A program made the position numbers and the translations under genes. A stretch of 64,000 nt of DNA, taken from Magnetovibrio sp. (GTDB taxonomy: Bacteria > Pseudomonadota > Alphaproteobacteria > Rhodospirillales > Casp-alpha2). Where the stretch lies: NCBI GenBank assembly GCA_002690705.1, contig NZFO01000011.1, positions 185,062 through 249,061 on the forward strand, given 5' to 3'. The notes under the pieces were generated by a model. The model saw nothing but the letters and a program-made list of their open reading frames with translations. It did no database searches and was not told the origin of the DNA. Of this stretch, positions 1-64,000 are shown one piece after another (within the stretch, counting starts at the first letter, position 1; the number at the start of each line of letters is the position of its first letter).

Positions 1-985
1 TGAGGGCAAGCCTGTTGGCACTCCCGACGCGGGTGCTTTTTGGCGCATGATATCCGAATATGACATCAAGGTTTTATTTACTGCTCCGACGGCTTTCCGA
101 GCGATTAAACGAGAGGATCCAGCTGGAGCACTTCTTGCCAATTATGATATGTCGTCGTTTAAATCTTTATTCTTAGCAGGCGAACGTCTTGATCCCGACA
201 CGCTGCAATGGGCACAAGAAAAACTGAAGGTCCCTGTAATAGATCATTGGTGGCAGACTGAGACTGGTTGGTCTATTGCCGCCAATTGTCTCGGACTCCA
301 CGCACTACCTATCAAGGCGGGTTCCCCAACTAAAGCAGCTCCAGGTTGGGATGTGAGCGTCGTCAATGATGAGGGTGAGAACGTACCGAACGGCCAAATT
401 GGATCAATCGTCATAAAGCTACCTATGCCACCCGCTGCGCTGCCGACACTTTGGGAGAAGGACGAAATTTTCATTGAAAAATACATGGTAGACTTTCCGG
501 GTTATTATAATACGGCTGACGCGGGCATGATCGACGATGACGGATACCTTTATATCATGGCTCGAACTGATGATATCATTAACGTTGCAGGACATCGGCT
601 CTCAACTGGTGGCATAGAAGAAGTACTCGCCGACCACCCTGATGTTGCGGAATGTGCCGTTATCGGGGTTGCTGATCAATTGAAGGGGCAATTACCCATC
701 GGGTTTCTTGTACTTAATGCTGGTACTCAGACGAGCGAAGATGCAATCATCGCTGACACTGTAGCTATGGTTCGAGAGCGTATTGGAGCTGTTGCTGCTT
801 ATAAGACTGCTGTTGTTGTTGAACGGTTGCCAAAAACACGTTCAGGTAAAATTCTGCGCAGCACAATGCAGAAGATTGCTGATCAGGAAGACTACAGTAT
901 GCCCGCAACAATTGATGATCCCTTGATATTGGGCGAGATGGATGAGGCGTTGCAGTCAATTGGTTACTCAAAAGCGCGCGCGTAA
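1..985 (+). CDS. prpE: Propionyl-CoA synthetase, C-terminal part (5' end outside window)
   Basis: This gene is open from the window edge (frame starts at base 2) and ends at a TAA, leaving about 327 residues of an AMP-forming acyl-CoA ligase. Members activate propionate (or acetate) to the acyl-CoA through an acyl-adenylate. Visible are the core motif HWWQTETGW, the hinge-region stretch ARTDDIINVAGHRLS, and the C-terminal KTRSGKILR whose last Lys is the usual catalytic, acetylatable lysine. The tail PATIDDP is typical of PrpE, which is why I prefer propionyl- over acetyl-CoA synthetase. The visible part is intact. The N-terminal P-loop region is not in the window, so substrate specificity is inferred from similarity only. 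Confidence 0.85.
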   Translation, partial: EGKPVGTPDAGAFWRMISEYDIKVLFTAPTAFRAIKREDPAGALLANYDMSSFKSLFLAGERLDPDTLQWAQEKLKVPVIDHWWQTETGWSIAANCLGLHALPIKAGSPTKAAPGWDVSVVNDEGENVPNGQIGSIVIKLPMPPAALPTLWEKDEIFIEKYMVDFPGYYNTADAGMIDDDGYLYIMARTDDIINVAGHRLSTGGIEEVLADHPDVAECAVIGVADQLKGQLPIGFLVLNAGTQTSEDAIIADTVAMVRERIGAVAAYKTAVVVERLPKTRSGKILRSTMQKIADQEDYSMPATIDDPLILGEMDEALQSIGYSKARA

Positions 986-1020
986 CACCCCTTGACTTAT
1001 TTTATGAGAGGGCGCTAAAT

Positions 1021-1678
1021 TTTTTTACCGAAATAGCTTTAATCGTCGGAGCTGGCGCAGGTTTAAGTACTTTGGTTGGGCGGTTGTGAGCTACACGTGG
1101 CATGAACGTCACTACGGCGGCACAAAATATCAATAAAATAGATAATTTGGCGACTGATATTGGGTTCTCGCTGAATAAGTGTGACGCCTCCGATCCCATA
1201 AGCCTAACTTCATTAATCGGGGCGCTTGACGGAAAGTCTCAAACACCGAACTTTATTGTTTATAACACTAGCTTACATTACGAGGGTGCCCTCGAGGAAC
1301 TGAATACAGAAGAAGTCCGAAAGTCCTTTATGACTATTGATATGGTGGGTTTTTGGTGGCGCAGGCAGCCATTAAACGAATGGCTCTTGCAGTAGTCTGT
1401 TCAATATTTGTCATTGGAGCCTCAGCCACCACGTAGGGGGTCTGTTCCCTTTCCAATGGGTAAGTTTGAGTTGCGTCTGAAGAACATCCACGTAGCTCAT
1501 TCGGTAATTTATGGAAACATTAAGCGAATGAACGATTGTAGAACAAACTCGCCTATTACCAAAAAAATTATTGAGTACCGACGCCATTGATGAGACTCTT
1601 ATTTATCTTTTCGACCAGAATCGAGGAGCTTGTACGTGGGAAATTACACTTCGCACCGGGGTAGAAAAATGTTTTTAA
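1021..1678 (+). pseudogene. Decayed short-chain dehydrogenase/reductase (SDR)
   Basis: Stitching three frames recovers most of one SDR. From 1030 the frame gives an Rossmann start, IALIVGAGAGLS, then hits an in-frame TGA at 1087-1089. The same frame resumes with MNVTTAAQNINKIDNLA, a CDASDP cofactor-loop motif and the NNAG-equivalent FIVYNTS. Near 1345 the protein jumps one frame (GFLVAQAAIKRMAL...GASATT), then near 1430 into another (GSVPFPMGKFELR, KNIHVAHSVIYG), then near 1585 into a third (DETLIYLF...TWEITLRTGVEK), which matches the usual C-terminus of this family. At least one stop and three frameshifts mean it cannot make an intact enzyme. The position after prpE may be historical only. 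The call rests on recognising family motifs, not on a search. Confidence 0.8.
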
Positions 1679-1724
1679 ACAACATCTTACATAGAATTTT
1701 AATCACGAAATGTATGTGATTAGG

Positions 1725-1752
1725 TTGAAACGCAATCATTAAGTGCTATATA
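1725..1752 (+). promoter_or_regulatory. Candidate housekeeping promoter for the CBS-domain gene
   Basis: TTGAAA at 1725-1730 and TATATA at 1747-1752 are separated by 16 bases, about 60 bases before the CBS-domain start codon. A 6-bp inverted repeat AATCAC/GTGATT (1701-1706 and 1716-1721) lies just upstream and could be an operator. Both are pattern matches without experimental support. Confidence 0.35.
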
Positions 1753-1814
1753 GAAATGATGTTAGTATGATTGAATCCTAGCTCGTTCCTCTGGAGTAAC
1801 ACTGAGAGGTTAGT

Positions 1815-2249
1815 ATGCGTATCGCAGACGTTCTTGCTTGTAAATCGGGCGCAGTCATCACTATTGCACCGAATGCACAGGTCGTGACTGCCATTTCTGC
1901 ATTGGCTGAAAACAATATCGGCGCGGTACCAGTTTGTGGTGCTGATGAAGTAATGGTTGGGATTTTGTCTGAGCGAGATGTAGTCCGTGAGCTCATGACT
2001 CGGGGACGTAGTTTTTTAGACCTAAAAATTAACGATGTAATGACGACTAACGTATTCACCTGTTCTCCAGAGGATGATACTAGTTACGCCATGGAAGTAA
2101 TGCAGGCTAATCGCTTTCGCCACATTCCAGTAGTTGAAAATGGTCGGCCGATTGCCATGATATCAACTCGAGACCTGATGGGAGCAGTCCTCGAAGAAAC
2201 TGTAGAGCAAAGGAGGACGTTAGCAGTAGCTTATGAAATGATGCGTTGA
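1815..2249 (+). CDS. Two-CBS-domain protein
   Basis: This encodes 144 residues that are almost entirely a tandem pair of CBS domains (roughly residues 6-62 and 72-135), forming one Bateman module. Such modules bind adenine nucleotides or related ligands and usually act as regulatory subunits. The motifs ISERD-like (GILSERDVVREL) in domain 1 and FRHIPVVENGRPIAMISTRDL in domain 2 are characteristic. No catalytic domain is attached, so the partner is unknown. The start ATG follows GAGG about five bases upstream. It stands alone between a pseudogene and the convergent trcR, with a promoter candidate of its own. Confidence 0.85.
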   Translation: MRIADVLACKSGAVITIAPNAQVVTAISALAENNIGAVPVCGADEVMVGILSERDVVRELMTRGRSFLDLKINDVMTTNVFTCSPEDDTSYAMEVMQANRFRHIPVVENGRPIAMISTRDLMGAVLEETVEQRRTLAVAYEMMR

Positions 2250-2333
2250 TGGATGATCTTCGCTATTATTTAGACTTTACGCGAAAACTCCTAACGATTT
2301 TGAATTGTGGGTAGGAATTGCCATAGTTTAAAT

Positions 2334-3089
2334 CTACTCACTGTTAGCCCATGGATCTTTTGGTAAATCTGTAGCGCCCGAGGTGGAAGGGGCAGATACG
2401 TTGGGTATTGGGTCGGCAGCAAAAGGCCCTGCGATGCCATTTGCGTCGGCTTTACTATTTGCTTGAATCGGTGTTACGTCCGACAGATTCCCCTCGATAG
2501 CGATAACAGCATTGACCCCGTCGGGCGCTATGGCTGCCCCTGGTGAATCGAGTTTCCCCGCTCTTGCTCGGGCTATAGATATGGCCTTTTCTAAATCATC
2601 ACCCGAGCAGATGCCCAAACCAACAGGGTTTTGAGGCTTGATATTGGTCGTGTTCCAATGGCTACGATCACGGATTGCGTTGATTGTAGGTTTAGTTGTT
2701 CCCACTAATTTTGATATCTGCGCATCTGCTAACTCCGAATAGTTTTTTAAAAGCCAAGCAATCGCGTTGGGCCGGTCTCCGCGTTTTGAAACAGGCGTGT
2801 AACGCGCCCCTTTTGACCTTGAGTTTGCCACCGGTCTATCAGGCTTTACCATCATCATGGTAGCCGATGGGTCGCCCTGACAACGAATTAATTCTTCTTT
2901 TGTTAGTTCACCCCGCGCTATGGGGTCGAGACTGTGCATCCCGGGGGCGACCTCGCCATCAGCTAGCGCTTGAATTTCTAATTGGTGCAAGCCACAAAAC
3001 ACTCCGATCTGATCAAAAGTAAGTGTTGAATTATCAATCAACCATAGGGCAGTAGCTTTGGGCATCAGAGGAAGCGCCATGGCATTCAT
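2334..3089 (-). CDS. trcR: DUF1013/TrcR family cell-cycle transcriptional regulator
   Basis: The 251-residue protein matches the alphaproteobacterial DUF1013 family, annotated in databases as cell-cycle transcriptional regulator TrcR. The N-terminal half (about 1-190) carries conserved features: MPKATALWLIDN near the start, FDQIGVFCGLH, a GD.SATMM segment, and a putative helix-turn-helix around residues 115-145 (ADAQISKLVGTTKPTINAIRDRSHW). Residues after about 195 are low complexity, rich in Ala, Pro, Asn and Ser, and probably disordered. The third Met is also a plausible start, but the first ATG keeps the conserved N-terminus. No operon partner is evident. The regulatory target cannot be read from the sequence. 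Confidence 0.75.
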   Translation of the reverse strand: MNAMALPLMPKATALWLIDNSTLTFDQIGVFCGLHQLEIQALADGEVAPGMHSLDPIARGELTKEELIRCQGDPSATMMMVKPDRPVANSRSKGARYTPVSKRGDRPNAIAWLLKNYSELADAQISKLVGTTKPTINAIRDRSHWNTTNIKPQNPVGLGICSGDDLEKAISIARARAGKLDSPGAAIAPDGVNAVIAIEGNLSDVTPIQANSKADANGIAGPFAADPIPNVSAPSTSGATDLPKDPWANSE

Positions 3090-3198
3090 CCCTTTCCAAA
3101 AAAGTCCTCAAAGAAACATTAGCTAACCAATAAGCGACGCATTTTAATGCGTCAGTCATTGTGTACAATTATTTTATAGCGGTATGGAAGGGGATTGG

Positions 3199-4200
3199 TC
3201 AAACAGTCAAAATAATTTTACCCGTGTGGGTAGCGCTCTCCATTTGCTTATGGCCTTTAGCGGCTTGATCAAGAGGTAACGTAGTTCGGGCGACCGGCTT
3301 GAGTTGGCCGTTCTTGAACAGTGGCCATACTATTTTCTTCAATTCCGCAGCGATAATCGCTTTTTGCTTATTTGACCGACTGCGTAATGTCGAGCCAGTG
3401 AAAACAAGACGTTTCAGCATGATTGGCATAAGATTTATGTTGATTGTGGAGCCCTGCGTGAACGCTAATTGAACAATTCGCCCGTCAGGTTTTGCCGCCT
3501 TAATATTACGGGCGATATTATCGCCACCAACAATATCAAGGATCACGTCTGCACCACCAAATTCATTTCGGATAACTTCGACAAAGTCTTCTTTTGTGTA
3601 GTCAATGACTCGATCAGCGCCTAACTCTGTGCAAATACTGGTCCGCTGTGAAGGACTATCGGTCACTACTACTTTTGCGCCGAAGGCCTTCCCTAACTGA
3701 ATCGATGTGGTGCCAAGCCCTCCAGCGCCCCCATGCACAAGAAAGACATCTTCACTTTTTAAGCCAGAACCCATAAAAATATTACTCCAAATTGTAAAGT
3801 AGGTTTCTGGAAGAGAAGCGGCCATGGCAGTGCTAAATCCATCGGGAATAGGCAGACAGTGTGATGCGTTTACAGAGCAGAACTCAGCATAGCCTCCACC
3901 GTTGGTTAGTGCGCACACAAGGTCACCAATTTTCCAGCCTTTTATCTCTCTCCCAATTGATACAATTTCGCCAGCTATTTCCAAGCCAAGTAAATCAGAT
4001 GATCCTTTTGGAGGTGGATAAAGACCCCTTCTTTGCATTAAGTCGGGACCATTAATTCCAGCAGCTTCTACTTTCACTAAAACCTCGTTTGCTGTCGGAC
4101 TGGGAACCGGACGTTTAGCTGAAATTAGCACCTCTGGCTCTCCGGGCTCTTTTATCTCAATGCAGTTCATGGTTTCTGGTAGGATGAATTTTGGGAGCAT
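3199..4200 (-). CDS. NAD(P)H-quinone oxidoreductase, zinc-independent MDR family
   Basis: This is a medium-chain dehydrogenase/reductase of the quinone oxidoreductase (PIG3/QOR-like) group, expected to reduce quinones or enones with NADPH. The GroES-like domain holds the conserved NGPDLMQRRGLYPPP segment, followed by LLGLEIAGEI. The nucleotide fold has VHGGAGGLGTTSIQL and the 2'-phosphate-site region VVTDSPSQR. The structural-zinc cysteine cluster of true alcohol dehydrogenases is absent. The open frame extends to 4233, but the ATG at 4200 has a better upstream GGAA and matches the common MLP..ILPETM start, giving 333 residues. The neighbouring DUF1192 gene is divergent, a frequent pairing in alphaproteobacteria. 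Confidence 0.85.
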   Translation of the reverse strand: MLPKFILPETMNCIEIKEPGEPEVLISAKRPVPSPTANEVLVKVEAAGINGPDLMQRRGLYPPPKGSSDLLGLEIAGEIVSIGREIKGWKIGDLVCALTNGGGYAEFCSVNASHCLPIPDGFSTAMAASLPETYFTIWSNIFMGSGLKSEDVFLVHGGAGGLGTTSIQLGKAFGAKVVVTDSPSQRTSICTELGADRVIDYTKEDFVEVIRNEFGGADVILDIVGGDNIARNIKAAKPDGRIVQLAFTQGSTININLMPIMLKRLVFTGSTLRSRSNKQKAIIAAELKKIVWPLFKNGQLKPVARTTLPLDQAAKGHKQMESATHTGKIILTV

Positions 4201-4239
4201 ACCAAACTTTCCAAGTTTTGAAAATTGATCCAAGGTACC

Positions 4240-4290
4240 GATATCTAATATCTAATATCTAATATTTAACATCTAAAATCTAATATTATC
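4240..4290. repeat. Degenerate TATCTAA tandem repeat
   Basis: About six to seven consecutive near-copies of a seven-base unit (TATCTAA, drifting to TATTTAA, CATCTAA and AATCTAA) fill the gap between two divergent genes. It is a simple AT-rich microsatellite, probably generated by replication slippage, and it may move the spacing of promoters on either side. Confidence 0.7.
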
Positions 4291-4341
4291 ATCTACTGCA
4301 AGCAAGTCGCGATCATGGCAGCGTAGCTAGGGAGGAAAACT

Positions 4342-4524
4342 ATGGATTTGGGCGATTTACAATCATCGCAGAAAAAATCAAAATTGAAAAATCTTGAGGA
4401 GATGTCAATTGAAGCACTAGACGAATATATTATACAACTTGAGTTGGAGATAAGAAGAGTAAGAGAGGCGATTGTGAGCAAAGATATGGCCCGTTCTGGG
4501 GCTGAGTCATTCTTCAAAAACTGA
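4342..4524 (+). CDS. DUF1192 family small protein
   Basis: This encodes a 60-residue, mostly helical, charged protein typical of DUF1192. The family core is visible as LEEMSIEALDEYI followed by LE.EIRRVREAI and the C-terminal SGAESFFKN. The heptad-like pattern suggests a short coiled coil. A strong GGGAGGAAAACT ribosome site precedes the ATG. It is divergent from the quinone oxidoreductase. Function is unknown for the family. Length and motif agreement make this a confident family call. Confidence 0.85.
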   Translation: MDLGDLQSSQKKSKLKNLEEMSIEALDEYIIQLELEIRRVREAIVSKDMARSGAESFFKN

Positions 4525-5076
4525 GCCTTAGAGTTTTATTGTACCTTATTGAGATAAAATTTTTTTCGAAGACGCGCATCTATGTGGAGCATCCACCCGA
4601 AAATCCCGAGAATTAACGTGATGACGAACCGGCCAACGCGAGGGCTGAATGGACATGAGCCGTGTTTGGAAGCGCGCCATTTTGCCGTCTTTCGCTGTGA
4701 TAATTTGTTAGTAATTCGTTATCTATTAAGTCCCCTTTCAATAAAGTTTTTTTAAGTCCCGTTTTGAGAGCTCATCTCCCATATAAATAACGTTAGATAG
4801 TTTTTTTATAGTTGTTGTAAGTTAGTGGGCGTGTGTAACTAACCAGCTGTTGACCCGCTTATTGTCAAAGGCTACATTTAACTTCGTTCGAGTATAAAGG
4901 TAAGTTAAACAGGGGTGAGACTAATAAGCCATGGGGCTGCCATCGGAAAACCGGGCGGCCCCATAATAATTTGTAGGATTGTGTTTCAAAATTGATGGTA
5001 GTTCATAGATTAGGTACCCCTAAATGTGACGCCCACTATCAGGCAACCTCTCTTTTTGTCGCGAGTACAGAAAAGC
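4525..5076. other. Gene-poor stretch with one strong hairpin
   Basis: There is no convincing gene here. A strong hairpin sits at 4931-4964: arms ATGGGGCTGCC and GGGCGGCCCCAT pair over 11 positions with one G-T pair and a 12-base loop, followed by AATAATTT. It could end an untranslated RNA or attenuate the thioesterase transcript downstream. The minus strand at about 4534-4700 keeps an open frame with one hydrophobic segment but lacks a usable start codon. Confidence 0.4.
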
Positions 5077-5547
5077 ATGGCTGAGACCCGAAAACACTAT
5101 CCCTATGTCCGCTCGATTCAAACCCGCTGGAACGATAATGACCAATATGGACATGTAAACAACGTTATTTACTATTCATACATTGACACAGCAGTAAACC
5201 TGTATTTAATCGAAGAGGGAGGAATGAATCCGCAAACTAGCCCAGTAATTGGTATTTGTCCCGAGAGTCACTGCACCTTTATAAAGGCCATCGCTTATCC
5301 AGAGAGTGTAGAGGCTGGGGTGCGAGTTGTACATTTGGGAAGGTCCTCAGTTCGCTACGAAATTGGCATTTTCAGTAAAGCAGAAGAAGACATATCCGCG
5401 AGTGCATATTTTGTTCATGTTTTTGTCGATCGTGAAAAGCGTCGCCCAACTAATATTCCCGCTGGCATTCGAAAGGCGCTTCAGAAAATTTATGTCGAAT
5501 CTACGGCACACTCTAAAAAGTTGAGTGAGCATGGCCCGCGTTATTAA
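5077..5547 (+). CDS. Hotdog-fold acyl-CoA thioesterase (4HBT family), copy 1
   Basis: The 156-residue protein is a single hotdog domain of the 4-hydroxybenzoyl-CoA thioesterase/FadM type, which hydrolyses acyl-CoAs. The catalytic signature is RWNDNDQYGHVNN with the usual Asp, followed by the helix VIYYSYIDTAVN. Later conserved elements are HLGRSSVRYEI and FVHVFVDREKRRP. The ATG at 5077 is chosen over an in-frame start at 5026 because the family fold begins with this region. The gene directly downstream is a related protein, so this appears to be an old tandem duplication. The natural substrate is unknown. Confidence 0.85.
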   Translation: MAETRKHYPYVRSIQTRWNDNDQYGHVNNVIYYSYIDTAVNLYLIEEGGMNPQTSPVIGICPESHCTFIKAIAYPESVEAGVRVVHLGRSSVRYEIGIFSKAEEDISASAYFVHVFVDREKRRPTNIPAGIRKALQKIYVESTAHSKKLSEHGPRY

Positions 5548-5549
5548 TC

Positions 5550-5975
5550 TTGGACACTTATTTTGATTACCCATTTCGTATCACTATTCAAACTAGATGG
5601 GGCGACAACGATATGCTGGGGCACCTAAATAATGTCGTATTCCATCGGTGCTTTGAAGATATTGTAACAAAATTCACTCAATCTAGTCTGGGTATTAACT
5701 GGTTGAATGATCCGATCTATCCTGTTGCGGTTGAAACCCAGTGCACCTTTTTCAGTGAACTATCATGGCCAGAAGTTATTCAAGCTGGTTTGCGAGCGGG
5801 ACATATTGGCCGGTCTAGTGTGACCTATCAGCTCGCACTTTTTAGAGAATCAGACCTTGAAAATGCGTCCGCCAGTGGAAGGTTTGTTCATGTTTATATT
5901 GCCCGCTCGGACAAACGACCAACGATGATACCTAATGGAATCAGGACATTAATCGAGGCTGTAGCTTGTCCGTAG
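5550..5975 (+). CDS. Hotdog-fold acyl-CoA thioesterase (4HBT family), copy 2
   Basis: This 141-residue paralogue of the preceding gene starts two bases after its stop codon. It retains RWGDNDMLGHLNN, HIGRSSVTYQL and FVHVYIARSDKRP in the same order. The only start codon that preserves the domain is TTG at 5550, with a weak ribosome site, so translation may depend on coupling to copy 1. An ATG at 5531 lies in another frame and soon stops. The two copies are clearly diverged, so they may act on different acyl chains or form a heteromer. Both ideas are inference. Confidence 0.8.
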   Translation: MDTYFDYPFRITIQTRWGDNDMLGHLNNVVFHRCFEDIVTKFTQSSLGINWLNDPIYPVAVETQCTFFSELSWPEVIQAGLRAGHIGRSSVTYQLALFRESDLENASASGRFVHVYIARSDKRPTMIPNGIRTLIEAVACP

Positions 5976-5979
5976 AACA

Positions 5980-5999
5980 CCCGGCCTATTGCGGCCGGG
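5980..5999. terminator. Bidirectional hairpin terminator
   Basis: CCCGGCC at 5980-5986 and GGCCGGG at 5993-5999 form a perfect 7-bp GC stem with a six-base loop, located between the convergent thioesterase copy 2 and hsp20. The flanking T-tracts are short on both sides, so its efficiency is uncertain. Confidence 0.6.
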
Positions 6000-6028
6000 C
6001 GCTCAAATTTCAGAATCTTGGATTATTA

Positions 6029-6478
6029 TTAAGCCGCTGTCTTATGAGATACCATCTCTGAATTAATAACGATTGATCGTGGTTTTTTTTCCTCAGGAAC
6101 TTCGTAAATTAATCGGAGTTGTAAAATTCCATTGGCTAAGTCAGCACCGGCAACTTTCATGTGTTTGGCAAGCTTAAAGCGATGCTCGAAGGGGTGCTCG
6201 TCGAGCCCTCGATGCAGGTAATTGACTGATGTTTCTTCGCAGCCGACGTTACCTCTGATTTCGAGAATATTGTCCGTTACGGATACATGTAGGTTATCTT
6301 GCCGAAACCCTGCGACCGCGATTGAAATGCGGAACTCATGATCGTTTTGTTGCTCTATATTGAAAGGTGGTGAGGCGGAATTCGAAATAATTTTCAAAGA
6401 GTCTGTCTCTACAAACCTGTTTGAAGCGGCAAGGCCATTCAATGGGCGAAACACGGGTGAGTAATTAACGATGCGCAT
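6029..6478 (-). CDS. Small heat-shock protein, Hsp20/IbpA family
   Basis: This ATP-independent holdase chaperone has an alpha-crystallin domain spanning about residues 35-135 of 149. Evidence: PPFNIEQQNDHEFRISIAVAG opening the domain, DNILEIRGN in the middle, and YLHRGLDEHPFEHRFKLAKHMKV followed by NGILQLRL. This matches IbpA-type proteins of alphaproteobacteria. The frame opens with ATG at 6484, but the purine-rich AAGGA lies too close to it. The second ATG at 6478 has a 7-base spacing and is preferred. The upstream leader can fold around the ribosome site (see the separate entry), which fits heat control. The gene is probably monocistronic. Confidence 0.88.
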   Translation of the reverse strand: MRIVNYSPVFRPLNGLAASNRFVETDSLKIISNSASPPFNIEQQNDHEFRISIAVAGFRQDNLHVSVTDNILEIRGNVGCEETSVNYLHRGLDEHPFEHRFKLAKHMKVAGADLANGILQLRLIYEVPEEKKPRSIVINSEMVSHKTAA

Positions 6479-6481
6479 AGT

Positions 6482-6534
6482 CATATCCTTCTAAAAGCTA
6501 TATGAGATCGCAGTCTCGCCAAGTGGCCGAGACC
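6482..6534 (-). promoter_or_regulatory. Possible RNA thermometer in the hsp20 leader
   Basis: Reading the minus strand, the hsp20 leader contains two hairpins. The upstream one (6512-6534) is stable, with about nine pairs, a bulged G and an ACTT loop. The one next to the start codon (6482-6503) is weak: CUUU pairs with AAGG of the ribosome site and is extended by UAUA/UAUG across one G-A mismatch. A stable hairpin followed by a weak one masking the ribosome site is the architecture of ROSE and fourU heat sensors, which are common on alphaproteobacterial hsp20 genes. The exact ROSE consensus was not seen. Confidence 0.5.
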
Positions 6535-6602
6535 GGTGGAAATAAAGCCCAAACTGCCTGAGCTTCGAAGTAGCCCCTCCATGAGGCAACCACTTGACTG
6601 CT

Positions 6603-6631
6603 GATCTAGTTTTGATTTGGTTTCAGTGCAA
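6603..6631 (-). promoter_or_regulatory. Candidate hsp20 promoter
   Basis: On the minus strand, TTGCAC (complement of 6626-6631) is followed after 17 bases by TAGATC (complement of 6603-6608). The preceding C makes CTTGCA, and the later element can be read CTAGAT, which is compatible with either a housekeeping or an RpoH-type promoter. It would give a leader of roughly 110 bases, a suitable size for a thermosensor. Confidence 0.4.
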
Positions 6632-6976
6632 GGGATAAGAAAAAATATTTTGAAGAGTTTTAGTGGGAGGGACTCGTATCGTCTAACGCAATTAGTTTAG
6701 AACTTGTACATCTATAGCACCTGTTTTTATTTTTTTACTCGTACCTCGCACATAGTCTAAAAAGTATGTTGTTCCTGTGCCTTCTTCAAACGAGAAAAAA
6801 AGCGTTCAGAGGCTTGGTATCCCTCAGGATTAAGGGATTCTGCAGCCACTCGACAACGAATTTAGGGTAATTTTTTAACAGTTTAGCCGAAAAAGTGCTG
6901 AGGGAGAGAAAACGAGCCCCTAAGAGGGCAAAAGGTAAAGAGTTAGTTAGACGTTTTAAAACAAAATTATTGATCC
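6632..6976. other. Intergenic stretch between hsp20 and rpmE
   Basis: No gene is supported here. Near 6916-6929 there is a small hairpin (GCCC/GGGC arms) followed on the minus strand by TCGTTTTCT, a weak candidate terminator for rpmE. Confidence 0.35.
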
Positions 6977-7204
6977 TCAGTTTTTAAGACCAATGCCTGC
7001 AAAGCGTTTGTTAAATTTGGCGAGTTGTCCACCAGTATCAATTAACTTATGAGCTCCTCCAGTCCATGCTGGATGTGTGGTGGGATCTATGTCCAGTTTC
7101 ATGACGGCGCCAGGCTGACCCCACGTTGAGCGCGTCGTGAAAGCTGAGCCGTCCGTCATTTGAACAATTATCTCATGATAATCCGGATGCAATTCTTTTT
7201 TCAT
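6977..7204 (-). CDS. rpmE: 50S ribosomal protein L31
   Basis: This 75-residue protein is bacterial L31. Diagnostic segments are [34 protein letters not shown] and the C-terminal [11 protein letters not shown]. The zinc-binding cysteines of the C+ form are absent, so it is the zinc-independent type usual in alphaproteobacteria. Length is normal. It is preceded on the same strand by the decayed MFS transporter, so it presumably has its own promoter in the roughly 50-base gap. Confidence 0.95.
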
Positions 7205-7249
7205 GCTTATACTCCGATAAATATAGAGTGATGTATAATTGATCTGATG

Positions 7250-8190
7250 GACGGGATCAAGAGTGCTGTGCAGTTCACTCTTCAGTTGGGTAATGCGTAA
7301 ATTGAGATCATGGCGCTTCCAATAGCTGATGCTCCAAGGCCGTGAATAATCAATTTAGCTTCCCCGAAGCATTTGTGTAACGGACCGATCTGCTGCCCTG
7401 TAAAGATAGTGCTCAGCATGTCTATAAACGCAAAGATGCACTTACTATGCTTTAGTCCCCAGCCAAATTGGTGTTTTGATCACATGGAAAAAGTTGGTCC
7501 AAGACCTGCAAATGTGAAGGTTACTGGAAATGGTAGCCCAGTTAATCAAGATAACTTAGGTGCGTCAGAGTACTGTGAGCAAGTTGTGTGGGGTTTCAGG
7601 AAGCCTTGATGCTAAAAGCTTGCGTGTTTCTGGCGCGAATGGTTTGGTTTTAATCAACAATTCAAGAACGAGAGAAAAAAATAGACCAGCCGCAAATAAA
7701 GCAGGTATTTGATAGTTGGCTGTTAAGGGATGATCCCCAACCCGCATTTCGCTGTTGCAGGTCCAGTAAAAATTCGAGGCCTAAAGCAGCACCGATTTAT
7801 CTCAGTCTTTGCTCTCCAAATCTCGGGTTGAAATGTATGCTACGTAAGCAACAATAACGGAGATACCTCCTGCCATGCAGCGTCCAACCGCACGCGCGCC
7901 AAACAGCATTAGGGCGTTATGTGCAGAACCGAGCAAGATGCAGGCGATACAGTCTCCAAATATACTTATTCATAAAACAGGTTAACGCCTAGTCCGATCA
8001 CTGAGCTGACCCCAAAAATGGGGCCGCAACGAATTGGCTTGACGTATATGTAGTAATCATAAAACCAACCGTTTTTGGACTTGCTGTCATAACCTATGCA
8101 TATAGTGGCGGTAATGTACTGATGATTGCAAAACCCATTAAATCCACACCAAAGATAACCAGTAGCACCGGCAATTTTAAACAATCATTA
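7250..8190 (-). pseudogene. Decayed MFS drug-type transporter
   Basis: On the minus strand, alternating frames recover a Major Facilitator protein resembling the TetA-like group. From about 8174 downward: LLVIFGVDLMGFAIISTLPPLYA, an in-frame stop, then VMTASPKTVGFMITTYTSSQF and AAPFLGSAQ. Next come a broken SDRLG motif, then LFGARAVGRCMAGGISVIVAYVA, then DDPL-like DHPLTANYQIPALFAAG and PETRK (stop side near 7565). Beyond this are FAGLGP, QFGWGLKHSK and [13 protein letters not shown] near 7310-7470. Several stops and frame changes rule out function. The C-terminal membrane helices cannot be traced below about 7250, so that boundary is approximate. Confidence 0.75.
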
Positions 8191-8194
8191 AAAA

Positions 8195-9397
8195 TTAGCG
8201 CTGAGTGAGTTTAAGCTCTATGCGGCGATTACGCCGTTTGGCAATTTCATCGCGTCCCGGGTCCATGGGGTGAAAGCGGCCAAAACCCGCTGCAACAAGG
8301 CGATTGGGTGGAAGGCCATTGTTGATCAAATGTTGAACAACAGCGATGGCGCGCGCAGATGACAATTCCCAATTTGAAGGGAAGCGTAAAGTTTTTATTG
8401 GGTCATTGTCGGTGTGTCCATCAACCCTGAGAACCCAGTCGATATCGTTAGGAATTTTTGCGGCCACTTCTCTGAGAGTAGCGCCGAGAGCCGTAAGCTG
8501 AGTTTGTCCTGCCGTTCCAATGATAGCAGAGGCTTTGTCGAACAAGACTTCGGATTGAAAAACGAACCTATCACCTGAAACCCGTAAACCCTGTTGACGA
8601 CCGAGAACAGTGCGTAACCGTCCAAAAAATTCAGATCGGTACCGGGATAACTCCGCGACTTTGGTCGCCATGGCGGCATTCAAGCGTTTGCCTAAAGTTA
8701 CGATTTGTACGTTTTTCTCTGCAGACAGATTCTCTGATATTTCGAGGGCGCGCTCTATCGTGACTAATTGTTGTCGAAGAGTTGCCATTTGTTTATTTAG
8801 CAACGCCATCTCTGCTCGCGCGCTCTCAGATATTTTTCTCTCGGCTATTAGTGCTTTTTTACCACTCTCTAAAGCGCGCAAATCTCTCCCAGATTTCTCC
8901 GCCAGATCGACCACTTTACTTTGTAATTCGTCTCGCAATGCCCGCAGTGCCGAAATATTTCGGTTTAAACCGGCGATTTCATTGAGTTGGGTCTCTAACT
9001 TGCGTTCACTCTCTGCGCCAGCTGATTGGGCAACTATTAATTCTTCAGTCAATCTTGCCTTCACCTCTTCTGATTTAACCTGCAAGGAGTTAAGGGTTGA
9101 ACGCAAGTCATCCCGCAACATGACTGATGTTTGCAACTCTTCGGATAATTGGGCGAGATTAGTCTTCATGTTGTCCTGAGCTTTTCGCTCGAGGGCTAAA
9201 AGGTCAGCAAGTTCAACAACCTGCCCCCGTAATTTATCCAAAGTATTGTCGCGACCCGATAGCGCTTCACTTAAAAAAAATTGCGCTAGGACAAAAATCA
9301 TGAGCAAAAAAATGATAACTAGCAATAGGGATGCAAGGGCATCTACAAAGCCGGGCCAGATATTGGTTGAGCGATCTCTGCGTCTTAAAGCGGCCAT
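8195..9397 (-). CDS. MotB/OmpA-like peptidoglycan-binding protein with coiled coil
   Basis: This 400-residue inner-membrane protein has a short basic N-terminus, one membrane helix (about residues 15-43, SLLLVIIFLLMIFVL) with an upstream Asp (FVDALAS), a long coiled coil (about 50-235), and a C-terminal OmpA-like domain (about 260-400). The OmpA domain has VDGHTDNDPI, SNWELSSARA and GFGRFHPMDP...RNRRIEL. The design is that of a MotB/TolR-type stator partner anchored to peptidoglycan. It follows the MotA/ExbB-like gene by a few bases, so the two likely form a proton-driven channel. ATG at 9397 is preferred, though GTG at 9403 is in frame. The cellular process it powers is unknown. Confidence 0.8.
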   Translation of the reverse strand: MAALRRRDRSTNIWPGFVDALASLLLVIIFLLMIFVLAQFFLSEALSGRDNTLDKLRGQVVELADLLALERKAQDNMKTNLAQLSEELQTSVMLRDDLRSTLNSLQVKSEEVKARLTEELIVAQSAGAESERKLETQLNEIAGLNRNISALRALRDELQSKVVDLAEKSGRDLRALESGKKALIAERKISESARAEMALLNKQMATLRQQLVTIERALEISENLSAEKNVQIVTLGKRLNAAMATKVAELSRYRSEFFGRLRTVLGRQQGLRVSGDRFVFQSEVLFDKASAIIGTAGQTQLTALGATLREVAAKIPNDIDWVLRVDGHTDNDPIKTLRFPSNWELSSARAIAVVQHLINNGLPPNRLVAAGFGRFHPMDPGRDEIAKRRNRRIELKLTQR

Positions 9398-9409
9398 GTG
9401 CACGCTCGC

Positions 9410-10573
9410 CTAGCGAGTTCCGTCGTCGGTAGTGGCGGCAACTGTGCGCGCCAATAGCTTGATCTCACTTCTGATCTGCTTTAACCCATCTTCCCGGCCT
9501 TGACGCATTTCCTCGAGTATGCGTGTTAGATGCATGTCTATATTGCGGATGTGTGTTTGGGATGCATCGTCAAATTCTTTAGCACGCATTGTACCAGAGC
9601 CCTCAGCCAATTGCTGTAATATGGGCCGGATTGTAATCTGACTCTCGGCAAGACTTTTCATCAACGCCTGCTCTGTGCGCATTTGGTCTGTTAACGTTTC
9701 AAGCTTGCTAGATAATGAAATCAAACCAGTATCAACTTTTAGTCTATTGTCTTCTCCGCGCGCCAAAGTTCGTTGCAGATTCTCAAGACTTTCCGCGGTT
9801 TGCTCCAATAATGCTTGAACATATGCTGGAACGGATTGCTCACCTTCGGTTATTAACCCGCCGCTTGATAATCGTGTTAAACTCGATAACCATTCCTCAA
9901 GATCATTGTAAAATCTATTCTGGGCTTGACTGGCTTGTAGATCTAAAAAACCGAGAACGAGGGACCCTGCTAAGCCAAAAATTGAAGATGAGAAAGCTGT
10001 TCCCATCCCCTTCATCGGCGCCTCGAGACCTTCCTTAAGGGTTGAGAACACTCCCGATGCGTTCCCATTACCGGCGCTTAATCCACTGATGACTTTGTTA
10101 ATGGAACCGACAGTCTCAAGCAATCCCCAAAACGTGCCTAACAGTCCTAAAAAAATCAAAAGCCCGATGGTGTAGCGCGACACGTCTCGAGATTCGTCCA
10201 AACGTGTTGCTATACTATCCAATAACGAACGCAACGAAAATGCTGAGAGGCTTAAGGTTTCGCGATTGGATACCATACTTGCCATCGGGGCAAGTAATTG
10301 CGGGCGGTGTGGCTTTTGTCTCGGCGCGGCTCGAACTATTTGCTCTTCTAAAGTTTGTCTATAATCGTCAATCCAGCCAACCTCTGGATAGAGCCTTATC
10401 ACTTGGCGAAAATTATATAGGATGCCTAAGATCAGCACTCCAACTATTAATCCGTTAAGTGGAGGATTCGAGTCAAAGAATGTGACCAACGATTCGAGTA
10501 GAAGAAAAGATACTCCAGAGATAATAGCTAGAAATAATAACATCCTTACGAGGTATGTGTGCGGGCGTTTCAA
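9410..10573 (-). CDS. MotA/TolQ/ExbB-like proton channel protein
   Basis: This 387-residue membrane protein has two N-terminal helices (about 8-30 and 37-57) and a paired helix region typical of the family (about 136-165, TIGLLIFLGLLGTFWGLLETV, and 185-212, GMGTAFSSSIFGLAGSLVLGF). The rest is a long cytoplasmic helical tail. It sits directly before the MotB/OmpA-like gene and after a further OmpA-domain gene, forming a trio seen in many alphaproteobacteria. The start is TTG, with AAGGATGAG about 7 bases upstream. By analogy it conducts protons to move a periplasmic partner. It is not the flagellar MotA, because no flagellar genes are near. Confidence 0.8.
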   Translation of the reverse strand: MKRPHTYLVRMLLFLAIISGVSFLLLESLVTFFDSNPPLNGLIVGVLILGILYNFRQVIRLYPEVGWIDDYRQTLEEQIVRAAPRQKPHRPQLLAPMASMVSNRETLSLSAFSLRSLLDSIATRLDESRDVSRYTIGLLIFLGLLGTFWGLLETVGSINKVISGLSAGNGNASGVFSTLKEGLEAPMKGMGTAFSSSIFGLAGSLVLGFLDLQASQAQNRFYNDLEEWLSSLTRLSSGGLITEGEQSVPAYVQALLEQTAESLENLQRTLARGEDNRLKVDTGLISLSSKLETLTDQMRTEQALMKSLAESQITIRPILQQLAEGSGTMRAKEFDDASQTHIRNIDMHLTRILEEMRQGREDGLKQIRSEIKLLARTVAATTDDGTR

Positions 10574-10638
10574 GCCAAACTCATCCTTATTTTAATGCAA
10601 AACAAATGTGACCAAGACACCATTTAAAGTCCGTTTAA

Positions 10639-11559
10639 TCAACGTTTAGCAAGATTGACGTCTACCCGGTTTGCCGGTTTTTCAGTCGTTTTACTACCTA
10701 AGGCTCTAACATCAATCTGCGTGCTACGGACCCCTTTGTCGATTAAAAAAGATCGAACGGCAAGTGCACGTGACAAGGAAATTCGGCGTGCCTTACTGGT
10801 TGATAAACCATTGGAGCCCGCATAAGCCATTAATACAAGCCTATAGTCTTTGGCACTTTTCGCAGTATTGGCAAGCGTGTTTAGATCCGAATACGTAGTG
10901 GATGGAAGGGACGTCTCTGTGTCGTTAAATGCAATCCGTAGCGCTCGACCCGGTTTTAGCGTGAAGTTTTTTGAGATGGACGCGGTGTCCTTACCCTCGA
11001 TGGCGGGCATATTTGCACCTGCACTGGCCTTTGAGACTGGCGGTGGCGCTGGGGGGGCCTTCTCCGCCATTGGGGGAAGTTTCCTTGGCATGGGAGGAGG
11101 TGTTGGCGTCGCGGAGGACACCTCCGTTTTTGGGCCGGGTTTTGTGATAGGTTGTGGGGGGGCACTGGCCACGCCAGTTTTTTTGGGAGGTTTTAGTTTT
11201 TTATTAAAAGTCTTTCCTACTGTCAATTCGGATAGGCTCGGCACAGGAACCACGGATTGTTTCTTCATGCTTGAGGGCTGCTTAGGTTGAATATGAAGTC
11301 TTGACCGTACGGTGTCGCGAGGCGGAAGTTGCAGACGGCCCGGGTTTAACGAAATTGCTGGCCCCGGAACTTTCTCGGTATGTGATAAAACACTAAGATC
11401 GACAATAACCGAGTCGACCCATTCTGTTCGTGCCGGTGAGATTAGCAGAAGCATAAGAATTAAGCTTACGGCAGGAAGCCCGATAAAAAGCCAAGGTCCA
11501 TGGGCGGCAGATGACCAAACAAAGCCGTTCTGAGCGCGTGTCGTTTTCGACTGGGGCAA
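10639..11559 (-). CDS. Membrane-anchored OmpA-domain protein
   Basis: This is a protein of about 306 residues. It has an N-terminal cytoplasmic stretch, one membrane helix (about 25-45, LFIGLPAVSLILMLLLI), a long Pro/Lys-rich periplasmic linker (about 90-180, many PPP and KPP runs), and a C-terminal OmpA-like domain containing LVLMAYAGSNG, ARRISLSRALAVRSFL and DVRALGSK. The linker could span the periplasm, like TonB or TolA. The frame opens at GTG 11565, but TTG at 11559 lies 7 bases after GGAGG and is the better start. It precedes the MotA/MotB-like pair and is likely a third component. Confidence 0.75.
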   Translation of the reverse strand: MPQSKTTRAQNGFVWSSAAHGPWLFIGLPAVSLILMLLLISPARTEWVDSVIVDLSVLSHTEKVPGPAISLNPGRLQLPPRDTVRSRLHIQPKQPSSMKKQSVVPVPSLSELTVGKTFNKKLKPPKKTGVASAPPQPITKPGPKTEVSSATPTPPPMPRKLPPMAEKAPPAPPPVSKASAGANMPAIEGKDTASISKNFTLKPGRALRIAFNDTETSLPSTTYSDLNTLANTAKSAKDYRLVLMAYAGSNGLSTSKARRISLSRALAVRSFLIDKGVRSTQIDVRALGSKTTEKPANRVDVNLAKR

Positions 11560-11695
11560 AATCACACCTCCAAAGTACTAGATCATAGGCACCTGCGCGT
11601 TCGGCATTACCTCGTGATTCCCTAAATAATTCAGGGGATAATAACCAAGCGCCAGTTTTGACACAAGTAGGTTTGGCCCATCTTCTATCCTCCTA

Positions 11696-12502
11696 TCAAC
11701 CCTTTATAAAAGAGCGGAGTTCATTATGAATCTCACTATTTGTCGCAATTACCTCACTGTTTTCAATCATGCGTCCTCGGCCGCTGAAATCAGAGACCAT
11801 GCCGCCAGCTTCTCTTACCAAAACAATTCCCGCGGCAACGTCCCAAGAGTTTAGCCCCTTCTCCCAGAAACCCTCAAAGCGGCCGGCCGCAACATATGCG
11901 AGGTCTAGAGCAGCTGACCCAAAGCGTCGAACGCCCGCAGATACAGCCATAACGCGCTTTAGTTCAGCTAAAAATACCTCATGATCCTCGCGCCCAATAA
12001 ACGGAATTCCGGTAGCGAAAATAGCTTCATCCATGCTGCATCGACTAGAAACTCGCAGCCTTGTGCTGTTAAGATGCGCCCCTCTGCCTTTTTCTGCCCA
12101 AAACATTTGGTCTGAGATCGGTTCATAAACGACGCCTGCATATAACCCACCATCTCGTTCCAACGCAATGGAAACTGCAAAATGGGGCAAACCATGGAGA
12201 AAATTTAATGTGCCGTCCAGAGGATCGACAATCCAACGGTTGGAAATATCAGCGCCTCTGATAATGCCGCGTTCTTCCATGACGAAACCGAAGTTAGGGC
12301 GGGCTTTTTTGAGCGTATCGAAAATGATTTTTTCTGCTCGTCGATCGGCTTCAGAGACGAAATCTGCAGGTCCCTTTCTTGACACTTGGAGAGCTTCTAT
12401 TTCCCCGAAATTGCGCACTAAATTTCTGCCCGCTTTGCCCGCGGCATCTATCATTACATTTATCAGGGCAGATCCATAAGTACCCGCACGGGATCGTTGC
12501 AC
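11696..12502 (-). CDS. suhB: Inositol monophosphatase family protein (SuhB-like)
   Basis: This is a 268-residue, Mg-dependent, Li-sensitive phosphatase-family protein. The metal site is visible as MEERG (Glu), DPLDGTLNFLHG (two Asp) and the late WDVAAGIVLVREAGG (Asp). It may hydrolyse inositol-1-phosphate or related sugar phosphates. In many proteobacteria SuhB also works with ribosomal RNA transcription complexes. The start is GTG at 12502 with GAGG about 10 bases upstream. It lies just downstream of efp, the arrangement common in Rhodospirillales. A terminator-like hairpin lies between the two. Confidence 0.85.
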   Translation of the reverse strand: MQRSRAGTYGSALINVMIDAAGKAGRNLVRNFGEIEALQVSRKGPADFVSEADRRAEKIIFDTLKKARPNFGFVMEERGIIRGADISNRWIVDPLDGTLNFLHGLPHFAVSIALERDGGLYAGVVYEPISDQMFWAEKGRGAHLNSTRLRVSSRCSMDEAIFATGIPFIGREDHEVFLAELKRVMAVSAGVRRFGSAALDLAYVAAGRFEGFWEKGLNSWDVAAGIVLVREAGGMVSDFSGRGRMIENSEVIATNSEIHNELRSFIKG

Positions 12503-12524
12503 AATATTCGTACCTCGGTATTAA

Positions 12525-12551
12525 AGCCCAGTTTTAGCTACTGTCTGGGCT
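12525..12551 (-). terminator. Hairpin after efp
   Basis: On the minus strand, AGCCCAG and CTGGGCT (12545-12551 and 12525-12531) form a 7-bp stem with a 13-base loop, directly after the efp stop, followed by TTAAT. It is a weak rho-independent terminator or attenuator between efp and suhB. Confidence 0.5.
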
Positions 12552-12553
12552 GG

Positions 12554-13123
12554 TTAGTCTTTCGCGCGTTCCATGTAGGTCCCATCTTCGGTTCGCACAA
12601 CAACCCTAGTACCCGCACCGATGTGCGGTGGCACGAGAATTTTAACACCGTTATCTAAAACTGCAGGCTTAAAAGAAGACGAAGCTGTTTGACCTTTTAC
12701 TACTGCATCTGCCGCGACGACTTCAGCAATTATAGTATCTGGCAGTTGTATACCGATGGGTGATCCCTCGTGCATTTCAATGGTAACATTCATGCCGTCT
12801 TGCAAAAAAACTATAACTTCAGAGCCTATGAATTCGGTATGGATGCTGACCTGATCGTAGGTTTCATTGTCCATAAAAGTGTGACTATCTCCATCAGAAA
12901 AAAGAAATTGAAACTCTCGTTGCTCAAGCGTTGCGCGCGCAACTTTTTCTGAAGAGCGGAATCGCTCATTCAATTTTGTACCTGTGCGGATTTCTTTCAG
13001 CTCAACTTGCAGATAAGCTCCACCTTTTCCGGGTTGAGTGTGCTCTGTTTTGACAGCGCGCCAAAGTGCACCTTTGTGCTCAATTACCATTCCCGGACGT
13101 ATGGCATTCCCGTCGATTTTCAT
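12554..13123 (-). CDS. efp: Translation elongation factor P
   Basis: This encodes full-length EF-P (189 residues), which relieves ribosomes stalled at polyproline. The KOW-like N-domain begins MKIDGNAIRPGM, followed by the loop PGKGGAYLQVELK, whose Lys is the position modified by EpmA in many species. The two OB domains end with ILVPPHIGAGTRVVVRTEDG. No epmA or epmB is visible in the window. The Pro-rich TolA and OmpA-domain proteins encoded nearby are natural clients, which is inference. Confidence 0.95.
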   Translation of the reverse strand: MKIDGNAIRPGMVIEHKGALWRAVKTEHTQPGKGGAYLQVELKEIRTGTKLNERFRSSEKVARATLEQREFQFLFSDGDSHTFMDNETYDQVSIHTEFIGSEVIVFLQDGMNVTIEMHEGSPIGIQLPDTIIAEVVAADAVVKGQTASSSFKPAVLDNGVKILVPPHIGAGTRVVVRTEDGTYMERAKD

Positions 13124-13342
13124 GGCTGTATAATCCGGTTCTAATTGCTATGCACATAATTCGAGTGCAAGATAACTGATTGGAAGGTTCTTAACAGTTT
13201 GATTGGCTAGTGGCAATCATTCTGAAAATTGGCGCGCAGTCGGGGTCTGTCGATGGTAAATCGACCGGTAAAATTTGTGTAACCTTATCGAATTAGCTAC
13301 CGCTTGGTAAAACGCACCATTGTATTACGTGGAGTGATCGTT

Positions 13343-14971
13343 TTGAGTGAAACATTTGATTTTATAATAATTGGGGCGGGCTCGGCGGGTTGTGTCCTAG
13401 CTAACAGGCTGTCTGCTGCCACTGACGTCCGCGTTTGTCTTTTGGAGGCCGGACCTTCAGATTTTAATCCATTGATTCATATGCCAGCGGGCTTCATGAA
13501 ATTAATGAAAAATCCAACCTATAATTGGCTTTATGAGACCCAACCCTCAGAGTGGACAGGAGGCCGGAGAATTGGAATTCCTAGGGGCAAAGCTCTGGGG
13601 GGATCCTCATCAATTAATGGCTGTATATTCAACCGAGGCATGGCGGATGACTTTAATCAATGGGCGCAAATGGGAAATCCCGGCTGGGGCTATGATGATA
13701 TATTACCTCATTTTAAAAATCTTGAGAATTATTCCGGTAACGATCCGAGCGGCAGACGTGGTAAAAATGGCCCCCTAAGGGTTACGCCAAGCGATTGGCA
13801 ACACCCTCTAGTAGAAGCCTTCATGGACGGTGCAGAAACGCTGGGTATTCCGCGTAATTCTGACTATAATGGAGCATGTCAAGAGGGGACATCATATACC
13901 CAACGCACAATTGTGCGTGGGCGGCGACAAAGTGCATCAACAGCTTTTCTTAGGCCAATAAAGCAGCGTGCAAATCTAGAAATCAGAACTAATGCGCATG
14001 TGACGTCCCTGCAGTTTGAGGGGCGACGCTGTACAGGTGTAAAGTATCAAAGTGGCGGTCGCAGTGGCAGATCTGTGAGCATCAGGGCCAATTGCGAGGT
14101 TATTTTATCTGGTGGCGTGATTAATTCACCGCAACTTCTCCAGTTGGCTGGGATTGGTGATCCTGACCACTTAAAAAAATTGGGTATTGAAGTGCGTAAT
14201 GCCTTGCCCGGCGTAGGGCAAAATTTACGTGATCATTTTACGCCACGTTTTACTGCGCGCGTTAAAAACACCGACACTTTTAATGAGCGTGTGCATGGCG
14301 TTCGTCTTGTGGGCGAAACGTTAAAATGGTTGCTCCGCAAGCCCTCAGTGCTCGGCATTCCGGCGACGGTATGTTACGCGTTTGCGCGCTCGGAACCAGC
14401 ACTAGATACTAGCGATCTGCAAATCACATTTATGCCTGCGAGCTACAAAGAAGGCCATCAAAGTCAGTTAGATGACAAGCCAGGCATGACGATTGCGGCG
14501 TGGCAGCAACGCCCTGACAGCTTGGGGGCTGTATTAGCGCGATCCAGTGACCCATTTGATAAACCAGAGATCAATGCTAATTATCTAGGGGAAGATAGTG
14601 ACCGCCGTACTTTGCTAGCTGGACTGAAATTAGCAAGAAAATTGCTGCGCACTAAACCCATGGAAAAATACTTCGCCGGAGAACTTTATCCCGGAGAGGA
14701 CGTTGCAAGTGATGAGGACTTATTGGCGACAGCCCGGGAACGCGGCACCACAGTATTCCATATGATGGGAACGTGTCGTATGGGGCCAGCCTATAAAGGT
14801 GATACCGTCGTAAATCACGAGCTCAAGGTCCACGGCCTAGAGGGGCTTCGCGTAATAGACGCGTCGATTATGCCGACAATGCCATCGGCTAACACTAATG
14901 CGTCATCACTAATGATTGGGGAGAAGGGGGCAGAAATTATACGCAGCGCTTACGCCGCTCAATTTATCTGA
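13343..14971 (+). CDS. GMC-family FAD oxidoreductase (choline/alcohol dehydrogenase-like), first copy
   Basis: This is a flavoprotein of about 542 residues in the glucose-methanol-choline family. The FAD motif is IIIGAGSAGCVLANRLS near the N-terminus. Other family marks are GGSSSINGCIFNRG, LSGGVINSPQLLQLAGIG, and the catalytic pair in FHMMGTCRMG (His) and SANTNASSLMIGEKG (Asn). It probably oxidises an alcohol. The frame opens at TTG 13304, but TTG at 13343 follows GGAG by 8 bases and begins just before the FAD strand. Its 3' end overlaps convergent thiE by 13 bases. A second GMC gene is at 60015-61634. Substrate unknown. Confidence 0.85.
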   Translation: MSETFDFIIIGAGSAGCVLANRLSAATDVRVCLLEAGPSDFNPLIHMPAGFMKLMKNPTYNWLYETQPSEWTGGRRIGIPRGKALGGSSSINGCIFNRGMADDFNQWAQMGNPGWGYDDILPHFKNLENYSGNDPSGRRGKNGPLRVTPSDWQHPLVEAFMDGAETLGIPRNSDYNGACQEGTSYTQRTIVRGRRQSASTAFLRPIKQRANLEIRTNAHVTSLQFEGRRCTGVKYQSGGRSGRSVSIRANCEVILSGGVINSPQLLQLAGIGDPDHLKKLGIEVRNALPGVGQNLRDHFTPRFTARVKNTDTFNERVHGVRLVGETLKWLLRKPSVLGIPATVCYAFARSEPALDTSDLQITFMPASYKEGHQSQLDDKPGMTIAAWQQRPDSLGAVLARSSDPFDKPEINANYLGEDSDRRTLLAGLKLARKLLRTKPMEKYFAGELYPGEDVASDEDLLATARERGTTVFHMMGTCRMGPAYKGDTVVNHELKVHGLEGLRVIDASIMPTMPSANTNASSLMIGEKGAEIIRSAYAAQFI

Positions 14972-15624
14972 ATATCTGCTGCGCTGATCATAGCGTTCAA
15001 CGCTCTGACCCCGGCAGCAGGACCGTCGAGGTGATCCCATACGGCGCCTACGACGGCTAAAAAGTTTGCACCTGCTTGGACTAGCGGAGCACCATTATCT
15101 GCGTTGATGCCTCCGATTGCGACACACGGAATTTGAAAAAAAAATTCATCCCACCAGGTTAAAATTTCCTGTGTTGCCCTGAATTCAGGTGTTTTCGTAC
15201 CTGACTGAAAAAAAGCACCGAATGCAACATAGTCGGCGCCCGCATCGGCAGCCTCTAGGGCAAAATGACGGGAGTCATGGCATGTAACGCCTACGATTGC
15301 GTCATCGCCAACTACCGATCTAGCCTCTTTGTAAGCTGCATCTCTCTGACCAATATGAACGCCACCACAACCCATTTCGACAGCGAGGTCTGGGCGATCA
15401 TTCATGATGAAAGGTACATTGCGGCTCTCGGCGACCGGCATTAGTTTTTCTATTGCCCGCCGGATGGTGTCATCGTCCGATCCTTTGAGACGAAGTTGCA
15501 AAGCACCTACGTGGCCTGCGTCCAAGGCAGCGGCGAGCATTTCTGAGAAAATAGATGGGCGGAGGACTGGTGGAGTTATGATATAGAGGGAGCACCGTCG
15601 CTTATTCATCGCTAATTCTGTCAC
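14959..15624 (-). CDS. thiE: Thiamine-phosphate synthase
   Basis: ThiE joins HMP-pyrophosphate to thiazole phosphate to give thiamine phosphate. The 221-residue TIM barrel shows LQLRLKG near the N-terminus, MNDRPDLAVEMGCGGVHIGQRD in the core, GVTCHDSRH, ADYVAFGAFFQSGTK and AIGGINADN. All are expected substrate-binding loops. It starts with GTG immediately after the upstream stop codon, or with ATG at 15609, and is translationally coupled to the 118-residue gene upstream. thiD lies elsewhere in the window, at 34587. Confidence 0.9.
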   Translation of the reverse strand: MTELAMNKRRCSLYIITPPVLRPSIFSEMLAAALDAGHVGALQLRLKGSDDDTIRRAIEKLMPVAESRNVPFIMNDRPDLAVEMGCGGVHIGQRDAAYKEARSVVGDDAIVGVTCHDSRHFALEAADAGADYVAFGAFFQSGTKTPEFRATQEILTWWDEFFFQIPCVAIGGINADNGAPLVQAGANFLAVVGAVWDHLDGPAAGVRALNAMISAADIQIN

Positions 15625-15981
15625 TTAAGATGCGGGCATTATGCGGGTAAAAAATTCTTTTGCGTCAATGACGTTAACACCCTTTTCCGCAGCCATTTCA
15701 GTGATTTTAATGGCTGTTGCATTAGGAAGGTCAATGATAATACCCACGCCACCGTGACGGATCGTCGCGATCGCAAGCCCGGCCTTATCGCCGCAATAAA
15801 ACCAAGCATTCCCCAAAGCTGCCGGGTATGCAGACTTGAGGATTGCGATTCTCTCGGCGAATAAGCTAGGCCCCATAGCAGCGCTCAACTCGGGCGGACT
15901 CGCCAAGTCAATGACAGTACCGGCATTGGTCGCTGTTTTGAGTGCTGACTGTGCTCCGTTTGCGTCTTGGATGATGATCAT
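15625..15981 (-). CDS. Conserved hypothetical protein upstream of thiE
   Basis: This 118-residue protein has alternating hydrophobic strands and helices (GTVIDLASPPELSAAMGP, IAILKSAYP, GLAIATIRHGGVGIIIDL). It also has cysteine-poor, compact composition and no signal peptide. I do not recognise a named family. A protein like this between glycolytic genes and thiE is a familiar alphaproteobacterial arrangement. Its stop codon abuts the thiE start, so the two are co-translated. A soluble cytoplasmic protein is likely, with function unknown. Confidence 0.65.
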   Translation of the reverse strand: MIIIQDANGAQSALKTATNAGTVIDLASPPELSAAMGPSLFAERIAILKSAYPAALGNAWFYCGDKAGLAIATIRHGGVGIIIDLPNATAIKITEMAAEKGVNVIDAKEFFTRIMPAS

Positions 15982-16079
15982 TGGATCGCTTTTTACCCCT
16001 TAATGACATTCGCTATTGGGCTCCCACAACGTGTAACAAGGCAGTGTGTAAATAAGCTGTCTGAGCTGCGGATAAAAAA

Positions 16080-17087
16080 TTAACGCGTGTTGGCCAAGGC
16101 AATAGCTGAGTCTGACATGCGATTTGAAAAACCCCATTCATTGTCATACCACGAGAGGACTCGGACAAAATTTCCACCAATAACTTGGGTTTGAGTAGAG
16201 TCAAAGTTGGAGGAAGCAGGATTGTGATTAAAATCAATCGATACCAGCGGACGGTCGTTGTACACCATAACACCTTGTAAATGTCCTTCTGCGGCAACCT
16301 TGATAGCGGAATTGATTTCGTCGACAGAAGTATCGCGTGTCGCGGAGAACGTTAAGTCAATCATGGAGACGTTTGGAGTTGGCACACGAACTGACGTACC
16401 ATCTAGTTTACCATTCAGCTCGGGTAAAACCAAGCCTACGGCTTTTGCAGCCCCGGTCGAGGTTGGAATTATAGATTGTGCAGCCCCACGGGCACGCCGC
16501 GGATCTGAATGCAGGGTGTCAAGAACGGGTTGGTCTCCTGTGAAAGCGTGGACTGTAGTCATGAAGCCTTTCTCTATGCCAACAGACTTGTGCAAAACAT
16601 CCGCTACAGGCGCCAAGCAATTGGTGGTGCATGAGGCATTGGAAACGATATCTTGGTCGGGTGCTAAACTCGTGTGGTTAACCCCATATACTATGGTGTT
16701 ATCTACATCCTTGCCAGGCGCGGAAATTAGGACTTTTCTTGCTCCAGCAATTAAGTGTGCAGAAGCACTCTGGCGATCCACAAAGAGACCAGTGCATTCC
16801 ATGGCCACATCGACTGCCAAATCATTCCACGGTAGGTTTTTGGGATCTTTCTCTGCTGTAACTTTAATCGGGCCTGTCCCGACATTCATTGTGTCACCCT
16901 CCACATCGATACTTTGTTGCAGCACTCCATGGACCGAGTCATATTTTAACAGATGAGCATTCATCTCTGCGGAGCCCAGGTCGTTAATAGCCACTACGCG
17001 GATATCATTGCGTTGCGATTCTAAAATCGCGCGAAGCACTAATCGGCCAATCCGACCGAAACCATTAATCGCAACACGAACCGTCAT
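16080..17087 (-). CDS. gap: Glyceraldehyde-3-phosphate dehydrogenase, type I
   Basis: This 335-residue enzyme converts glyceraldehyde-3-phosphate with NAD(P) and phosphate to 1,3-bisphosphoglycerate. The N-terminal Rossmann motif is INGFGRIGRLV. The active-site cysteine is in SNASCTTNCLAP, the catalytic His in TTVHAFTGDQ, and the C-terminal SWYDNEWGFSNRM is intact. Many alphaproteobacteria keep tkt upstream and pgk-fba downstream of gap. Here neither is present: the DUF4164-zapA genes diverge upstream and the hypothetical-thiE pair follows. Confidence 0.95.
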   Translation of the reverse strand: MTVRVAINGFGRIGRLVLRAILESQRNDIRVVAINDLGSAEMNAHLLKYDSVHGVLQQSIDVEGDTMNVGTGPIKVTAEKDPKNLPWNDLAVDVAMECTGLFVDRQSASAHLIAGARKVLISAPGKDVDNTIVYGVNHTSLAPDQDIVSNASCTTNCLAPVADVLHKSVGIEKGFMTTVHAFTGDQPVLDTLHSDPRRARGAAQSIIPTSTGAAKAVGLVLPELNGKLDGTSVRVPTPNVSMIDLTFSATRDTSVDEINSAIKVAAEGHLQGVMVYNDRPLVSIDFNHNPASSNFDSTQTQVIGGNFVRVLSWYDNEWGFSNRMSDSAIALANTR

Positions 17088-17425
17088 ATTTTATTTTCCT
17101 TCTACAAAAAGTGTATAACCATAAAGACTAATAAAATGAGTGGGAAGTGAGATGTCTCCTAACTCATTAGGACTTCTTTATGAGCAGTTGTACTTCGTGA
17201 ACAGGGAATTTGTTTATCATGTTGTCATAACTTCGAATACGCTCAGCCGTCAATTAAATTTTTAATTTGTCCAGCCCTGGACGTATTGGAAGGATTGGAG
17301 AATTTATGAAATTAGTCTCGTATTTTAAAAAATCTATGGTTGTGGTTGACGTATCAAAAATGTTGGGGCTAAGCTGTGGATAAATTATTCATAAATTTTG
17401 ATCGTCTATATCGGAGGTCTGATAG
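17088..17425. other. Divergent promoter region between gap and the DUF4164 gene
   Basis: There is no gene here. The region is AT-rich, contains a near-palindrome AATTAAATTTTTAATT around 17251-17266, and ends with the GGAGG ribosome site of the DUF4164 gene. Promoters in both directions are expected, but no clear -35/-10 pair stood out. Confidence 0.4.
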
Positions 17426-17707
17426 GTGACGGAGAATTCAGCTTTGCGAAAACCTAGTCGAATAGCCGATGCGCAGCGTCGCTTGGACAGCGCTGTGGCA
17501 CAATTAGAGGCAGTGCTGAAACGGTCTAAAGGTTCCCCAATTATCTACGATCAGGGCCGCAATACTGCCGAAGACGACTCTGCTGCGATGCAAGCGGAGG
17601 TTGAAGATTTAAAAAGGACAAATGCTCAGGTTAAGCAAGTCAATAAAGAAGTTGCCGGGCGGCTTGATAAAGTCATAGAGGGCTTGAGAGCTTCACTGGA
17701 TTGCTGA
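17426..17707 (+). CDS. DUF4164 coiled-coil protein
   Basis: This encodes a 93-residue helical protein with a coiled coil over most of its length (ADAQRRLDSAVAQLEAVLKR and then LKRTNAQVKQVNKEVAGRLDKVIEGL). It belongs to the small DUF4164 family that precedes zapA in alphaproteobacteria. The start is GTG, 8 bases after GGAGG. It lies 32 bases before zapA and is probably co-transcribed. A role with ZapA in division-ring assembly is a guess from the context. Confidence 0.8.
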   Translation: MTENSALRKPSRIADAQRRLDSAVAQLEAVLKRSKGSPIIYDQGRNTAEDDSAAMQAEVEDLKRTNAQVKQVNKEVAGRLDKVIEGLRASLDC

Positions 17708-17739
17708 CGTCAAAAAAATTATAAACCTGAATTGGAGTT

Positions 17740-18075
17740 ATGATGGCGCAGGTATCAGTTGAGATTAACGGACGCGCCTATCAAATCACATGCGACGACG
17801 GACAAGAAGCACATTTGCGTCGTCTAGGTGGCTATATTAATAACAGAGTAAGGGAGCTCGTTGCTGCAGTCGGGGAAGTTGGAGATAGTAGGCTCTTGGT
17901 AATGGTCTCACTATTGATTGCGGATGAATTGTCAGATGCCTACGCAGAACTAGGCTTGGCGAAGAGGGTGGATGACGTAAATAAGCGCATGGATCAACAT
18001 GAGAGCTTATCAGTTGTTATGGAAAATTTAGCTGAACGTATCGAATATATTGCCGAAACCCTCGAAGCGACCTAA
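17740..18075 (+). CDS. zapA: Cell division protein ZapA
   Basis: ZapA binds FtsZ and bundles its filaments at midcell. The 111-residue protein has the small N-terminal beta domain (VSVEINGRAYQITCDDGQEAHLRRL) and the long C-terminal dimerisation helix. The signature LLVMVSLLIADEL is clear. Two adjacent ATG codons follow TTGGAGTT, and either could start translation. The 6S RNA gene follows at once, which is the classic ZapA-ssrS-cyclo-ligase order. Confidence 0.92.
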   Translation: MMAQVSVEINGRAYQITCDDGQEAHLRRLGGYINNRVRELVAAVGEVGDSRLLVMVSLLIADELSDAYAELGLAKRVDDVNKRMDQHESLSVVMENLAERIEYIAETLEAT

Positions 18076-18086
18076 TTTAATTCTTA

Positions 18087-18250
18087 GGGCGGTCTGCTGC
18101 CGAATATGTTAGGTCTTTGAATCCCGGGGCCAACGATATTTTCAAGGGAACTGTTCCTGGCCGGCCTGTGGGCCGGGCACACGGTGCCCACCTGCACAAA
18201 TCGCAGGCCTGGAGGATTAATCCGGCCGACGGTTCGGCGGCACCGTCTGC
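18087..18250 (+). ncRNA. ssrS: 6S RNA
   Basis: The region between zapA and the 5-formyltetrahydrofolate cyclo-ligase gene has the expected 6S features. The terminal stem is formed by GCTGCCGAA (about 18096-18104) with TTCGGCGGC (about 18233-18241) and extended by GCGGT/ACCGT. Internally it contains GGGAACTGTTCC, GGCCGGCCTGTGGGCCGGGC and CACACGGTGCCCACCTG, all familiar from alphaproteobacterial 6S RNA. 6S RNA sequesters sigma-70 holoenzyme in stationary phase by mimicking an open promoter. The length is about 160 bases. Both ends are estimated to within about 10 bases. Confidence 0.85.
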
Positions 18251-18366
18251 TCTAAAATTATAAACTTACGGATAATAGCATCATCGATTACGAAAAATAT
18301 ATCGACCGTAAAAAAGCAGTCTTTCGAAAAACCGCGAAGTTACGACGTCAAGACGCCGTTGCGGCA

Positions 18367-18891
18367 ATGAACCCAAAAGCCGCTTCTGAAGCGCTTGCAA
18401 AGAATGTTTGCTCAGCGGTTAAGGGGCGGTCGCCGGGCGTTGTCTCTAGTTACTTACCCATTGGTGATGAAATTAATCCAGAGAGAGCCATGTGCTTGCT
18501 GGTTAGCCGAGGGTGGCGACAGGTACTGCCAGTGGTTGTGTCTCGAACTGAGCCACTTATTTTTCGCGCTTGGTTAGATGGCGACGCACTGGATAATGGC
18601 CCAATGCGCACCCGTCACCCATCAGTAAGCGCGGAGGAACTGCAGCCTGAAGTATTACTAGTGCCGATGTTAAGTTTTGATCTCAGGGGGCAACGAATGG
18701 GATGGGGTGGTGGATTTTACGATCGAACCATCGCAGAGCTTCGTGGGAAAGTGTCTTTGCTTGCTATCGGCGTTGCGTTCGAAGCGCAGCGCGTCTGTGA
18801 AGTGCCGAATGGTAAATTTGACGCACCTCTCGACGCCATTGCAACGGATGTTGGCCTTCATTGGGTAGAGAAGAAATTATGCGCATCCTAA
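18367..18891 (+). CDS. 5-formyltetrahydrofolate cyclo-ligase
   Basis: This enzyme converts 5-formyl-THF to 5,10-methenyl-THF with ATP. The diagnostic C-terminal motif MGWGGGFYDR is present, with VLLVPMLSFD before it and SYLPIGDEINP earlier. From ATG 18367 the product is 174 residues, shorter than usual. The same frame stays open upstream to a stop at 18253-18255 and encodes a normal-looking family N-terminus (KKAVFRKTAKLRRQDAVAAM). However, it has no ATG, GTG or TTG there, so an ATC or ATT start near 18280 is possible. The 3' end overlaps the next gene by 13 bases. Confidence 0.85.
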   Translation: MNPKAASEALAKNVCSAVKGRSPGVVSSYLPIGDEINPERAMCLLVSRGWRQVLPVVVSRTEPLIFRAWLDGDALDNGPMRTRHPSVSAEELQPEVLLVPMLSFDLRGQRMGWGGGFYDRTIAELRGKVSLLAIGVAFEAQRVCEVPNGKFDAPLDAIATDVGLHWVEKKLCAS

Positions 18892-19691
18892 TGGTCGGTG
18901 ACGTGGTTGGCAAAAGTGGAAGAGTGGCCTTGACTGACCATCTGCCATGTTTACGGGAACGCCTCCGTTTAGATTTCGTAGTTGTCAACGGAGAGAATGC
19001 TGCCCACGGATTTGGGATTACGGCAAAAATTTGTTCTGAATTGTATGAGTTCGGTGCCGATGTGATTACTACGGGTAACCACGTTTGGGACCAGCGCGAG
19101 ATAATGAACCACATTGATAAAGACCCTAAATTACTCCGTCCCTTGAATTATCCCGTCGGCACGCCCGGTAAAGGTAGTGGGATTTTCGATGCACCTAGGG
19201 GTCGTAAGGTTGCCGTTGTGCACCCGATGTGCAGGTTATTTATGGATCCTCTTGACGATCCCTTCGCTGGGACAGAGAGAGTAATATCTCACATAAAGCT
19301 TGGCATAGATGCCCATGTGATTCTTGTTGATGTGCATGGCGAGGCAACTAGCGAAAAACAATCTCTTGGCCATATATTGGATGGTCGAGTCTCGGCTGTG
19401 GTCGGCACCCACACCCATGTTCCTACGGCTGACCATCAGATTCTGCCCGGAGGCACCGGGTTTGTTACAGATCTTGGCATGACAGGCGACTATAACTCGG
19501 TTATTGGTATGAAGAAAGAGGCTGCTTCTGCGCGCTTTGCGACCAAGATTCCGCAGGGGCGCCTTGAGCCCGCTGACTGTGAGGCCACCTTGTGCGCAGC
19601 TTTTATTGAAACCGATGATGCTACGGGTTTGACCATCCGGATTGACCCGGTACGGGTAGGTGGTAGGCTGTCTCAGACCGAGCCGACCTAA
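18879..19691 (+). CDS. TIGR00282/YmdB family metallophosphoesterase
   Basis: This 270-residue calcineurin-like phosphoesterase resembles YmdB of Gram-positives, a 2',3'-cyclic nucleotide phosphodiesterase. Metal-binding motifs are complete: GDVVGKSGR, VNGENAAHGFGI, TTGNHVWDQ, DVHGEATSEK, GTHTHVPTAD and TDLGMTGDYNS. The frame opens at 18861, but ATG at 18879 begins exactly at the first metal motif (MRILMVGD) and follows GAGAAG. It overlaps the folate gene, so it is translationally coupled. The cellular substrate in alphaproteobacteria is not established. Confidence 0.88.
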   Translation: MRILMVGDVVGKSGRVALTDHLPCLRERLRLDFVVVNGENAAHGFGITAKICSELYEFGADVITTGNHVWDQREIMNHIDKDPKLLRPLNYPVGTPGKGSGIFDAPRGRKVAVVHPMCRLFMDPLDDPFAGTERVISHIKLGIDAHVILVDVHGEATSEKQSLGHILDGRVSAVVGTHTHVPTADHQILPGGTGFVTDLGMTGDYNSVIGMKKEAASARFATKIPQGRLEPADCEATLCAAFIETDDATGLTIRIDPVRVGGRLSQTEPT

Positions 19692-19800
19692 ACTATTCGT
19701 TGTCCACCCTGCCCCAATATCGCCATATCGCTCTTCTACAATAGGGGTTAAAGATTCAATATCGTTTAAATAATAGGAATCGTGGTCTTTTTCCTCTATA

Positions 19801-19854
19801 TATGGTATTTAATATTTTAGCACATCATATGGTATTTAATGTTTTAGCACATCA
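19801..19854. repeat. 27-bp direct tandem repeat
   Basis: Two adjacent 27-base copies (19801-19827 and 19828-19854) differ at one position (A versus G). Each has the core TATGGTATTTAAT followed by TTTTAGCACATCA. It lies in the yebC leader, about 35 bases before its start codon. It looks like a recent slippage duplication. Whether it affects yebC transcription is unknown. Confidence 0.85.
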
Positions 19855-19888
19855 CATGATTTAGATTGAATCAGAAGGTTAAGCGTTC

Positions 19889-20632
19889 ATGGCTGGCCAC
19901 TCAAAATTTAAGAATATCATGCATCGTAAGGGCCGACAGGATGCCAAGCGAGCTAAGGTCTTTGCAAAACTTGGTAAAGAACTCTCAGTGGCAGCCCGTG
20001 ACGGGTCAGACCCTGATTTTAACCCAAGGCTTCGCTTGGCGATTGCGGCGGCTAAAGCTCAGAACATGCCGAATGATAATATTCAGCGAGCGATTAAAAG
20101 AGCTGAGGGAGGGGACATGGCAAACTATGAAGAAGTGCGCTACGAAGGGTATGGTCCGGGCGGTGTGGCTGTCATTGTCGAGACCTTGACAGATAATCGC
20201 AACCGAACGGCATCGGAGGTTCGATCAGCTTTTTCCAAGCATGGCGGTAACCTTGGGGAGACGGGTTCGGTCAGCTTTATGTTTGATCGGGTTGGCTTAA
20301 TTCAATATCCAGCAAATATAGCAAGTTCTGAAGATATGTTTGAAGCGGCTTTAGAGGTGGGCGCTGGGGATGTAGACTCGAATGAGGATGGGCATGAGAT
20401 CGCTTGCGGCGTTGAGGATTTTTCGGCCGTTCGAGATGCTCTAGAGGAAAAATTTGGCCCTGCTGAAGGCGCGCGGCTCGACTGGAAGCCCCAAAATGGA
20501 GTTTCAGTAAATGAGGATGCGACAGGAACTTTATTTAAATTACTCGACCTTCTTGATGATAACGATGATGTTCAGCATGTCGCAGCTAACTTCGAGGTTG
20601 ATGACGATATCCTCGAACGTCTGGGTGCTTGA
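19889..20632 (+). CDS. yebC: YebC/PmpR family protein
   Basis: This 247-residue member of the YebC/TACO1 family is long described as a DNA-binding regulator and more recently as a translation factor that helps ribosomes through proline-rich stretches. The N-terminus [21 protein letters not shown] is diagnostic. The middle shows [40 protein letters not shown] and [26 protein letters not shown] lies 10 bases before the ATG. It heads the yebC-ruvCAB-ybgC-tol block, as in many proteobacteria. Confidence 0.95.
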
Positions 20633-20654
20633 GAGCGGGTGGGGCAATAGCGCG

Positions 20655-21176
20655 ATGCGCCTATTAGGTATCGATCCCGGTCTTCGGCAAACCGGCTGGG
20701 GGATAATAGCGGTTCATGGTAATCGTATGCGATATGTTGCCGATGGGGCTGTTTCCAGCGATGCTAAGCTCACCTTAGCTGAGCGTTTGGTGCAATTACA
20801 TGATGGTTTAACCGCTGTTGTGCAGCAATATGACCCGCATGAGGCTGCCGTAGAAGAGACTTTCGTCAATGCCAACCCCACTTCGACGTTGAAGCTGGGA
20901 CAGGCGCGGGGCGTAACCATTTTAGTCCCGGCAAAAGCAGGTATGAGAGTCTACGAATACACTCCGAATCAAGTCAAGAAAACCGTTGTTGGTTCAGGTC
21001 ACGCGGCGAAAGAGCAAATTCAAATGATGGTAAAAAATCTCTTGTCTAGATGCGAAATTGCAACGCCTGATTCCGCTGATGCGTTGGCTGTTGCCATTTG
21101 TCATGCTCACCAGCGTGGGCGGCAATCATTTGTAGCGCGTATGGCGGGCAAAGAAACTGTCGAGGTAGCAAAATGA
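20655..21176 (+). CDS. ruvC: Holliday junction resolvase RuvC
   Basis: RuvC cleaves Holliday junctions as a dimer within the RuvABC resolvasome. The 173-residue protein begins [16 protein letters not shown] (catalytic Asp 7), continues with [23 protein letters not shown] (acidic residue), and ends with [15 protein letters not shown] (acidic pair). The ATG at 20655 is chosen because it starts at the conserved N-terminus. An upstream in-frame extension overlaps yebC and is rejected. The stop overlaps the ruvA start in ATGA. Confidence 0.95.
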
Positions 21177-21799
21177 TCTCGCGACTTAAGGGGATTATCG
21201 ACGCTATTGACGAGGACAGTGCTATTATTGACGTGGGTGGTGTTGGGTATTTGATTTTTGCGTCTTCCAAGACTTTATCGAGTCTCGCTATCGGGCAAGA
21301 GGCATGCGTAGAAATTGAGACACATGTTCGCGAAGATCACATACACTTGTTCGGTTTTGCGAACGCGGGTGAGCGAGAATGGTTCCGTTTGCTGACGTCG
21401 GTTCAAGGTGTTGGTACGAAAGTTGGCTTGGCTCTAGTTGGGCTTCTCTCCCCAAATGATCTTCACCAAGCGGTGGCCGCTGCTGATAAATTAGCATTTA
21501 CACGTGCGCCAGGTGTTGGTCCAAAATTGGCAAATCGTATTTTGAGTGAACTCACAGATAAAGTCGATAAAATAGGCTGGGATGCTATGGGGAGAGCTAC
21601 ACACAGCTTTTCTCTGTCGCAGCCCGCGAACCCTAATCCACCAACTGCCGCGGCAGACGCTGCCTCGGCACTAGTAAATTTAGGCTACGGTCCATCAGAG
21701 GCATTTGGCGCAATCTCGCGCGTAGTTAATAACTTAGGGGGTGATGCGGGTGTCGAAGTCTTAATTCAAGGCGGCTTGAAAGAACTGGCAAACGAATGA
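21173..21799 (+). CDS. ruvA: Holliday junction helicase subunit RuvA
   Basis: RuvA is the junction-binding tetramer that loads RuvB. The 208-residue protein starts [12 protein letters not shown]. It has the OB domain with [12 protein letters not shown], the helix-hairpin-helix elements ([15 protein letters not shown] and [13 protein letters not shown]) and the flexible C-terminal domain III that contacts RuvB ([16 protein letters not shown]). The start overlaps the ruvC stop and its own stop overlaps the ruvB start, both as ATGA, so the three subunits are translationally coupled. Confidence 0.95.
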
Positions 21800-22878
21800 A
21801 TAGCGATCTATCCCGAGACGGCCGAATTGTGAGCCCAGAAGTCTATTCTGGTGAGCCTGAAGAGCGAGATTTTCAAGACTCGCCGACACGTCCACTGCGT
21901 CTCGAAGATTTTATCGGCCAAACCAAAGTTTGTGACAATTTATATGTCTTCGTTAAAGCTGCTCGAAGCCGATCGGAAGCGATGGATCACGTACTTTTTC
22001 ACGGACCCCCGGGCCTTGGCAAAACAACTTTAGCCCAAATAGTTGCCAATGAACTGGGAGTGGGGTTCCGTGCGACTTCTGGTCCCGTGATTGCGAAAGC
22101 TGGCGACTTAGCAGCAATTCTTACAAATCTCCAGCCCATGGACGTGCTGTTTATTGATGAGATCCACCGATTGAATCCAGTAGTTGAGGAAATCCTTTAT
22201 CCCGCTATGGAGGACCGTCAGCTTGATTTGATCATCGGCGAGGGGCCCGCTGCTCGCAGCGTTCGGATCGACTTGCCGCACTTTACGTTAGTTGGTGCCA
22301 CGACGCGCTCAGGCTTACTTACAACTCCGCTGCGGGAACGCTTCGGCATCCCGCTCAGGCTTGATTTTTATGACCCAGAGGATCTGCGTCATATTGTCAA
22401 CCGAGGAGCAAAGTTGCTGGGATTTAATCTGACTGAGGGCGGTGCACGCGAGATAGCCGGCCGCGCTAGAGGGACTCCAAGAGTTGCCGGTCGCTTACTT
22501 CGTCGCGTTCGAGATTTCGCAGTGATGGAAACGGAAAACGTGGTTGATGCATCAAGTGCGGACCGGGCGCTGAATAAATTAGAGGTGGATCGCAAGGGAC
22601 TAGATGCAATGGACCGCCGCTATTTGGCGTGTATTGCCGGCAATTACGACGGCGGTCCTGTAGGGGTTGAGACCCTAGCAGCGGCACTATCTGAACAACG
22701 CGATACCATTGAAGAGGTGATTGAGCCGTTTTTAATTCAGCAGGGACTTCTTGTTCGCACACCGCGCGGACGTGTTTTAGCCCATGCGGGGTATGGGCAT
22801 TTAGGGATAGAGGTACCGTCAGAGACCACGCAACTGAAGCTATCAGTGGGGCTGGGAATGGAGGCGGATGATGGTTAA
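21796..22878 (+). CDS. ruvB: Holliday junction branch-migration ATPase RuvB
   Basis: RuvB is the AAA+ motor for branch migration. The 360-residue protein contains [11 protein letters not shown], Walker [10 protein letters not shown] (about residues 71-79), Walker [11 protein letters not shown], sensor 1 [11 protein letters not shown] with an arginine finger after it (LRERFG), and the winged-helix C-terminus with [13 protein letters not shown] and RTPRGR. It overlaps ruvA by 4 bases and ybgC by 11. No LexA-type operator was identified upstream of the block. Confidence 0.96.
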
Positions 22879-23290
22879 CATCTCACCGCATGGTTGTTTT
22901 GTTCGGGATTACTGCGAAGAGATTGAGTCTGATGGCATTGTTTGTTATGCGAATTACTTGCGCTATGCTGAGCGTGCGAAGGCAGAGATGATACGTGCCG
23001 CAGGATTTGCCAATTCTAAATTGATGGCTAAAAACTGTTTCGCGATGGGTGTGAGGCGATGCAATACCGAGTATATGTGTTCCGGCCTCTTGGAAGATAG
23101 TTTGGAGGTTAACATTGTTTTGACGCGCGTTGGTGGTGCGACCCTGAGTAAGATCCAGAGTGAAAAGCTTAAAGACGAAAATTTGGTAAAAATGGATTTT
23201 AAATTCGGGTGCATCAAGCAAGATGGACGTCCCTCGCGATTACCGGAGGCCCTCCGTAATGAGCTCGCGCAACACACAAATAAGCAATGA
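22868..23290 (+). CDS. ybgC: YbgC-type acyl-CoA thioesterase with altered active site
   Basis: This 140-residue hotdog thioesterase sits at the classic head of the tol-pal operon. YbgC hydrolyses short acyl-CoAs and associates with phospholipid synthesis enzymes. The fold is recognisable from [21 protein letters not shown] and RVGGATLS. The catalytic loop normally reads YEDTDAxG, but here it reads YCEEIESDG, so the catalytic Asp is Glu 20. The His of enterobacterial YbgC is Tyr, as in many alphaproteobacteria. Activity may be reduced or altered. It overlaps the end of ruvB and uses ATG 22868 or 22871. Confidence 0.85.
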
Positions 23291-23318
23291 GTTCTGTGAT
23301 AACAAACCGGGATGGACC

Positions 23319-24044
23319 ATGGAAAATCAAATCGTTGATGCCGTGACCTTAGGTGGCTCCGCCGCCGATCTTAACTTCAGTATGACGGCGCTGTTTTTTC
23401 GCGCTGATTTTGTAGTTAAAACGGTAATTATAATTTTACTTTTTGCGTCAGTCTGGTGCTGGGCAATTATTTTCCAAAAGAGTTTTTCAGTGAGAAGGTT
23501 AAATGCCCAGTCGAATGAATTTGAGAGGGTATTTTGGTCGGGGAATTCCTTGGATGATCTTTACGATAGAATAAGTGCGCAGGCGCGAGACCCAATGTCC
23601 GCGATTTTTTCAGCGGCTATGCGCGAGTGGCGAAGGTCGTCACAGGGGCAGGGTGCAAGTAGTGCTTCGGTGGGTTTGGCTGAACGCATTGACAGAGTAA
23701 TGCATATTACGATGACCCGAGAAATGGACCGCGCCGAACGTTATATGACATTTCTTGCCACGACGGGGGCCACCGCACCCTTCATTGGCCTTTTTGGAAC
23801 AGTTTGGGGAATAATGAACAGCTTTCAATCGATTGCAATTTCTAAAAACACATCATTGGCAGTTGTCGCGCCCGGGATCGCCGAGGCCCTTTTTGCGACA
23901 GCATTAGGTTTGCTTGCCGCTATTCCGGCCGTAATCGCATTCAATAAATTGAGCCGTGACTTAGATCGCTATGCCGGGCGGCTTGAGAGTTTTTCTGGCG
24001 AATTTGGAGCGATCTTAAGCCGTGAGCTGGATAACGGAGGGTAA
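23319..24044 (+). CDS. tolQ: Tol-Pal proton channel subunit TolQ
   Basis: TolQ, with TolR, uses the proton motive force to energise TolA during outer-membrane constriction. The 241-residue protein has three membrane helices: about residues 25-48 (VIIILLFASVWCWAIIF), about 140-165 (ATTGATAPFIGLFGTVWGIMNSF) and about 180-202 (IAEALFATALGLLAAIPAVIAF). The start ATG at 23319 follows GGGATGG. An in-frame extension upstream overlaps ybgC and is rejected. Order tolQ-tolR-tolA-tolB-pal-cpoB is canonical. Confidence 0.93.
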   Translation: MENQIVDAVTLGGSAADLNFSMTALFFRADFVVKTVIIILLFASVWCWAIIFQKSFSVRRLNAQSNEFERVFWSGNSLDDLYDRISAQARDPMSAIFSAAMREWRRSSQGQGASSASVGLAERIDRVMHITMTREMDRAERYMTFLATTGATAPFIGLFGTVWGIMNSFQSIAISKNTSLAVVAPGIAEALFATALGLLAAIPAVIAFNKLSRDLDRYAGRLESFSGEFGAILSRELDNGG

Positions 24045-24048
24045 TATT

Positions 24049-24525
24049 ATGGCAGCCATGCAAACGCGTTCGCGACGTTACGCAATTCGGCGAGCACAGC
24101 CTATGAGCGAGATTAACGTGACACCCTTTGTAGATGTGATGCTCGTTTTATTGGTAATTTTCATGGTTACGGCGCCATTATTGACTGTTGGGGTCAAAAT
24201 TGATTTGCCTAAAACCCGAGCTGGTGCTGTATCGGGCAGTGATGAACCTCTCGCTATTTCCGTTGACCGTGAAGGGCGAGTCTTTGTGCAAGATACAAAG
24301 ACTGATCTTGACGGTTTGGTGCCAAAGCTGAAGGCGATTTCGGGTAATAATCCTAATATCCGGATATTTGTTCGTGGTGATGCGGGAGTGAATTACGGGC
24401 GCGTTATGGCAGTGATGGGGGAAGTTAATAGGGCAGGTTTCCGGAAGCTTGCATTGATTGCGGGTGAACCAACCCGCAAGAATCAAGGGGAGTCGAAGGT
24501 TAAGGCCAAGGAACAGGCTAACTAA
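24049..24525 (+). CDS. tolR: Tol-Pal proton channel subunit TolR
   Basis: TolR is the ExbD/TolR-family partner of TolQ. The 158-residue protein has a short cytoplasmic tail, then [18 protein letters not shown], with the membrane Asp essential for proton flow, and a periplasmic domain ([10 protein letters not shown]..., [21 protein letters not shown]). It starts 4 bases after the tolQ stop, with GGAGGG upstream. The tail is Lys-rich (about 150-158). Confidence 0.93.
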
Positions 24526-24528
24526 TTC

Positions 24529-25464
24529 ATGCGAGGCTGGTTTTTTGGCTCATTGCTCCTCCATGTCGCGGTGGTTTTTGTGGCTTATTTTGGTTTGCCC
24601 CATATGAAAAGTGATTTGGCATTATTAGATACTGCGATCATAGTTAATGTTGTTCATGTAGAGGAGGATAGCAATCCGCCTCCCAAACCTGTGAGAGAGA
24701 AAAAATCATTCGCCCAAGAGGTCCCTGAGGCTCCGCCACCGCCGCCACAGGTTTTAAGGAAAGTACCACGACCGCCAATGTTAGCGCTAGAACCTAAGCC
24801 AGAACCCAAGCCAGAACCTAAGCCAGAACCTAAGCCAGAACCTAAGCCAGAACCTAAGCCAGAACCTAAGCCAGAACCTAAGCCAGAGCCTAAGCCAGAG
24901 CCTCAGCAAAAAAATGAGACAAAGCTCACTGAAAAGCCAAAATTTTTGAAACGGAAACCGCCTAAGAAGCCTAAACCCAAGGATCAGTTCGCATCGGTTT
25001 TAAAAACGATTGAGGAATTGAAAAAAACACCACGCCCAATTCGGAGAGATAAGTTGGATAGGCCTAAAGATCCCCCTAAATCATCATTTGAGGAGTCTAT
25101 CGCGACAGTATTACAGGGAAACCAGTCAACAAAAAAATATAATGCCACGCGACCTCTCTCTATAAGTGAGATCGATTTAGTCCGACGCCAGATCAGCCGG
25201 TGTTGGATTCTTCCCGCCGGTGCTAAGAATGCAAAGGATCTTCGAATCGCCATCAAAGTGGTAATGAACAGAGATGGGACGGTCCGTGAGGCGAGGATAC
25301 TAAATTCATCGCGGATGCTAGCCGATCGCTTTTTTCGAACTGCGGCAGAGGCAGCGAGAAGAGCGGTCTTGAATCCGCGGTGTAATCCGCTCAAGTTGCC
25401 ATTTGAAAAATATGAACAATGGCAAACCATGACGTTGAACTTCAATCCCAAGGAGCTGTTCTAA
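24529..25464 (+). CDS. tolA: TolA-like energy transducer with KPEP repeat
   Basis: TolA links the inner-membrane TolQR motor to Pal and TolB. The 311-residue protein has one N-terminal membrane helix (about 5-23), a Pro-rich region, nine exact PKPE repeats (about residues 89-124), a Lys-rich segment, and a C-terminal TonB/TolA-type domain (about 200-311: [34 protein letters not shown]). The KPEP track can form an extended rod across the periplasm, as in TonB, whereas classical TolA uses a long helix. Position between tolR and tolB supports the assignment. Confidence 0.85.
24793..24900 (+). repeat. Nine tandem 12-bp repeats inside tolA
   Basis: Nine direct copies of the unit CCTAAGCCAGAA, with one C-for-T and two G-for-A variants, encode nine PKPE units. 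Near-identity at the nucleotide level suggests recent expansion, so the copy number probably differs among close relatives. This would alter the reach of the periplasmic linker. Confidence 0.9.
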
Positions 25465-25466
25465 AC

Positions 25467-26807
25467 ATGAAAAGGCAAAGGTCCACCCGGTTATTTGTTG
25501 CGGGACTAATCTATGTATTGGCTGCTTTAGCCATGTCGCAAGCAAAGGCTGAACTGAAGATTGATATTACCAAGGCAGTTGTCGAACCGATACCAATTGC
25601 GGTGACAAAGTTTGTTAGGGGTAAATCTTCGCAGTCGCAGTATGGGGAGGACATGGCGCGTGTGATTGCAGCCAATTTAGAGCGTTCCGGGTTATTCAAA
25701 GCAGTTGACCCTAGATCCTTTATTCAGAAACCAAGTGATATTCAAAATTTACCTAGGTTTGGAGATTGGCGGTTGATCAATGTGCAAGCACTAGTCAATG
25801 GTCGCGCGCACATTGTAGCTGATGGCAGGCTTCGTGTGGAATTTCGCCTCTGGGATGTTCTGGCTGAGCAACAAATGGTTGGTTTAGCCTATTTTACGAT
25901 CCCAGATAATTGGCGGCGCGTTGCGCATATTATCTCTGACGCCATTTATAAACGCTTAACAGGCGAGGATGGATATTTTGATACACGGGTAGTTTACATT
26001 TCAGAGAGTGGTCCTGCCATTCGTCGCGTCAAGCGTCTGGCAATCATGGATCAGGACGGGGCCAATCACCGATTTTTGACAGACGGAAGTTCCCTCGTGC
26101 TTACGCCAAGGTTTTCTCCGACGCTCCAAGAAATTACCTATCTCTCCTATCATGGCAACGTACCCCGTGTGTATATTTTCAATATCGACTCAGGGCGCCA
26201 CGAAATTCTTGGTGACTTTCCTGGTATGACTTTTGCACCCCGTTTCTCGCCTGATGGGAAAAGCGTGATCATGAGTATGGCGAAAGATGGTAATACCGAA
26301 ATCTACTCTATGCAGCTCTCCACTCGTAAGGTAAATCGGCTGACTAACCATACTGCGATTGACACCTCGCCCAGTTTTGCGCCCGCCCAGGATCGTGTAG
26401 TTTTTAACTCTGACCGGGGAGGGTCACAGCAACTATATGTCATGAACGCAGATGGTTCCCGTGTTAGACGTATTTCCCATAGGAAAGGGCGGTATGCGAC
26501 GCCGGTTTGGTCTCCCCGCGGAGACTTGATCGCTTTTACTAAATTTACAGGCGGTGTCTTTTATATAGGGGTAATGTATCCGGACGGCACAGGTGAACGC
26601 TTATTGTCAAAGGATTTTTTAGTTGAAGCTCCAACTTGGTCGCCCAACGGCAGAGTGTTAATGTTTTTTCGTAAAAGCCGCACAAAAGCCGATGGAACCG
26701 GGGGTAAGTCGAGGTTATGGTCCATTGATTTGACCGGATATAATGAGCGCGAAATAGTTACACCCACTAATGCATCCGATCCGGCATGGTCTCCATTGAT
26801 TCCGTAA
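25467..26807 (+). CDS. tolB: Tol-Pal beta-propeller protein TolB
   Basis: This is a periplasmic protein of 446 residues. It has a signal peptide (about 1-32, ending QAKA), an N-terminal domain (residues about 33-170 with FWDV-like [10 protein letters not shown]), and a six-bladed C-terminal propeller. Repeated propeller motifs are [64 protein letters not shown] and [14 protein letters not shown]. The ATG at 25467 follows the tolA stop by two bases. It binds Pal and is released by TolA during constriction. Confidence 0.93.
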
Positions 26808-27000
26808 CTGAAGCTATGGTCAAAATACTGTTACATTTTTGTAATATCTTTGTGATTCAATGGCTTTCAGCAAAAAAAACGCTTGGAATCATCCGGTAAG
26901 CTCGTTAGAAAGTGATTGGGCCCATGTATCGGAAGGTTATTTGCCTTGTCTGATGTTTTGAGCGTAAAATTGTATCTTACAAATTCCCGGTGAGGGGGAG

Positions 27001-27531
27001 ATGAACATGCGACTTAAGTTTTTCGGAATTCTCGCAGCTGTTGCCTTGGTAAGTGCCTGCGAAACCGCTTCGGAAGAGAGCGGCGCGAAATCCAGTGGCG
27101 GAGCAACCTCTAGTGCGGCTAGTGCGGCTCAAACCTCTGCGCCGGCCGTCCAAGGTATAAAAGCGGGATCACAACAAGATCTCGTAGTGAACGTTGGGGA
27201 CCGTGTGTTCTTCGATTATGACAGCTATGCGGTTCGCACAAATCAGCAAAACACATTAGATAAGCAGATTGTGTGGATGAAATCTAATCCTTCTGTGTCA
27301 GTGCAGATTGAAGGTCATGCGGACGAGCGTGGTACGCGCGAATACAACTTGGCTTTGGGTGAGCGAAGGGCCAACGCAGTTAAAGATTATTTGGCTGCTG
27401 GCGGTGTTAACCCATCGCGTATTAAGACCATTTCTTACGGTAAAGAGCGCCCTGTTGCACTCGGGTCGAACGAAGAAGCATGGTTACAAAATCGTCGAGG
27501 TGTTACTCGAGTGGTGAGTGCCGGTAGCTAA
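27001..27531 (+). CDS. pal: Peptidoglycan-associated lipoprotein Pal
   Basis: Pal is an outer-membrane lipoprotein that binds peptidoglycan. The 176-residue precursor has a signal peptide with lipobox LVSAC (Cys near residue 20), an Ala/Ser linker, and an OmpA-like domain (about 65-170). The domain has VFFDYDSYAV, IEGHADERGTREYNLALGERRANAV and SYGKERPVA. GAGGGGGAG precedes ATG 27001, with a second ATG two codons on. A 193-base gap separates it from tolB, which may hold its own promoter. Confidence 0.94.
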   Translation: MNMRLKFFGILAAVALVSACETASEESGAKSSGGATSSAASAAQTSAPAVQGIKAGSQQDLVVNVGDRVFFDYDSYAVRTNQQNTLDKQIVWMKSNPSVSVQIEGHADERGTREYNLALGERRANAVKDYLAAGGVNPSRIKTISYGKERPVALGSNEEAWLQNRRGVTRVVSAGS

Positions 27532-27566
27532 GGCTCGGCTGTCGCGGCTTAACGTTCCGGCGGTGC

Positions 27567-27597
27567 TTGCCTCTCCGGTTGCAACCGGAACAGGCAA
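27567..27597 (+). promoter_or_regulatory. Strong stem-loop between pal and cpoB
   Basis: Nested inverted repeats form a two-part hairpin: TTGCCT (27567-27572) pairs with AGGCAA (27592-27597), and CCGGTT (27575-27580) pairs with AACCGG (27583-27588), around a two-base loop. No T-tract follows. It could stabilise the upstream pal message or attenuate cpoB. Confidence 0.6.
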
Positions 27598-27711
27598 AGG
27601 CCATAATTATGCGTTGAAGTCATCGCTAGGTGTGCCAGGCGGGGGAAGAGAGACGTGGAATGTTTTGTTGTCAACGTTGAGTCGGTTGCAGGAAGGCAGG
27701 ACGCGTAAATT

Positions 27712-28893
27712 ATGAAATCCGTTAAGTGTGGAAGGTTAGCCTTACTGTTGGGGCTCGTCTATCCGTTTATTGTATCAATGCAAGTCAAGGCCCAAGAGTT
27801 AAGTCCACTCCTTAACCGGTTGGATCGGTTGGAGCGTGATATCAAAACACTTAATTTCCAAGCCTCTGGTATTAACAATCGCATCGTCACAGAGGATAAG
27901 CGTACCAGAGACGACAGCTCAGAAACCGTTTCCAATGGAGCCTTTCCAAAATACGTAGCGTCACGTTTAAACCAGCGTATGAATAATTTAGAGCAAGATC
28001 TTCGTGCGGGTACTGGTAACATGGAAATGGCGACCCATCAGCTCCAGAAATTGACGGATCGGTTTGACAAATTGATCGGTGATATCGATTACCGGCTTGG
28101 TGTAATTGAAGGCGCTTTGGGTCTCAGCGGCCCCCCCTCCCTAGCTGGGCAATTCCGCGGGACAAACGATGTCCTACAGCAGGGCGTACCCGCAGTGCCG
28201 TCATCGGTTGGCGCACCGACCTCAGTGATTGCATCAGGGACTCCTTCACTGGGTCTTGGGCCTACAGCCGCAAATCCGCAGATTAAGCGGACTGAAACTG
28301 ACCAAACTTTTGGCTCTCTGGGAACAGTCTCCGCAAGAGCTGTTGGCCAAATGACAGTTAGTAAACCCGTGCTGCCATTAGGAAATAGAACCTCAACAGG
28401 TAATGCAAAACAAACAGTGCCAGCAACGCCCGGGCGGAGCACAGGATCTTCGCCATCAGTGGTTCAGTCCAGCCCAGCGCGAACAAATACGAGAATTTTA
28501 CCCCTTGGCAGTCCTCGGGAGCAGTACACCTATGCGTTTAATCTTTTGCGTCAAACCAATTATCAGCAGGCGGAAATTGCCTTAAAGCAATTTGTGGCGG
28601 AGAACGGTGATGATCCGTTGGCAGGTAACGCAAGCTATTGGTTAGGCGAGACATTTTACGTCCGCGCTGACTATCAGCAGGCGGCTCAGGTATTTTTTGA
28701 GGCCTTTCAGTCTAACCCTAAAAACCGAAAAGCACCGGATATGCTACTTAAATTGGGAATGTCTCTGGAACAATTAGGGAAGAATACGGAGGCGTGTGCC
28801 ACTTTTGAAAAAGTTGCCGTAGACTTTGGCAAGGCCTTTCCGCGCATCAAAAACTCTTTAGAACGCGAACGGAAGCGCGCCGCTTGTCCATGA
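27712..28893 (+). CDS. cpoB: Cell division coordinator CpoB (YbgF)
   Basis: CpoB is the periplasmic TPR protein that coordinates septal peptidoglycan synthesis with Tol-Pal. The 393-residue precursor has a signal peptide (ending about QVKAQ), an N-terminal coiled coil (LNRLDRLERDIKTLN and further heptads), a Ser/Thr/Pro-rich linker (about 145-260), and a C-terminal TPR domain (EQYTYAFNLLRQTNYQQAEIALKQFV, GNASYWLGETFYVRADYQQAAQVFFEAF). It overlaps the tilS start by ATGA. Confidence 0.92.
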   Translation: MKSVKCGRLALLLGLVYPFIVSMQVKAQELSPLLNRLDRLERDIKTLNFQASGINNRIVTEDKRTRDDSSETVSNGAFPKYVASRLNQRMNNLEQDLRAGTGNMEMATHQLQKLTDRFDKLIGDIDYRLGVIEGALGLSGPPSLAGQFRGTNDVLQQGVPAVPSSVGAPTSVIASGTPSLGLGPTAANPQIKRTETDQTFGSLGTVSARAVGQMTVSKPVLPLGNRTSTGNAKQTVPATPGRSTGSSPSVVQSSPARTNTRILPLGSPREQYTYAFNLLRQTNYQQAEIALKQFVAENGDDPLAGNASYWLGETFYVRADYQQAAQVFFEAFQSNPKNRKAPDMLLKLGMSLEQLGKNTEACATFEKVAVDFGKAFPRIKNSLERERKRAACP

Positions 28894-30232
28894 ACGGAAT
28901 CGACGCAGATATAGATTCTTTATCGGGGTTTTCCGCCCGCATGGAACATTTCGGACCATTTGAGCTATGCCCGCACATAGCCGTAGCTGTATCCGGAGGT
29001 AGCGACAGCATGGCGTTGACGCTTTTGGCAAATGAATGGGTGAAAACCAATGGTGGAAAAGTCACAGCTTTGACAGTCGACCACGGGATTCGCGAGACTG
29101 CTGCTGAAGAAGCCGGGCAAGTCAGGTCTTGGCTCATGACTCGAGGTATTGTGCATAAAACGCTAAAATGGAGGGGTGGTATTCCCACTAAGGGAATACA
29201 AAATGCTGCGCGATGTGCTCGATATTCGCTTCTTGACGACTGGTGTGGCACGAACTCTGTTCTCCATTTACTCGTGGGCCATACATTAAACGATCAGGCA
29301 GAAACTCTAGTTATGCGACTCCAGAGAGGCAGTGGTCCTGACGGCCTCGCGGCGATGAGCGCGGTGCGTGAACTGAATTCTTGTCGTATTTTAAGACCCA
29401 TATTAGGATCAGACCGGGGAAATTTGCGTGCATATCTCCGTGGGTACAAGCAGAAATGGTTGGTGGATCCGTCAAATATTGACCCTCGATTTGCCCGTTC
29501 TCAGCTCCGAAAAGCTGGTAAATTAGATTGCAATGATTTAGCGATAGCTGCGCGCCACTATGGGTTGGCGCGCCAATCACGAGACAAAGCAACAAATAGG
29601 ATGTTGGCGCGGTTTTGTCAGATTAATGCTCATGGGTACGTGCGGTTTGACTGCCATGATTTTTTGGCAGCGCCGAAAGAAATATCGATCCGTGCTCTCG
29701 GAAGAGTGATAGCCGCAGTAGGTGGCCGCGATTATGTTCCTCGTCAAAACCCGCTGCAGTCAATGCTTGGAAAGTTGAAATTGCAAAATTTTAATGGTAG
29801 CAGTCTGGGCCGTTGTGTTGTTTTAAAAAAAAAAATGGCCAAACAGTTGTTTACAGGGAGGGTCGCAATTTCCCTTTACCCATTAAATTTGAACCTGAGA
29901 GTGAGTTTCATTGGGATGGTCGTTTCCAAATTGCATTCGCAGCACGGCCTCGTTTTTCCTCCGGCGGATTGCATTTGACTGTGCTCAGTAAAGAACTTTG
30001 GGAAGGCCGACATCCTCAAAAAAGTCAGAATTTTATAGGGAATACTGTCTGCCCGCACGCTATGTTTTCGTTGCCCGTTCTGGCAGACGATCAGGGGCTT
30101 TTTTCAGCGCCACACTTAAATTATCGGCGTAATTCCGCGGGTAAGAGAGTTGAAGTTGTAGACAGTGGTTTTAAAAAGCTGCAATTTCAGCCGCAATTAC
30201 CCCTATCAAATGCTGGTTTTTGTGTTGCGTAA
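28890..30232 (+). CDS. tilS: tRNA(Ile)-lysidine synthetase TilS, interrupted at an A11 run
   Basis: TilS makes lysidine at position 34 of tRNA-Ile(CAU), which normally cannot be dispensed with. The first frame (28890-29978) has the P-loop SGGSDS (residues 35-40), TVDHGIRETA, GHTLNDQAETLVMRL and QLRKAGKL. At 29825-29835 eleven consecutive A residues follow GRCVVL. Continuing in this frame gives an unrelated tail. Shifting by one (frame starting near 29813) gives a normal TilS C-terminus (GQTVVYREGRNFPLPI, WDGRFQIAF) ending at 30232. One extra A in the transcript, or a -1 ribosomal shift, restores about 447 residues. Sequence error and real slippage are both possible. The start overlaps the cpoB stop. 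Confidence 0.8.
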
Positions 30233-30307
30233 TTGGGTTTCCATACTATTTGATATAGTAGAGCATGTTGCACGTCGGAACATGATAACGGTGAAAAGGA
30301 TGGTGGC

Positions 30308-32248
30308 GTGAATTTCAATAGGAATTTGGCACTTTGGGTGGTCATAGGTCTTTTAGTATTTGCCCTCTTCAACCTGTTTCAGGGATCTGGTAGCAGAGCT
30401 CCGCAAAATCAACTAGCCTTTTCAGAGTTCGTAGGCGCTGTAAAATCCGGTGAAATCTCGAATGTTAAAATTCAAGGTAATGCTGTGAGCGGGAATTTCC
30501 GCGATGGACGACATTTCCAGACCTACGCACCAGATGATTCCGGCTTAGTGGAGACATTAACGCAGCAAGGTGTCAAGATTACAGCGGCACCCTCCGATGA
30601 GGGATCACCCACGTTATTCTCGATATTGATCTCGTGGTTTCCGATGCTTCTTCTCATTGGTGTTTGGATATTTTTTATGCGTCAAATGCAGGCTGGAGGT
30701 GGCAAAGCAATGGGCTTTGGCAAGTCAAAAGCGCGGATGCTGACGGAAAAATCGGGCCGTATTACTTTTGAGGATGTTGCAGGGATTGACGAAGCCAAAC
30801 AGGAATTAGAAGAGATTGTTGATTTCTTAAAAGACCCTCAGAAATTCCAGAGGCTTGGTGGAAAAATACCAAAAGGATGTCTTCTCGTGGGCCCACCTGG
30901 TACGGGGAAAACACTCTTGGCAAGAGCCATTGCCGGTGAGGCCAATGTGCCATTTTTTACGATTTCTGGGTCGGATTTTGTTGAGATGTTCGTTGGAGTT
31001 GGCGCATCTCGTGTGCGAGACATGTTCGAACAAGGAAAAAAGAATGCACCCTGTATAATCTTTATTGATGAAATTGATGCTGTTGGCCGACACCGTGGCG
31101 CCGGCCTTGGTGGGGGCAATGATGAGCGCGAACAAACCTTGAATCAATTGCTTGTCGAGATGGATGGTTTCGAGAGTAATGAGGGCGTGATTTTAATCGC
31201 GGCGACTAACCGTCCGGACGTCCTTGACCCCGCATTACTTCGACCAGGTCGCTTCGATCGTCAAGTTGTTGTTCCTAATCCAGATATTCTTGGTCGTGAA
31301 AAAATCTTGAAGGTGCACATGAAAAAAGTTCCTCTGGCGCCTGATGTAAACGCCCGCACGATAGCTCGCGGAACACCTGGCTTTTCTGGCGCCGATTTAG
31401 CGAATTTAGTCAACGAGGCAGCGCTTCTTGCCGCCCGTGCGACAAAACGCGTCGTCACGATGGCTGATTTTGAGGCGGCCAAAGATAAAGTTCTGATGGG
31501 TGCGGAACGCCGTTCAATGGTTATGAGCGAGGACGAGAAAGAGCTAACTGCTTACCACGAAGCCGGGCACGCACTGGTGACTATTCATATGCCGAAGACC
31601 GACCCTCTTCACAAGGTTACGATCATCCCCCGAGGACGGGCCCTTGGCGTTACCATGAGTTTGCCGGAAAGGGACAAACTAAGTCAATCCGAGATGCAAT
31701 TGAAGTCATTATTGGCAGTTATGTATGGTGGCCGTGTCGCTGAGGAACTAATATTTGGTAAAGACAATATAACTACTGGTGCCGGAAACGATATCCAACA
31801 AGCAACTAACTATGCTAGACGAATGGTTACTGAGTTTGGATTCTCGGAGAAGCTGGGACCGTTGCGTTACGCAGACAATGAAGAAGAGGTTTTTCTTGGC
31901 CATTCCGTAGCTAGACAAAAGAACATGTCGGATGCCACTGCTGCGCTGATTGACGATGAAGTGAGAACTTTGATTGATCATGCGGAGAATGAGGCACGGA
32001 GAATCATCGGGGAACACCGTGATGAGCTTGAAACTATAGCCCAAGGACTACTCGAATTTGAGAGCCTCAGCGGCGATGAGGTTGATCAATTGTTGCGTGG
32101 TGAGGAAATAGTGCGGAAAGACGATGATATCTCCCCGCCTGAGGGTGGATTGAAGTCGTCCGTGCCGTCTGCGGGAGCGGTGAAGAGCGATAGCAGGAGT
32201 GAAGCAGAGATTACAGATCTTGGCGCGAAACCGCAACCCGAGGGGTAG
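30308..32248 (+). CDS. ftsH: ATP-dependent zinc metalloprotease FtsH
   Basis: FtsH is a membrane AAA+ protease that degrades membrane proteins and regulators. The 646-residue protein has two N-terminal membrane helices (about 7-25 and 103-125), Walker A GPPGTGKT (about 194-201), Walker [13 protein letters not shown], the second region of homology [17 protein letters not shown], and the zinc site HEAGH (near 417). The C-terminal tail after about 600 is acidic and low complexity. The start is GTG at 30308, as the conserved [13 protein letters not shown] begins there. It sits between tilS and folP, the usual order. Confidence 0.96.
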
Positions 32249-32286
32249 GCTTGCGTACTTTTCCGCTAGCGATCAATGATTAGATA

Positions 32287-33117
32287 ATGGCGAACAAAAC
32301 CTTTGCGGGCCTGACGCTTAGTAGCCCAAGAATTATGGGTATAATAAATGTAACGCCGGATAGTTTTTCGGATGGCGGCGAAACCTTTATGTTTAAAGAT
32401 GCAGTCCAGCGTGGGCTGGCCATGCTCGAGTCCGGCGCGGATATGCTTGATATAGGCGGAGAGTCAACACGACCGGGTGCTACTCCTGTGTCGGTTGATG
32501 AAGAAATGCACCGTGTTGTGCCAGTCATAGAAAAACTCTGTGACGCAGGTGCCATTGTGTCGATAGATAGTCGCCGCTCTCAAGTTATGCGCGCGGCGAT
32601 CAATGCGGGTGCAAGTGTGGTCAATGACGTCACTGCCCTTGCGGGAGATCCTTACTCCCTTGCTTGTGTCGCTGACTGTGAAGTATCAGTTATATTGATG
32701 CATATGCAAGGTACGCCGGAAACGATGCAAGATAGGCCAAATTATGATGATGTCTGCGGAGATGTACATGATTATCTAGGTAAACGGATCGACGTTTGCG
32801 CCGAGGCAGGTATACCTCGTGAGCGCATTGCCGTCGACCCGGGGATTGGTTTTGGAAAAACATGTGAGCACAATTTACAAATTTTATCTCATATTGAAGA
32901 TCTTCATAGGTTGCGTGTACCCGTGATTATAGGAGCGTCTAGAAAGAGCTTTATTGGCCGTATATCGGGAGAAACAAAGCCTGCGAAGAGAACTGCCGGA
33001 TCAATTTCGGCGGCTTTGGCATCGCTAAATCAGGGCGTCCAGATTTTTCGAGTTCATGATGTTGCAGAAACACGACAAGCGTTTGATGTTTGGGAGGCGA
33101 TCCGCTCCGTTGTTTGA
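32287..33117 (+). CDS. folP: Dihydropteroate synthase
   Basis: FolP condenses p-aminobenzoate with dihydropterin pyrophosphate in folate synthesis and is the sulfonamide target. The 276-residue TIM barrel shows MGIINVTPDSFSDGG, MLDIGGESTRPGA, SIDSRRSQVM, VNDVTAL, MHMQGTPETMQ, DPGIGFGKT and the sulfa-loop serine in GASRKSFIG. All substrate motifs are intact. It lies between ftsH and glmM and may be part of one transcript. Confidence 0.95.
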   Translation: MANKTFAGLTLSSPRIMGIINVTPDSFSDGGETFMFKDAVQRGLAMLESGADMLDIGGESTRPGATPVSVDEEMHRVVPVIEKLCDAGAIVSIDSRRSQVMRAAINAGASVVNDVTALAGDPYSLACVADCEVSVILMHMQGTPETMQDRPNYDDVCGDVHDYLGKRIDVCAEAGIPRERIAVDPGIGFGKTCEHNLQILSHIEDLHRLRVPVIIGASRKSFIGRISGETKPAKRTAGSISAALASLNQGVQIFRVHDVAETRQAFDVWEAIRSVV

Positions 33118-33227
33118 TGGGAAAATCCTTACTTCCACGACATATTCCGTAACAATAAGTGACGACGTGGACCTTTTCAGTGAAGGTATAAGTGTTAACC
33201 TTATTACTTAAGGAGAGCTATGAATAT

Positions 33228-34577
33228 ATGACAGCCAAGTATTTTGGAACCGACGGTATTCGTGGAAGAGCTAACACGGAGCCAATGTCTGCGGATACAG
33301 CACTTCGTATCGGAATGGCCGCTGGTTCACACTTTATAAAAGGGGACCACCGGCACAGGGTCGTTATTGGCAAAGATACTCGGCTTTCCGGTTATATGCT
33401 TGAGCCAGCATTGCAGGCTGGATTTGTCTCCGTTGGCATGGATGTGATTTTAGTCGGTCCTATGCCAACTCCAGCAATTGCGATGTTGACCAGGTCTCTT
33501 CGAGCAGATTTAGGTGTAATGCTCTCTGCATCCCATAATCCCTATCACGATAATGGTATCAAGTTTTTTGGTCCTGACGGCTTCAAGCTGTCTGATGAGG
33601 CTGAGGTAGCTATAGAGGCACGGCTGGATCGAGGTATTAATGACCTGCGTGCGGGGCCAGATAAGCTTGGGCGCGCGCGCCGCTTAGATGATGTTGTAGG
33701 ACGATACACTGAATTTGTTAAACAAACCTTTCCCCGAGGCTTAAGCTTGGATGGGCTAAAGGTGGTAATAGATTGCGCTAACGGCGCTGCTTATAAAGTT
33801 GCCCCTGAGGTGCTTTGGGAGCTGGGAGCGGATGTAATTCCCGTCGGAGTGTCACCAAACGGATTCAATATTAATAAAGATTGTGGTTCAACTGAGACTG
33901 GTTACTTGTCTGAGCAGATTACAACTCACGGTGCAGATATTGGATTAGCACTTGATGGTGACGCGGATCGTTTGATTGTTGTGGACGAGACGGGATTGGT
34001 AATAGACGGCGACCAGATCATGGCCGTCATAGCTGAGCGTTGGGCGAAAACGGGTGATTTAAATGGCAACGGGGTAGTGGCAACGGTGATGTCAAACAAG
34101 GGTTTTGAAAATTACTTAGCCAGTAAGGGACTTAATTTAATCCGGACGCAGGTGGGGGACCGCTACGTTGTAGAGCGTATGCAGACGGATGGGTACAATG
34201 TTGGTGGCGAGCAGTCTGGTCATATTATCCTTGGTGATTTTGCAACAACGGGTGACGGGTTGATAGCCGGTCTTCAGATTTTGGCTTCGTTAGCACAGGA
34301 AGGACGTTTAGCTAGCGAAATTTGCCGCCGTTTTGAACCATACCCACAACGAACAGAAAGCGTTCGATTTTCAGGTGTCTGCCCAATGGATGTAAGTGTT
34401 CTCCGTGACGCAATTCGTCAAGGAGAAGCCCAATTGGGAGAGGTTGGTCGAGTGCTGATCCGAAAGTCTGGCACAGAGCCTGTTATTCGCATAATGGCAG
34501 AAGGTGAAGATGAGGGTCTTGTTTCTGACGTTGTTACTGATATTGCTGAGGTCCTCCGTCAAGTTGTTGATGGTTAA
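33228..34577 (+). CDS. glmM: Phosphoglucosamine mutase
   Basis: GlmM interconverts glucosamine-6-P and glucosamine-1-P for UDP-GlcNAc synthesis. The 449-residue protein begins [13 protein letters not shown]. The phosphoserine loop is MLSASHNP, the metal loop DGDADRL, the sugar loop GGEQSGHII, and the phosphate-binding loop [15 protein letters not shown] at 33228 is the conserved start. A tiny ATG-AAT-ATA-TGA reading frame (33219-33230) overlaps it and sits right after AGGAGAG, so translation may pass through it by reinitiation. Confidence 0.95.
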
Positions 34578-34586
34578 GGCGAAGTT

Positions 34587-35381
34587 ATGAAGGGTCGCGT
34601 ATTAATCATTGCAGGGTCCGATTCGGGTGGAGGCGCGGGGATTCAAGCCGACATCAAGACCGTCACGTCGCTCGGTGGTTTTGCTATGACAGCAATTACC
34701 GCGCTTACTGCTCAAAACACAGAGGGCGTGCATGGTATCTATGACGTACCGCCAAATTTCATAAAAGAACAAATATCTGTTGTCCTTGATGACATCGGTG
34801 CAGATGTAGTCAAGATCGGGATGTTGCATAATACTGATGTTATAGCCACCGTTTCGAGTACCTTGAGTGATATCGCGCAGGAAGTACCGGTAGTCTTGGA
34901 TCCAGTTATGGTAGCGAAGGGTGGGGAATTGCTTCTAGAGGATACAGCTTTGCATGCTCTGAAAACTCTTCTTATCCCGAGAGCTACCCTTTTGACGCCA
35001 AATGTTGTTGAGGCGGAAGCGCTCACTGGACGAAGAATCATTTGTACTAACGATTTAATTCTGGCCGGTGAAGATTTGATAGAGATGGGTTCCGAAACGG
35101 TGCTAATGAAAGGCGGGCACATCGACGGCAGTACCGTCATAGATATTTTAATATCCACATCAAGTCGGGAGGTTTTCAAGAACATTCGAATAAATACACG
35201 CCATACGCATGGCACAGGATGCACATTAGCCTCCGCCTGTGCTACTGGTATAGCGCAAGGCCTCAGCATGTCTGACGCTGTTAAGCGGGGTAACGACTAT
35301 GTTCAAGAAGCGATTCGAACTGCCCCGGGTTTTGGACGCGGTCATGGGCCACTTAATCATGGTTATGCGACAGGTGGATAA
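34587..35381 (+). CDS. thiD: Hydroxymethylpyrimidine (phosphate) kinase
   Basis: ThiD phosphorylates HMP to HMP-P and HMP-PP for thiamine synthesis. The 264-residue ribokinase-fold enzyme begins RVLIIAGSDSGGGAGIQADIK. It has AMTAITALTAQNT, KIGML, VLDPVMVAKGG, LTPNVVEAEALTG and the anion-hole motif THGTGCTLASACA. It follows glmM after 9 bases. ThiE in the same window is on the other strand, at 14959. Confidence 0.94.
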   Translation: MKGRVLIIAGSDSGGGAGIQADIKTVTSLGGFAMTAITALTAQNTEGVHGIYDVPPNFIKEQISVVLDDIGADVVKIGMLHNTDVIATVSSTLSDIAQEVPVVLDPVMVAKGGELLLEDTALHALKTLLIPRATLLTPNVVEAEALTGRRIICTNDLILAGEDLIEMGSETVLMKGGHIDGSTVIDILISTSSREVFKNIRINTRHTHGTGCTLASACATGIAQGLSMSDAVKRGNDYVQEAIRTAPGFGRGHGPLNHGYATGG

Positions 35382-35616
35382 GCCATGAATCTTCGCCCCC
35401 GAAACAGTTCCTCCGTCGCAACTGAACAGAGGCTAGGTAACCCCGTAAACGAGCGTGGTGGCAGCGAAGTCGTCTTGTAGTCTATAATCTCAAACGAAAT
35501 TTAAAAACTCAATTTAAGTCAGTGGCCTTCTTGAAATGTTAGTTTTATCTGCTAGGCGACCCACTTGGTTGACGGTTTTCCTTTGATGTTTGCATTCTAA
35601 GTCTACAATAACGCAC

Positions 35617-36498
35617 ATGGCTAGCTCGAGCGTGCTTTTACCAGCTTATTTAGCTGCGTTTACAGCAGTTTTCTTGTGGGGGGGGACGCCTGCCGCGACA
35701 AAAATTGCGGTTGCAGGAATTGATCCGTTTGTTGTGGGAATGCTTAGGACAGTATTAGCCGCATGCGTGGTTATACCCTTGGCTTGTCTCAAGCGTCTGC
35801 CGCTCCCTGAAGATAGATTTGATTTTTTGCTGTTGTTATTGTCTGCAGCTTGTGGGTTCATTGCGTTCACCCTGTTGTTTGCCATTGGCGTAAGCTTAAC
35901 GTCTGCCAGTCATGCTGCCCTTATAAACGCCGGCATACCGATTTTTACAGGGCTTTTCGGTGCCGTCGCTGAACGGCGACTGCCAGGCGTGCTCTGGATG
36001 TTAGGTGTTGCTATTTCTCTTTGCGGAGTTGGGTTATTAGTTCTGTTCGGAACTAATGCTGCAGACGGAGCAACTTTAACAGGAGACCTCTTTTGCATAG
36101 CCTCTTCGGTATCCGCTGGGTTGGGTTATGTTGCCGGTTCTCGGTTGACAAAACGCCTTGGAACTATGAGTGTTACATGCTTGGGCATTAGTATCGCAGC
36201 GATTATTCAATTGCCAATTTTGATGGTGTTAGCCCCGGATATTGATTGGTCAGCAATTTCCGTAAGCGCGTGGGTCGGTGTCACTTACCTATCGGTCATA
36301 TCCACTGTCATATGTTATTTAGCTTGGTATTGGGCTCTGGCACGTGGCGGTGCAGTTCGCATGGGCCCCGTTCAATTTGCTATGCCCGTTGTTAGTTTAG
36401 GACTTTCGGTTGCTATCTTTCAAGAGACGTTAACGGGAGTTATTTTGTTATCCGCTGTGGCTATCGTAGTTGGCATTGGAATAACGCGTCGTGGCTAA
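35617..36498 (+). CDS. EamA/DMT-superfamily transporter
   Basis: This is a roughly 293-residue membrane protein with ten predicted helices in two repeated EamA domains. Typical features are FTAVFLWGGTPAATKIAV in helix 1, RTVLAACVVIPLACL, ASHAALINAGIPIFTGLFGAVAERR, and in the second half AYLAW-like ICYLAWYWALARGGAVRMGPVQFAMPVVSL. It probably exports a small metabolite, with substrate unknown. ATG at 35617 is preferred over TTG at 35590. It stands alone. Confidence 0.85.
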   Translation: MASSSVLLPAYLAAFTAVFLWGGTPAATKIAVAGIDPFVVGMLRTVLAACVVIPLACLKRLPLPEDRFDFLLLLLSAACGFIAFTLLFAIGVSLTSASHAALINAGIPIFTGLFGAVAERRLPGVLWMLGVAISLCGVGLLVLFGTNAADGATLTGDLFCIASSVSAGLGYVAGSRLTKRLGTMSVTCLGISIAAIIQLPILMVLAPDIDWSAISVSAWVGVTYLSVISTVICYLAWYWALARGGAVRMGPVQFAMPVVSLGLSVAIFQETLTGVILLSAVAIVVGIGITRRG

Positions 36499-37091
36499 TA
36501 TTAAATATGTTTAGTATGTATTGACGATTTGCTCGGGGATTTGGAGAGGCTTCTCATAGCGAGGATCGAGTCCTAAAAACGTGTCACGTCTCTAACTTAG
36601 AAATTTTGTTGACTTTGCGCGCTCTCGAGTGAATACAGCTTGCTTGGTGGTTCTTACTATCGCATACGTCTTCATGATTATTCGGTTTGACATTGGCACC
36701 TCAATTAGGAAGCAATTCCTTGAATTTTTATCCAAAATTAATAACTGAGAGACCTTCTTTCGTTTTAGTTTAGGTTTGATTTTAAATTAGGTAGGGTTGT
36801 GTATAATAACGGTGTCGATGACGTATGTTGTCTTTACAGTCCCTTAAAATATCTATGAAGTGGAATGTTCAAGTGGGGGTTGGATTGACGTTTGGAAAAA
36901 AAATCTATCAGTGACTCTCAAGCATTTCCCTTTAACCTTACATCAAGGTGTGAGTGGACTAGTGAGTCACGAGTAACGTTGACGCAAAAATATCACGTCA
37001 GTAAAAGACTCTCATAATTTGAGCCGATAACTCTCATGAGGGTGGGACAAATTTTTAGATCGTCTTACAAAATTTGTTGAAGAGGTGGTTG
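36499..37091. other. Intergenic stretch before alaX
   Basis: There is no gene here. The sequence is AT-rich, with a TATAAT-like box near 36800 and a CTCTCAT direct repeat at about 37010 and 37032. No terminator or known RNA was recognised. Confidence 0.4.
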
Positions 37092-37799
37092 ATGACTGAG
37101 GAAATCTATTGTGATGATGCATATGCTAAAACAGCGCAGGCGCGCATAGTAGCTGTCCACGAGGGGGGGATCGAACTTGAGCGGACAGTATTTTTTCCTA
37201 TGGGTGGAGGCCAGCCCGGTGATACAGGCATTATTACGAATAGGAATGGAAAACAAATTGAGATTCGGGATACGATAAAAGCAGCTGACTCTGGAATTCA
37301 CATGCATATACCGGTCTCACAGAGCACTCGGCTCTCGCCCGGCGAGATTATTAGTATGGAAATCAACTGGCCTAGGCGCTACGCCTTCATGCGGATGCAC
37401 ACACTTTTACATCTAATTTGTGCTATAATGGATTCAGAGGTTACCGGTTGTCAGATCGGATTTGAAAAAAGCCGTATCGATGTGAATGTGGATGAAAAAC
37501 CAGACCGAGATGTCCTACAATCTGAGCTTGAGCAGATTGTGGCACGTGATTTACCCATCCGCGCTAATTGGATGACTGATAAAAAATTATCGTCTAAGCC
37601 CGATTTGGTAAGAACGATGTCCGGGCAACCGCCAGTAAGCAGCAGAGGAGTGCGATTAATAGAGATTGAAAGTATTGACATTCAGCCTTGCGGGGGGACA
37701 CACGTCTTGCGAACAAGCGAAATAGGGAAGCTACGAGTGGGTAAAATCGAAAACAAGGGCAAACATAATCGGCGTATAAACGTCCACCTTGATGATTGA
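37092..37799 (+). CDS. alaX: Alanyl-tRNA editing protein AlaX
   Basis: This is a free-standing homologue of the AlaRS editing domain, which hydrolyses Ser- or Gly-mischarged tRNA-Ala. The 235-residue protein includes the N-terminal beta domain (ERTVFFPMGGGQPGDTG) and both zinc-site motifs, HTLLH and CGGTH, the latter with the following helix EIGKL. ATG at 37092 follows GAGGTGG and is preferred over an in-frame upstream start at 37074. It is monocistronic by spacing. Confidence 0.9.
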   Translation: MTEEIYCDDAYAKTAQARIVAVHEGGIELERTVFFPMGGGQPGDTGIITNRNGKQIEIRDTIKAADSGIHMHIPVSQSTRLSPGEIISMEINWPRRYAFMRMHTLLHLICAIMDSEVTGCQIGFEKSRIDVNVDEKPDRDVLQSELEQIVARDLPIRANWMTDKKLSSKPDLVRTMSGQPPVSSRGVRLIEIESIDIQPCGGTHVLRTSEIGKLRVGKIENKGKHNRRINVHLDD

Positions 37800-37996
37800 G
37801 CGATGGGAAGAGTTTTTTCCTTTCTTTCATTAATCAGAGTACATTCGTGGTATGGAATTTCCCTGAGTTTTTTACAACTTGAATGGAACGGTTTAGTTAT
37901 CTGATCAATTTCCACTAAGGTGAAAAGTTCACTATCAGACGAGAAAAAATCAATGTCACAACTGATGCACAAATAATTCATAAGGGGTTCGGGATA

Positions 37997-39058
37997 ATGA
38001 CTAACGCGTACAAAATTGCTGTGGTCCCCGGTGACGGGATTGGGAGAGAAGTGATCCCAGAGGCACTCAGGGTCCTAGACGCTGTGGCGCATAGATTTGA
38101 TATAAAATTTTCTTATGATGAAAAGAACTGGAGTTGTGAGCGATTCCACAAAAAAGGCGCTATGATGCCCAAAGACGGTTTAGAGCAAATCACAAATCAT
38201 GATGCAATATTACTGGGTGCTGTGGGTTTCCCCGGAGTTCCTGATCATGTTTCGCTATGGGGATTATTAATTCCAATCCGTCGTGCTTTTCGCCAGTACG
38301 TTAATTTACGCCCTGTCCGGTTATTTGAGGGTATGCCATGCCCGCTTGCCGGCCGTATGCCGGGTGACATAGATTTTATAATTGTGCGCGAAAATAACGA
38401 GGGCGAATACTCTGAGATTGGAGGAAGGCTCTATGAGGGTACTGAAGAGGAATTATCCGTTCAACAAGCTATTTTTACGCGGAAAGGTGTAGATCGCATC
38501 ATGCGTTATGCTTTTGATCTGGCGGGTAAACGTGATCGAAAACACGTGACGTCTGCGACTAAATCTAATGGTATTATTCACTCTATGCCTTATTGGGACG
38601 AGCGTTTTGAGATTATCGCAAGCGATTATCCGGATGTAAGTACGGATAAGTTTCACATAGATATTCTAACAGCACACTTTGTTCGCAACCCTGATTGGTT
38701 CGATGTGGTTGTAGGTTCCAATTTATTTGGGGATATTTTATCTGACCTAGGGCCAGCTGTCACAGGGACTATAGGCATTGCCCCCGGGGGCAATATCAAC
38801 CCGACCCGGGATTTTCCGTCCATGTTTGAACCCGTGCATGGATCTGCGCCGGATATTGCGGGGAGAGGTATTTGTAATCCAATTGGTGAGATTTGGTCTG
38901 CGGCAATGATGCTTGATCACTTGGGTCAGTGTAAAGCGGCAGCAGCCATTATTTCTGCCATCGAGGTCGTGATACGCGATAGCGATATTAAAACCCCCGA
39001 CATGGGTGGCAAAGCTACAACCTCTGAACTCGGGCAAGCCATTGTGGACGCTTTGTAA
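37997..39058 (+). CDS. Tartrate/D-malate dehydrogenase, isopropylmalate dehydrogenase family
   Basis: This 353-residue beta-decarboxylating dehydrogenase acts on a 2-hydroxy diacid with NAD. Family motifs are VVPGDGIGREVIPEA, DAILLGAVGFPGVPDHVSLWG, REN(N)EGEYSEIGGR, TSATKSNGI, and metal-site region GSNLFGDILSDLGPAVTG. The insertion SLWGLLIPIRR and RLYEGTEEELSVQQ match tartrate dehydrogenase/D-malate dehydrogenase (TtuC/DmlA) rather than biosynthetic LeuB. Substrate assignment is from similarity. A decayed D-tartrate dehydratase in the same window suggests former tartrate use. Confidence 0.82.
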   Translation: MTNAYKIAVVPGDGIGREVIPEALRVLDAVAHRFDIKFSYDEKNWSCERFHKKGAMMPKDGLEQITNHDAILLGAVGFPGVPDHVSLWGLLIPIRRAFRQYVNLRPVRLFEGMPCPLAGRMPGDIDFIIVRENNEGEYSEIGGRLYEGTEEELSVQQAIFTRKGVDRIMRYAFDLAGKRDRKHVTSATKSNGIIHSMPYWDERFEIIASDYPDVSTDKFHIDILTAHFVRNPDWFDVVVGSNLFGDILSDLGPAVTGTIGIAPGGNINPTRDFPSMFEPVHGSAPDIAGRGICNPIGEIWSAAMMLDHLGQCKAAAAIISAIEVVIRDSDIKTPDMGGKATTSELGQAIVDAL

Positions 39059-39472
39059 TATCCCCAGATAGATATAAATCTAAGATTATTAGGGCAGCAT
39101 GCTCACTCAAAGGCTATTTCGTTTTCCCACGGTCTATATTGAACAATTTACGTTTGGTTTTCTGGCCATTCAATCCACACAATGTTGGCTCAAATTAATT
39201 CGCCAGAAAGGGTATGATTACTGCGACTTTCCATTTTAAGCTCGAGGGTTTGCGATTAGTATAGTACCACTGGCAAAATGATTCGCGGCTAATGCTCATT
39301 TGATGCCACGAAATTGAAATATTATTAGTGACCAAAACCATCCAAAAATCCTTATATTTCAACACCTAGAGTATTGATTTGTAATTGAACACTATACTTA
39401 GCGTGTTTTGCCCCTTATTTTTTATGAACTAAAATTAGCATAGCCGTTGAAGGTTTGAGGGAGAGCACAAAC
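39059..39472. other. Intergenic stretch before the SPOR lipoprotein gene
   Basis: There is no secure gene here. A 46-codon frame at 39099-39239 (plus) has an ATG with a weak ribosome site and an aromatic-rich product, and is likely chance. No terminator was found after the dehydrogenase. Confidence 0.35.
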
Positions 39473-40966
39473 GTGCGTATTCAAAGTATTAATGGGCGAA
39501 CAGGCACAAAAACTAACTCTGTTGTGATGGGTTGTTTAGTCGCGCTGGTGTTGAGTGGTTGCAGTGCGCTTCAAAATCAAATTTTTAGTGAGGAATTCTG
39601 GGCTTCATCTCCCTTCCAAGATAATTCGGCAGCAGAGCTTGGGATCGCCGAAATGGCCAAGGGCAATTATATTTCTGCTGAAGCAAATTTCAAACGAGCT
39701 TTAAGGTCTAATCCCCGGGACATAGATGCCCTACTTGGGGCAGGTATTCTGTATCAAAACACAGGGCAGATTACTAAAGCTCGGGAAATGTACGAAGCTG
39801 TTCTGGCATTGCGGCCAGATGAGGCTCAACAATTTGTAGTTTGGACCTCGATAGTAACCAAACCTGCATCACAAGTTGCAAGTGTTAATTTGTCACTTTT
39901 AGAAAGTGGTAAAGTTGGTCAAGAGCTCTCAAACGCACCGCTAAACCAAGCACCAAACCGAATGCAACCCGGGACGTCTGGCCCGGGCCCGGGCTCGAGC
40001 TTTCCTGTGACAGGTGCTCCCTCGGGCTTAGCTTTGCTGGGAAGAACGGCTCCGCCTGTATCCCCAAGTAATATGGGATCAATATCAGGGTCAAGTGGAA
40101 GTGGTAGCACGATAGGTTTATATCCGGAGCAAGATAATAATGTTGTCTCGCGATTTTCAACCTTGAGAGCTTTACGTGACCAAGGGCTGGTTACAGCTCA
40201 AGAATTTGTACGGCGTCGCCAAACAAACCTCGGTTCATTACTTCCCCTTACTTCACCACCAGCCGCGGCAGGTCTTGACCGCTCTGTTCCGACAACGGAA
40301 CAAATTGGAGGTCGTTTACGAGCAATTGGGCGAGCACTTGAGATGCGGGCAATTTCTGTTTCCCAGCATGCGGCCGAACGCAATATGATTTTAGATGCTT
40401 TGATGCCAGCTGCTCCTGTAGTTGTTACCAACCCTGCCGTCCCGCCTCGTGGATTAATGGAGGCAGCTGACGCTGTTCGCCGGCTGGAGCAACTCCGTGA
40501 TGATGGCTTCATCAGTTCTGATGAGTATGCGCGCGAGCGCCAAGCGATAGAGCTCGCCATGCGTCCTTCAGGGACATCGACAATCAGTGGTGTGACTGAG
40601 GCGCCGGTAGCTAGTGCGAAAAGATCAAACAACAAAAAAGTGTTGGCGTCGGGAGGTATTTCTAAACCGTCTGAACTTAAAATCAAGAACAAGGCGCAGG
40701 TTTTAAATGAAAAGCCCGCAGTTCATCTTGCAAGTTATCGCTCGCAAAAACAGGCTAAACGCGGGTGGGCGCAGATTAAACGCGCTCACAAGGTCGTGCT
40801 GGGGTCGTTGAGGCATGAGATATCCCGTGTACGATTGGGTAAAAAGGGCGTTTATTTTCGATTAAAAGCAGGACCTTTTGAAAGTCTCAGTAATGCTAAA
40901 ACAGCGTGTGGTAAACTTAAGCGTCGCCGACAATTCTGTGAGACCTCTACAATGGGAAGAGGCTAA
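39473..40966 (+). CDS. Lipoprotein with TPR and C-terminal SPOR domain
   Basis: This is a precursor of about 497 residues. It has a signal peptide and lipobox LVLSGC (Cys about residue 31), a TPR pair (about 50-125: GIAEMAKGNYISAEANFKRALRSNPRDIDALLGAGILYQ), and a long Gly/Ser/Pro linker. Two short repeated helical motifs follow (LRALRDQGLVTAQEFVRRR and LEQLRDDGFISSDEYARER, SHOCT-like). It ends in a SPOR domain (about 418-490: AVHLASYRSQKQAKRGWAQI, YFRLKAGPF), which binds denuded peptidoglycan at septa. GTG 39473, 7 bases after GAGGGAGAG, is the preferred start. It is likely an outer-membrane cell-division factor. Confidence 0.78.
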   Translation: MRIQSINGRTGTKTNSVVMGCLVALVLSGCSALQNQIFSEEFWASSPFQDNSAAELGIAEMAKGNYISAEANFKRALRSNPRDIDALLGAGILYQNTGQITKAREMYEAVLALRPDEAQQFVVWTSIVTKPASQVASVNLSLLESGKVGQELSNAPLNQAPNRMQPGTSGPGPGSSFPVTGAPSGLALLGRTAPPVSPSNMGSISGSSGSGSTIGLYPEQDNNVVSRFSTLRALRDQGLVTAQEFVRRRQTNLGSLLPLTSPPAAAGLDRSVPTTEQIGGRLRAIGRALEMRAISVSQHAAERNMILDALMPAAPVVVTNPAVPPRGLMEAADAVRRLEQLRDDGFISSDEYARERQAIELAMRPSGTSTISGVTEAPVASAKRSNNKKVLASGGISKPSELKIKNKAQVLNEKPAVHLASYRSQKQAKRGWAQIKRAHKVVLGSLRHEISRVRLGKKGVYFRLKAGPFESLSNAKTACGKLKRRRQFCETSTMGRG

Positions 40967-41041
40967 ACACATTAAGGAGAATGTTATTGCAGCGCACCTT
41001 ATTCACCGGAAGCAGCTAAAAGCTATTTTATTTTTTGTAAA

Positions 41042-41384
41042 TCAAGGATCTGCTAATTCAGTAACGCCCTCTGCGGCTAAAGCGTATATTTCAGTATCTT
41101 TATAGCCAAGAAGCTCGTTTAACAAGGCGAATGCGTATTCGCCTAAATTTGGTGATGGTTTGCTTCGAAGATTGCGACCGACAGATAAAGGAGGGAGGCA
41201 AATTTATATTTACCACCCTTTTGTGCGAAAGGTGGCATCATTAGGCGTGGATCGCCGGAACCGGGGCGCTAATTTTTATCACTTCGCCACCGGCATCAGC
41301 TAGGAGAATAGTGCAGTAGGGACTTGCGATATACTGCTCTAGACCAATAACACAAATACCATCAAAAGGTCTCTGGATACCCAT
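41042..41384 (-). pseudogene. CaiB/BaiF family CoA-transferase with internal deletion
   Basis: On the minus strand, an ATG overlapping the thiolase stop (TGATG) begins a family III CoA-transferase N-terminus: RPFDGICVIGLEQYIASPYCTILLADAGGEVIKI. After about 47 residues it stops. A typical C-terminus resumes near 41160 in another frame: PSPNLGEYAFALLNELLGY..EIYALAAEGV, ending at 41042. About 300 residues of the usual roughly 390 are missing, including the catalytic Asp region. The overlap shows it was once in the thiolase operon. Confidence 0.75.
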
Positions 41385-42631
41385 CAATCGCCAATCCACT
41401 CGACAAGCGTTGATACACCCATCCCGACACCAATACAGAGGGATGCAACGCCATAAAAAGGCCTTTTAATATTTTTGGACCGGCGCTCCATCTCGTTCAT
41501 CAATGTAACTAAAATACGAGTTCCTGAACACCCTAAGGGGTGTCCAAGAGCAATGGCTCCGCCATTTACGTTGAGGCGTTCCGGGTCAATCCCCAACTGG
41601 CGTTGACACCCAATTACTTGTGCTGCGAAGGCCTCATTAATCTCAAACAGCGCTATGTCTTCCACGGCCAAACCGAACCGCTTAAGTAGTTTCTGGGTTG
41701 CAGGAACTGGGCCGTAGCCCATTATTCCGGGGTCTACCCCTGCTGAAGCTGATCCAACCCAGCGTAATTTAGGTTTTAACCCACGTTTTTCGCAACTTTC
41801 TGCATCCATCACAAGTACTGCTGCTGCACCGTCATTAATGCCGGATGAATTGCCCGCGGTGACAGTGCCACCTTGTTTAAAACTGGCGCGGAGCGCACTC
41901 ATATCGACTTCATCCGTTGCCAATATCCAATGACCACCCTGATTTTTCATCCGTGGATGTTCGTCTGTATCAACGATTATTGGATCACCTTTTCGTTGTG
42001 GAACCGGGATGGGATGAATTTCCTGAGTGAATTTCCCTTTCGAGATTGCCGAAACTGCCCTGCGATGGCTCTCGACCGCGTATACGTCTTGCTCCTCACG
42101 GCTAATCTGCATCTCCTCAGCAATGTTCTCCGCTGTTTGTCCAAGTGACACGATGGGGTACATCGCGTTCATCTTAGGATTTTCGTAACGCCATCCAACG
42201 GTCGTGTCATACATTTTCGGTGGAGTAAAAGTTGGCAGACGCGTAGGTTTTGGCACGGACCAAGGGGCACGCGACATGCTCTCTACACCGGACCCAATAA
42301 ACACTTCTCCCTCACCTGTTATCACGGCTTTTGCAGCCTGATTGACCGCTTCTAGCCCAGACGCGCAATTTCGGTTAACCGTGACACCTGGGACTTCAAT
42401 TGGGAAACCGGCTAAAAGTGTCGCCATGCGTGCGACGTCTCGGTTATCTTCGCCTGCTTGATTTCCACACCCGGCGAAAACATCGTCGATGATGGCTGGA
42501 TTGATAGTGATCCGTAACATTAAACCTCTATAGATCTCTGCTAATAGGTCGTCTGGTCGCACCGTTGACAAACCTCCACCATATTTTCCGATGGCGCTGC
42601 GCACGCCATCGACAATTACCGCGTCTCTCAT
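41384..42631 (-). CDS. Acetyl-CoA C-acyltransferase (thiolase)
   Basis: This 415-residue degradative-type thiolase has all catalytic residues: Cys in [11 protein letters not shown], His in [14 protein letters not shown], and Cys in SLCIGVGMG. It resembles the PcaF/FadA group, which cleaves 3-oxoacyl-CoA or 3-oxoadipyl-CoA. The start follows a purine-poor leader, but the N-terminus [15 protein letters not shown] is conserved. The former operon partner downstream is a deleted CoA-transferase, so the pathway may be incomplete or repurposed. Confidence 0.9.
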
Positions 42632-42671
42632 AGATTAAAACCTCGTTTCTAGGAAAAATAACCCCCCGGGG

Positions 42672-43181
42672 TTATTGGTTAATACCTTGGACGTCATTGG
42701 GTACTCCGGATGAGGGTAGTGCGCTACCTGTAGTAGTTTTTATTTGTCCGCGGGGCGAGACAGTTATAGTTATGTCAGATCCTACCAACGTTCCACTTTG
42801 TATGGCGATTGCAAGAACGCGGTCTGGAGTTGCATAAGTGAGAATACTTGTTGGGGCTCGCACAGCAGTTATCTCCTGCCAACCATAGGCCCTCAGGTTT
42901 TCGCGATAAAAGTCAAACATGCCGTTAGTACTGGTCGCAGTGCTGATTGCCAGTTGGCCAAACCACGGATTAGTGCCAAGAACCAGTGTTTTTTCCATGT
43001 TTATCGTGGCGCCAGTGGGAACCGGAATATCGGGGAATTGGCGATAGGCAGCGATACGTGTACTAGTTGCACTCTCTCCATTATCTCCCGGACTGGTCGA
43101 TATCATCGGTGCAGTTTTATCGCATGAAGATATCGCTAAAATACCAGTAGTTAGTAGCACAAATCTAGCTTGAAAACTCAT
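42672..43181 (-). CDS. Conserved lipoprotein opposite ubiX
   Basis: The 169-residue precursor has a signal peptide and lipobox LAISSC (Cys about 20). The mature part has a conserved-looking beta-rich core: FPDIPVPTGATINMEKTLVLG, a FDFYRENLRAYGWQEI motif and TYATPDRVLAIAI. Similar lipoproteins often lie next to ubiX in Rhodospirillales, but I know of no function. The frame opens at 43262, but ATG at 43181 gives a clean signal peptide. It is divergent from ubiX. Confidence 0.7.
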   Translation of the reverse strand: MSFQARFVLLTTGILAISSCDKTAPMISTSPGDNGESATSTRIAAYRQFPDIPVPTGATINMEKTLVLGTNPWFGQLAISTATSTNGMFDFYRENLRAYGWQEITAVRAPTSILTYATPDRVLAIAIQSGTLVGSDITITVSPRGQIKTTTGSALPSSGVPNDVQGINQ

Positions 43182-43340
43182 ATCGCTGTTAGCTCCACAA
43201 TTCTCGAAATTCTTGGTTGTTCGTCTTACATGTTTATAACACTGACGATAGGCGTGGGCCAAGAACCCGATTATATCACCCGTCTTTTCCTAATGGAACC
43301 CATCTACTATACTAAGGGCTACTTGAGGGAGACCGCTGTT

Positions 43341-43973
43341 ATGGATGAAATTAGCCGTGAGAAACGCCGTGTTTTCGTTGCGATCTCAGGGGCGAGTGGT
43401 GCTGTGTATGGTATCCGTCTATTAGAAATGCTGGGCAGTTGTAGGGATATAGAGGTACATTTTTCCATCAGCAAAGCTGGTGGGGTGACGCTATTAACTG
43501 AGTGTCAACGGTCTTTGGCGGAGGTGGAGGCACTTGCAGATGTCGTTCATCTTGCGGGTAATGTTGGTGCCCCCCCTGCATCAGGATCTTTTGGTCTTGA
43601 CGCTATGATTATAGCCCCGTGTTCTATCAAAACTGCGTCAAACATTGCTTATGGCAATACAGCCGATCTGATTACTCGAACCGCCGACGTAATGATCAAG
43701 GAACGTCGGATGTTAGTTTTGGCTGTGCGTGAAACGCCAATGCATGCGGGTCATTTAGAGACACTTAGCCGTTTGGCGCAGCTGGGTGCAATAATTTTCC
43801 CGCCGGTACCCGCGTTTTACCATCAGCCTCAGAGTGTATTGGAAATAGTCGATCAATCCTGCATGCGTATGTTAGATCAAATTAATATCAGGGTTGAATA
43901 CGCTCCGCGCTGGGGCGAAAACAAAGGGGTGCCAGCAGTAGGCGCAAACATAGGGAGCTCTCAGAAAAATTAA
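43341..43973 (+). CDS. ubiX: Flavin prenyltransferase UbiX
   Basis: UbiX attaches a dimethylallyl group to FMN, giving the cofactor used by UbiD-type decarboxylases in ubiquinone synthesis. The 210-residue protein has AISGASGAVYGIRLLEML (flavin phosphate loop), IAPCSIKTASNIAYGN, ERRMLVLAVRETPMHAGHLETL and PPVPAFYHQPQ. The frame opens far upstream, but ATG 43341, after GGGAG, fits the family. The stop overlaps the leuC start as TAATG, so they are coupled. Confidence 0.93.
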   Translation: MDEISREKRRVFVAISGASGAVYGIRLLEMLGSCRDIEVHFSISKAGGVTLLTECQRSLAEVEALADVVHLAGNVGAPPASGSFGLDAMIIAPCSIKTASNIAYGNTADLITRTADVMIKERRMLVLAVRETPMHAGHLETLSRLAQLGAIIFPPVPAFYHQPQSVLEIVDQSCMRMLDQINIRVEYAPRWGENKGVPAVGANIGSSQKN

Positions 43974-45373
43974 TGGGACGTTCACTTTTTGACAAAATTT
44001 GGGATCAACATGTGATTGCTGATCTGGGTAGCGGAATGACATTACTGCACATGGACCGTGTACTTCTGCACGATCTGAGTGGATTTAGAGCTTTAAAAAT
44101 GCTTGAGGAGCGCGGAGAAGCTGTGGTTAATCCCTCGTCAACGCTAGCTTGTCCCGATCATACCGCGGGCAGCCAGCCAGGGGCGGAGACTGCGGGGTCG
44201 GCTTATTTAAGGGGTGGGCCTGAATTCCGACAATTGTGTGAACGATATGGTATTCCTTATTACCACATTGGGGATGATAACTTTGGCATTCTTCATATCA
44301 TTGGGCCTGAGCTGGGAATCACACTGCCAGGGGTAACATTGGTGTGCGGCGATAGTCACACCTGCACTCATGGTGGATTGGGGGCTCTCGCATGGGGAAT
44401 AGGCTCTACTGAACTAGTGCACGTTTTGGCAACGCAAACCCTTATGCAGCGTAAACCAAAGGTGAAGCGCATACGGTTTGAAGGGCAACCTGGGCCGGGT
44501 GTTACCTCTAAGGACATGATTTTACATGCTATTGGACGGGAAGGGACCCGGGCTGGAGATGGGTTTGCAATAGAGTACGCTGGTTCGGCAATTGAGAGTA
44601 TGGACATTGAAGGCAGAATGACAATCTGTAATCTGTCAATCGAAATGGGGTCTAAGATTGGCATGACTGCACCAGATGAAAAGACGTTTAACTATCTAAG
44701 AGGGAGAAAACACGCACCGAAAGATGGGGTTTGGGATCAGGCCGTTAAGCATTGGCGTGCGCTTGTCTCTGATGAAGACGCAGTATTTGATGACGACACA
44801 ATTTTTTATATGAACGATATTCGGCCCCAAATTACGTGGGGCACAAGTCCAGAACACGTTATTTCTATTGATCAGTCCATACCAGACCCCGACAAGGCCC
44901 TGAGCCGAGAACGTTGTGATTCGGAGCGTGCGGCGCTTGAGTATATTGGGCTGCGGCCGGGAATGCCTATCGAAGGTGTAAGCATTGATTGGGTGTTTAT
45001 TGGTTCATGTACTAATAGCCGAATCACCGATTTGCGGGCCGCAGCCGAGATAATAAAAGGGCGAAAGGTAGCTGATAATGTAACAGCTTGGGCGGTGCCC
45101 GGGTCTGCAGCGGTTAGGCTGGAGGCTGAGGCGGAAGGTTTGGATAAAATTTTTGTTGAGGCGGGATTTGAGTGGCGGGCACCCAGTTGCTCTATGTGTG
45201 TTGGGGCCAACGGAGACATCATAAGTCCCGGGCAGCGGAGCGTTTCTACATCTAATCGTAACTTCGTTGGTCGCCAAGGACCGGGAGCTAGAACTCATTT
45301 AGCCAGCCCGGCAATGGCTGCAGCAGCAGCTGTAACTGGTAAGATAACCGATGTGCGGAAGCTAATGAGGTAG
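43973..45373 (+). CDS. leuC: 3-isopropylmalate dehydratase large subunit
   Basis: This aconitase-family protein isomerises 2- and 3-isopropylmalate in leucine synthesis with LeuD. The 466-residue subunit has SLFDKIWDQHVI, VCGDSHTCTHG, the iron-sulfur ligands in GSCTNSRI and CSMC, and STSNRNFVGRQG. CSMCVGANGD differs slightly from the commonest CSMCLGMN form. A related catabolic dehydratase of the same family cannot be excluded. It is coupled to ubiX and followed by leuD after 2 bases. Confidence 0.88.
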   Translation: MGRSLFDKIWDQHVIADLGSGMTLLHMDRVLLHDLSGFRALKMLEERGEAVVNPSSTLACPDHTAGSQPGAETAGSAYLRGGPEFRQLCERYGIPYYHIGDDNFGILHIIGPELGITLPGVTLVCGDSHTCTHGGLGALAWGIGSTELVHVLATQTLMQRKPKVKRIRFEGQPGPGVTSKDMILHAIGREGTRAGDGFAIEYAGSAIESMDIEGRMTICNLSIEMGSKIGMTAPDEKTFNYLRGRKHAPKDGVWDQAVKHWRALVSDEDAVFDDDTIFYMNDIRPQITWGTSPEHVISIDQSIPDPDKALSRERCDSERAALEYIGLRPGMPIEGVSIDWVFIGSCTNSRITDLRAAAEIIKGRKVADNVTAWAVPGSAAVRLEAEAEGLDKIFVEAGFEWRAPSCSMCVGANGDIISPGQRSVSTSNRNFVGRQGPGARTHLASPAMAAAAAVTGKITDVRKLMR

Positions 45374-45375
45374 AG

Positions 45376-45999
45376 ATGAGAGCTTTTAAAAGCTTAACTG
45401 GTATTGCCGCACCCCTATTTCGAGCTAATATAAATACCGATATAATCATTCCGATGCAGCATCTGGTCGGCACTGATCGGGTTACCATGGGGTTCAATGT
45501 ATTTGCGCCTTGGCGTTATGAGAACGTTGATGGCTCGCGTTGTGAAAACCCTAATTTTATTTTGAATCAAAGGCCCTTTCGTCAATCAAGCATTCTAATT
45601 GCAGGGCCAAACTTTGCCTGTGGTAGTTCGAGAGAAGGAGCTGTTTGGGCATTACATAGCTTTGGGTTTAGGGTGGTGATCGCCCCCAGTTTTGGTGGCA
45701 TATTCGCAAATAACTGCTATCAATCAGGTGTGTTGCCTATTGTATTAAAGGAGGAGCTTGTTGCGGCCCTCGCTCGCCAAGCAGAGGCTGCACCTCATAC
45801 TGCAACTTTTACCGTTGATTTAAAAAGTTGTCTTATAGAGCCTCCTCAGGGTGAGGCGATAAAATTCGAGGTCGAGGCATTCAGACGAATAGCTCTTCTC
45901 AAAGGACTGGACGATCTGGGTATGATCAAAAGCCGGCTTTTAGAAATTGAAAAGTATAGAAATTTAGATTGTGAAGTTCGGCCATGGATATATTTGTGA
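45376..45999 (+). CDS. leuD: 3-isopropylmalate dehydratase small subunit
   Basis: LeuD supplies the swivelling domain that completes the LeuCD active site. The 207-residue protein has NINTDIIIPMQHLV, GFNVFAPWRYE, the substrate loop NFACGSSREGAVWAL, and ASFGGIF-like PSFGGIFANNC. Length is normal. It forms an operon with leuC and ubiX. No leuB was seen in the window, as the dehydrogenase at 37997 looks like the tartrate/malate type. Confidence 0.9.
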   Translation: MRAFKSLTGIAAPLFRANINTDIIIPMQHLVGTDRVTMGFNVFAPWRYENVDGSRCENPNFILNQRPFRQSSILIAGPNFACGSSREGAVWALHSFGFRVVIAPSFGGIFANNCYQSGVLPIVLKEELVAALARQAEAAPHTATFTVDLKSCLIEPPQGEAIKFEVEAFRRIALLKGLDDLGMIKSRLLEIEKYRNLDCEVRPWIYL

Positions 46000-46300
46000 G
46001 GCTAACATTTCCTATTGTGACTGTAGTGATGAAGATATCCTGTAAGTTAGGTAGAGGTTGGGTGTAAGGCGGTTGGCATGTAATTTGGGCAATGTTGGCC
46101 TGACCGCATCTTTTAATGGCTGCTGGTCACCAGCTAGGTTACGGCCGCCCCAGACGGTTCATTCAGTTTAGGGCAAAAATTGGTAGCAAGGATTACAATC
46201 AAGTTTGAGCTTACAATAGTTTATTTCGCTCTTTATTAAACCGACATGCTTTGCAATGTAAAATATCAGTATTTTAACTTAGGGTGATGAGGCAATTGGT
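46000..46300. other. Intergenic stretch before the histidine kinase gene
   Basis: There is no gene here. A perfect short palindrome GCTGGTCACCAGC lies near 46123-46135, possibly an operator or a weak hairpin. No promoter pair was convincing. Confidence 0.35.
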
Positions 46301-47425
46301 TTGATCATTAATCAGTCGCATAAAAAAGATGAGGTTGTATTGGCGCAATTTATAGAAAATGTGCCTTACGCGATTTTCCGTTTGGCGTCAACAGGTAACT
46401 TACTTATTGCCAACTCGGCAATGGTTATCATGTTGGGCTATGACAATGTAGGAGATTTCAAAGCTCAAAACCCGGATCTTGAACATCAATTTTTTGAAAA
46501 TTGTGACCAGTGGCAGGACATAGTCAAGAGATTAGAGTCAGAGGATCAAATTTCTGGATTTCACGTTGAGTGGCGTCGCAAAGATAAAAAAAAAATATGG
46601 GTCTCTCTCAACTTAAAAGGTGTCCGGGTGTCCGGTGGCGAACTTGTCATTGAAGGCGCTGCCGTTGAGCTTACAAATCAGTATCATGAAATAAAAGCGC
46701 TCGCAGATGCAAAGGAAGCGGCGGAAGTTTCTAGTCGCGCAAAAAATAAATTTCTGGCGTATATGTCCCATGAGCTAAGAACACCGCTAAACTGCATCGT
46801 TGGCTTTTCGGCAATTCTAATGAAAGAGATGTTTGGTCCTTTAGGAGCTGAGAGTTATAAGAGGTACTCATACGATATCCATTCGGCTGGCAGCCATATG
46901 GTCGCATTGATCAGTGATATCATGGATATTTCAAAAATTGAGGCCGGTGAATATTCTTTGTCACTCTCTAAAGTTGATGTAGGTGCGCTTGTGCTCTCGA
47001 GTGTGGAGATGATCCGCGATACAGCGGATCGAAACAGGGTAATTATTTTATGTGAATTTGATGAATATTTACCGGAGCTTGAGGCGGATAAATTGCGTCT
47101 AAAGCAAATTCTGCTCAATTTATTATCTAACGCAGTAAAATTTAGTTCCCCCGGTGGGCAGGTATTCGCGCGCGCCGGTTTTGAGATTAGTGGCGGGGTA
47201 ACTATTGAGGTAGAGGATAATGGCGTTGGGATTGACCCTAAGGAACTTCAAAGAGTCCAATTACCGTTTGAGCAAGCTCGTCAATGCCCATCAAGTACTG
47301 GCGAGGGAGCAGGTCTTGGGCTGTATTTTAGTAAACAGTTTGCAGCCTTACATGGCGCAGAGTTCTCGATCGAGAGTGAATTGGGTATAGGCACGCGAGT
47401 AAGGATTTACTTCCCAGCTAATTGA
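46301..47425 (+). CDS. Soluble PAS-domain sensor histidine kinase (orphan)
   Basis: This 374-residue kinase has an N-terminal PAS domain (about 14-125: ENVPYAIFRLASTGNLLIANSAM), a HisKA dimerisation domain with the phosphoacceptor His 157 in AYMSHELRTPLN, and an HATPase_c domain (N-box NLLSNAVKFS, G1 DNGVGI, G2 GAGLGLY). No membrane segment is present, so it senses a cytoplasmic signal. The start is TTG at 46301 with GATGAGG upstream. No response regulator is adjacent, so its partner is elsewhere. Confidence 0.88.
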   Translation: MIINQSHKKDEVVLAQFIENVPYAIFRLASTGNLLIANSAMVIMLGYDNVGDFKAQNPDLEHQFFENCDQWQDIVKRLESEDQISGFHVEWRRKDKKKIWVSLNLKGVRVSGGELVIEGAAVELTNQYHEIKALADAKEAAEVSSRAKNKFLAYMSHELRTPLNCIVGFSAILMKEMFGPLGAESYKRYSYDIHSAGSHMVALISDIMDISKIEAGEYSLSLSKVDVGALVLSSVEMIRDTADRNRVIILCEFDEYLPELEADKLRLKQILLNLLSNAVKFSSPGGQVFARAGFEISGGVTIEVEDNGVGIDPKELQRVQLPFEQARQCPSSTGEGAGLGLYFSKQFAALHGAEFSIESELGIGTRVRIYFPAN

Positions 47426-47452
47426 GGCACAGCAATGTTCTATTAGGGTGGC

Positions 47453-48577
47453 CTAGTCGATTGCGTTCATAAATGTTTTGAGAACACTCGAGACTTTATT
47501 GCCGTCAACCCATCGAGCTACGATAAGTATGTCGCTGTCGGGCGCAATCCAAATTATATTGACACCCGCTCCAAGCGCTGCATAAGAATTTTCTGCAAGA
47601 CCCGGCCAGTGACTCCCATGTGTATTCAACCACCATAAGTACCCGTAATTGTTGCGGATTAGGCACGGTGAGCGAAGGGCATCACACCAGCCTTTAGGTA
47701 ACAAATTTTGCCCCCCCCAAACGCCACGGCGATGCACTAGTAATCCGAACCTAGCATGATCAAATGTGGATATTTGAATGCCTCCACCCCAGTGAGTTCC
47801 GCCGGGAACAGATTGCATCTGCTCGCCATCTATATCTACCCAAGAATTCTCATAACCGTGCCAGGACCAAGTGTCGGATGCGCCGATTGGTGCCATTACG
47901 CGCTCACGTAAAACATCAGACAATGGCCGTTTAAAAAGGGATAAAAGGGCAAGGCCGAGTAAATTAACCCGTACGTCGTTGTATTCCCAAAAAGTTCCGG
48001 GTTTTTGAAGCTTTCGCTTAGAGCCTTTCCTAGTATTTATAGACCCCGGTCCTACCTCACGGAAATGATCCACTTGATCTGGTTTATCGAATAGTGTTCC
48101 CTCCCACTCACTTGTTTGATGCAAGAGGTGTTCCCACGTAATCCCTCGGTTTTGGTCTGAGCGGAAATAGGAACTTACAGGTTTATCCCTCAGTGTCGTG
48201 GCAACAGGGGTATCAACACTATCGATTAAACCATCTTGAACTGCGATACCAGTAAGTACAGAGAAGTAACTTTTTGCGATTGAAAACGTCATGTCAACCC
48301 GAGTTGGGTCTCCCCATTTGGCGGCAATATAGCCCTTATAAACTAATAGTCCTGATGGTCCACCGCGCGGTTTAAGTGGGCCAAGAATCCGATTCCACGG
48401 TTCTGGCTCTATATCAGTTAAGCCGGGGATGTTATTGGCTGCCCCTAGGTCATAGGGCCATAGAGTCTCGGAGTTCAATGCTAAATTTATAGCGTCGTTT
48501 AGTAGATTTTCATTAAAGCCTGCATCCGCAGGCGATATTTCTGACCAATCATTGTTTGTGCCAGGTATGTAGGTCAT
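47453..48577 (-). CDS. Serine hydrolase of the beta-lactamase/class C family
   Basis: This is a 374-residue penicillin-binding-like hydrolase. The nucleophile motif SxxK is Ser 99-Ile-Ala-Lys 102, the Tyr motif YND lies in WEYNDVRVN, and HWGGGIQIS is in the third-motif region. No signal peptide is visible, so it may act in the cytoplasm as an esterase rather than on peptidoglycan. The frame opens at 48685, but ATG 48577 follows AAGGAGGG with ideal spacing. It is divergent from the MmgE/PrpD gene. Confidence 0.82.
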   Translation of the reverse strand: MTYIPGTNNDWSEISPADAGFNENLLNDAINLALNSETLWPYDLGAANNIPGLTDIEPEPWNRILGPLKPRGGPSGLLVYKGYIAAKWGDPTRVDMTFSIAKSYFSVLTGIAVQDGLIDSVDTPVATTLRDKPVSSYFRSDQNRGITWEHLLHQTSEWEGTLFDKPDQVDHFREVGPGSINTRKGSKRKLQKPGTFWEYNDVRVNLLGLALLSLFKRPLSDVLRERVMAPIGASDTWSWHGYENSWVDIDGEQMQSVPGGTHWGGGIQISTFDHARFGLLVHRRGVWGGQNLLPKGWCDALRSPCLIRNNYGYLWWLNTHGSHWPGLAENSYAALGAGVNIIWIAPDSDILIVARWVDGNKVSSVLKTFMNAID

Positions 48578-48781
48578 ATATCCCTCCTTTGGCATTTGGT
48601 GATAGCGAAGGTACGATGAATAAATGTTTGTATTTCCACCAAACTGATAAGACTTTGAATGGCCTCGGACTTCTGTAATCCGCAAAAGCTGGAGTTACGT
48701 GATTATAACAGGTCGGACCCTACAAATTGTCTGATACGCTTGCGACTGTCAAACTGACTACATTAGTTGAGAGGAATTAAA

Positions 48782-50116
48782 ATGATAGCAGGATATTTGG
48801 GGGGTTATGCAGCTGATCTAATAAATGTAGATTTCCCTAAGGAGGTAATACATTCAACAAAAAGGTGCATTCTTGACACGTTTGCAGCAACCATATGTGG
48901 CGCGGTCCATCAGCCAGCTCAGTTGATGCGAGAGGCCTTGGAAGAGGAACTTGGTCATGGTTCGTCAACACTCATACCGGATGGACGTAAGGCACCCATG
49001 CGGACGGCCGCCATGATAAATGGCTCTGCGGCTCATGCAATGGAGGTTGATGATATCTTTCGCGAGGGCGTATATCATCCGGGGCCGCCAGTAATTTCTG
49101 CCGCTTTGGCGGCATGTCAAGGGTTAGGTCGGAACGGAGAACGATTTTTGAGGGCTGTCGTTGCAGGTTATGAGATATCCAATAGGGTCGCCGCAGCCAT
49201 GCAACCGGCACATTATGACTTTTGGCACACTACTGGTACCGTAGGAACTGTTGGCTCCGCTGCAGCAGTCTCGGTAGCGTTAGGTTTAAATCGCGCGCAA
49301 AGCAAACATGCTCTCGCTAATTCGGTAACTATGGCGGCTGCGTTGCAACAAGCTTTTGCCACTGACTCAATGGGAAAGCCTTTGCATGCGGGGCATGCGG
49401 CGGAAGCGGGAATGACCTCGGCTATCTTGGCCGGGAAGGGTATGACCGGTGCTGATGGCATGTTTGAAGGCGCGCGTGGTTTTGGAAAAGCTATGGGGCG
49501 AAATGTTGATTGGCATGCACTGGTCGACTCGTTAGAGACTGAGTATACTATTTGTCGGATGACCCAGAAAAATCATACTTGTTGCGGGCATACTTTTGCC
49601 GCGATAGATGCAGTATTAATGCTGGCTAAAGCCCACGAACTATCACCTGATGACATCTCAGAAATAACGGTTGGAACTTATGCTAAGGGCGTGGAGATTT
49701 GTGGTAATCCCGACCCCCAAACGGTCTACCAAGCAAAATTTAGTATAGCATATGTTATAAGTGCTGCTTTGATTTTGGGCAGGGTGCGGTTTGCCGCTTT
49801 TAAGGAGAATCTTCTGCATGATAGCAAAATGAGGGCAACAATGGCTAAAGTCCGTTGTTACGTGGACGAGGAAGCAGAGGCGGCATTTCCGAATCGGCGA
49901 TCGGCAATTGTCAGAATTAGGACGCATGCGAATAAGGTTTTTAAGCATCACGCGGTAACTCGAAAAGGAGATCCGGATAACCCTCTGTCAGATGCCGAGC
50001 TGGAGGAGAAGTTTAGAGAATTTTCCGCTCCAGTGATTGGTGATAGCGCTGTTGAAAAGCTCCGTCAGGCTGTTTGGAGCATAGACGTAAATGAGAATCT
50101 TCGAAATATTTTTTAA
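48782..50116 (+). CDS. MmgE/PrpD family protein
   Basis: This 444-residue member of the MmgE/PrpD family includes 2-methylcitrate dehydratase PrpD and iminodisuccinate epimerase. Conserved segments are ILDTFAATICGA, NGSAAHAMEVDDI, HPGPPVISAALA, HTTGTVGTVGSAAA, GKPLHAGHAAEAG and NHTCCGHTFAAIDA. The propionate link (prpE at the left edge) is 47 kb away, so methylcitrate use is not supported here. ATG 48782 follows GAGAGG. Substrate unknown. Confidence 0.85.
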   Translation: MIAGYLGGYAADLINVDFPKEVIHSTKRCILDTFAATICGAVHQPAQLMREALEEELGHGSSTLIPDGRKAPMRTAAMINGSAAHAMEVDDIFREGVYHPGPPVISAALAACQGLGRNGERFLRAVVAGYEISNRVAAAMQPAHYDFWHTTGTVGTVGSAAAVSVALGLNRAQSKHALANSVTMAAALQQAFATDSMGKPLHAGHAAEAGMTSAILAGKGMTGADGMFEGARGFGKAMGRNVDWHALVDSLETEYTICRMTQKNHTCCGHTFAAIDAVLMLAKAHELSPDDISEITVGTYAKGVEICGNPDPQTVYQAKFSIAYVISAALILGRVRFAAFKENLLHDSKMRATMAKVRCYVDEEAEAAFPNRRSAIVRIRTHANKVFKHHAVTRKGDPDNPLSDAELEEKFREFSAPVIGDSAVEKLRQAVWSIDVNENLRNIF

Positions 50117-50464
50117 GTATGATAATCAGAGCGTTTTGTTCAGCCCCCTTGCCTTGGGGAGCGAGTAAGTAGACAACACTTCTTTCTGTAAGCTCTGCCG
50201 ATATGCAATAAGGCTGTACAAGCAGGATCATAAGCCCGTGGATTTGGACAATTTGGCTTATCCTCTGAACTGATCAATCATGGAAGTGGTAGATCACGTA
50301 TTTTGTAGTGACAATTAACTAAGAAGGCTGATTTGGTGAGATCAGCCGAGCCAGAAAACAATTTTTAGAACGGCTCAGCCAAGGGCGTGGGTTCGTGGGC
50401 TATGTGAAAAAACTTTTAAATCAACTAACGTCTATAATTTTTGTGGTTCCAGTAATTTTTGATG
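50117..50464. other. Intergenic stretch after the MmgE/PrpD gene
   Basis: There is no gene on either strand. GCCGAGCC near 50345 and GGCTC near 50372 form a weak inverted repeat. Nothing else was recognised. Confidence 0.35.
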
Positions 50465-50947
50465 TCAACGGTTCGTTTTTCCATCGGTTGATTTATTACC
50501 ACATACTCCTCTGGTCCGCTGGAGGGGATCTGCTTCAAGTAATTCCCGAATATCCTCAGGAATCAAAATTGTTTCGCGGGTTTTTGGCATAAAATAAATA
50601 TTTACGCATTCTGCCGTTGCCTTGCACTCACCATTTAAAAACAAACCATACCCCGTCGTCATGGACTTTTTTCCAAGCTTTAAAATACGCGAACCGACTT
50701 TCATAATGCCGGGGAAATGTGCCTCATTTCGAAAATTAATGACAATTCTTGCCAAGATAAAATCGATGCCTTGATGACGTTCTGGGGAGAGCAAGCCGCC
50801 AAGAAACGCAATGCGTCCTATTTCGATATACTCAGGGTAAGTGCAGTTGTTAATGTGTCCTAATTCATCCTGATCACAGTAGCGAATGGTAACCTCGGTC
50901 CAAAAGGCAAAGGACTCTCTATCCGTTAGGTTAATAATGTCATCCAT
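50465..50947 (-). CDS. Hotdog-fold acyl-CoA thioesterase (4HBT family), third copy
   Basis: This 160-residue hotdog protein has the catalytic loop RYCDQDELGHINN, then YPEYIEIGRIAFLGGL and ILKLGKKSMTTGYGLF. The C-terminus is charged and less conserved. It is 12 bases after the enoyl-CoA hydratase gene on the same strand, so the two probably work together on one acyl-CoA intermediate. AGGAG lies about 10 bases before the ATG. Substrate unknown. Confidence 0.85.
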   Translation of the reverse strand: MDDIINLTDRESFAFWTEVTIRYCDQDELGHINNCTYPEYIEIGRIAFLGGLLSPERHQGIDFILARIVINFRNEAHFPGIMKVGSRILKLGKKSMTTGYGLFLNGECKATAECVNIYFMPKTRETILIPEDIRELLEADPLQRTRGVCGNKSTDGKTNR

Positions 50948-50959
50948 ATAAAGGTACTC

Positions 50960-51754
50960 CTATTTGCCTTGAAAATTTGGATGGCGTTTTTCGGTGAATG
51001 CCAGTCGCCCCTCGTTAATGTCATAACTGGCATTGCACGCATCGACGAGGGTTTGGCAAAAGGCTACGTCGCGATGGTTGATATCTTTGGCGGCTTCAAT
51101 CGCGATTAACTTGCCAGCTTTGACTGAGAGCGGTGCGTTGGCGGCAATTTCAGTTGCGTAGCAGGCTACCACCGAATCAAGTTCTTCTGAGGGTACAACT
51201 TGATTAACCAGGCCCCAGCGCAAAGCATCATTGGCTGAATATGCACGTCCTGTAAGTAACATCTCCTTCGTAAACTTTAGTCCGACATTTTTAACCAGCA
51301 AGACCGTGTCGTTTAGTTTGTAACCCAAACCTAATTTAGCTGGGGGAACTGTAAAATTAGAGGAATTTGATGCAACTTGGATATCGCATAACTGGGTTAA
51401 TTCCAGTCCTCCCCCTACACAACTGCCCTCAATTCGTGCGATGACTGGTTTCGAAGTAGCGCGAATAGCAGCATAAGTAATCTCGGTAGTTTTATCATAT
51501 TTCTCAATTTGAGAGGGGGTCGAGCGTAGTTTTGAGAATTCAGATATGTCGTTGCCGGCACAGAAACATTTGTCTCCAGCTCCCGCTAAAATAATTACGC
51601 GTACTTTTGGGTTGGAATCAAAAGCGATGAAAAGATCACCGAGATATTGCCACATACTGAGGGTCATGGCGTTTCTTTTTTCGGGGCGGTTAATTGTTAT
51701 GCGGGCAATTCCAGTTTTTAAGTCAGTTAAAATTAATGTGCTTAAGTCGGGCAT
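50960..51754 (-). CDS. Enoyl-CoA hydratase/isomerase family protein
   Basis: This is a 264-residue crotonase-fold enzyme. The oxyanion holes are in CFCAGNDISEF and RIEGSCVGGGLELTQLCD. The N-terminal ITINRPEKRNAM is typical. The catalytic Glu of true hydratases aligns near PPAKLGLGYKL, which lacks a clear Glu, so the reaction could be isomerisation, hydrolysis or decarboxylation. ATG 51754 is chosen from TTGGAGTT upstream, over an in-frame start at 51790. Confidence 0.83.
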   Translation of the reverse strand: MPDLSTLILTDLKTGIARITINRPEKRNAMTLSMWQYLGDLFIAFDSNPKVRVIILAGAGDKCFCAGNDISEFSKLRSTPSQIEKYDKTTEITYAAIRATSKPVIARIEGSCVGGGLELTQLCDIQVASNSSNFTVPPAKLGLGYKLNDTVLLVKNVGLKFTKEMLLTGRAYSANDALRWGLVNQVVPSEELDSVVACYATEIAANAPLSVKAGKLIAIEAAKDINHRDVAFCQTLVDACNASYDINEGRLAFTEKRHPNFQGK

Positions 51755-51976
51755 ATTTAACTCCAATTTTTTACTGACTTGATAGAACAAACGCGCTTGC
51801 TAAAGATACTGCATAATTAGACTATTATTGCGATGGCGTGGGCTCAGTTAATTAAGAAGGACACCTGTAATTATGTGTGAGACTCGTATTAAGTGCAATG
51901 GGCGTAAAACTAATAAGATCGGAATGAATATTGCACCCAAGCCTTATGCGATCCTGCTCATAGGCGAGGGGGTATT

Positions 51977-53311
51977 ATGGTGAAAAACATTCACCCCGGG
52001 ACTCAAATGAAAACTGAGCTGCCTCTGACGGCTTCCGAGGCCTTGTGCGCAATGGAGCAAAATAAAATCTCCAGCGCCAGATATACTCAGGCGTGTATCG
52101 AGCGGATCAAGTCATTCGATGGAAAGGTACAAGCGTGGGCCCATTTCGATGGTGCGAGGGCTTTGGCACAAGCAGAGGCGTTAGATAAAATGAGCAAGAA
52201 TATTGGTCCTTTGCATGGGGTGCCGATCGGCCTGAAAGATATTATTAATACGAGAGATATGCCGACAGCTTGCGGGTCAGATTTGTTTTCAGGCCGGAGG
52301 CCTGAAAACGATGCAACTGTTGTCAGACTATTGCGTGATGCTGGGGCAATCATTATGGGTAAAACGGTAACAACCGAATTTGCTTTGTCTGGCGCGGGCG
52401 CTACCCGAAACCCCTGCGATCTCTCGCGGACGCCAGGCGGCTCGTCGAGCGGTTCAGCAGCAGCAGTTGCCTGTGGCATGGTCCCGCTGAGTATTGGCTC
52501 ACAAACTGGTGGATCTATGTTGCGACCAGCATCTTACTGTGGGATTTATGGATTTAAACCGACGTTTGGCTCAATTTCCCGTGCGGGTGTATTTATTCTT
52601 TCGCGTCGATTAGATCATCTGGGTATTTATGCGCGTTGCTTAGAAGACTTAGCGCTGGTGGCTGATGTTTTGATGATGCATGATCCCGCAGATACGGAAT
52701 CACATTATAATTCGAAACAAATGCTTTGTGATGCGATGTTGGAAAAGGCCCAAAATCCAAGGATAGGAATATATAAAGGCGAAGCATGGACAAGTTTAGA
52801 GGATGGGACTGAGAACTTATTCAACATGACTGCAGAGAAGCTTGGGGCTCGTGCAGTACTGGTTCCGGAAGAGGCTGTGGATGCACTCAGTTTGCATATC
52901 ACAATTATGAACGCTAGTGCGACCGCTAATCTGGGTTGTTTCGTTAATGAGACGAACAAAATACTCCCTGAAACATTAAAAAGAGTATCTGCAGGAATGA
53001 GCATATCCGCTGCTCAATACGTAAATGCTATTGACCGTGCAGCAGTGGTGACGAGTGCACTAAATCAGATTTTCGATGATGTCGATGTGTTATTAACGCC
53101 TGCCGCCACTGGTGAAGCTCCAATTGGTATTAAATATACGGGCAACCCCGTAATGCAGAAAACTTGGACTTTAGCTGGAATGCCAACAATAAGCTTGCCG
53201 GTTATGAAAGGCCCAAATGGGCTACCAATAGGTCTCCAGGTTATCGGCCAGTATGGACATGATGCCGAATTACTGCGCCACGCAGCATGGATAGAGCGGG
53301 AGCTGACGTGA
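51977..53311 (+). CDS. Amidase signature family enzyme
   Basis: This is a 444-residue amidase. The catalytic triad is visible: Lys 87 in GLKDI, the cis-Ser in GGSSSGSAAA (about 154-163), and nucleophile Ser 180 in GSQTGGSM. It hydrolyses an amide to acid and ammonia, with the substrate unknown. It could feed ammonia release together with the adjacent M20 hydrolase, whose original GTG start overlaps this stop codon (GTGA). That hydrolase is broken. Confidence 0.88.
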   Translation: MVKNIHPGTQMKTELPLTASEALCAMEQNKISSARYTQACIERIKSFDGKVQAWAHFDGARALAQAEALDKMSKNIGPLHGVPIGLKDIINTRDMPTACGSDLFSGRRPENDATVVRLLRDAGAIIMGKTVTTEFALSGAGATRNPCDLSRTPGGSSSGSAAAVACGMVPLSIGSQTGGSMLRPASYCGIYGFKPTFGSISRAGVFILSRRLDHLGIYARCLEDLALVADVLMMHDPADTESHYNSKQMLCDAMLEKAQNPRIGIYKGEAWTSLEDGTENLFNMTAEKLGARAVLVPEEAVDALSLHITIMNASATANLGCFVNETNKILPETLKRVSAGMSISAAQYVNAIDRAAVVTSALNQIFDDVDVLLTPAATGEAPIGIKYTGNPVMQKTWTLAGMPTISLPVMKGPNGLPIGLQVIGQYGHDAELLRHAAWIERELT

Positions 53312-54532
53312 AAATTAATTGTGACCGGCAATGGTAAAGCCATATGGCAATGGCAGAGATCGGGCGTACTACTGCTGGGGGCGTTTGTCGTTTAGCACTG
53401 ACGAATGAAGATAGAGAGTCTCGTGATCTTTTTGTGCGCTGGGCTGAGGAAGCGGGGTGTGCGGTGCGGGTTGATGCTGGAGGTAATATATTCGCAAGAC
53501 GAGCAGGTTCTAGCGCCCTTGCACCCCCCGTGATGACGGGTAGTCATCTGGATACGCAGCCTTTAGGTGGACGCTTTGATGGTTCATACGGGGTACTTGC
53601 TGGGCTTGAAGTTGTGCGTGCGCTTAACGATGCAGATATCGAGACCAAATCTCCAATAGATGTGGTGGTATGGACGGATGAGGAGGGATGTCGGTTTTCA
53701 TCTAAAACAATGGGATCCATGATTTTTTCGGGGTTGATTAGTTTGGAAAATGTGCTGAGTGCTCTAGACCCTGATGGTAAAAGTTTTGGCGATGAATTAT
53801 CAAACATCGGTTATGCTGGGTCGGAGGTATGTGGCGGATACCCGATAAAAGCTTATTTCGAAAACCATATTGAACAAGGGCCTATATTGGAGCGAGCCAA
53901 AGTACCAGTTGGTGCCGTCATCGGTGCGCAGGGACAACGTGGTTTTTTTAATAACCGTCACGGGAGAGGAGGGACACGCGGGAAGTGTTCCGATGGAACA
54001 GCGCAAAGATGCATTTCTTGGTGCAGCTCGTATGACGGATGCCATAAGCCGAGCAACTCTGGATTTTGACCCAATACCCGTGGCGACGGTAGCTCATATC
54101 CGCGTGCGGCCTAACTCTCGCAATACGATCTCAGGTGAAACTATGTTTACCATTGATAGCCGCCACCCAGACGCAGATGTATTACTTGAGCTTGAGCATG
54201 CTATGATTGGGGCTTGTGAACAAATTGCAAAAGAGAGCGGTCTATCTTTTCATTATAAACATACAACCATTGCCGCACCTGTCAGCTTTAATGAGGGATG
54301 TATAAAAGCTATTCGCAAAGCCGCTAAAAATCGAAACATCCCATGTATAGATGTCTACTCAGGTGCTGGACATGACGCGTGTAAATTGGCTCAAATTACG
54401 CCGACGGGCATGATATTCGTTCCTTGTGAACATGATATTAGTCACAACGAGCGGGAGAATGCGTGCCCAGAGGATCTTGCAGCAGGAACGCAAGTTCTTA
54501 TGGACGTGATGATTGATGCCGCCAATAGGTGA
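53308..54532 (+). pseudogene. M20-family amidohydrolase (hydantoinase/carbamoylase type) with stop and frameshift
   Basis: The gene likely began at GTG 53308 (KINCDRQW), but codon 10 is TAA (53335-53337). A second start at ATG 53344 continues MAMAEIGRTTAGGVCRLALT with the metal motifs TGSHLDTQ, GRFDGSYGVLAGLEV and WTDEEGCRF. Near 53943 the frame slips at a run of seven T. Six T would give RGFLITVTGEEGHAGSVPM and the rest to 54532 (RHPDADVLLELE, YSGAGHDA, PCEHDISHNERE). Two lesions suggest a pseudogene, though the ATG and a slippage event could rescue activity. Homopolymer error is possible for the second. Confidence 0.75.
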
Positions 54533-55104
54533 CTTTTTCTGTGTTCTTCATCTTTTTGAGGGCCAAAGAGATTATTCCTCCCGTTAGTGCGGGTTGCTGG
54601 CTCTGTTTAGTTAAATTGGTGTTGCCATAAGTGAATAGTGTGGCTGTGATCGAAGCTTAGATTATGGTTGAGGTATTTTATGAAATTAGGTTTTTGAGAT
54701 AGATTAGCATGCCAATACTAAACGATGTAGCGAGGATTGATACGACTACGTAGTATGTATATTTAGCTGTTCTAAAGTTATTATGGAGGAGAAAAACCCT
54801 CCAATATGAGGAAAAAGCCAAAGCCACTTACAGTCACAAAGTGTCAATTATCATAAAAGCACAGAGCCTTATACCAAGGCTAATACGCGACCGAAGCGCC
54901 AGAGAAGAAAAGATAACAGAGCATGATTGGGTCAAAAAATAAATGGGTGAGCGTGTGATGACACTTCGCGCTGATCAAAAGCAAAACTTGCGTTTCCGAG
55001 TAAAGAGATGGGAGCGAAAATTAGTAATACTAGCATGCGAGGTTGCGCCCGAATCAGTGGAAAAGGGTCAGAACTGGGATGAGCCAGCTAAGCATGGTAA
55101 GCCC
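54533..55104. other. Intergenic stretch with one candidate small membrane protein
   Basis: No annotated-type gene is present. On the minus strand, a GTG-started frame of 49 codons (54827 down to 54678) encodes a product with a hydrophobic segment YYVVVSILATSFSIGMLIYL. No strong ribosome site precedes it. A plus-strand frame at 54943-55149 overlaps the regulator gene and looks like chance. Confidence 0.3.
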
Positions 55105-55845
55105 TCAAACAATTTCGTTCATATAAGTATGTGCGCAAGTATTACATAGACTGAGGCGATACTCTACGGGAGCACCGTCCAGACTTTCAGCAATTCGCGT
55201 GATCCCTAAAACTGGTGCGCCTTGTTTCAAGCCTAAATAAAGTGAGGTTTCTTGGTTAGCTGACGTTGCGTAGATATTTTCTATCGCTTTGTGAATAGTC
55301 ACTCCATAAGTTTTTTCAAAAAAGTGATAAAGTTCATTTGGCACGTTGTCGTTTTCGGACAGGCCGGGGAATAATTTAGAGGGAACTACAATGCGCTCCA
55401 TGATTACGGGTTTTCCATAGAGCCTTCTAACCCTTCGAATAACAACTACATGGGCATTACTGCCAAGTTTAAGGTTATGAAGTTCGTGCCGTTCACCGCG
55501 TCTTAACTGACATGAGATCAAGCGGCTGGTCTCGGGCATTTGTCTCGTAAAGTTTTGGTCAACTAGGTGAAAAAAATGGAAGAGCTCGCGCTGGGGCGTG
55601 TGGGTTGCCACAAATGTGCCTTTACCTTGATGTCGGACCACCAGATTATTCGCAACTAAACCGTCCAATGCTTTCCGGACAGTGCCCTGACTGACTGCAA
55701 ACTCGTCAGCTAATGCCGTTTCGCTTGGCAATAAATCACCGGGTTTCCAGAGGCCGAGTGCGATACGCTGGAGCAAATGTCCGCGAATTTGAGCATACAG
55801 GGGAGCTTGTCCGGTTGTTAGTATCGCTTTAAATCCGAAATTCAT
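55105..55845 (-). CDS. GntR-family regulator, HutC/UTRA type
   Basis: This 246-residue regulator has an N-terminal winged-helix DNA-binding domain (about 12-80: LYAQIRGHLLQRI, LPSETALADEFAVSQGTVRKALDGL, RHQGKGTFV) and a C-terminal UTRA effector domain (about 95-240: VIRRVRRLYGKPVIMERIVVP, SLYLGLKQGAPVLGI). UTRA regulators bind small metabolites. It is divergent from the UxaA-family genes, with a 141-base gap, so it most likely controls them. A sulfonate intermediate is the inferred ligand. Confidence 0.88.
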   Translation of the reverse strand: MNFGFKAILTTGQAPLYAQIRGHLLQRIALGLWKPGDLLPSETALADEFAVSQGTVRKALDGLVANNLVVRHQGKGTFVATHTPQRELFHFFHLVDQNFTRQMPETSRLISCQLRRGERHELHNLKLGSNAHVVVIRRVRRLYGKPVIMERIVVPSKLFPGLSENDNVPNELYHFFEKTYGVTIHKAIENIYATSANQETSLYLGLKQGAPVLGITRIAESLDGAPVEYRLSLCNTCAHTYMNEIV

Positions 55846-55861
55846 ATATAAGAGTTATAGG

Positions 55862-55939
55862 ATTAGATTGACTAATTCAAGTGACGCAAACTACACTTAG
55901 GAAATAACGCTATGAACAAATTGAGATCAAGTGACTAAT
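55862..55939. promoter_or_regulatory. Candidate operator in the GntR-suyA gap
   Basis: ATTAG at 55862-55866 and CTAAT at 55872-55876 form an inverted repeat spaced by five bases. The heptamer GACTAAT occurs again at 55933-55939, both within the divergent promoter region. GntR-type proteins often bind such palindromes. This is a pattern only. Confidence 0.3.
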
Positions 55940-55986
55940 CTTAAATGTGAATTGTTACCTTGGGCTCATAATAATGGGAGGATACA

Positions 55987-56274
55987 TTGTCGTCACCAGA
56001 TTTTCTCGTGCATGATTCAACCGACGTTGTCGGCGTGGCTGTGGTCGAAGGTATAAAAAAAGGACAAACCTTGACCGGCTGGGTTATGGACAAAGATAAG
56101 ACAATTAAAATTAAATGCATTAATGCGATTCCGCTCGGACATAAAATTGCTTTGAAGACTTTGAAGGATGGGGAAACTGTTCTGAAGTATGGCCATGATA
56201 TTGGCATGATGGTCTCGGCAGTTGCTAAAGGCGGGCACGTTCACACTCAAAATTGCAAGACAAAACGGTGGTAA
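55987..56274 (+). CDS. suyA: UxaA-family small subunit (SAF domain), likely sulfolactate sulfo-lyase alpha
   Basis: This 95-residue single SAF domain is the small half of the altronate dehydratase family. It shows [56 protein letters not shown] and the C-terminal TKRW. From memory this matches SuyA of (2R)-3-sulfolactate sulfo-lyase more than altronate or galactarate dehydratase. SuyAB releases sulfite from R-sulfolactate, leaving pyruvate. The start is TTG at 55987 with GGAGG six bases upstream. The large subunit follows after two bases. The assignment is supported by comC- and hpsN-like neighbours. Confidence 0.65.
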
Positions 56275-56276
56275 GT

Positions 56277-57602
56277 ATGGCATCAGTAAAGAAAATTTCT
56301 GTAAAAAAAAGCTCAACACGCAAAGCACCGCGTGCTGTTCCCCCCGGCGCGCCTGAGGTGCATCAGTTAGTTGAGAACGCGCCAGTCATAGTGCCGAGCC
56401 CACGTTATGCGAAGACGCGCTCCGCAGGTGTAAAAAGTAAGCCTACTTTCATGGGTTTTCGTCGTGAAAATGGCCGCGTAGGTGTGCGAAATCACGTTGT
56501 CATCTTGCCACTAGACGATCTTTCCAACGCGGCTTGTGAGGCGGTTGCTCATAATATCAAAGGTACGTTAGCGATCCCCCATCCATATGGAAGATTACAA
56601 TTTGGTGCCGATCTGGACTTACATTTCCGCACACTCATTGGCACAGGGGCGAACCCTAACGTGGCTGCTGTGATTGTCATTGGGATCGAGCCGGGCTGGA
56701 CTCAGAAAGTGGTCGACGGAATTAGCAAAACTGGTAAGCCGGTGGCTGGTTATTGTATTGAGCAGAATGGTGATCATAAGGTTATTGCTGCTGCTAGCCG
56801 TCAGGCAAAGGAATTTTTACATTGGGCCTCTGAACTGCAACGTGAAGAATGTGGAGCAGATGATCTCTGGGTCTCGGTAAAATGTGGCGAATCTGATACG
56901 ACGTCTGGACTGGGTTCAAATCCCACAGTAGGGAACTTTATAGACAAAATGGATGCATGGGGCGCTACAACTTGTTTTGGCGAGACATCAGAAATTACGG
57001 GGGCGGAGATGGTCTGTGCATCGCGTGCAGCGACGCCTGCTATCGGAAAAAAATTCCTGCGGACCTTTCAAGCGTACATGGATGAGGTGATTGAACCTCA
57101 CAAAACGTCAGATCTCTCCGATAGTCAGCCGACGAAAGGTAATATTCAGGGCGGGTTGACGACTATTGAGGAAAAAGCTTTTGGAAATTTAGAAAAAATT
57201 GGAAAAAAAGCACGGTACGTTGACGTGTTGACTCCAGCTGAGCAGCCTAAGAAAGGTCCGGGTCTCTATTTTATGGACACGTCCTCTGCTGCCGCAGAAT
57301 GTGTTACGTTGCAGGCAGCAGCAGGGTTTGTGGTCCACCTCTTTCCGACAGGGCAAGGCAATGTTGTTGGTAATCCAATCGAACCGGTAATTAAGCTGAC
57401 AGCGAATCCGAGAACGGTGCGAACGATGAAGGAACATATCGATTATGATTGCTCAGGTATCTTCCGTCGCGAGATGAATATGAACATAGCTGGTGATGGT
57501 CTGATCGACATGTGCATCCGCGTTTGTAATGGGCGTCAAACAGCTGCTGAGGCCCTTGGGCACCGACAGTTTGTCCTTACTAAGCTGTATCGAAGTGCAT
57601 AA
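56277..57602 (+). CDS. suyB: UxaA-family large subunit, likely sulfolactate sulfo-lyase beta, with basic N-terminal extension
   Basis: The 441-residue large subunit has the family core from about residue 59: [88 protein letters not shown] and [19 protein letters not shown]. These segments fit SuyB. The first 58 residues are an unusual Lys/Ala/Pro-rich extension ([18 protein letters not shown]). ATG 56277 is preferred over an upstream frame start at 56253 that overlaps suyA. A strong terminator follows. The altronate-dehydratase-type alternative remains open. Confidence 0.65.
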
Positions 57603-57637
57603 TTTATAGGCGAGTTAGATAGAACAAGCTTATCGTG

Positions 57638-57675
57638 AAACTGGGGGCAATCTGCTATTGCCCTCAGTTTTTTGT
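57638..57675 (+). terminator. Rho-independent terminator after suyB
   Basis: AACTGGGGGCAA pairs with TTGCCCTCAGTT around a 7-base loop, with a small bulge, and is followed by a run of T. It closes the suyAB unit. Confidence 0.85.
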
Positions 57676-57708
57676 ATCTAAAGGCTCCAAATAAGCTAAT
57701 GGCTGGTT

Positions 57709-58872
57709 GTGCGAATTAAACATATATTTGAAACGACGATTTCATTATCCTCGACCATGCGGAATACGGTTATGGATTTTTACGAATGAACGTAAGCGTG
57801 GCAGCTATCGTGACTGATGTAACTCGCGATAGTAGGCCAGTGATTGGTTACGGTTTCAACTCGAACGGTCGTTACGCTCAAAGCGAAGTCCTCCGGCATC
57901 GCCTGATTCCAAAGATACTTGAAGTTAATTTTAAGACCTTATTGGATAACAATGGTAATTTAGACCCATTTAAGGTGTAAAATTACATGATGACTAATGA
58001 AAACCCGGGTGGCCATGGTGAGCGAGCTTTCGCGGCTGGGGCTCTCGATGTGGCATGTTGGGATATTGTTGGGAAATTAGAAGAAAAGCCTTTGTATAAA
58101 GTCTTTGCTGAGCGGTACAACTATGGAAATTTTGACACACAAGTCGCTGTTTACCCGGGCGGTCGATACTACTACCCAGAGGGGGGGACTGATCTAAATG
58201 ATGAGAGGCAGGGGTACCGCGATGCAGGATACCTGTTAATGAAAATGACAATTGGCGATGCTTCAATCGCTAAAGATCTAGCACGGATTGAGTCAGTGTT
58301 AAAAGTTACGGGTGAGGGAAAATGCCTAGCTGTGGACGCTAACGCGAGTATTTCTTTAGATCAAGCATTGGAATACGTTAACGCTATAAGCGATTACAAG
58401 CTGGCTTGGTTTGAAGAACCCGTTGACCCACTTGATTACGGTGCAATTGGGGGGTCATGCAAGGTTGGTGCGACTCTGGTCGCAACTGGAGAGAGTCTAT
58501 TTTCAATAATAGATGCAGAAAATTTACTCCGATATGGGGGGTTAAGGCGTGATAGGGACTGGCTACAATTTGATCCGTCGTTAATGTATGGACCAAGCCA
58601 ATCTATAACAGCAGTGAGAATGAGGCGAGTTTACGGCTCGTCGTCGCGCCGCCATGGACCACACGGCGGCCAGCAATTGGGGTTGCACTTGGCTGCTGGT
58701 CTTCAGCTGGTGGAACTGAGACCTATCTACTCGTGTTTCAGCCCTTCGGGGGTTTTGGCGATGATGTCATGATAGTAAACGGAATGGTTAGCCTGCCGCG
58801 AGGTCGTGGTATTGGTGTTGAAAGTATGAGTCAGCTCTTTAAAATTGTATTGAAACCGTTAAGTGAGGGGTG
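57709..58872 (+). pseudogene. tarD: Decayed D(-)-tartrate dehydratase (enolase superfamily)
   Basis: A mandelate-racemase/enolase superfamily enzyme close to TarD can be reassembled. GTG 57709 begins RIKHIFETTISLSSTMRN, then shifts frame near 57780 into SVAAIVTDVTRDSRPVIGYGFNSNGRY. TAA at 57978-57980 interrupts LDPFKV before MMTNENPGGHGERAF. The barrel follows (LMKMTIGDASIAKDLARIE, AVDANASISLDQ, WFEEPVDPLDY, ATGESLFS, YGGLRRDRDWLQFD, HGPHGG). Near 58700 another shift is needed to reach GGTETYLLVFQPFGGFGDD and the end at 58872. Three or more lesions make it non-functional. It interrupts the sulfonate-like cluster. Confidence 0.8.
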
Positions 58873-58876
58873 AATC

Positions 58877-59869
58877 ATGGTTCGGGTTTCTCTTGAGCAT
58901 CTTCATGAACTAATAACACGCGCTTTGGTGCGTGCTGGCACAGACCCGAGTATCGCCCAGACAGTGGCAGATGCTTTGATTGCCGCAGAGGGTGATGGAC
59001 TTCGTTCTCATGGTTTGGGTAGAGTTAAGAGTTATGCAGGGCAGGTCGTTTCAGGTAAAGTAGATGGAAAAGCAGAACCAGAATTGTCTGAGCCTGCTGG
59101 GGCGGTGATAAAAGTTGATGCGAAATCAGGGTTTGCCTATCCGGCGATCAAGCTGGGATTGGATCGAGCGTCAGAACTGGTAAAGGAAAATGGAGTCGCA
59201 TGTGTTTCTGTCGGTAACTCGCATCATTCTGGAGCGTTTGGCTATCACGTAGAACGAATGGCAGAGAGAGGACTGTTCACATTGGCCTTTTCAAACTCGC
59301 CTGCTGGTATTGCACCATGGGGCGGAAAAACGCCCTTGTTTGGCACAAACCCTGTTGCCTTTGGGTGTCCTCGACGAGATCATCTACCGTTTGTTGTCGA
59401 CCTATCGCTTGCAAAGGTTGCTCGCGGTAAAATCAAGATGGCTGCTGACAAAGGTGAGAGTATTCCAGAAGGTTGGGCCGTAGATGCAGCTGGTAATCCG
59501 ACTACAGATGCGAAAGCGGCGATGCAAGGGTCGAACATCCCTTTAGGTGATGCGAAGGGATATGCGTTAGTGCTAGTGGTAGAAATATTGTCGGCCGTTC
59601 TCACTGGATCCAATTTTGGTTGGGAAGCCACCTCATTCTTTACTGTTGACGGACCGCCGCCTCACGTGGGGCAACTTTTTATTGTTTTCGATGCAAAAAA
59701 ATTTGCTATCGCTGGATTTGAAGATCGCATTGATCTTCTGTTTTCCACGATATTGGAGCAGTCGGGAACCCGACTTCCGGGGGAACGAAGACTGAGAATT
59801 CGTGAGGATAACAAACGTTATGGGGTTGAAGTAGATGACCAATTGATGGCTTTTCTAAAAACCATATAG
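58877..59869 (+). CDS. comC: Malate/lactate dehydrogenase-2 family oxidoreductase, likely (R)-sulfolactate dehydrogenase ComC-like
   Basis: This 330-residue member of the Ldh family (MdhB/YlbC/ComC fold) reduces or oxidises 2-hydroxy acids with NAD(P)H. Motifs are ADALIAAEGDGLRSHGLGRV, GNSHHSGAFGYHVERMAERG, APWGGKTPLFGTNPVAFGCPR, DLSLAKVARGKI and GDAKGYALVLVVEIL. The overall pattern and the neighbours suyAB and hpsN suggest ComC, which interconverts sulfopyruvate and (R)-sulfolactate. Substrate is inferred. It starts 4 bases after the tarD remnant. Confidence 0.7.
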   Translation: MVRVSLEHLHELITRALVRAGTDPSIAQTVADALIAAEGDGLRSHGLGRVKSYAGQVVSGKVDGKAEPELSEPAGAVIKVDAKSGFAYPAIKLGLDRASELVKENGVACVSVGNSHHSGAFGYHVERMAERGLFTLAFSNSPAGIAPWGGKTPLFGTNPVAFGCPRRDHLPFVVDLSLAKVARGKIKMAADKGESIPEGWAVDAAGNPTTDAKAAMQGSNIPLGDAKGYALVLVVEILSAVLTGSNFGWEATSFFTVDGPPPHVGQLFIVFDAKKFAIAGFEDRIDLLFSTILEQSGTRLPGERRLRIREDNKRYGVEVDDQLMAFLKTI

Positions 59870-60014
59870 CTATCATGAATTTGGCAGCAATTGGGCCCTG
59901 TTCAGGAGATGGTTATATTGGTGGTAAAAGTCCCGTGGAGTATCGTGGCAAGATAGCGTCGATGGTCAGTTGGCACTAAAAGACGCTTCAATTGCCATTT
60001 GTTTTAAAAACTGC

Positions 60015-61634
60015 TCAGGCTTTATTTGAATCTTCTATTATCATATCGGCGGCTTTTTCTGCAATCATGATGGTTGGAGCATTCGTATTACCTGATACGA
60101 TGGTAGGCATGATAGACGCGTCAACGACACGAAGGCATTCAACCCCATAAACTCGTAAGCGCTCATTCACAACGGAACCCTTATCCGATCCCATCTTACA
60201 GGTGCTCGTCGGGTGATATATTGTTTGACCAATATTGCGGGCGCTCTGCAGAAGCTCTTCATCAGTCTTGACTTCAGGACCAGGTTGGTGCTCGCGAATA
60301 ATGAATCTCTTAAATGATTTTGTCTCAACCAATTGACGTGTGTACTTAAGGGCATCTACAGCGGTCTGGCAGTCACGTGACGTTGAGAGGTAATTTGGGT
60401 AGATAGCGGGATACGCGGAAGGGTCGGCAGATTTAATTTCAATGCGCCCCCTACTCTCCGGACGCAATTGGCAAACTGATAACGTCACGCCTTGGAATGG
60501 ATGCATTGTTATCCCAGGCTTGTCAGCACTAAGAGGTTGAAAGTGATATTGGATATCTGGAGTTTCTAGATCCGGCTGGGATTTTGCAAAAATACATACC
60601 TGAGAAGCTCCCATGCTAACTGGTCCTGTGCGATTTAGAAGATATTGGGCACCCATTATAGCTCGTCGTAATGGATTATTAATTTCGCGATTAAGTGTAG
60701 GAACGTTAACTTCATAGACTGTTCGGATTTGTAGGTGGTCTTGAAGGTTTTGCCCTACTCCGGGCAGTTCCTTAATTATTTGAATGTTTAATCTTTGCAA
60801 TAATTCTCTTGGACCAATACCTGATAACTGAAGGATTTGTGGCGAGCCGATGGCACCAGCTGAGAGAATTACTTCTCCACCCGTCTTAATATTGAATTGT
60901 TGTTGTCTTCCCTTTATTGAAATAGCAATTCCCGAGGCTCGCGAGCCTGTGAGGATTACTCTTTCTACTAAAGCGTTGGTAACAGTGTCTAAATTTTTGC
61001 GATGCTTAATGGGGTGAAGAAATGCTTTTGCAGCAGAACATCGCAAGCCATTTCGTGCAGTTTGCTGAAAATAACCGGCTCCCTCCTGATCTCCGGCATT
61101 GAAATCTGCTGAACGTGAAACGCCAAGTTCACCTGCAGCATTAATTAGTGCTTCGCAAATATCACGTTTAGCTCGCATGTTTTGGACTGACAGCCCTCCA
61201 CCAACACCATGGTATTGATCCATGCCATTTTCTTGATCCTCAGATTTCATAAAATATGGTAAAATATCATCATATGACCATCCAGCATTACCTAACTGCC
61301 GCCAATGATCATAGTCCTCACGCTGACCACGAATATAGAGCAAACCATTAATTGAACTCGAGCCACCCAGCGTTTTTCCTCTAGGCCAGTCAATGGTTCG
61401 ATTATTTAATCCAGGATCAGGTTCTGTTTTATAACTCCAGTCGGTCATTGGGTTGTGAAGTGTTTTAAAATAACCAACGGGAATGTGAATCCAAGGGTAC
61501 CAATCACGTCCACCGGCCTCGAGCAGAAGTACGCGTTTCGATGAGTTCAAGGTAAGGCGATTAGCCAATACACATCCCGCAGAGCCGGCGCCGGCAATAA
61601 TATAATCGTATTCGGATAGACTAGTTTTAATCAT
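60015..61634 (-). CDS. GMC-family FAD oxidoreductase, second copy
   Basis: This 539-residue choline dehydrogenase-like flavoprotein has the FAD motif IIAGAGSAGCVLANRL, then RGKTLGGSSSINGLLYIRG, LSAGAIGSPQILQLSGIG, and the catalytic pair in YHPTSTCKMG (His) and SGNTNAPTIMIAEKA (Asn). It is convergent with the dehydrogenase gene and divergent from the IclR gene, which probably controls it. A role in alcohol or polyol oxidation for this locus is plausible. The substrate is unknown. It is related to, but clearly distinct from, the copy at 13343. Confidence 0.85.
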   Translation of the reverse strand: MIKTSLSEYDYIIAGAGSAGCVLANRLTLNSSKRVLLLEAGGRDWYPWIHIPVGYFKTLHNPMTDWSYKTEPDPGLNNRTIDWPRGKTLGGSSSINGLLYIRGQREDYDHWRQLGNAGWSYDDILPYFMKSEDQENGMDQYHGVGGGLSVQNMRAKRDICEALINAAGELGVSRSADFNAGDQEGAGYFQQTARNGLRCSAAKAFLHPIKHRKNLDTVTNALVERVILTGSRASGIAISIKGRQQQFNIKTGGEVILSAGAIGSPQILQLSGIGPRELLQRLNIQIIKELPGVGQNLQDHLQIRTVYEVNVPTLNREINNPLRRAIMGAQYLLNRTGPVSMGASQVCIFAKSQPDLETPDIQYHFQPLSADKPGITMHPFQGVTLSVCQLRPESRGRIEIKSADPSAYPAIYPNYLSTSRDCQTAVDALKYTRQLVETKSFKRFIIREHQPGPEVKTDEELLQSARNIGQTIYHPTSTCKMGSDKGSVVNERLRVYGVECLRVVDASIMPTIVSGNTNAPTIMIAEKAADMIIEDSNKA

Positions 61635-61816
61635 TAATCATTCTTTATGTATAGCGTGACCCAATCCTCTTCTAATTTTAGGCACAATAAAATTATTTAT
61701 TTCACAAAAATATTACATTAAAAATACATAAACCTATTAATAGTGAGTTAATTATGTTCATTAACCACGTCTAATCAACAATCCAAATTTTTAATATATA
61801 ATATCGTAAAGAAAAG

Positions 61817-62605
61817 ATGTTTGAGATGAAAGTCGGGTCAGAAAACGGATCGAGATCTATTCGGGTTCTTGAATTATTGGAAGCCCTTGTCAAAGCGGAT
61901 CGTCCTTTGCGTGTTGCGGACCTCATGGTGATTACTGGGCTGCCTAAGGCGACTGTCCATCGACTAGCAGGGCTTCTTGAAAACACTGGTTTCCTTGAAC
62001 CGGATTTGGGAACCAAAGGTGTGACCATTGGCCATCGCGGCCGTGATTTAGCGCTGGGACTTATGTCCATGGAGGGGCGTAACGGATATCGGCACCGCAT
62101 ACTTGCCGATCTCTCGGCAGAGATAGGAGAAACCTGTAATCTCAATGTTCCGGTAGGTAGCGAAATTCTCTATTTGGACCGGGTTGAGACCCAGTGGCCA
62201 TTACGTACTGAATTAGCAGTGGGGACGCGCGTGCCCTTGCATTGCACTGCGAGCGGAAAACTATACTTAGCGTCAATGCCTGCTGCTAAGAGAATGAATC
62301 TAATAAACTCCTTGGCACTAGACTCACGTACGCAGAATACCATCACCACCGCTAAAAAGCTAGCGGAGGAGGTTGAAGCCGTCAGGCTGTCGAAAATTGG
62401 CACGGATAATGAGGAATTTGTTACGGGGCTAGTCGCGGCGGGGGTCCCGATCACTGATAAAACAGGGCGTCTGGCTGCGGTCTTAGCATTTCACGTTCCT
62501 GCGTTTCGTATGGATATGAATGAAGCATTAACGTTTTTACCTGCTTTACAGCGGGCGGCTTTAAAGCTTTCTGCTGAGTTTGTGGGGCCTATTAATGTTG
62601 AGTAG
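61817..62605 (+). CDS. IclR-family transcriptional regulator
   Basis: This 262-residue regulator has an N-terminal winged helix (about 12-70: SIRVLELLEALVKADRPLRVADLMVITGLPKATVHRLAGLLE) and a C-terminal effector domain (about 85-255: LNVPVGSEILYLDRVETQWPLR, GTRVPLHCTASGKLYLA). IclR proteins bind catabolic intermediates. It diverges from the GMC oxidoreductase across a very AT-rich 182-base gap. The hpsN-like gene lies 780 bases downstream. It may control either or both. Confidence 0.88.
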   Translation: MFEMKVGSENGSRSIRVLELLEALVKADRPLRVADLMVITGLPKATVHRLAGLLENTGFLEPDLGTKGVTIGHRGRDLALGLMSMEGRNGYRHRILADLSAEIGETCNLNVPVGSEILYLDRVETQWPLRTELAVGTRVPLHCTASGKLYLASMPAAKRMNLINSLALDSRTQNTITTAKKLAEEVEAVRLSKIGTDNEEFVTGLVAAGVPITDKTGRLAAVLAFHVPAFRMDMNEALTFLPALQRAALKLSAEFVGPINVE

Positions 62606-63386
62606 GTTTTGTTCACAGCATTATAAGGACTATTTAAAGTCCAATGTAATTTTTGGTTTACCGCCCTCCAGAAAAGACGCAGAACTATTGGTTAATCGCT
62701 CGTCAATTTGTCTCCACGGAAGAAGGATCAGTGTTTGGTTGGGCTCTTAGTGCGTGGCGCGAGTTTAAACCCATTGTGACTGGTGTTACAGTTTAAGCAG
62801 TATTTTTCATAGGGAGTTGGTGAGCACTAAAAAGGTGATATCCCATATGACGGTCTGCATACATATTTTAGTTCCGTCTGATAATCCGGATCTTTTAATC
62901 TGCCAATCCATCAGTGATTGAGTTATGGTGTTTTGAATTAATCTCTTATCGGGTTGAATCACTATTTGGGTTTATATCGCTCACTTTGGTAAATTTTGTG
63001 TAACTAAGATCAACAAGTTGGGTGGTGTCCCAATATTCTAAATAACCTTTTTTTGGAGTGTTAGCGGGGTTGGTAACGGCATTATTGGATGCTGCTGTTC
63101 CCATTCTGGGTTTATTGTGTTGATCCATCAGATTAAAATCACCTTTGTAAGCCCTCGAGAGTTAAAATTGATTACAACTAAAGGGTCTCTGACTCCGCAT
63201 TTAAACAGGCAGCAAAAATGTTTATAGAACTTGCTAATTTGGGTGGTGCACGTGACACAATGGGGGTCCCGTTCCCCGCAAGTTTCTCGATGTTATCAAC
63301 CATCAAGCGTGTTGATTCTCGACTTTATAAGCGCTTACATATAAGGATCTGAGGTACGGTACCTGTGTAGAAGGAGCAGTTCAGAG
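62606..63386. other. Gap between iclR and hpsN with several unassigned short frames
   Basis: There is no confident gene. Frames worth noting are: plus 62653-62796, a 47-codon product (RPPEKTQNYWLIARQF...) with a TTG start; minus 63128-62946, a 60-codon ATG frame with AAAGGTG upstream and an Asn/Thr-rich product; and plus 63191-63352, 53 codons (KMFIELANLGGARDTMG). They may be remnants of deleted genes. None matches a family I recognise. Confidence 0.35.
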
Positions 63387-64000
63387 ATGGCCGTTGAATT
63401 TTTGAAGAAAGCCGAAAAAACCCCGTCTACGGGCGAGATCGAAACACGCCAAGTAGTTGCAGATATGATTGCGGAGATTGAAGCCGATGGCGAAAGTTCG
63501 GCTCGCGCGTACGGTGCAAAGCTCGATGGTTTCGACGGGAACATTTTGGTTGATGCCGATACCATTGAAGCAGCAGCTGCTCACGTGCCCTCGCAATTGA
63601 AGGATGATTTGCATTTTGCTTATGACCGGGTACGAGGCTTTGCAGAAAAACAGTTGGCCAGCGTTCAGGAATTTGAAACAGAATTGTCTCCCGGGCTATG
63701 GGCAGGCCAGAAGTTAATTCCGCTTTCTGCGGCGGGATGCTACGTGCCTGGGGGGCGTTATGCTCATGTGGCTTCGGCGATTATGAGTATTGCGACAGCG
63801 AAAGTTGCAGGTGTAGAGAATGTTATCACTTGTTCTGCGCCAAGCAGGGATCATGGAGGGATTCATCCTGCAATTCTGTATACGATGAACCTGTGTGGAG
63901 CGGACCATATTTTAGCTCTTGGCGGGGTTCAAGGTATCGCAGCAATGGCGTTCGGATTATTTACGGGGCACAAGGCTAATATTCTGGTTGGACCGGGAAA
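63387..64000 (+). CDS. hpsN: Sulfopropanediol 3-dehydrogenase HpsN-like (histidinol dehydrogenase family), truncated by window end
   Basis: From ATG 63387 (AAGGAG 10 bases upstream), the frame is open to the window end: about 204 residues of a protein usually near 430. It belongs to the histidinol dehydrogenase family. The start VEFLKKAEKTPSTGEIETRQVV, then ESSARAYGAKLDGFDG, PLSAAGCYVPGGRYAH and ALGGVQGIAAMAFGLFTG agree with HpsN, which oxidises (R)-2,3-dihydroxypropane-1-sulfonate (DHPS) to (R)-sulfolactate with two NAD. True HisD lacks this N-terminus and would normally lie in a his operon, none of which is here. Confidence 0.75.
   Translation, partial: MAVEFLKKAEKTPSTGEIETRQVVADMIAEIEADGESSARAYGAKLDGFDGNILVDADTIEAAAAHVPSQLKDDLHFAYDRVRGFAEKQLASVQEFETELSPGLWAGQKLIPLSAAGCYVPGGRYAHVASAIMSIATAKVAGVENVITCSAPSRDHGGIHPAILYTMNLCGADHILALGGVQGIAAMAFGLFTGHKANILVGPG

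Follow-up and report, generated by a model that had tools for sequence, protein, structure and literature searches.

A tilS gene broken, as deposited, at a run of eleven adenines in a Magnetovibrio genome assembly

TilS is the enzyme that most bacteria need for the correct reading of one codon. Type I and type II enzymes are separated by the domain CTD2, residues of which are reported to be essential in type I enzymes and which type II enzymes, such as that of Aquifex, lack (PMC12514573). Among the essential genes reported as frameshifted in clinical Mycobacterium tuberculosis genomes, tilS is named (PMC7022156); among the papers listed in a literature search, none reports a slippage site in this gene. 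In tssM1 of Citrobacter rodentium, a run of 11 A is reported to give about 20-25% shift through added A's (PMC4256274). The tilS gene described here resembles tssM1 in that 11 A lie within the gene, the unshifted frame soon stops and a conserved C-terminal domain is brought back into frame by an added A. It differs in that the tssM1 shift was demonstrated by mass spectrometry, blots and reporters, whereas tilS is known here from DNA alone, and in that its relatives lack the run and other genes of the same assembly are broken at long runs. The locus is also like those of Blochmannia and Buchnera, in which several core genes are shifted in poly-A/T tracts with no visible downstream decay (PMC3017870, PMC5009743). 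Those are reduced, AT-rich endosymbiont genomes, whereas the genome considered here has 3.03 Mb in 21 contigs, a GC content of 47% in the window and both mutS and mutL.

The window is a stretch of 64,000 nucleotides of Magnetovibrio sp. (assembly GCA_002690705.1, contig NZFO01000011.1); isolated N letters occur in some stretches of this genome. A preliminary description of the window claimed that tilS (28890-30232) splits exactly at a run of 11 A, and sequence and frames agree with it (Table 1): read directly, the run counts exactly 11 A, with a T on either flank. By translation, the frame that begins at ATG 28890 (or TTG 28884) continues through the tract and then encodes residues unrelated to TilS up to its stop, and the -1 frame relative to this start is open across the tract up to a stop at 30230-30232. 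The coding score is best for the unshifted frame upstream of the tract and for the -1 frame downstream, the margin of the latter being modest in the first downstream stretch (1.9 vs -4.3). The upstream part matches TIGR02432 (E 9e-46) and, over residues 30-208, the PP-loop domain PF01171 (E 4.4e-47); the downstream part alone matched no family in profile searches. No second TilS copy was found, a PF01171 search of the genome giving no further match. In another genome of the family (G011; 2.8 Mb, 91% complete), TilS was found neither by protein nor by TIGR02432, which incompleteness may explain.

Table 1. Coordinates in the window of the two parts of tilS, the adenine run and the adjacent genes
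Feature	Coordinates	Strand	Evidence and remarks
Gene overlapping the tilS start	27712..28893	+	Open frame; presumably YbgF/CpoB-like, by position and sequence
tilS, upstream part	28890..29824	+	311 full codons ahead of the tract, for the PP-loop domain and most of CTD1; TIGR02432, PF01171; 39-54% identity to the TilS of relatives
11-A run, site of the frame break	29825..29835	+	Read directly
tilS, downstream part, -1 frame	29837..30232	+	131 codons and stop; blastp to the C-terminal part in 27/29 relatives; coding score; model
Stop codon of the unshifted frame	29976..29978	+	Translation; product of 362 aa from ATG 28890
Gene downstream of tilS	30308..32248	+	Open frame; taken to be FtsH, by sequence

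The position of the run in the protein was analysed on a structural model of the TilS of a relative (L157; mean pLDDT 82.6). The model aligned with the structures of Aquifex (2e21; Z 22.5, rmsd 3.9), E. coli (1ni5; Z 21.7, rmsd 6.3) and Geobacillus (3a2k; Z 22.0, yet rmsd 15.1). Mapped onto its residues, the run falls in the turn that links strand 316-321 to strand 324-329. By this model of a relative, the tract would encode the turn of the final CTD1 hairpin ahead of CTD2, and the downstream part would comprise the last CTD1 strand and CTD2. The match to the Aquifex type II structures ends at model residue 327-331, which is four to eleven residues past the tract, while that to E. coli reaches residue 423; hence the break is, on the model, just ahead of the boundary between type I and type II. 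The TilS of the window carries the PP-loop domain with SGGxDS that is expected of a type I enzyme and, like type I TilS, most of its relatives are long and have CTD2; its own C-terminal part, however, lies in the -1 frame of the assembled sequence and not in the frame of the upstream part. Type II enzymes end on their own stop after CTD1 with no CTD2 sequence beyond, whereas in the window a frameshifted tail is followed by conserved CTD2 sequence.

The lengths of TilS were surveyed at 109 loci, that is, in 29 relatives and in the best 80 of 532 records from named genomes; among these 80 the nearest matches, MAGs labelled Magnetovibrio or Rhodospirillales, share 45-46% identity with the window's TilS (46% for the nearest), and records very close to the window's genome may be missing from the set. 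There was no frame at 19 of the 109 loci and a contig end cut the protein at 3, leaving 87 frames with their own stop: 22 end 291-335 residues past the PP-loop motif and 63 at least 380 residues past it, with one in between and one outlier at 159. The unshifted product of the window ends 328 residues past the motif. The short frames are those of the relative L019 and of 21 named loci, so that TilS frames, mostly alphaproteobacterial, form two length classes, type I-like and type II-like. In L019 the C-terminal part is shortened, after which the final residues of the long form are still matched; this frame shows no break.

We then compared both parts with the TilS of the 29 relatives. By blastp, E values of the downstream part against the C-terminal parts ranged from 3e-24 (same genus) to 4.4e-4 (32 residues only), and the two relatives left unmatched were L018, whose protein is cut by a contig end, and L019, whose TilS is short. 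With these two left out, the identity of the C-terminal part tracks that of the N-terminal part over 351 pairs of relatives (r 0.61). The window's 27 pairs have a mean residual of -0.013 from this line (residual sd 0.046), which places the window tenth lowest of 28 sequences. The downstream part thus appears as conserved as expected and shows no sign of decay. Conservation on both sides of the run, which the preliminary description had asserted, is borne out by the profile matches upstream and by the blastp matches downstream. The search of relatives for the run that it had proposed gave nothing: an A run of at least 7 at the hairpin was present in 0/29, the two closest relatives being only of the same genus. 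A frameshift site common to the relatives was therefore rejected, and the run is not kept among them as an evolved, programmed site would be. Two features of slippage rescue, namely an A/T run of about 8 or more lying out of frame inside a gene (here as assembled) and conservation of both parts, are found.

The alignment also indicates which tract length would fit the protein. From a conserved Cys to a conserved Arg, the hairpin spans 12 residues in 24 of the 29 relatives, 13 in one and 15-20 in four. The corresponding stretch of the window measures 38 nt, or 12 codons plus 2 nt, so that the assembled DNA exceeds the usual spacing by 2 bases; 9 A would restore the usual 12-residue hairpin, and 12 A would add one residue.

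To judge how far the assembled length can be taken at face value, we counted long runs in the genome. It holds, both strands counted, 4 runs of 11 A and 17 of exactly 10, and in a 464-kb sample the counts of A/T runs drop about threefold per extra base; a run of 11 A is by itself unsurprising in this genome because of this fall and of the 4 such runs present. What is notable is an out-of-frame length well inside a conserved gene, not the 11-A run per se. Of 30 other genomes of the family, 12 have a run of 10 A and 18 have none, and one (G011) exceeds the window's own genome, a comparison that is only indicative as base composition differs. No other family genome that was searched has as many A runs of 10 as G011. 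A mutator through lost mismatch repair was rejected, as the mutS and mutL frames are open.

As we read the frames, eight of the 21 A/T runs of at least 10 lie inside genes, the other 13 being outside genes or at their edges. Five of the eight are in frame (three also by coding score, two by open-frame length only) and three are out of frame: those of tilS, pyrE and an M20 peptidase. The pyrE gene (L100:19134-19803) is broken at 10 T of the coding strand (contig 10, 49325-49334); its halves match NF001729 (7.5e-69 upstream, 1.4e-19 downstream) and it is the only clear copy in the genome, the other TIGR00336 match being weak (E 2.2e-5). The M20 peptidase gene (L045:1008-2157) is broken at 10 A (contig 7, 177547-177556), with halves that match NF005678 (1.7e-46 and 4.5e-51). 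By approximate profile coordinates, both genes carry about one extra base. G/C runs of at least 10 number 9, and of the 6 examined 2 are in frame, 1 is broken and 3 are undecided. The broken one lies in a methyltransferase-like gene (L099:6126-6888) that is probably out of frame at 11 G (contig 9, 36494-36504), as suggested by a PF08241 match of the upstream half (5.9e-7) and, for the downstream half, which matches nothing, by the best frame, which leads by a small margin. A run of 17 G (contig 4, 107225-107241), apparently at a contig end, lies beside a frame that we take to be a transporter's. In the window itself, an M20-type amidohydrolase (53344-54532) has the two halves of NF006769 (1.2e-86 and 2.9e-62) in different frames, with the break at or beside a run of 7 T (53943-53949).

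Shorter runs behaved differently. Among the runs of 8-9 in the 464-kb sample, 32 are spanned by an open frame and flanked on either side by coding signal; another 41 fell into the class 'none' and 3 were doubtful. No break at a run of 8-9 was found by the frame test in this sample, although the class 'intact' demands a spanning open frame, so that a gene broken at such a run could land in 'none'; two flags (L083:14582, L086:11393) were rejected as breaks, both being gene junctions. Neither side of the 32 counted runs falls below a coding score of -0.8, compared with -4.3 for tilS and -4.0 for pyrE, which had scored 'intact' when both sides were summed and were reclassed as broken through their blastp or profile matches. 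The probability that all three breaks fall among the long runs (3/8 vs 0/32) is 0.006, which is only a guide, the long runs coming from the whole genome and the runs of 8-9 from the sample by a test that depends on open frames. In a comparison of orthologous places, 3/81 were flagged in the assembly, of which only tilS was trusted, against 1/17, 1/40, 2/29 and 0/32 in the comparison genomes; this set holds no orthologs of pyrE, the M20 peptidase and the other named broken genes. A frameshift-aware gene model proposed 109 candidate shifts in our sample (41 and 27 in two comparison sets), which were taken as mostly gene junctions; since it missed tilS, it was left out of the counts. Global indel noise of the assembly was rejected as the whole story, given the 32 in-gene runs of 8-9 in frame and the few ortholog breaks. 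Runs of at least 10 have an unreliable or drifting length in this consensus, because three of eight are out of frame and no break was found at 8-9. The change from 9 to 10 fits either failed counting of long runs or their real instability in a mixed population, and the assembled 11 A is thus an unreliable guide to the frame.

We therefore consider it probable that the 11 A are a miscounted, mixed-population or very recently slipped tract, and an evolved switch is disfavoured. This rests on the break itself, on the conservation of both sides, on the absence of the run from all 29 relatives and on the other genes broken at similar runs. The genome would have a single tilS, of a kind that is mostly long (type I) in relatives, whose frame is interrupted, in the consensus as deposited, by an A tract that is specific to the species and lies in the last hairpin turn of CTD1; runs of at least 10 would be unstable or poorly counted, and most cells would carry an in-frame tract (9 A or 12 A) or mixed lengths. 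We infer that the true or prevailing length is most likely in frame. Several observations sit less well with a wrong or unstable length: breaks are uncommon in the assembly overall (3/81 orthologous places flagged), the in-frame runs of 8-9 argue against a crude sequencing technology, and the hydrolase of the window is broken at only 7 T, so that breaks are not confined to long runs. The excess at tilS is +2, whereas a simple miscount is mostly of a single base.

The preliminary description had proposed slippage of RNA polymerase at the run as a possibility. On this reading the 11 A are real and become chiefly 12 A in part of the transcripts, which would yield full-length TilS together with the truncated protein of 362 aa. 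The mechanistic half of this claim holds: 11 A is above 8 A, the length under which the E. coli enzyme gave no detected activity (PMC6260861), insertions are reported to dominate at A/T runs and to increase with run length (PMC5574713), and tssM1 is a precedent in which 11 A need +1 (PMC4256274), as are the frameshifted core genes of Blochmannia (PMC3017870). It agrees also with the undecayed downstream part and with a likely demand for the product. Lysidine is probably needed in this host, because a tRNA-Ile2-like CAU tRNA is present and AUA is used: of three CAU tRNAs, one (L071) resembles what we take as its counterpart, E. coli tRNA-Ile2, neither a UAU tRNA nor any other isoleucine tRNA was found in 28 of 30 loci scanned (loci were given for 41 tRNA hits), and the long frames of the sample, with 122,655 codons in all, contain 1857 AUA codons. 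The part that a mixed TilS population is made at this site fares less well, as none of the 29 relatives has the run at the hairpin and the assembly breaks further genes at runs of at least 10. By profile spacing these genes need other corrections, with about one base too many, and insertions are reported to be absent from G or C runs (PMC5574713); slippage consequently does not explain the set of broken genes. With E. coli RNA polymerase, rescue was nearly nil for the A runs that were tried and 5-10% for 7-8 T, the sections of that report concerned making no mention of A runs of 11 (PMC6260861), and the part of the transcriptome survey drawn on here contains no case of a restored frame (PMC5574713). 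Slippage rescue is thus a possible alternative, to which we give a minor share of the probability and which nothing in the DNA favours over the simpler reading; no less likely, with pyrE and others broken at runs of at least 10, is the alternative that the preliminary description had itself put forward, namely that the tract length is wrong or unstable.

A real run of 11 A with a truncated product that suffices, as a type II-like TilS, or with a gene at the start of decay, appears unlikely. The end of the window's product falls within the range of the 22 short frames, and type II enzymes do without CTD2 (PMC12514573), the Aquifex match stopping a few residues beyond the tract. However, the product would lose the last CTD1 strand and gain about 47-50 unrelated residues, CTD2 residues are reported as essential in type I TilS (PMC12514573), and the downstream part has no excess divergence. 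We regard as highly doubtful the idea that a single gene provides type I and type II-like TilS alike, with slippage or slipped-strand length changes between cells setting how much full-length enzyme is made and hence AUA fidelity. Ribosomal -1 frameshifting on U UUA AAA AAA AAA A is the least probable reading and can nearly be set aside: the heptamers U UUA AAA and A AAA AAA are suitably framed and a -1 shift is what would join both parts, but no stimulator was found for them, as the downstream 80 and 120 nt fold worse than shuffles (z 1.52 and 1.26), 29701-29840 contains none of four Shine-Dalgarno-like pentamers, no Rfam match was obtained in 29600-30400 and the site is not conserved in the 29 relatives.

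If, as we favour, the tract is in truth or mostly in frame, the apparent breaks of tilS and pyrE at runs of at least 10 call for support from reads before either gene is annotated as a pseudogene. If the break is real, tilS would add one more case to the genes already known to be rescued by slippage, and such rescue of core genes would extend from reduced endosymbionts to a larger genome, where it would be tied to the reading of a codon.
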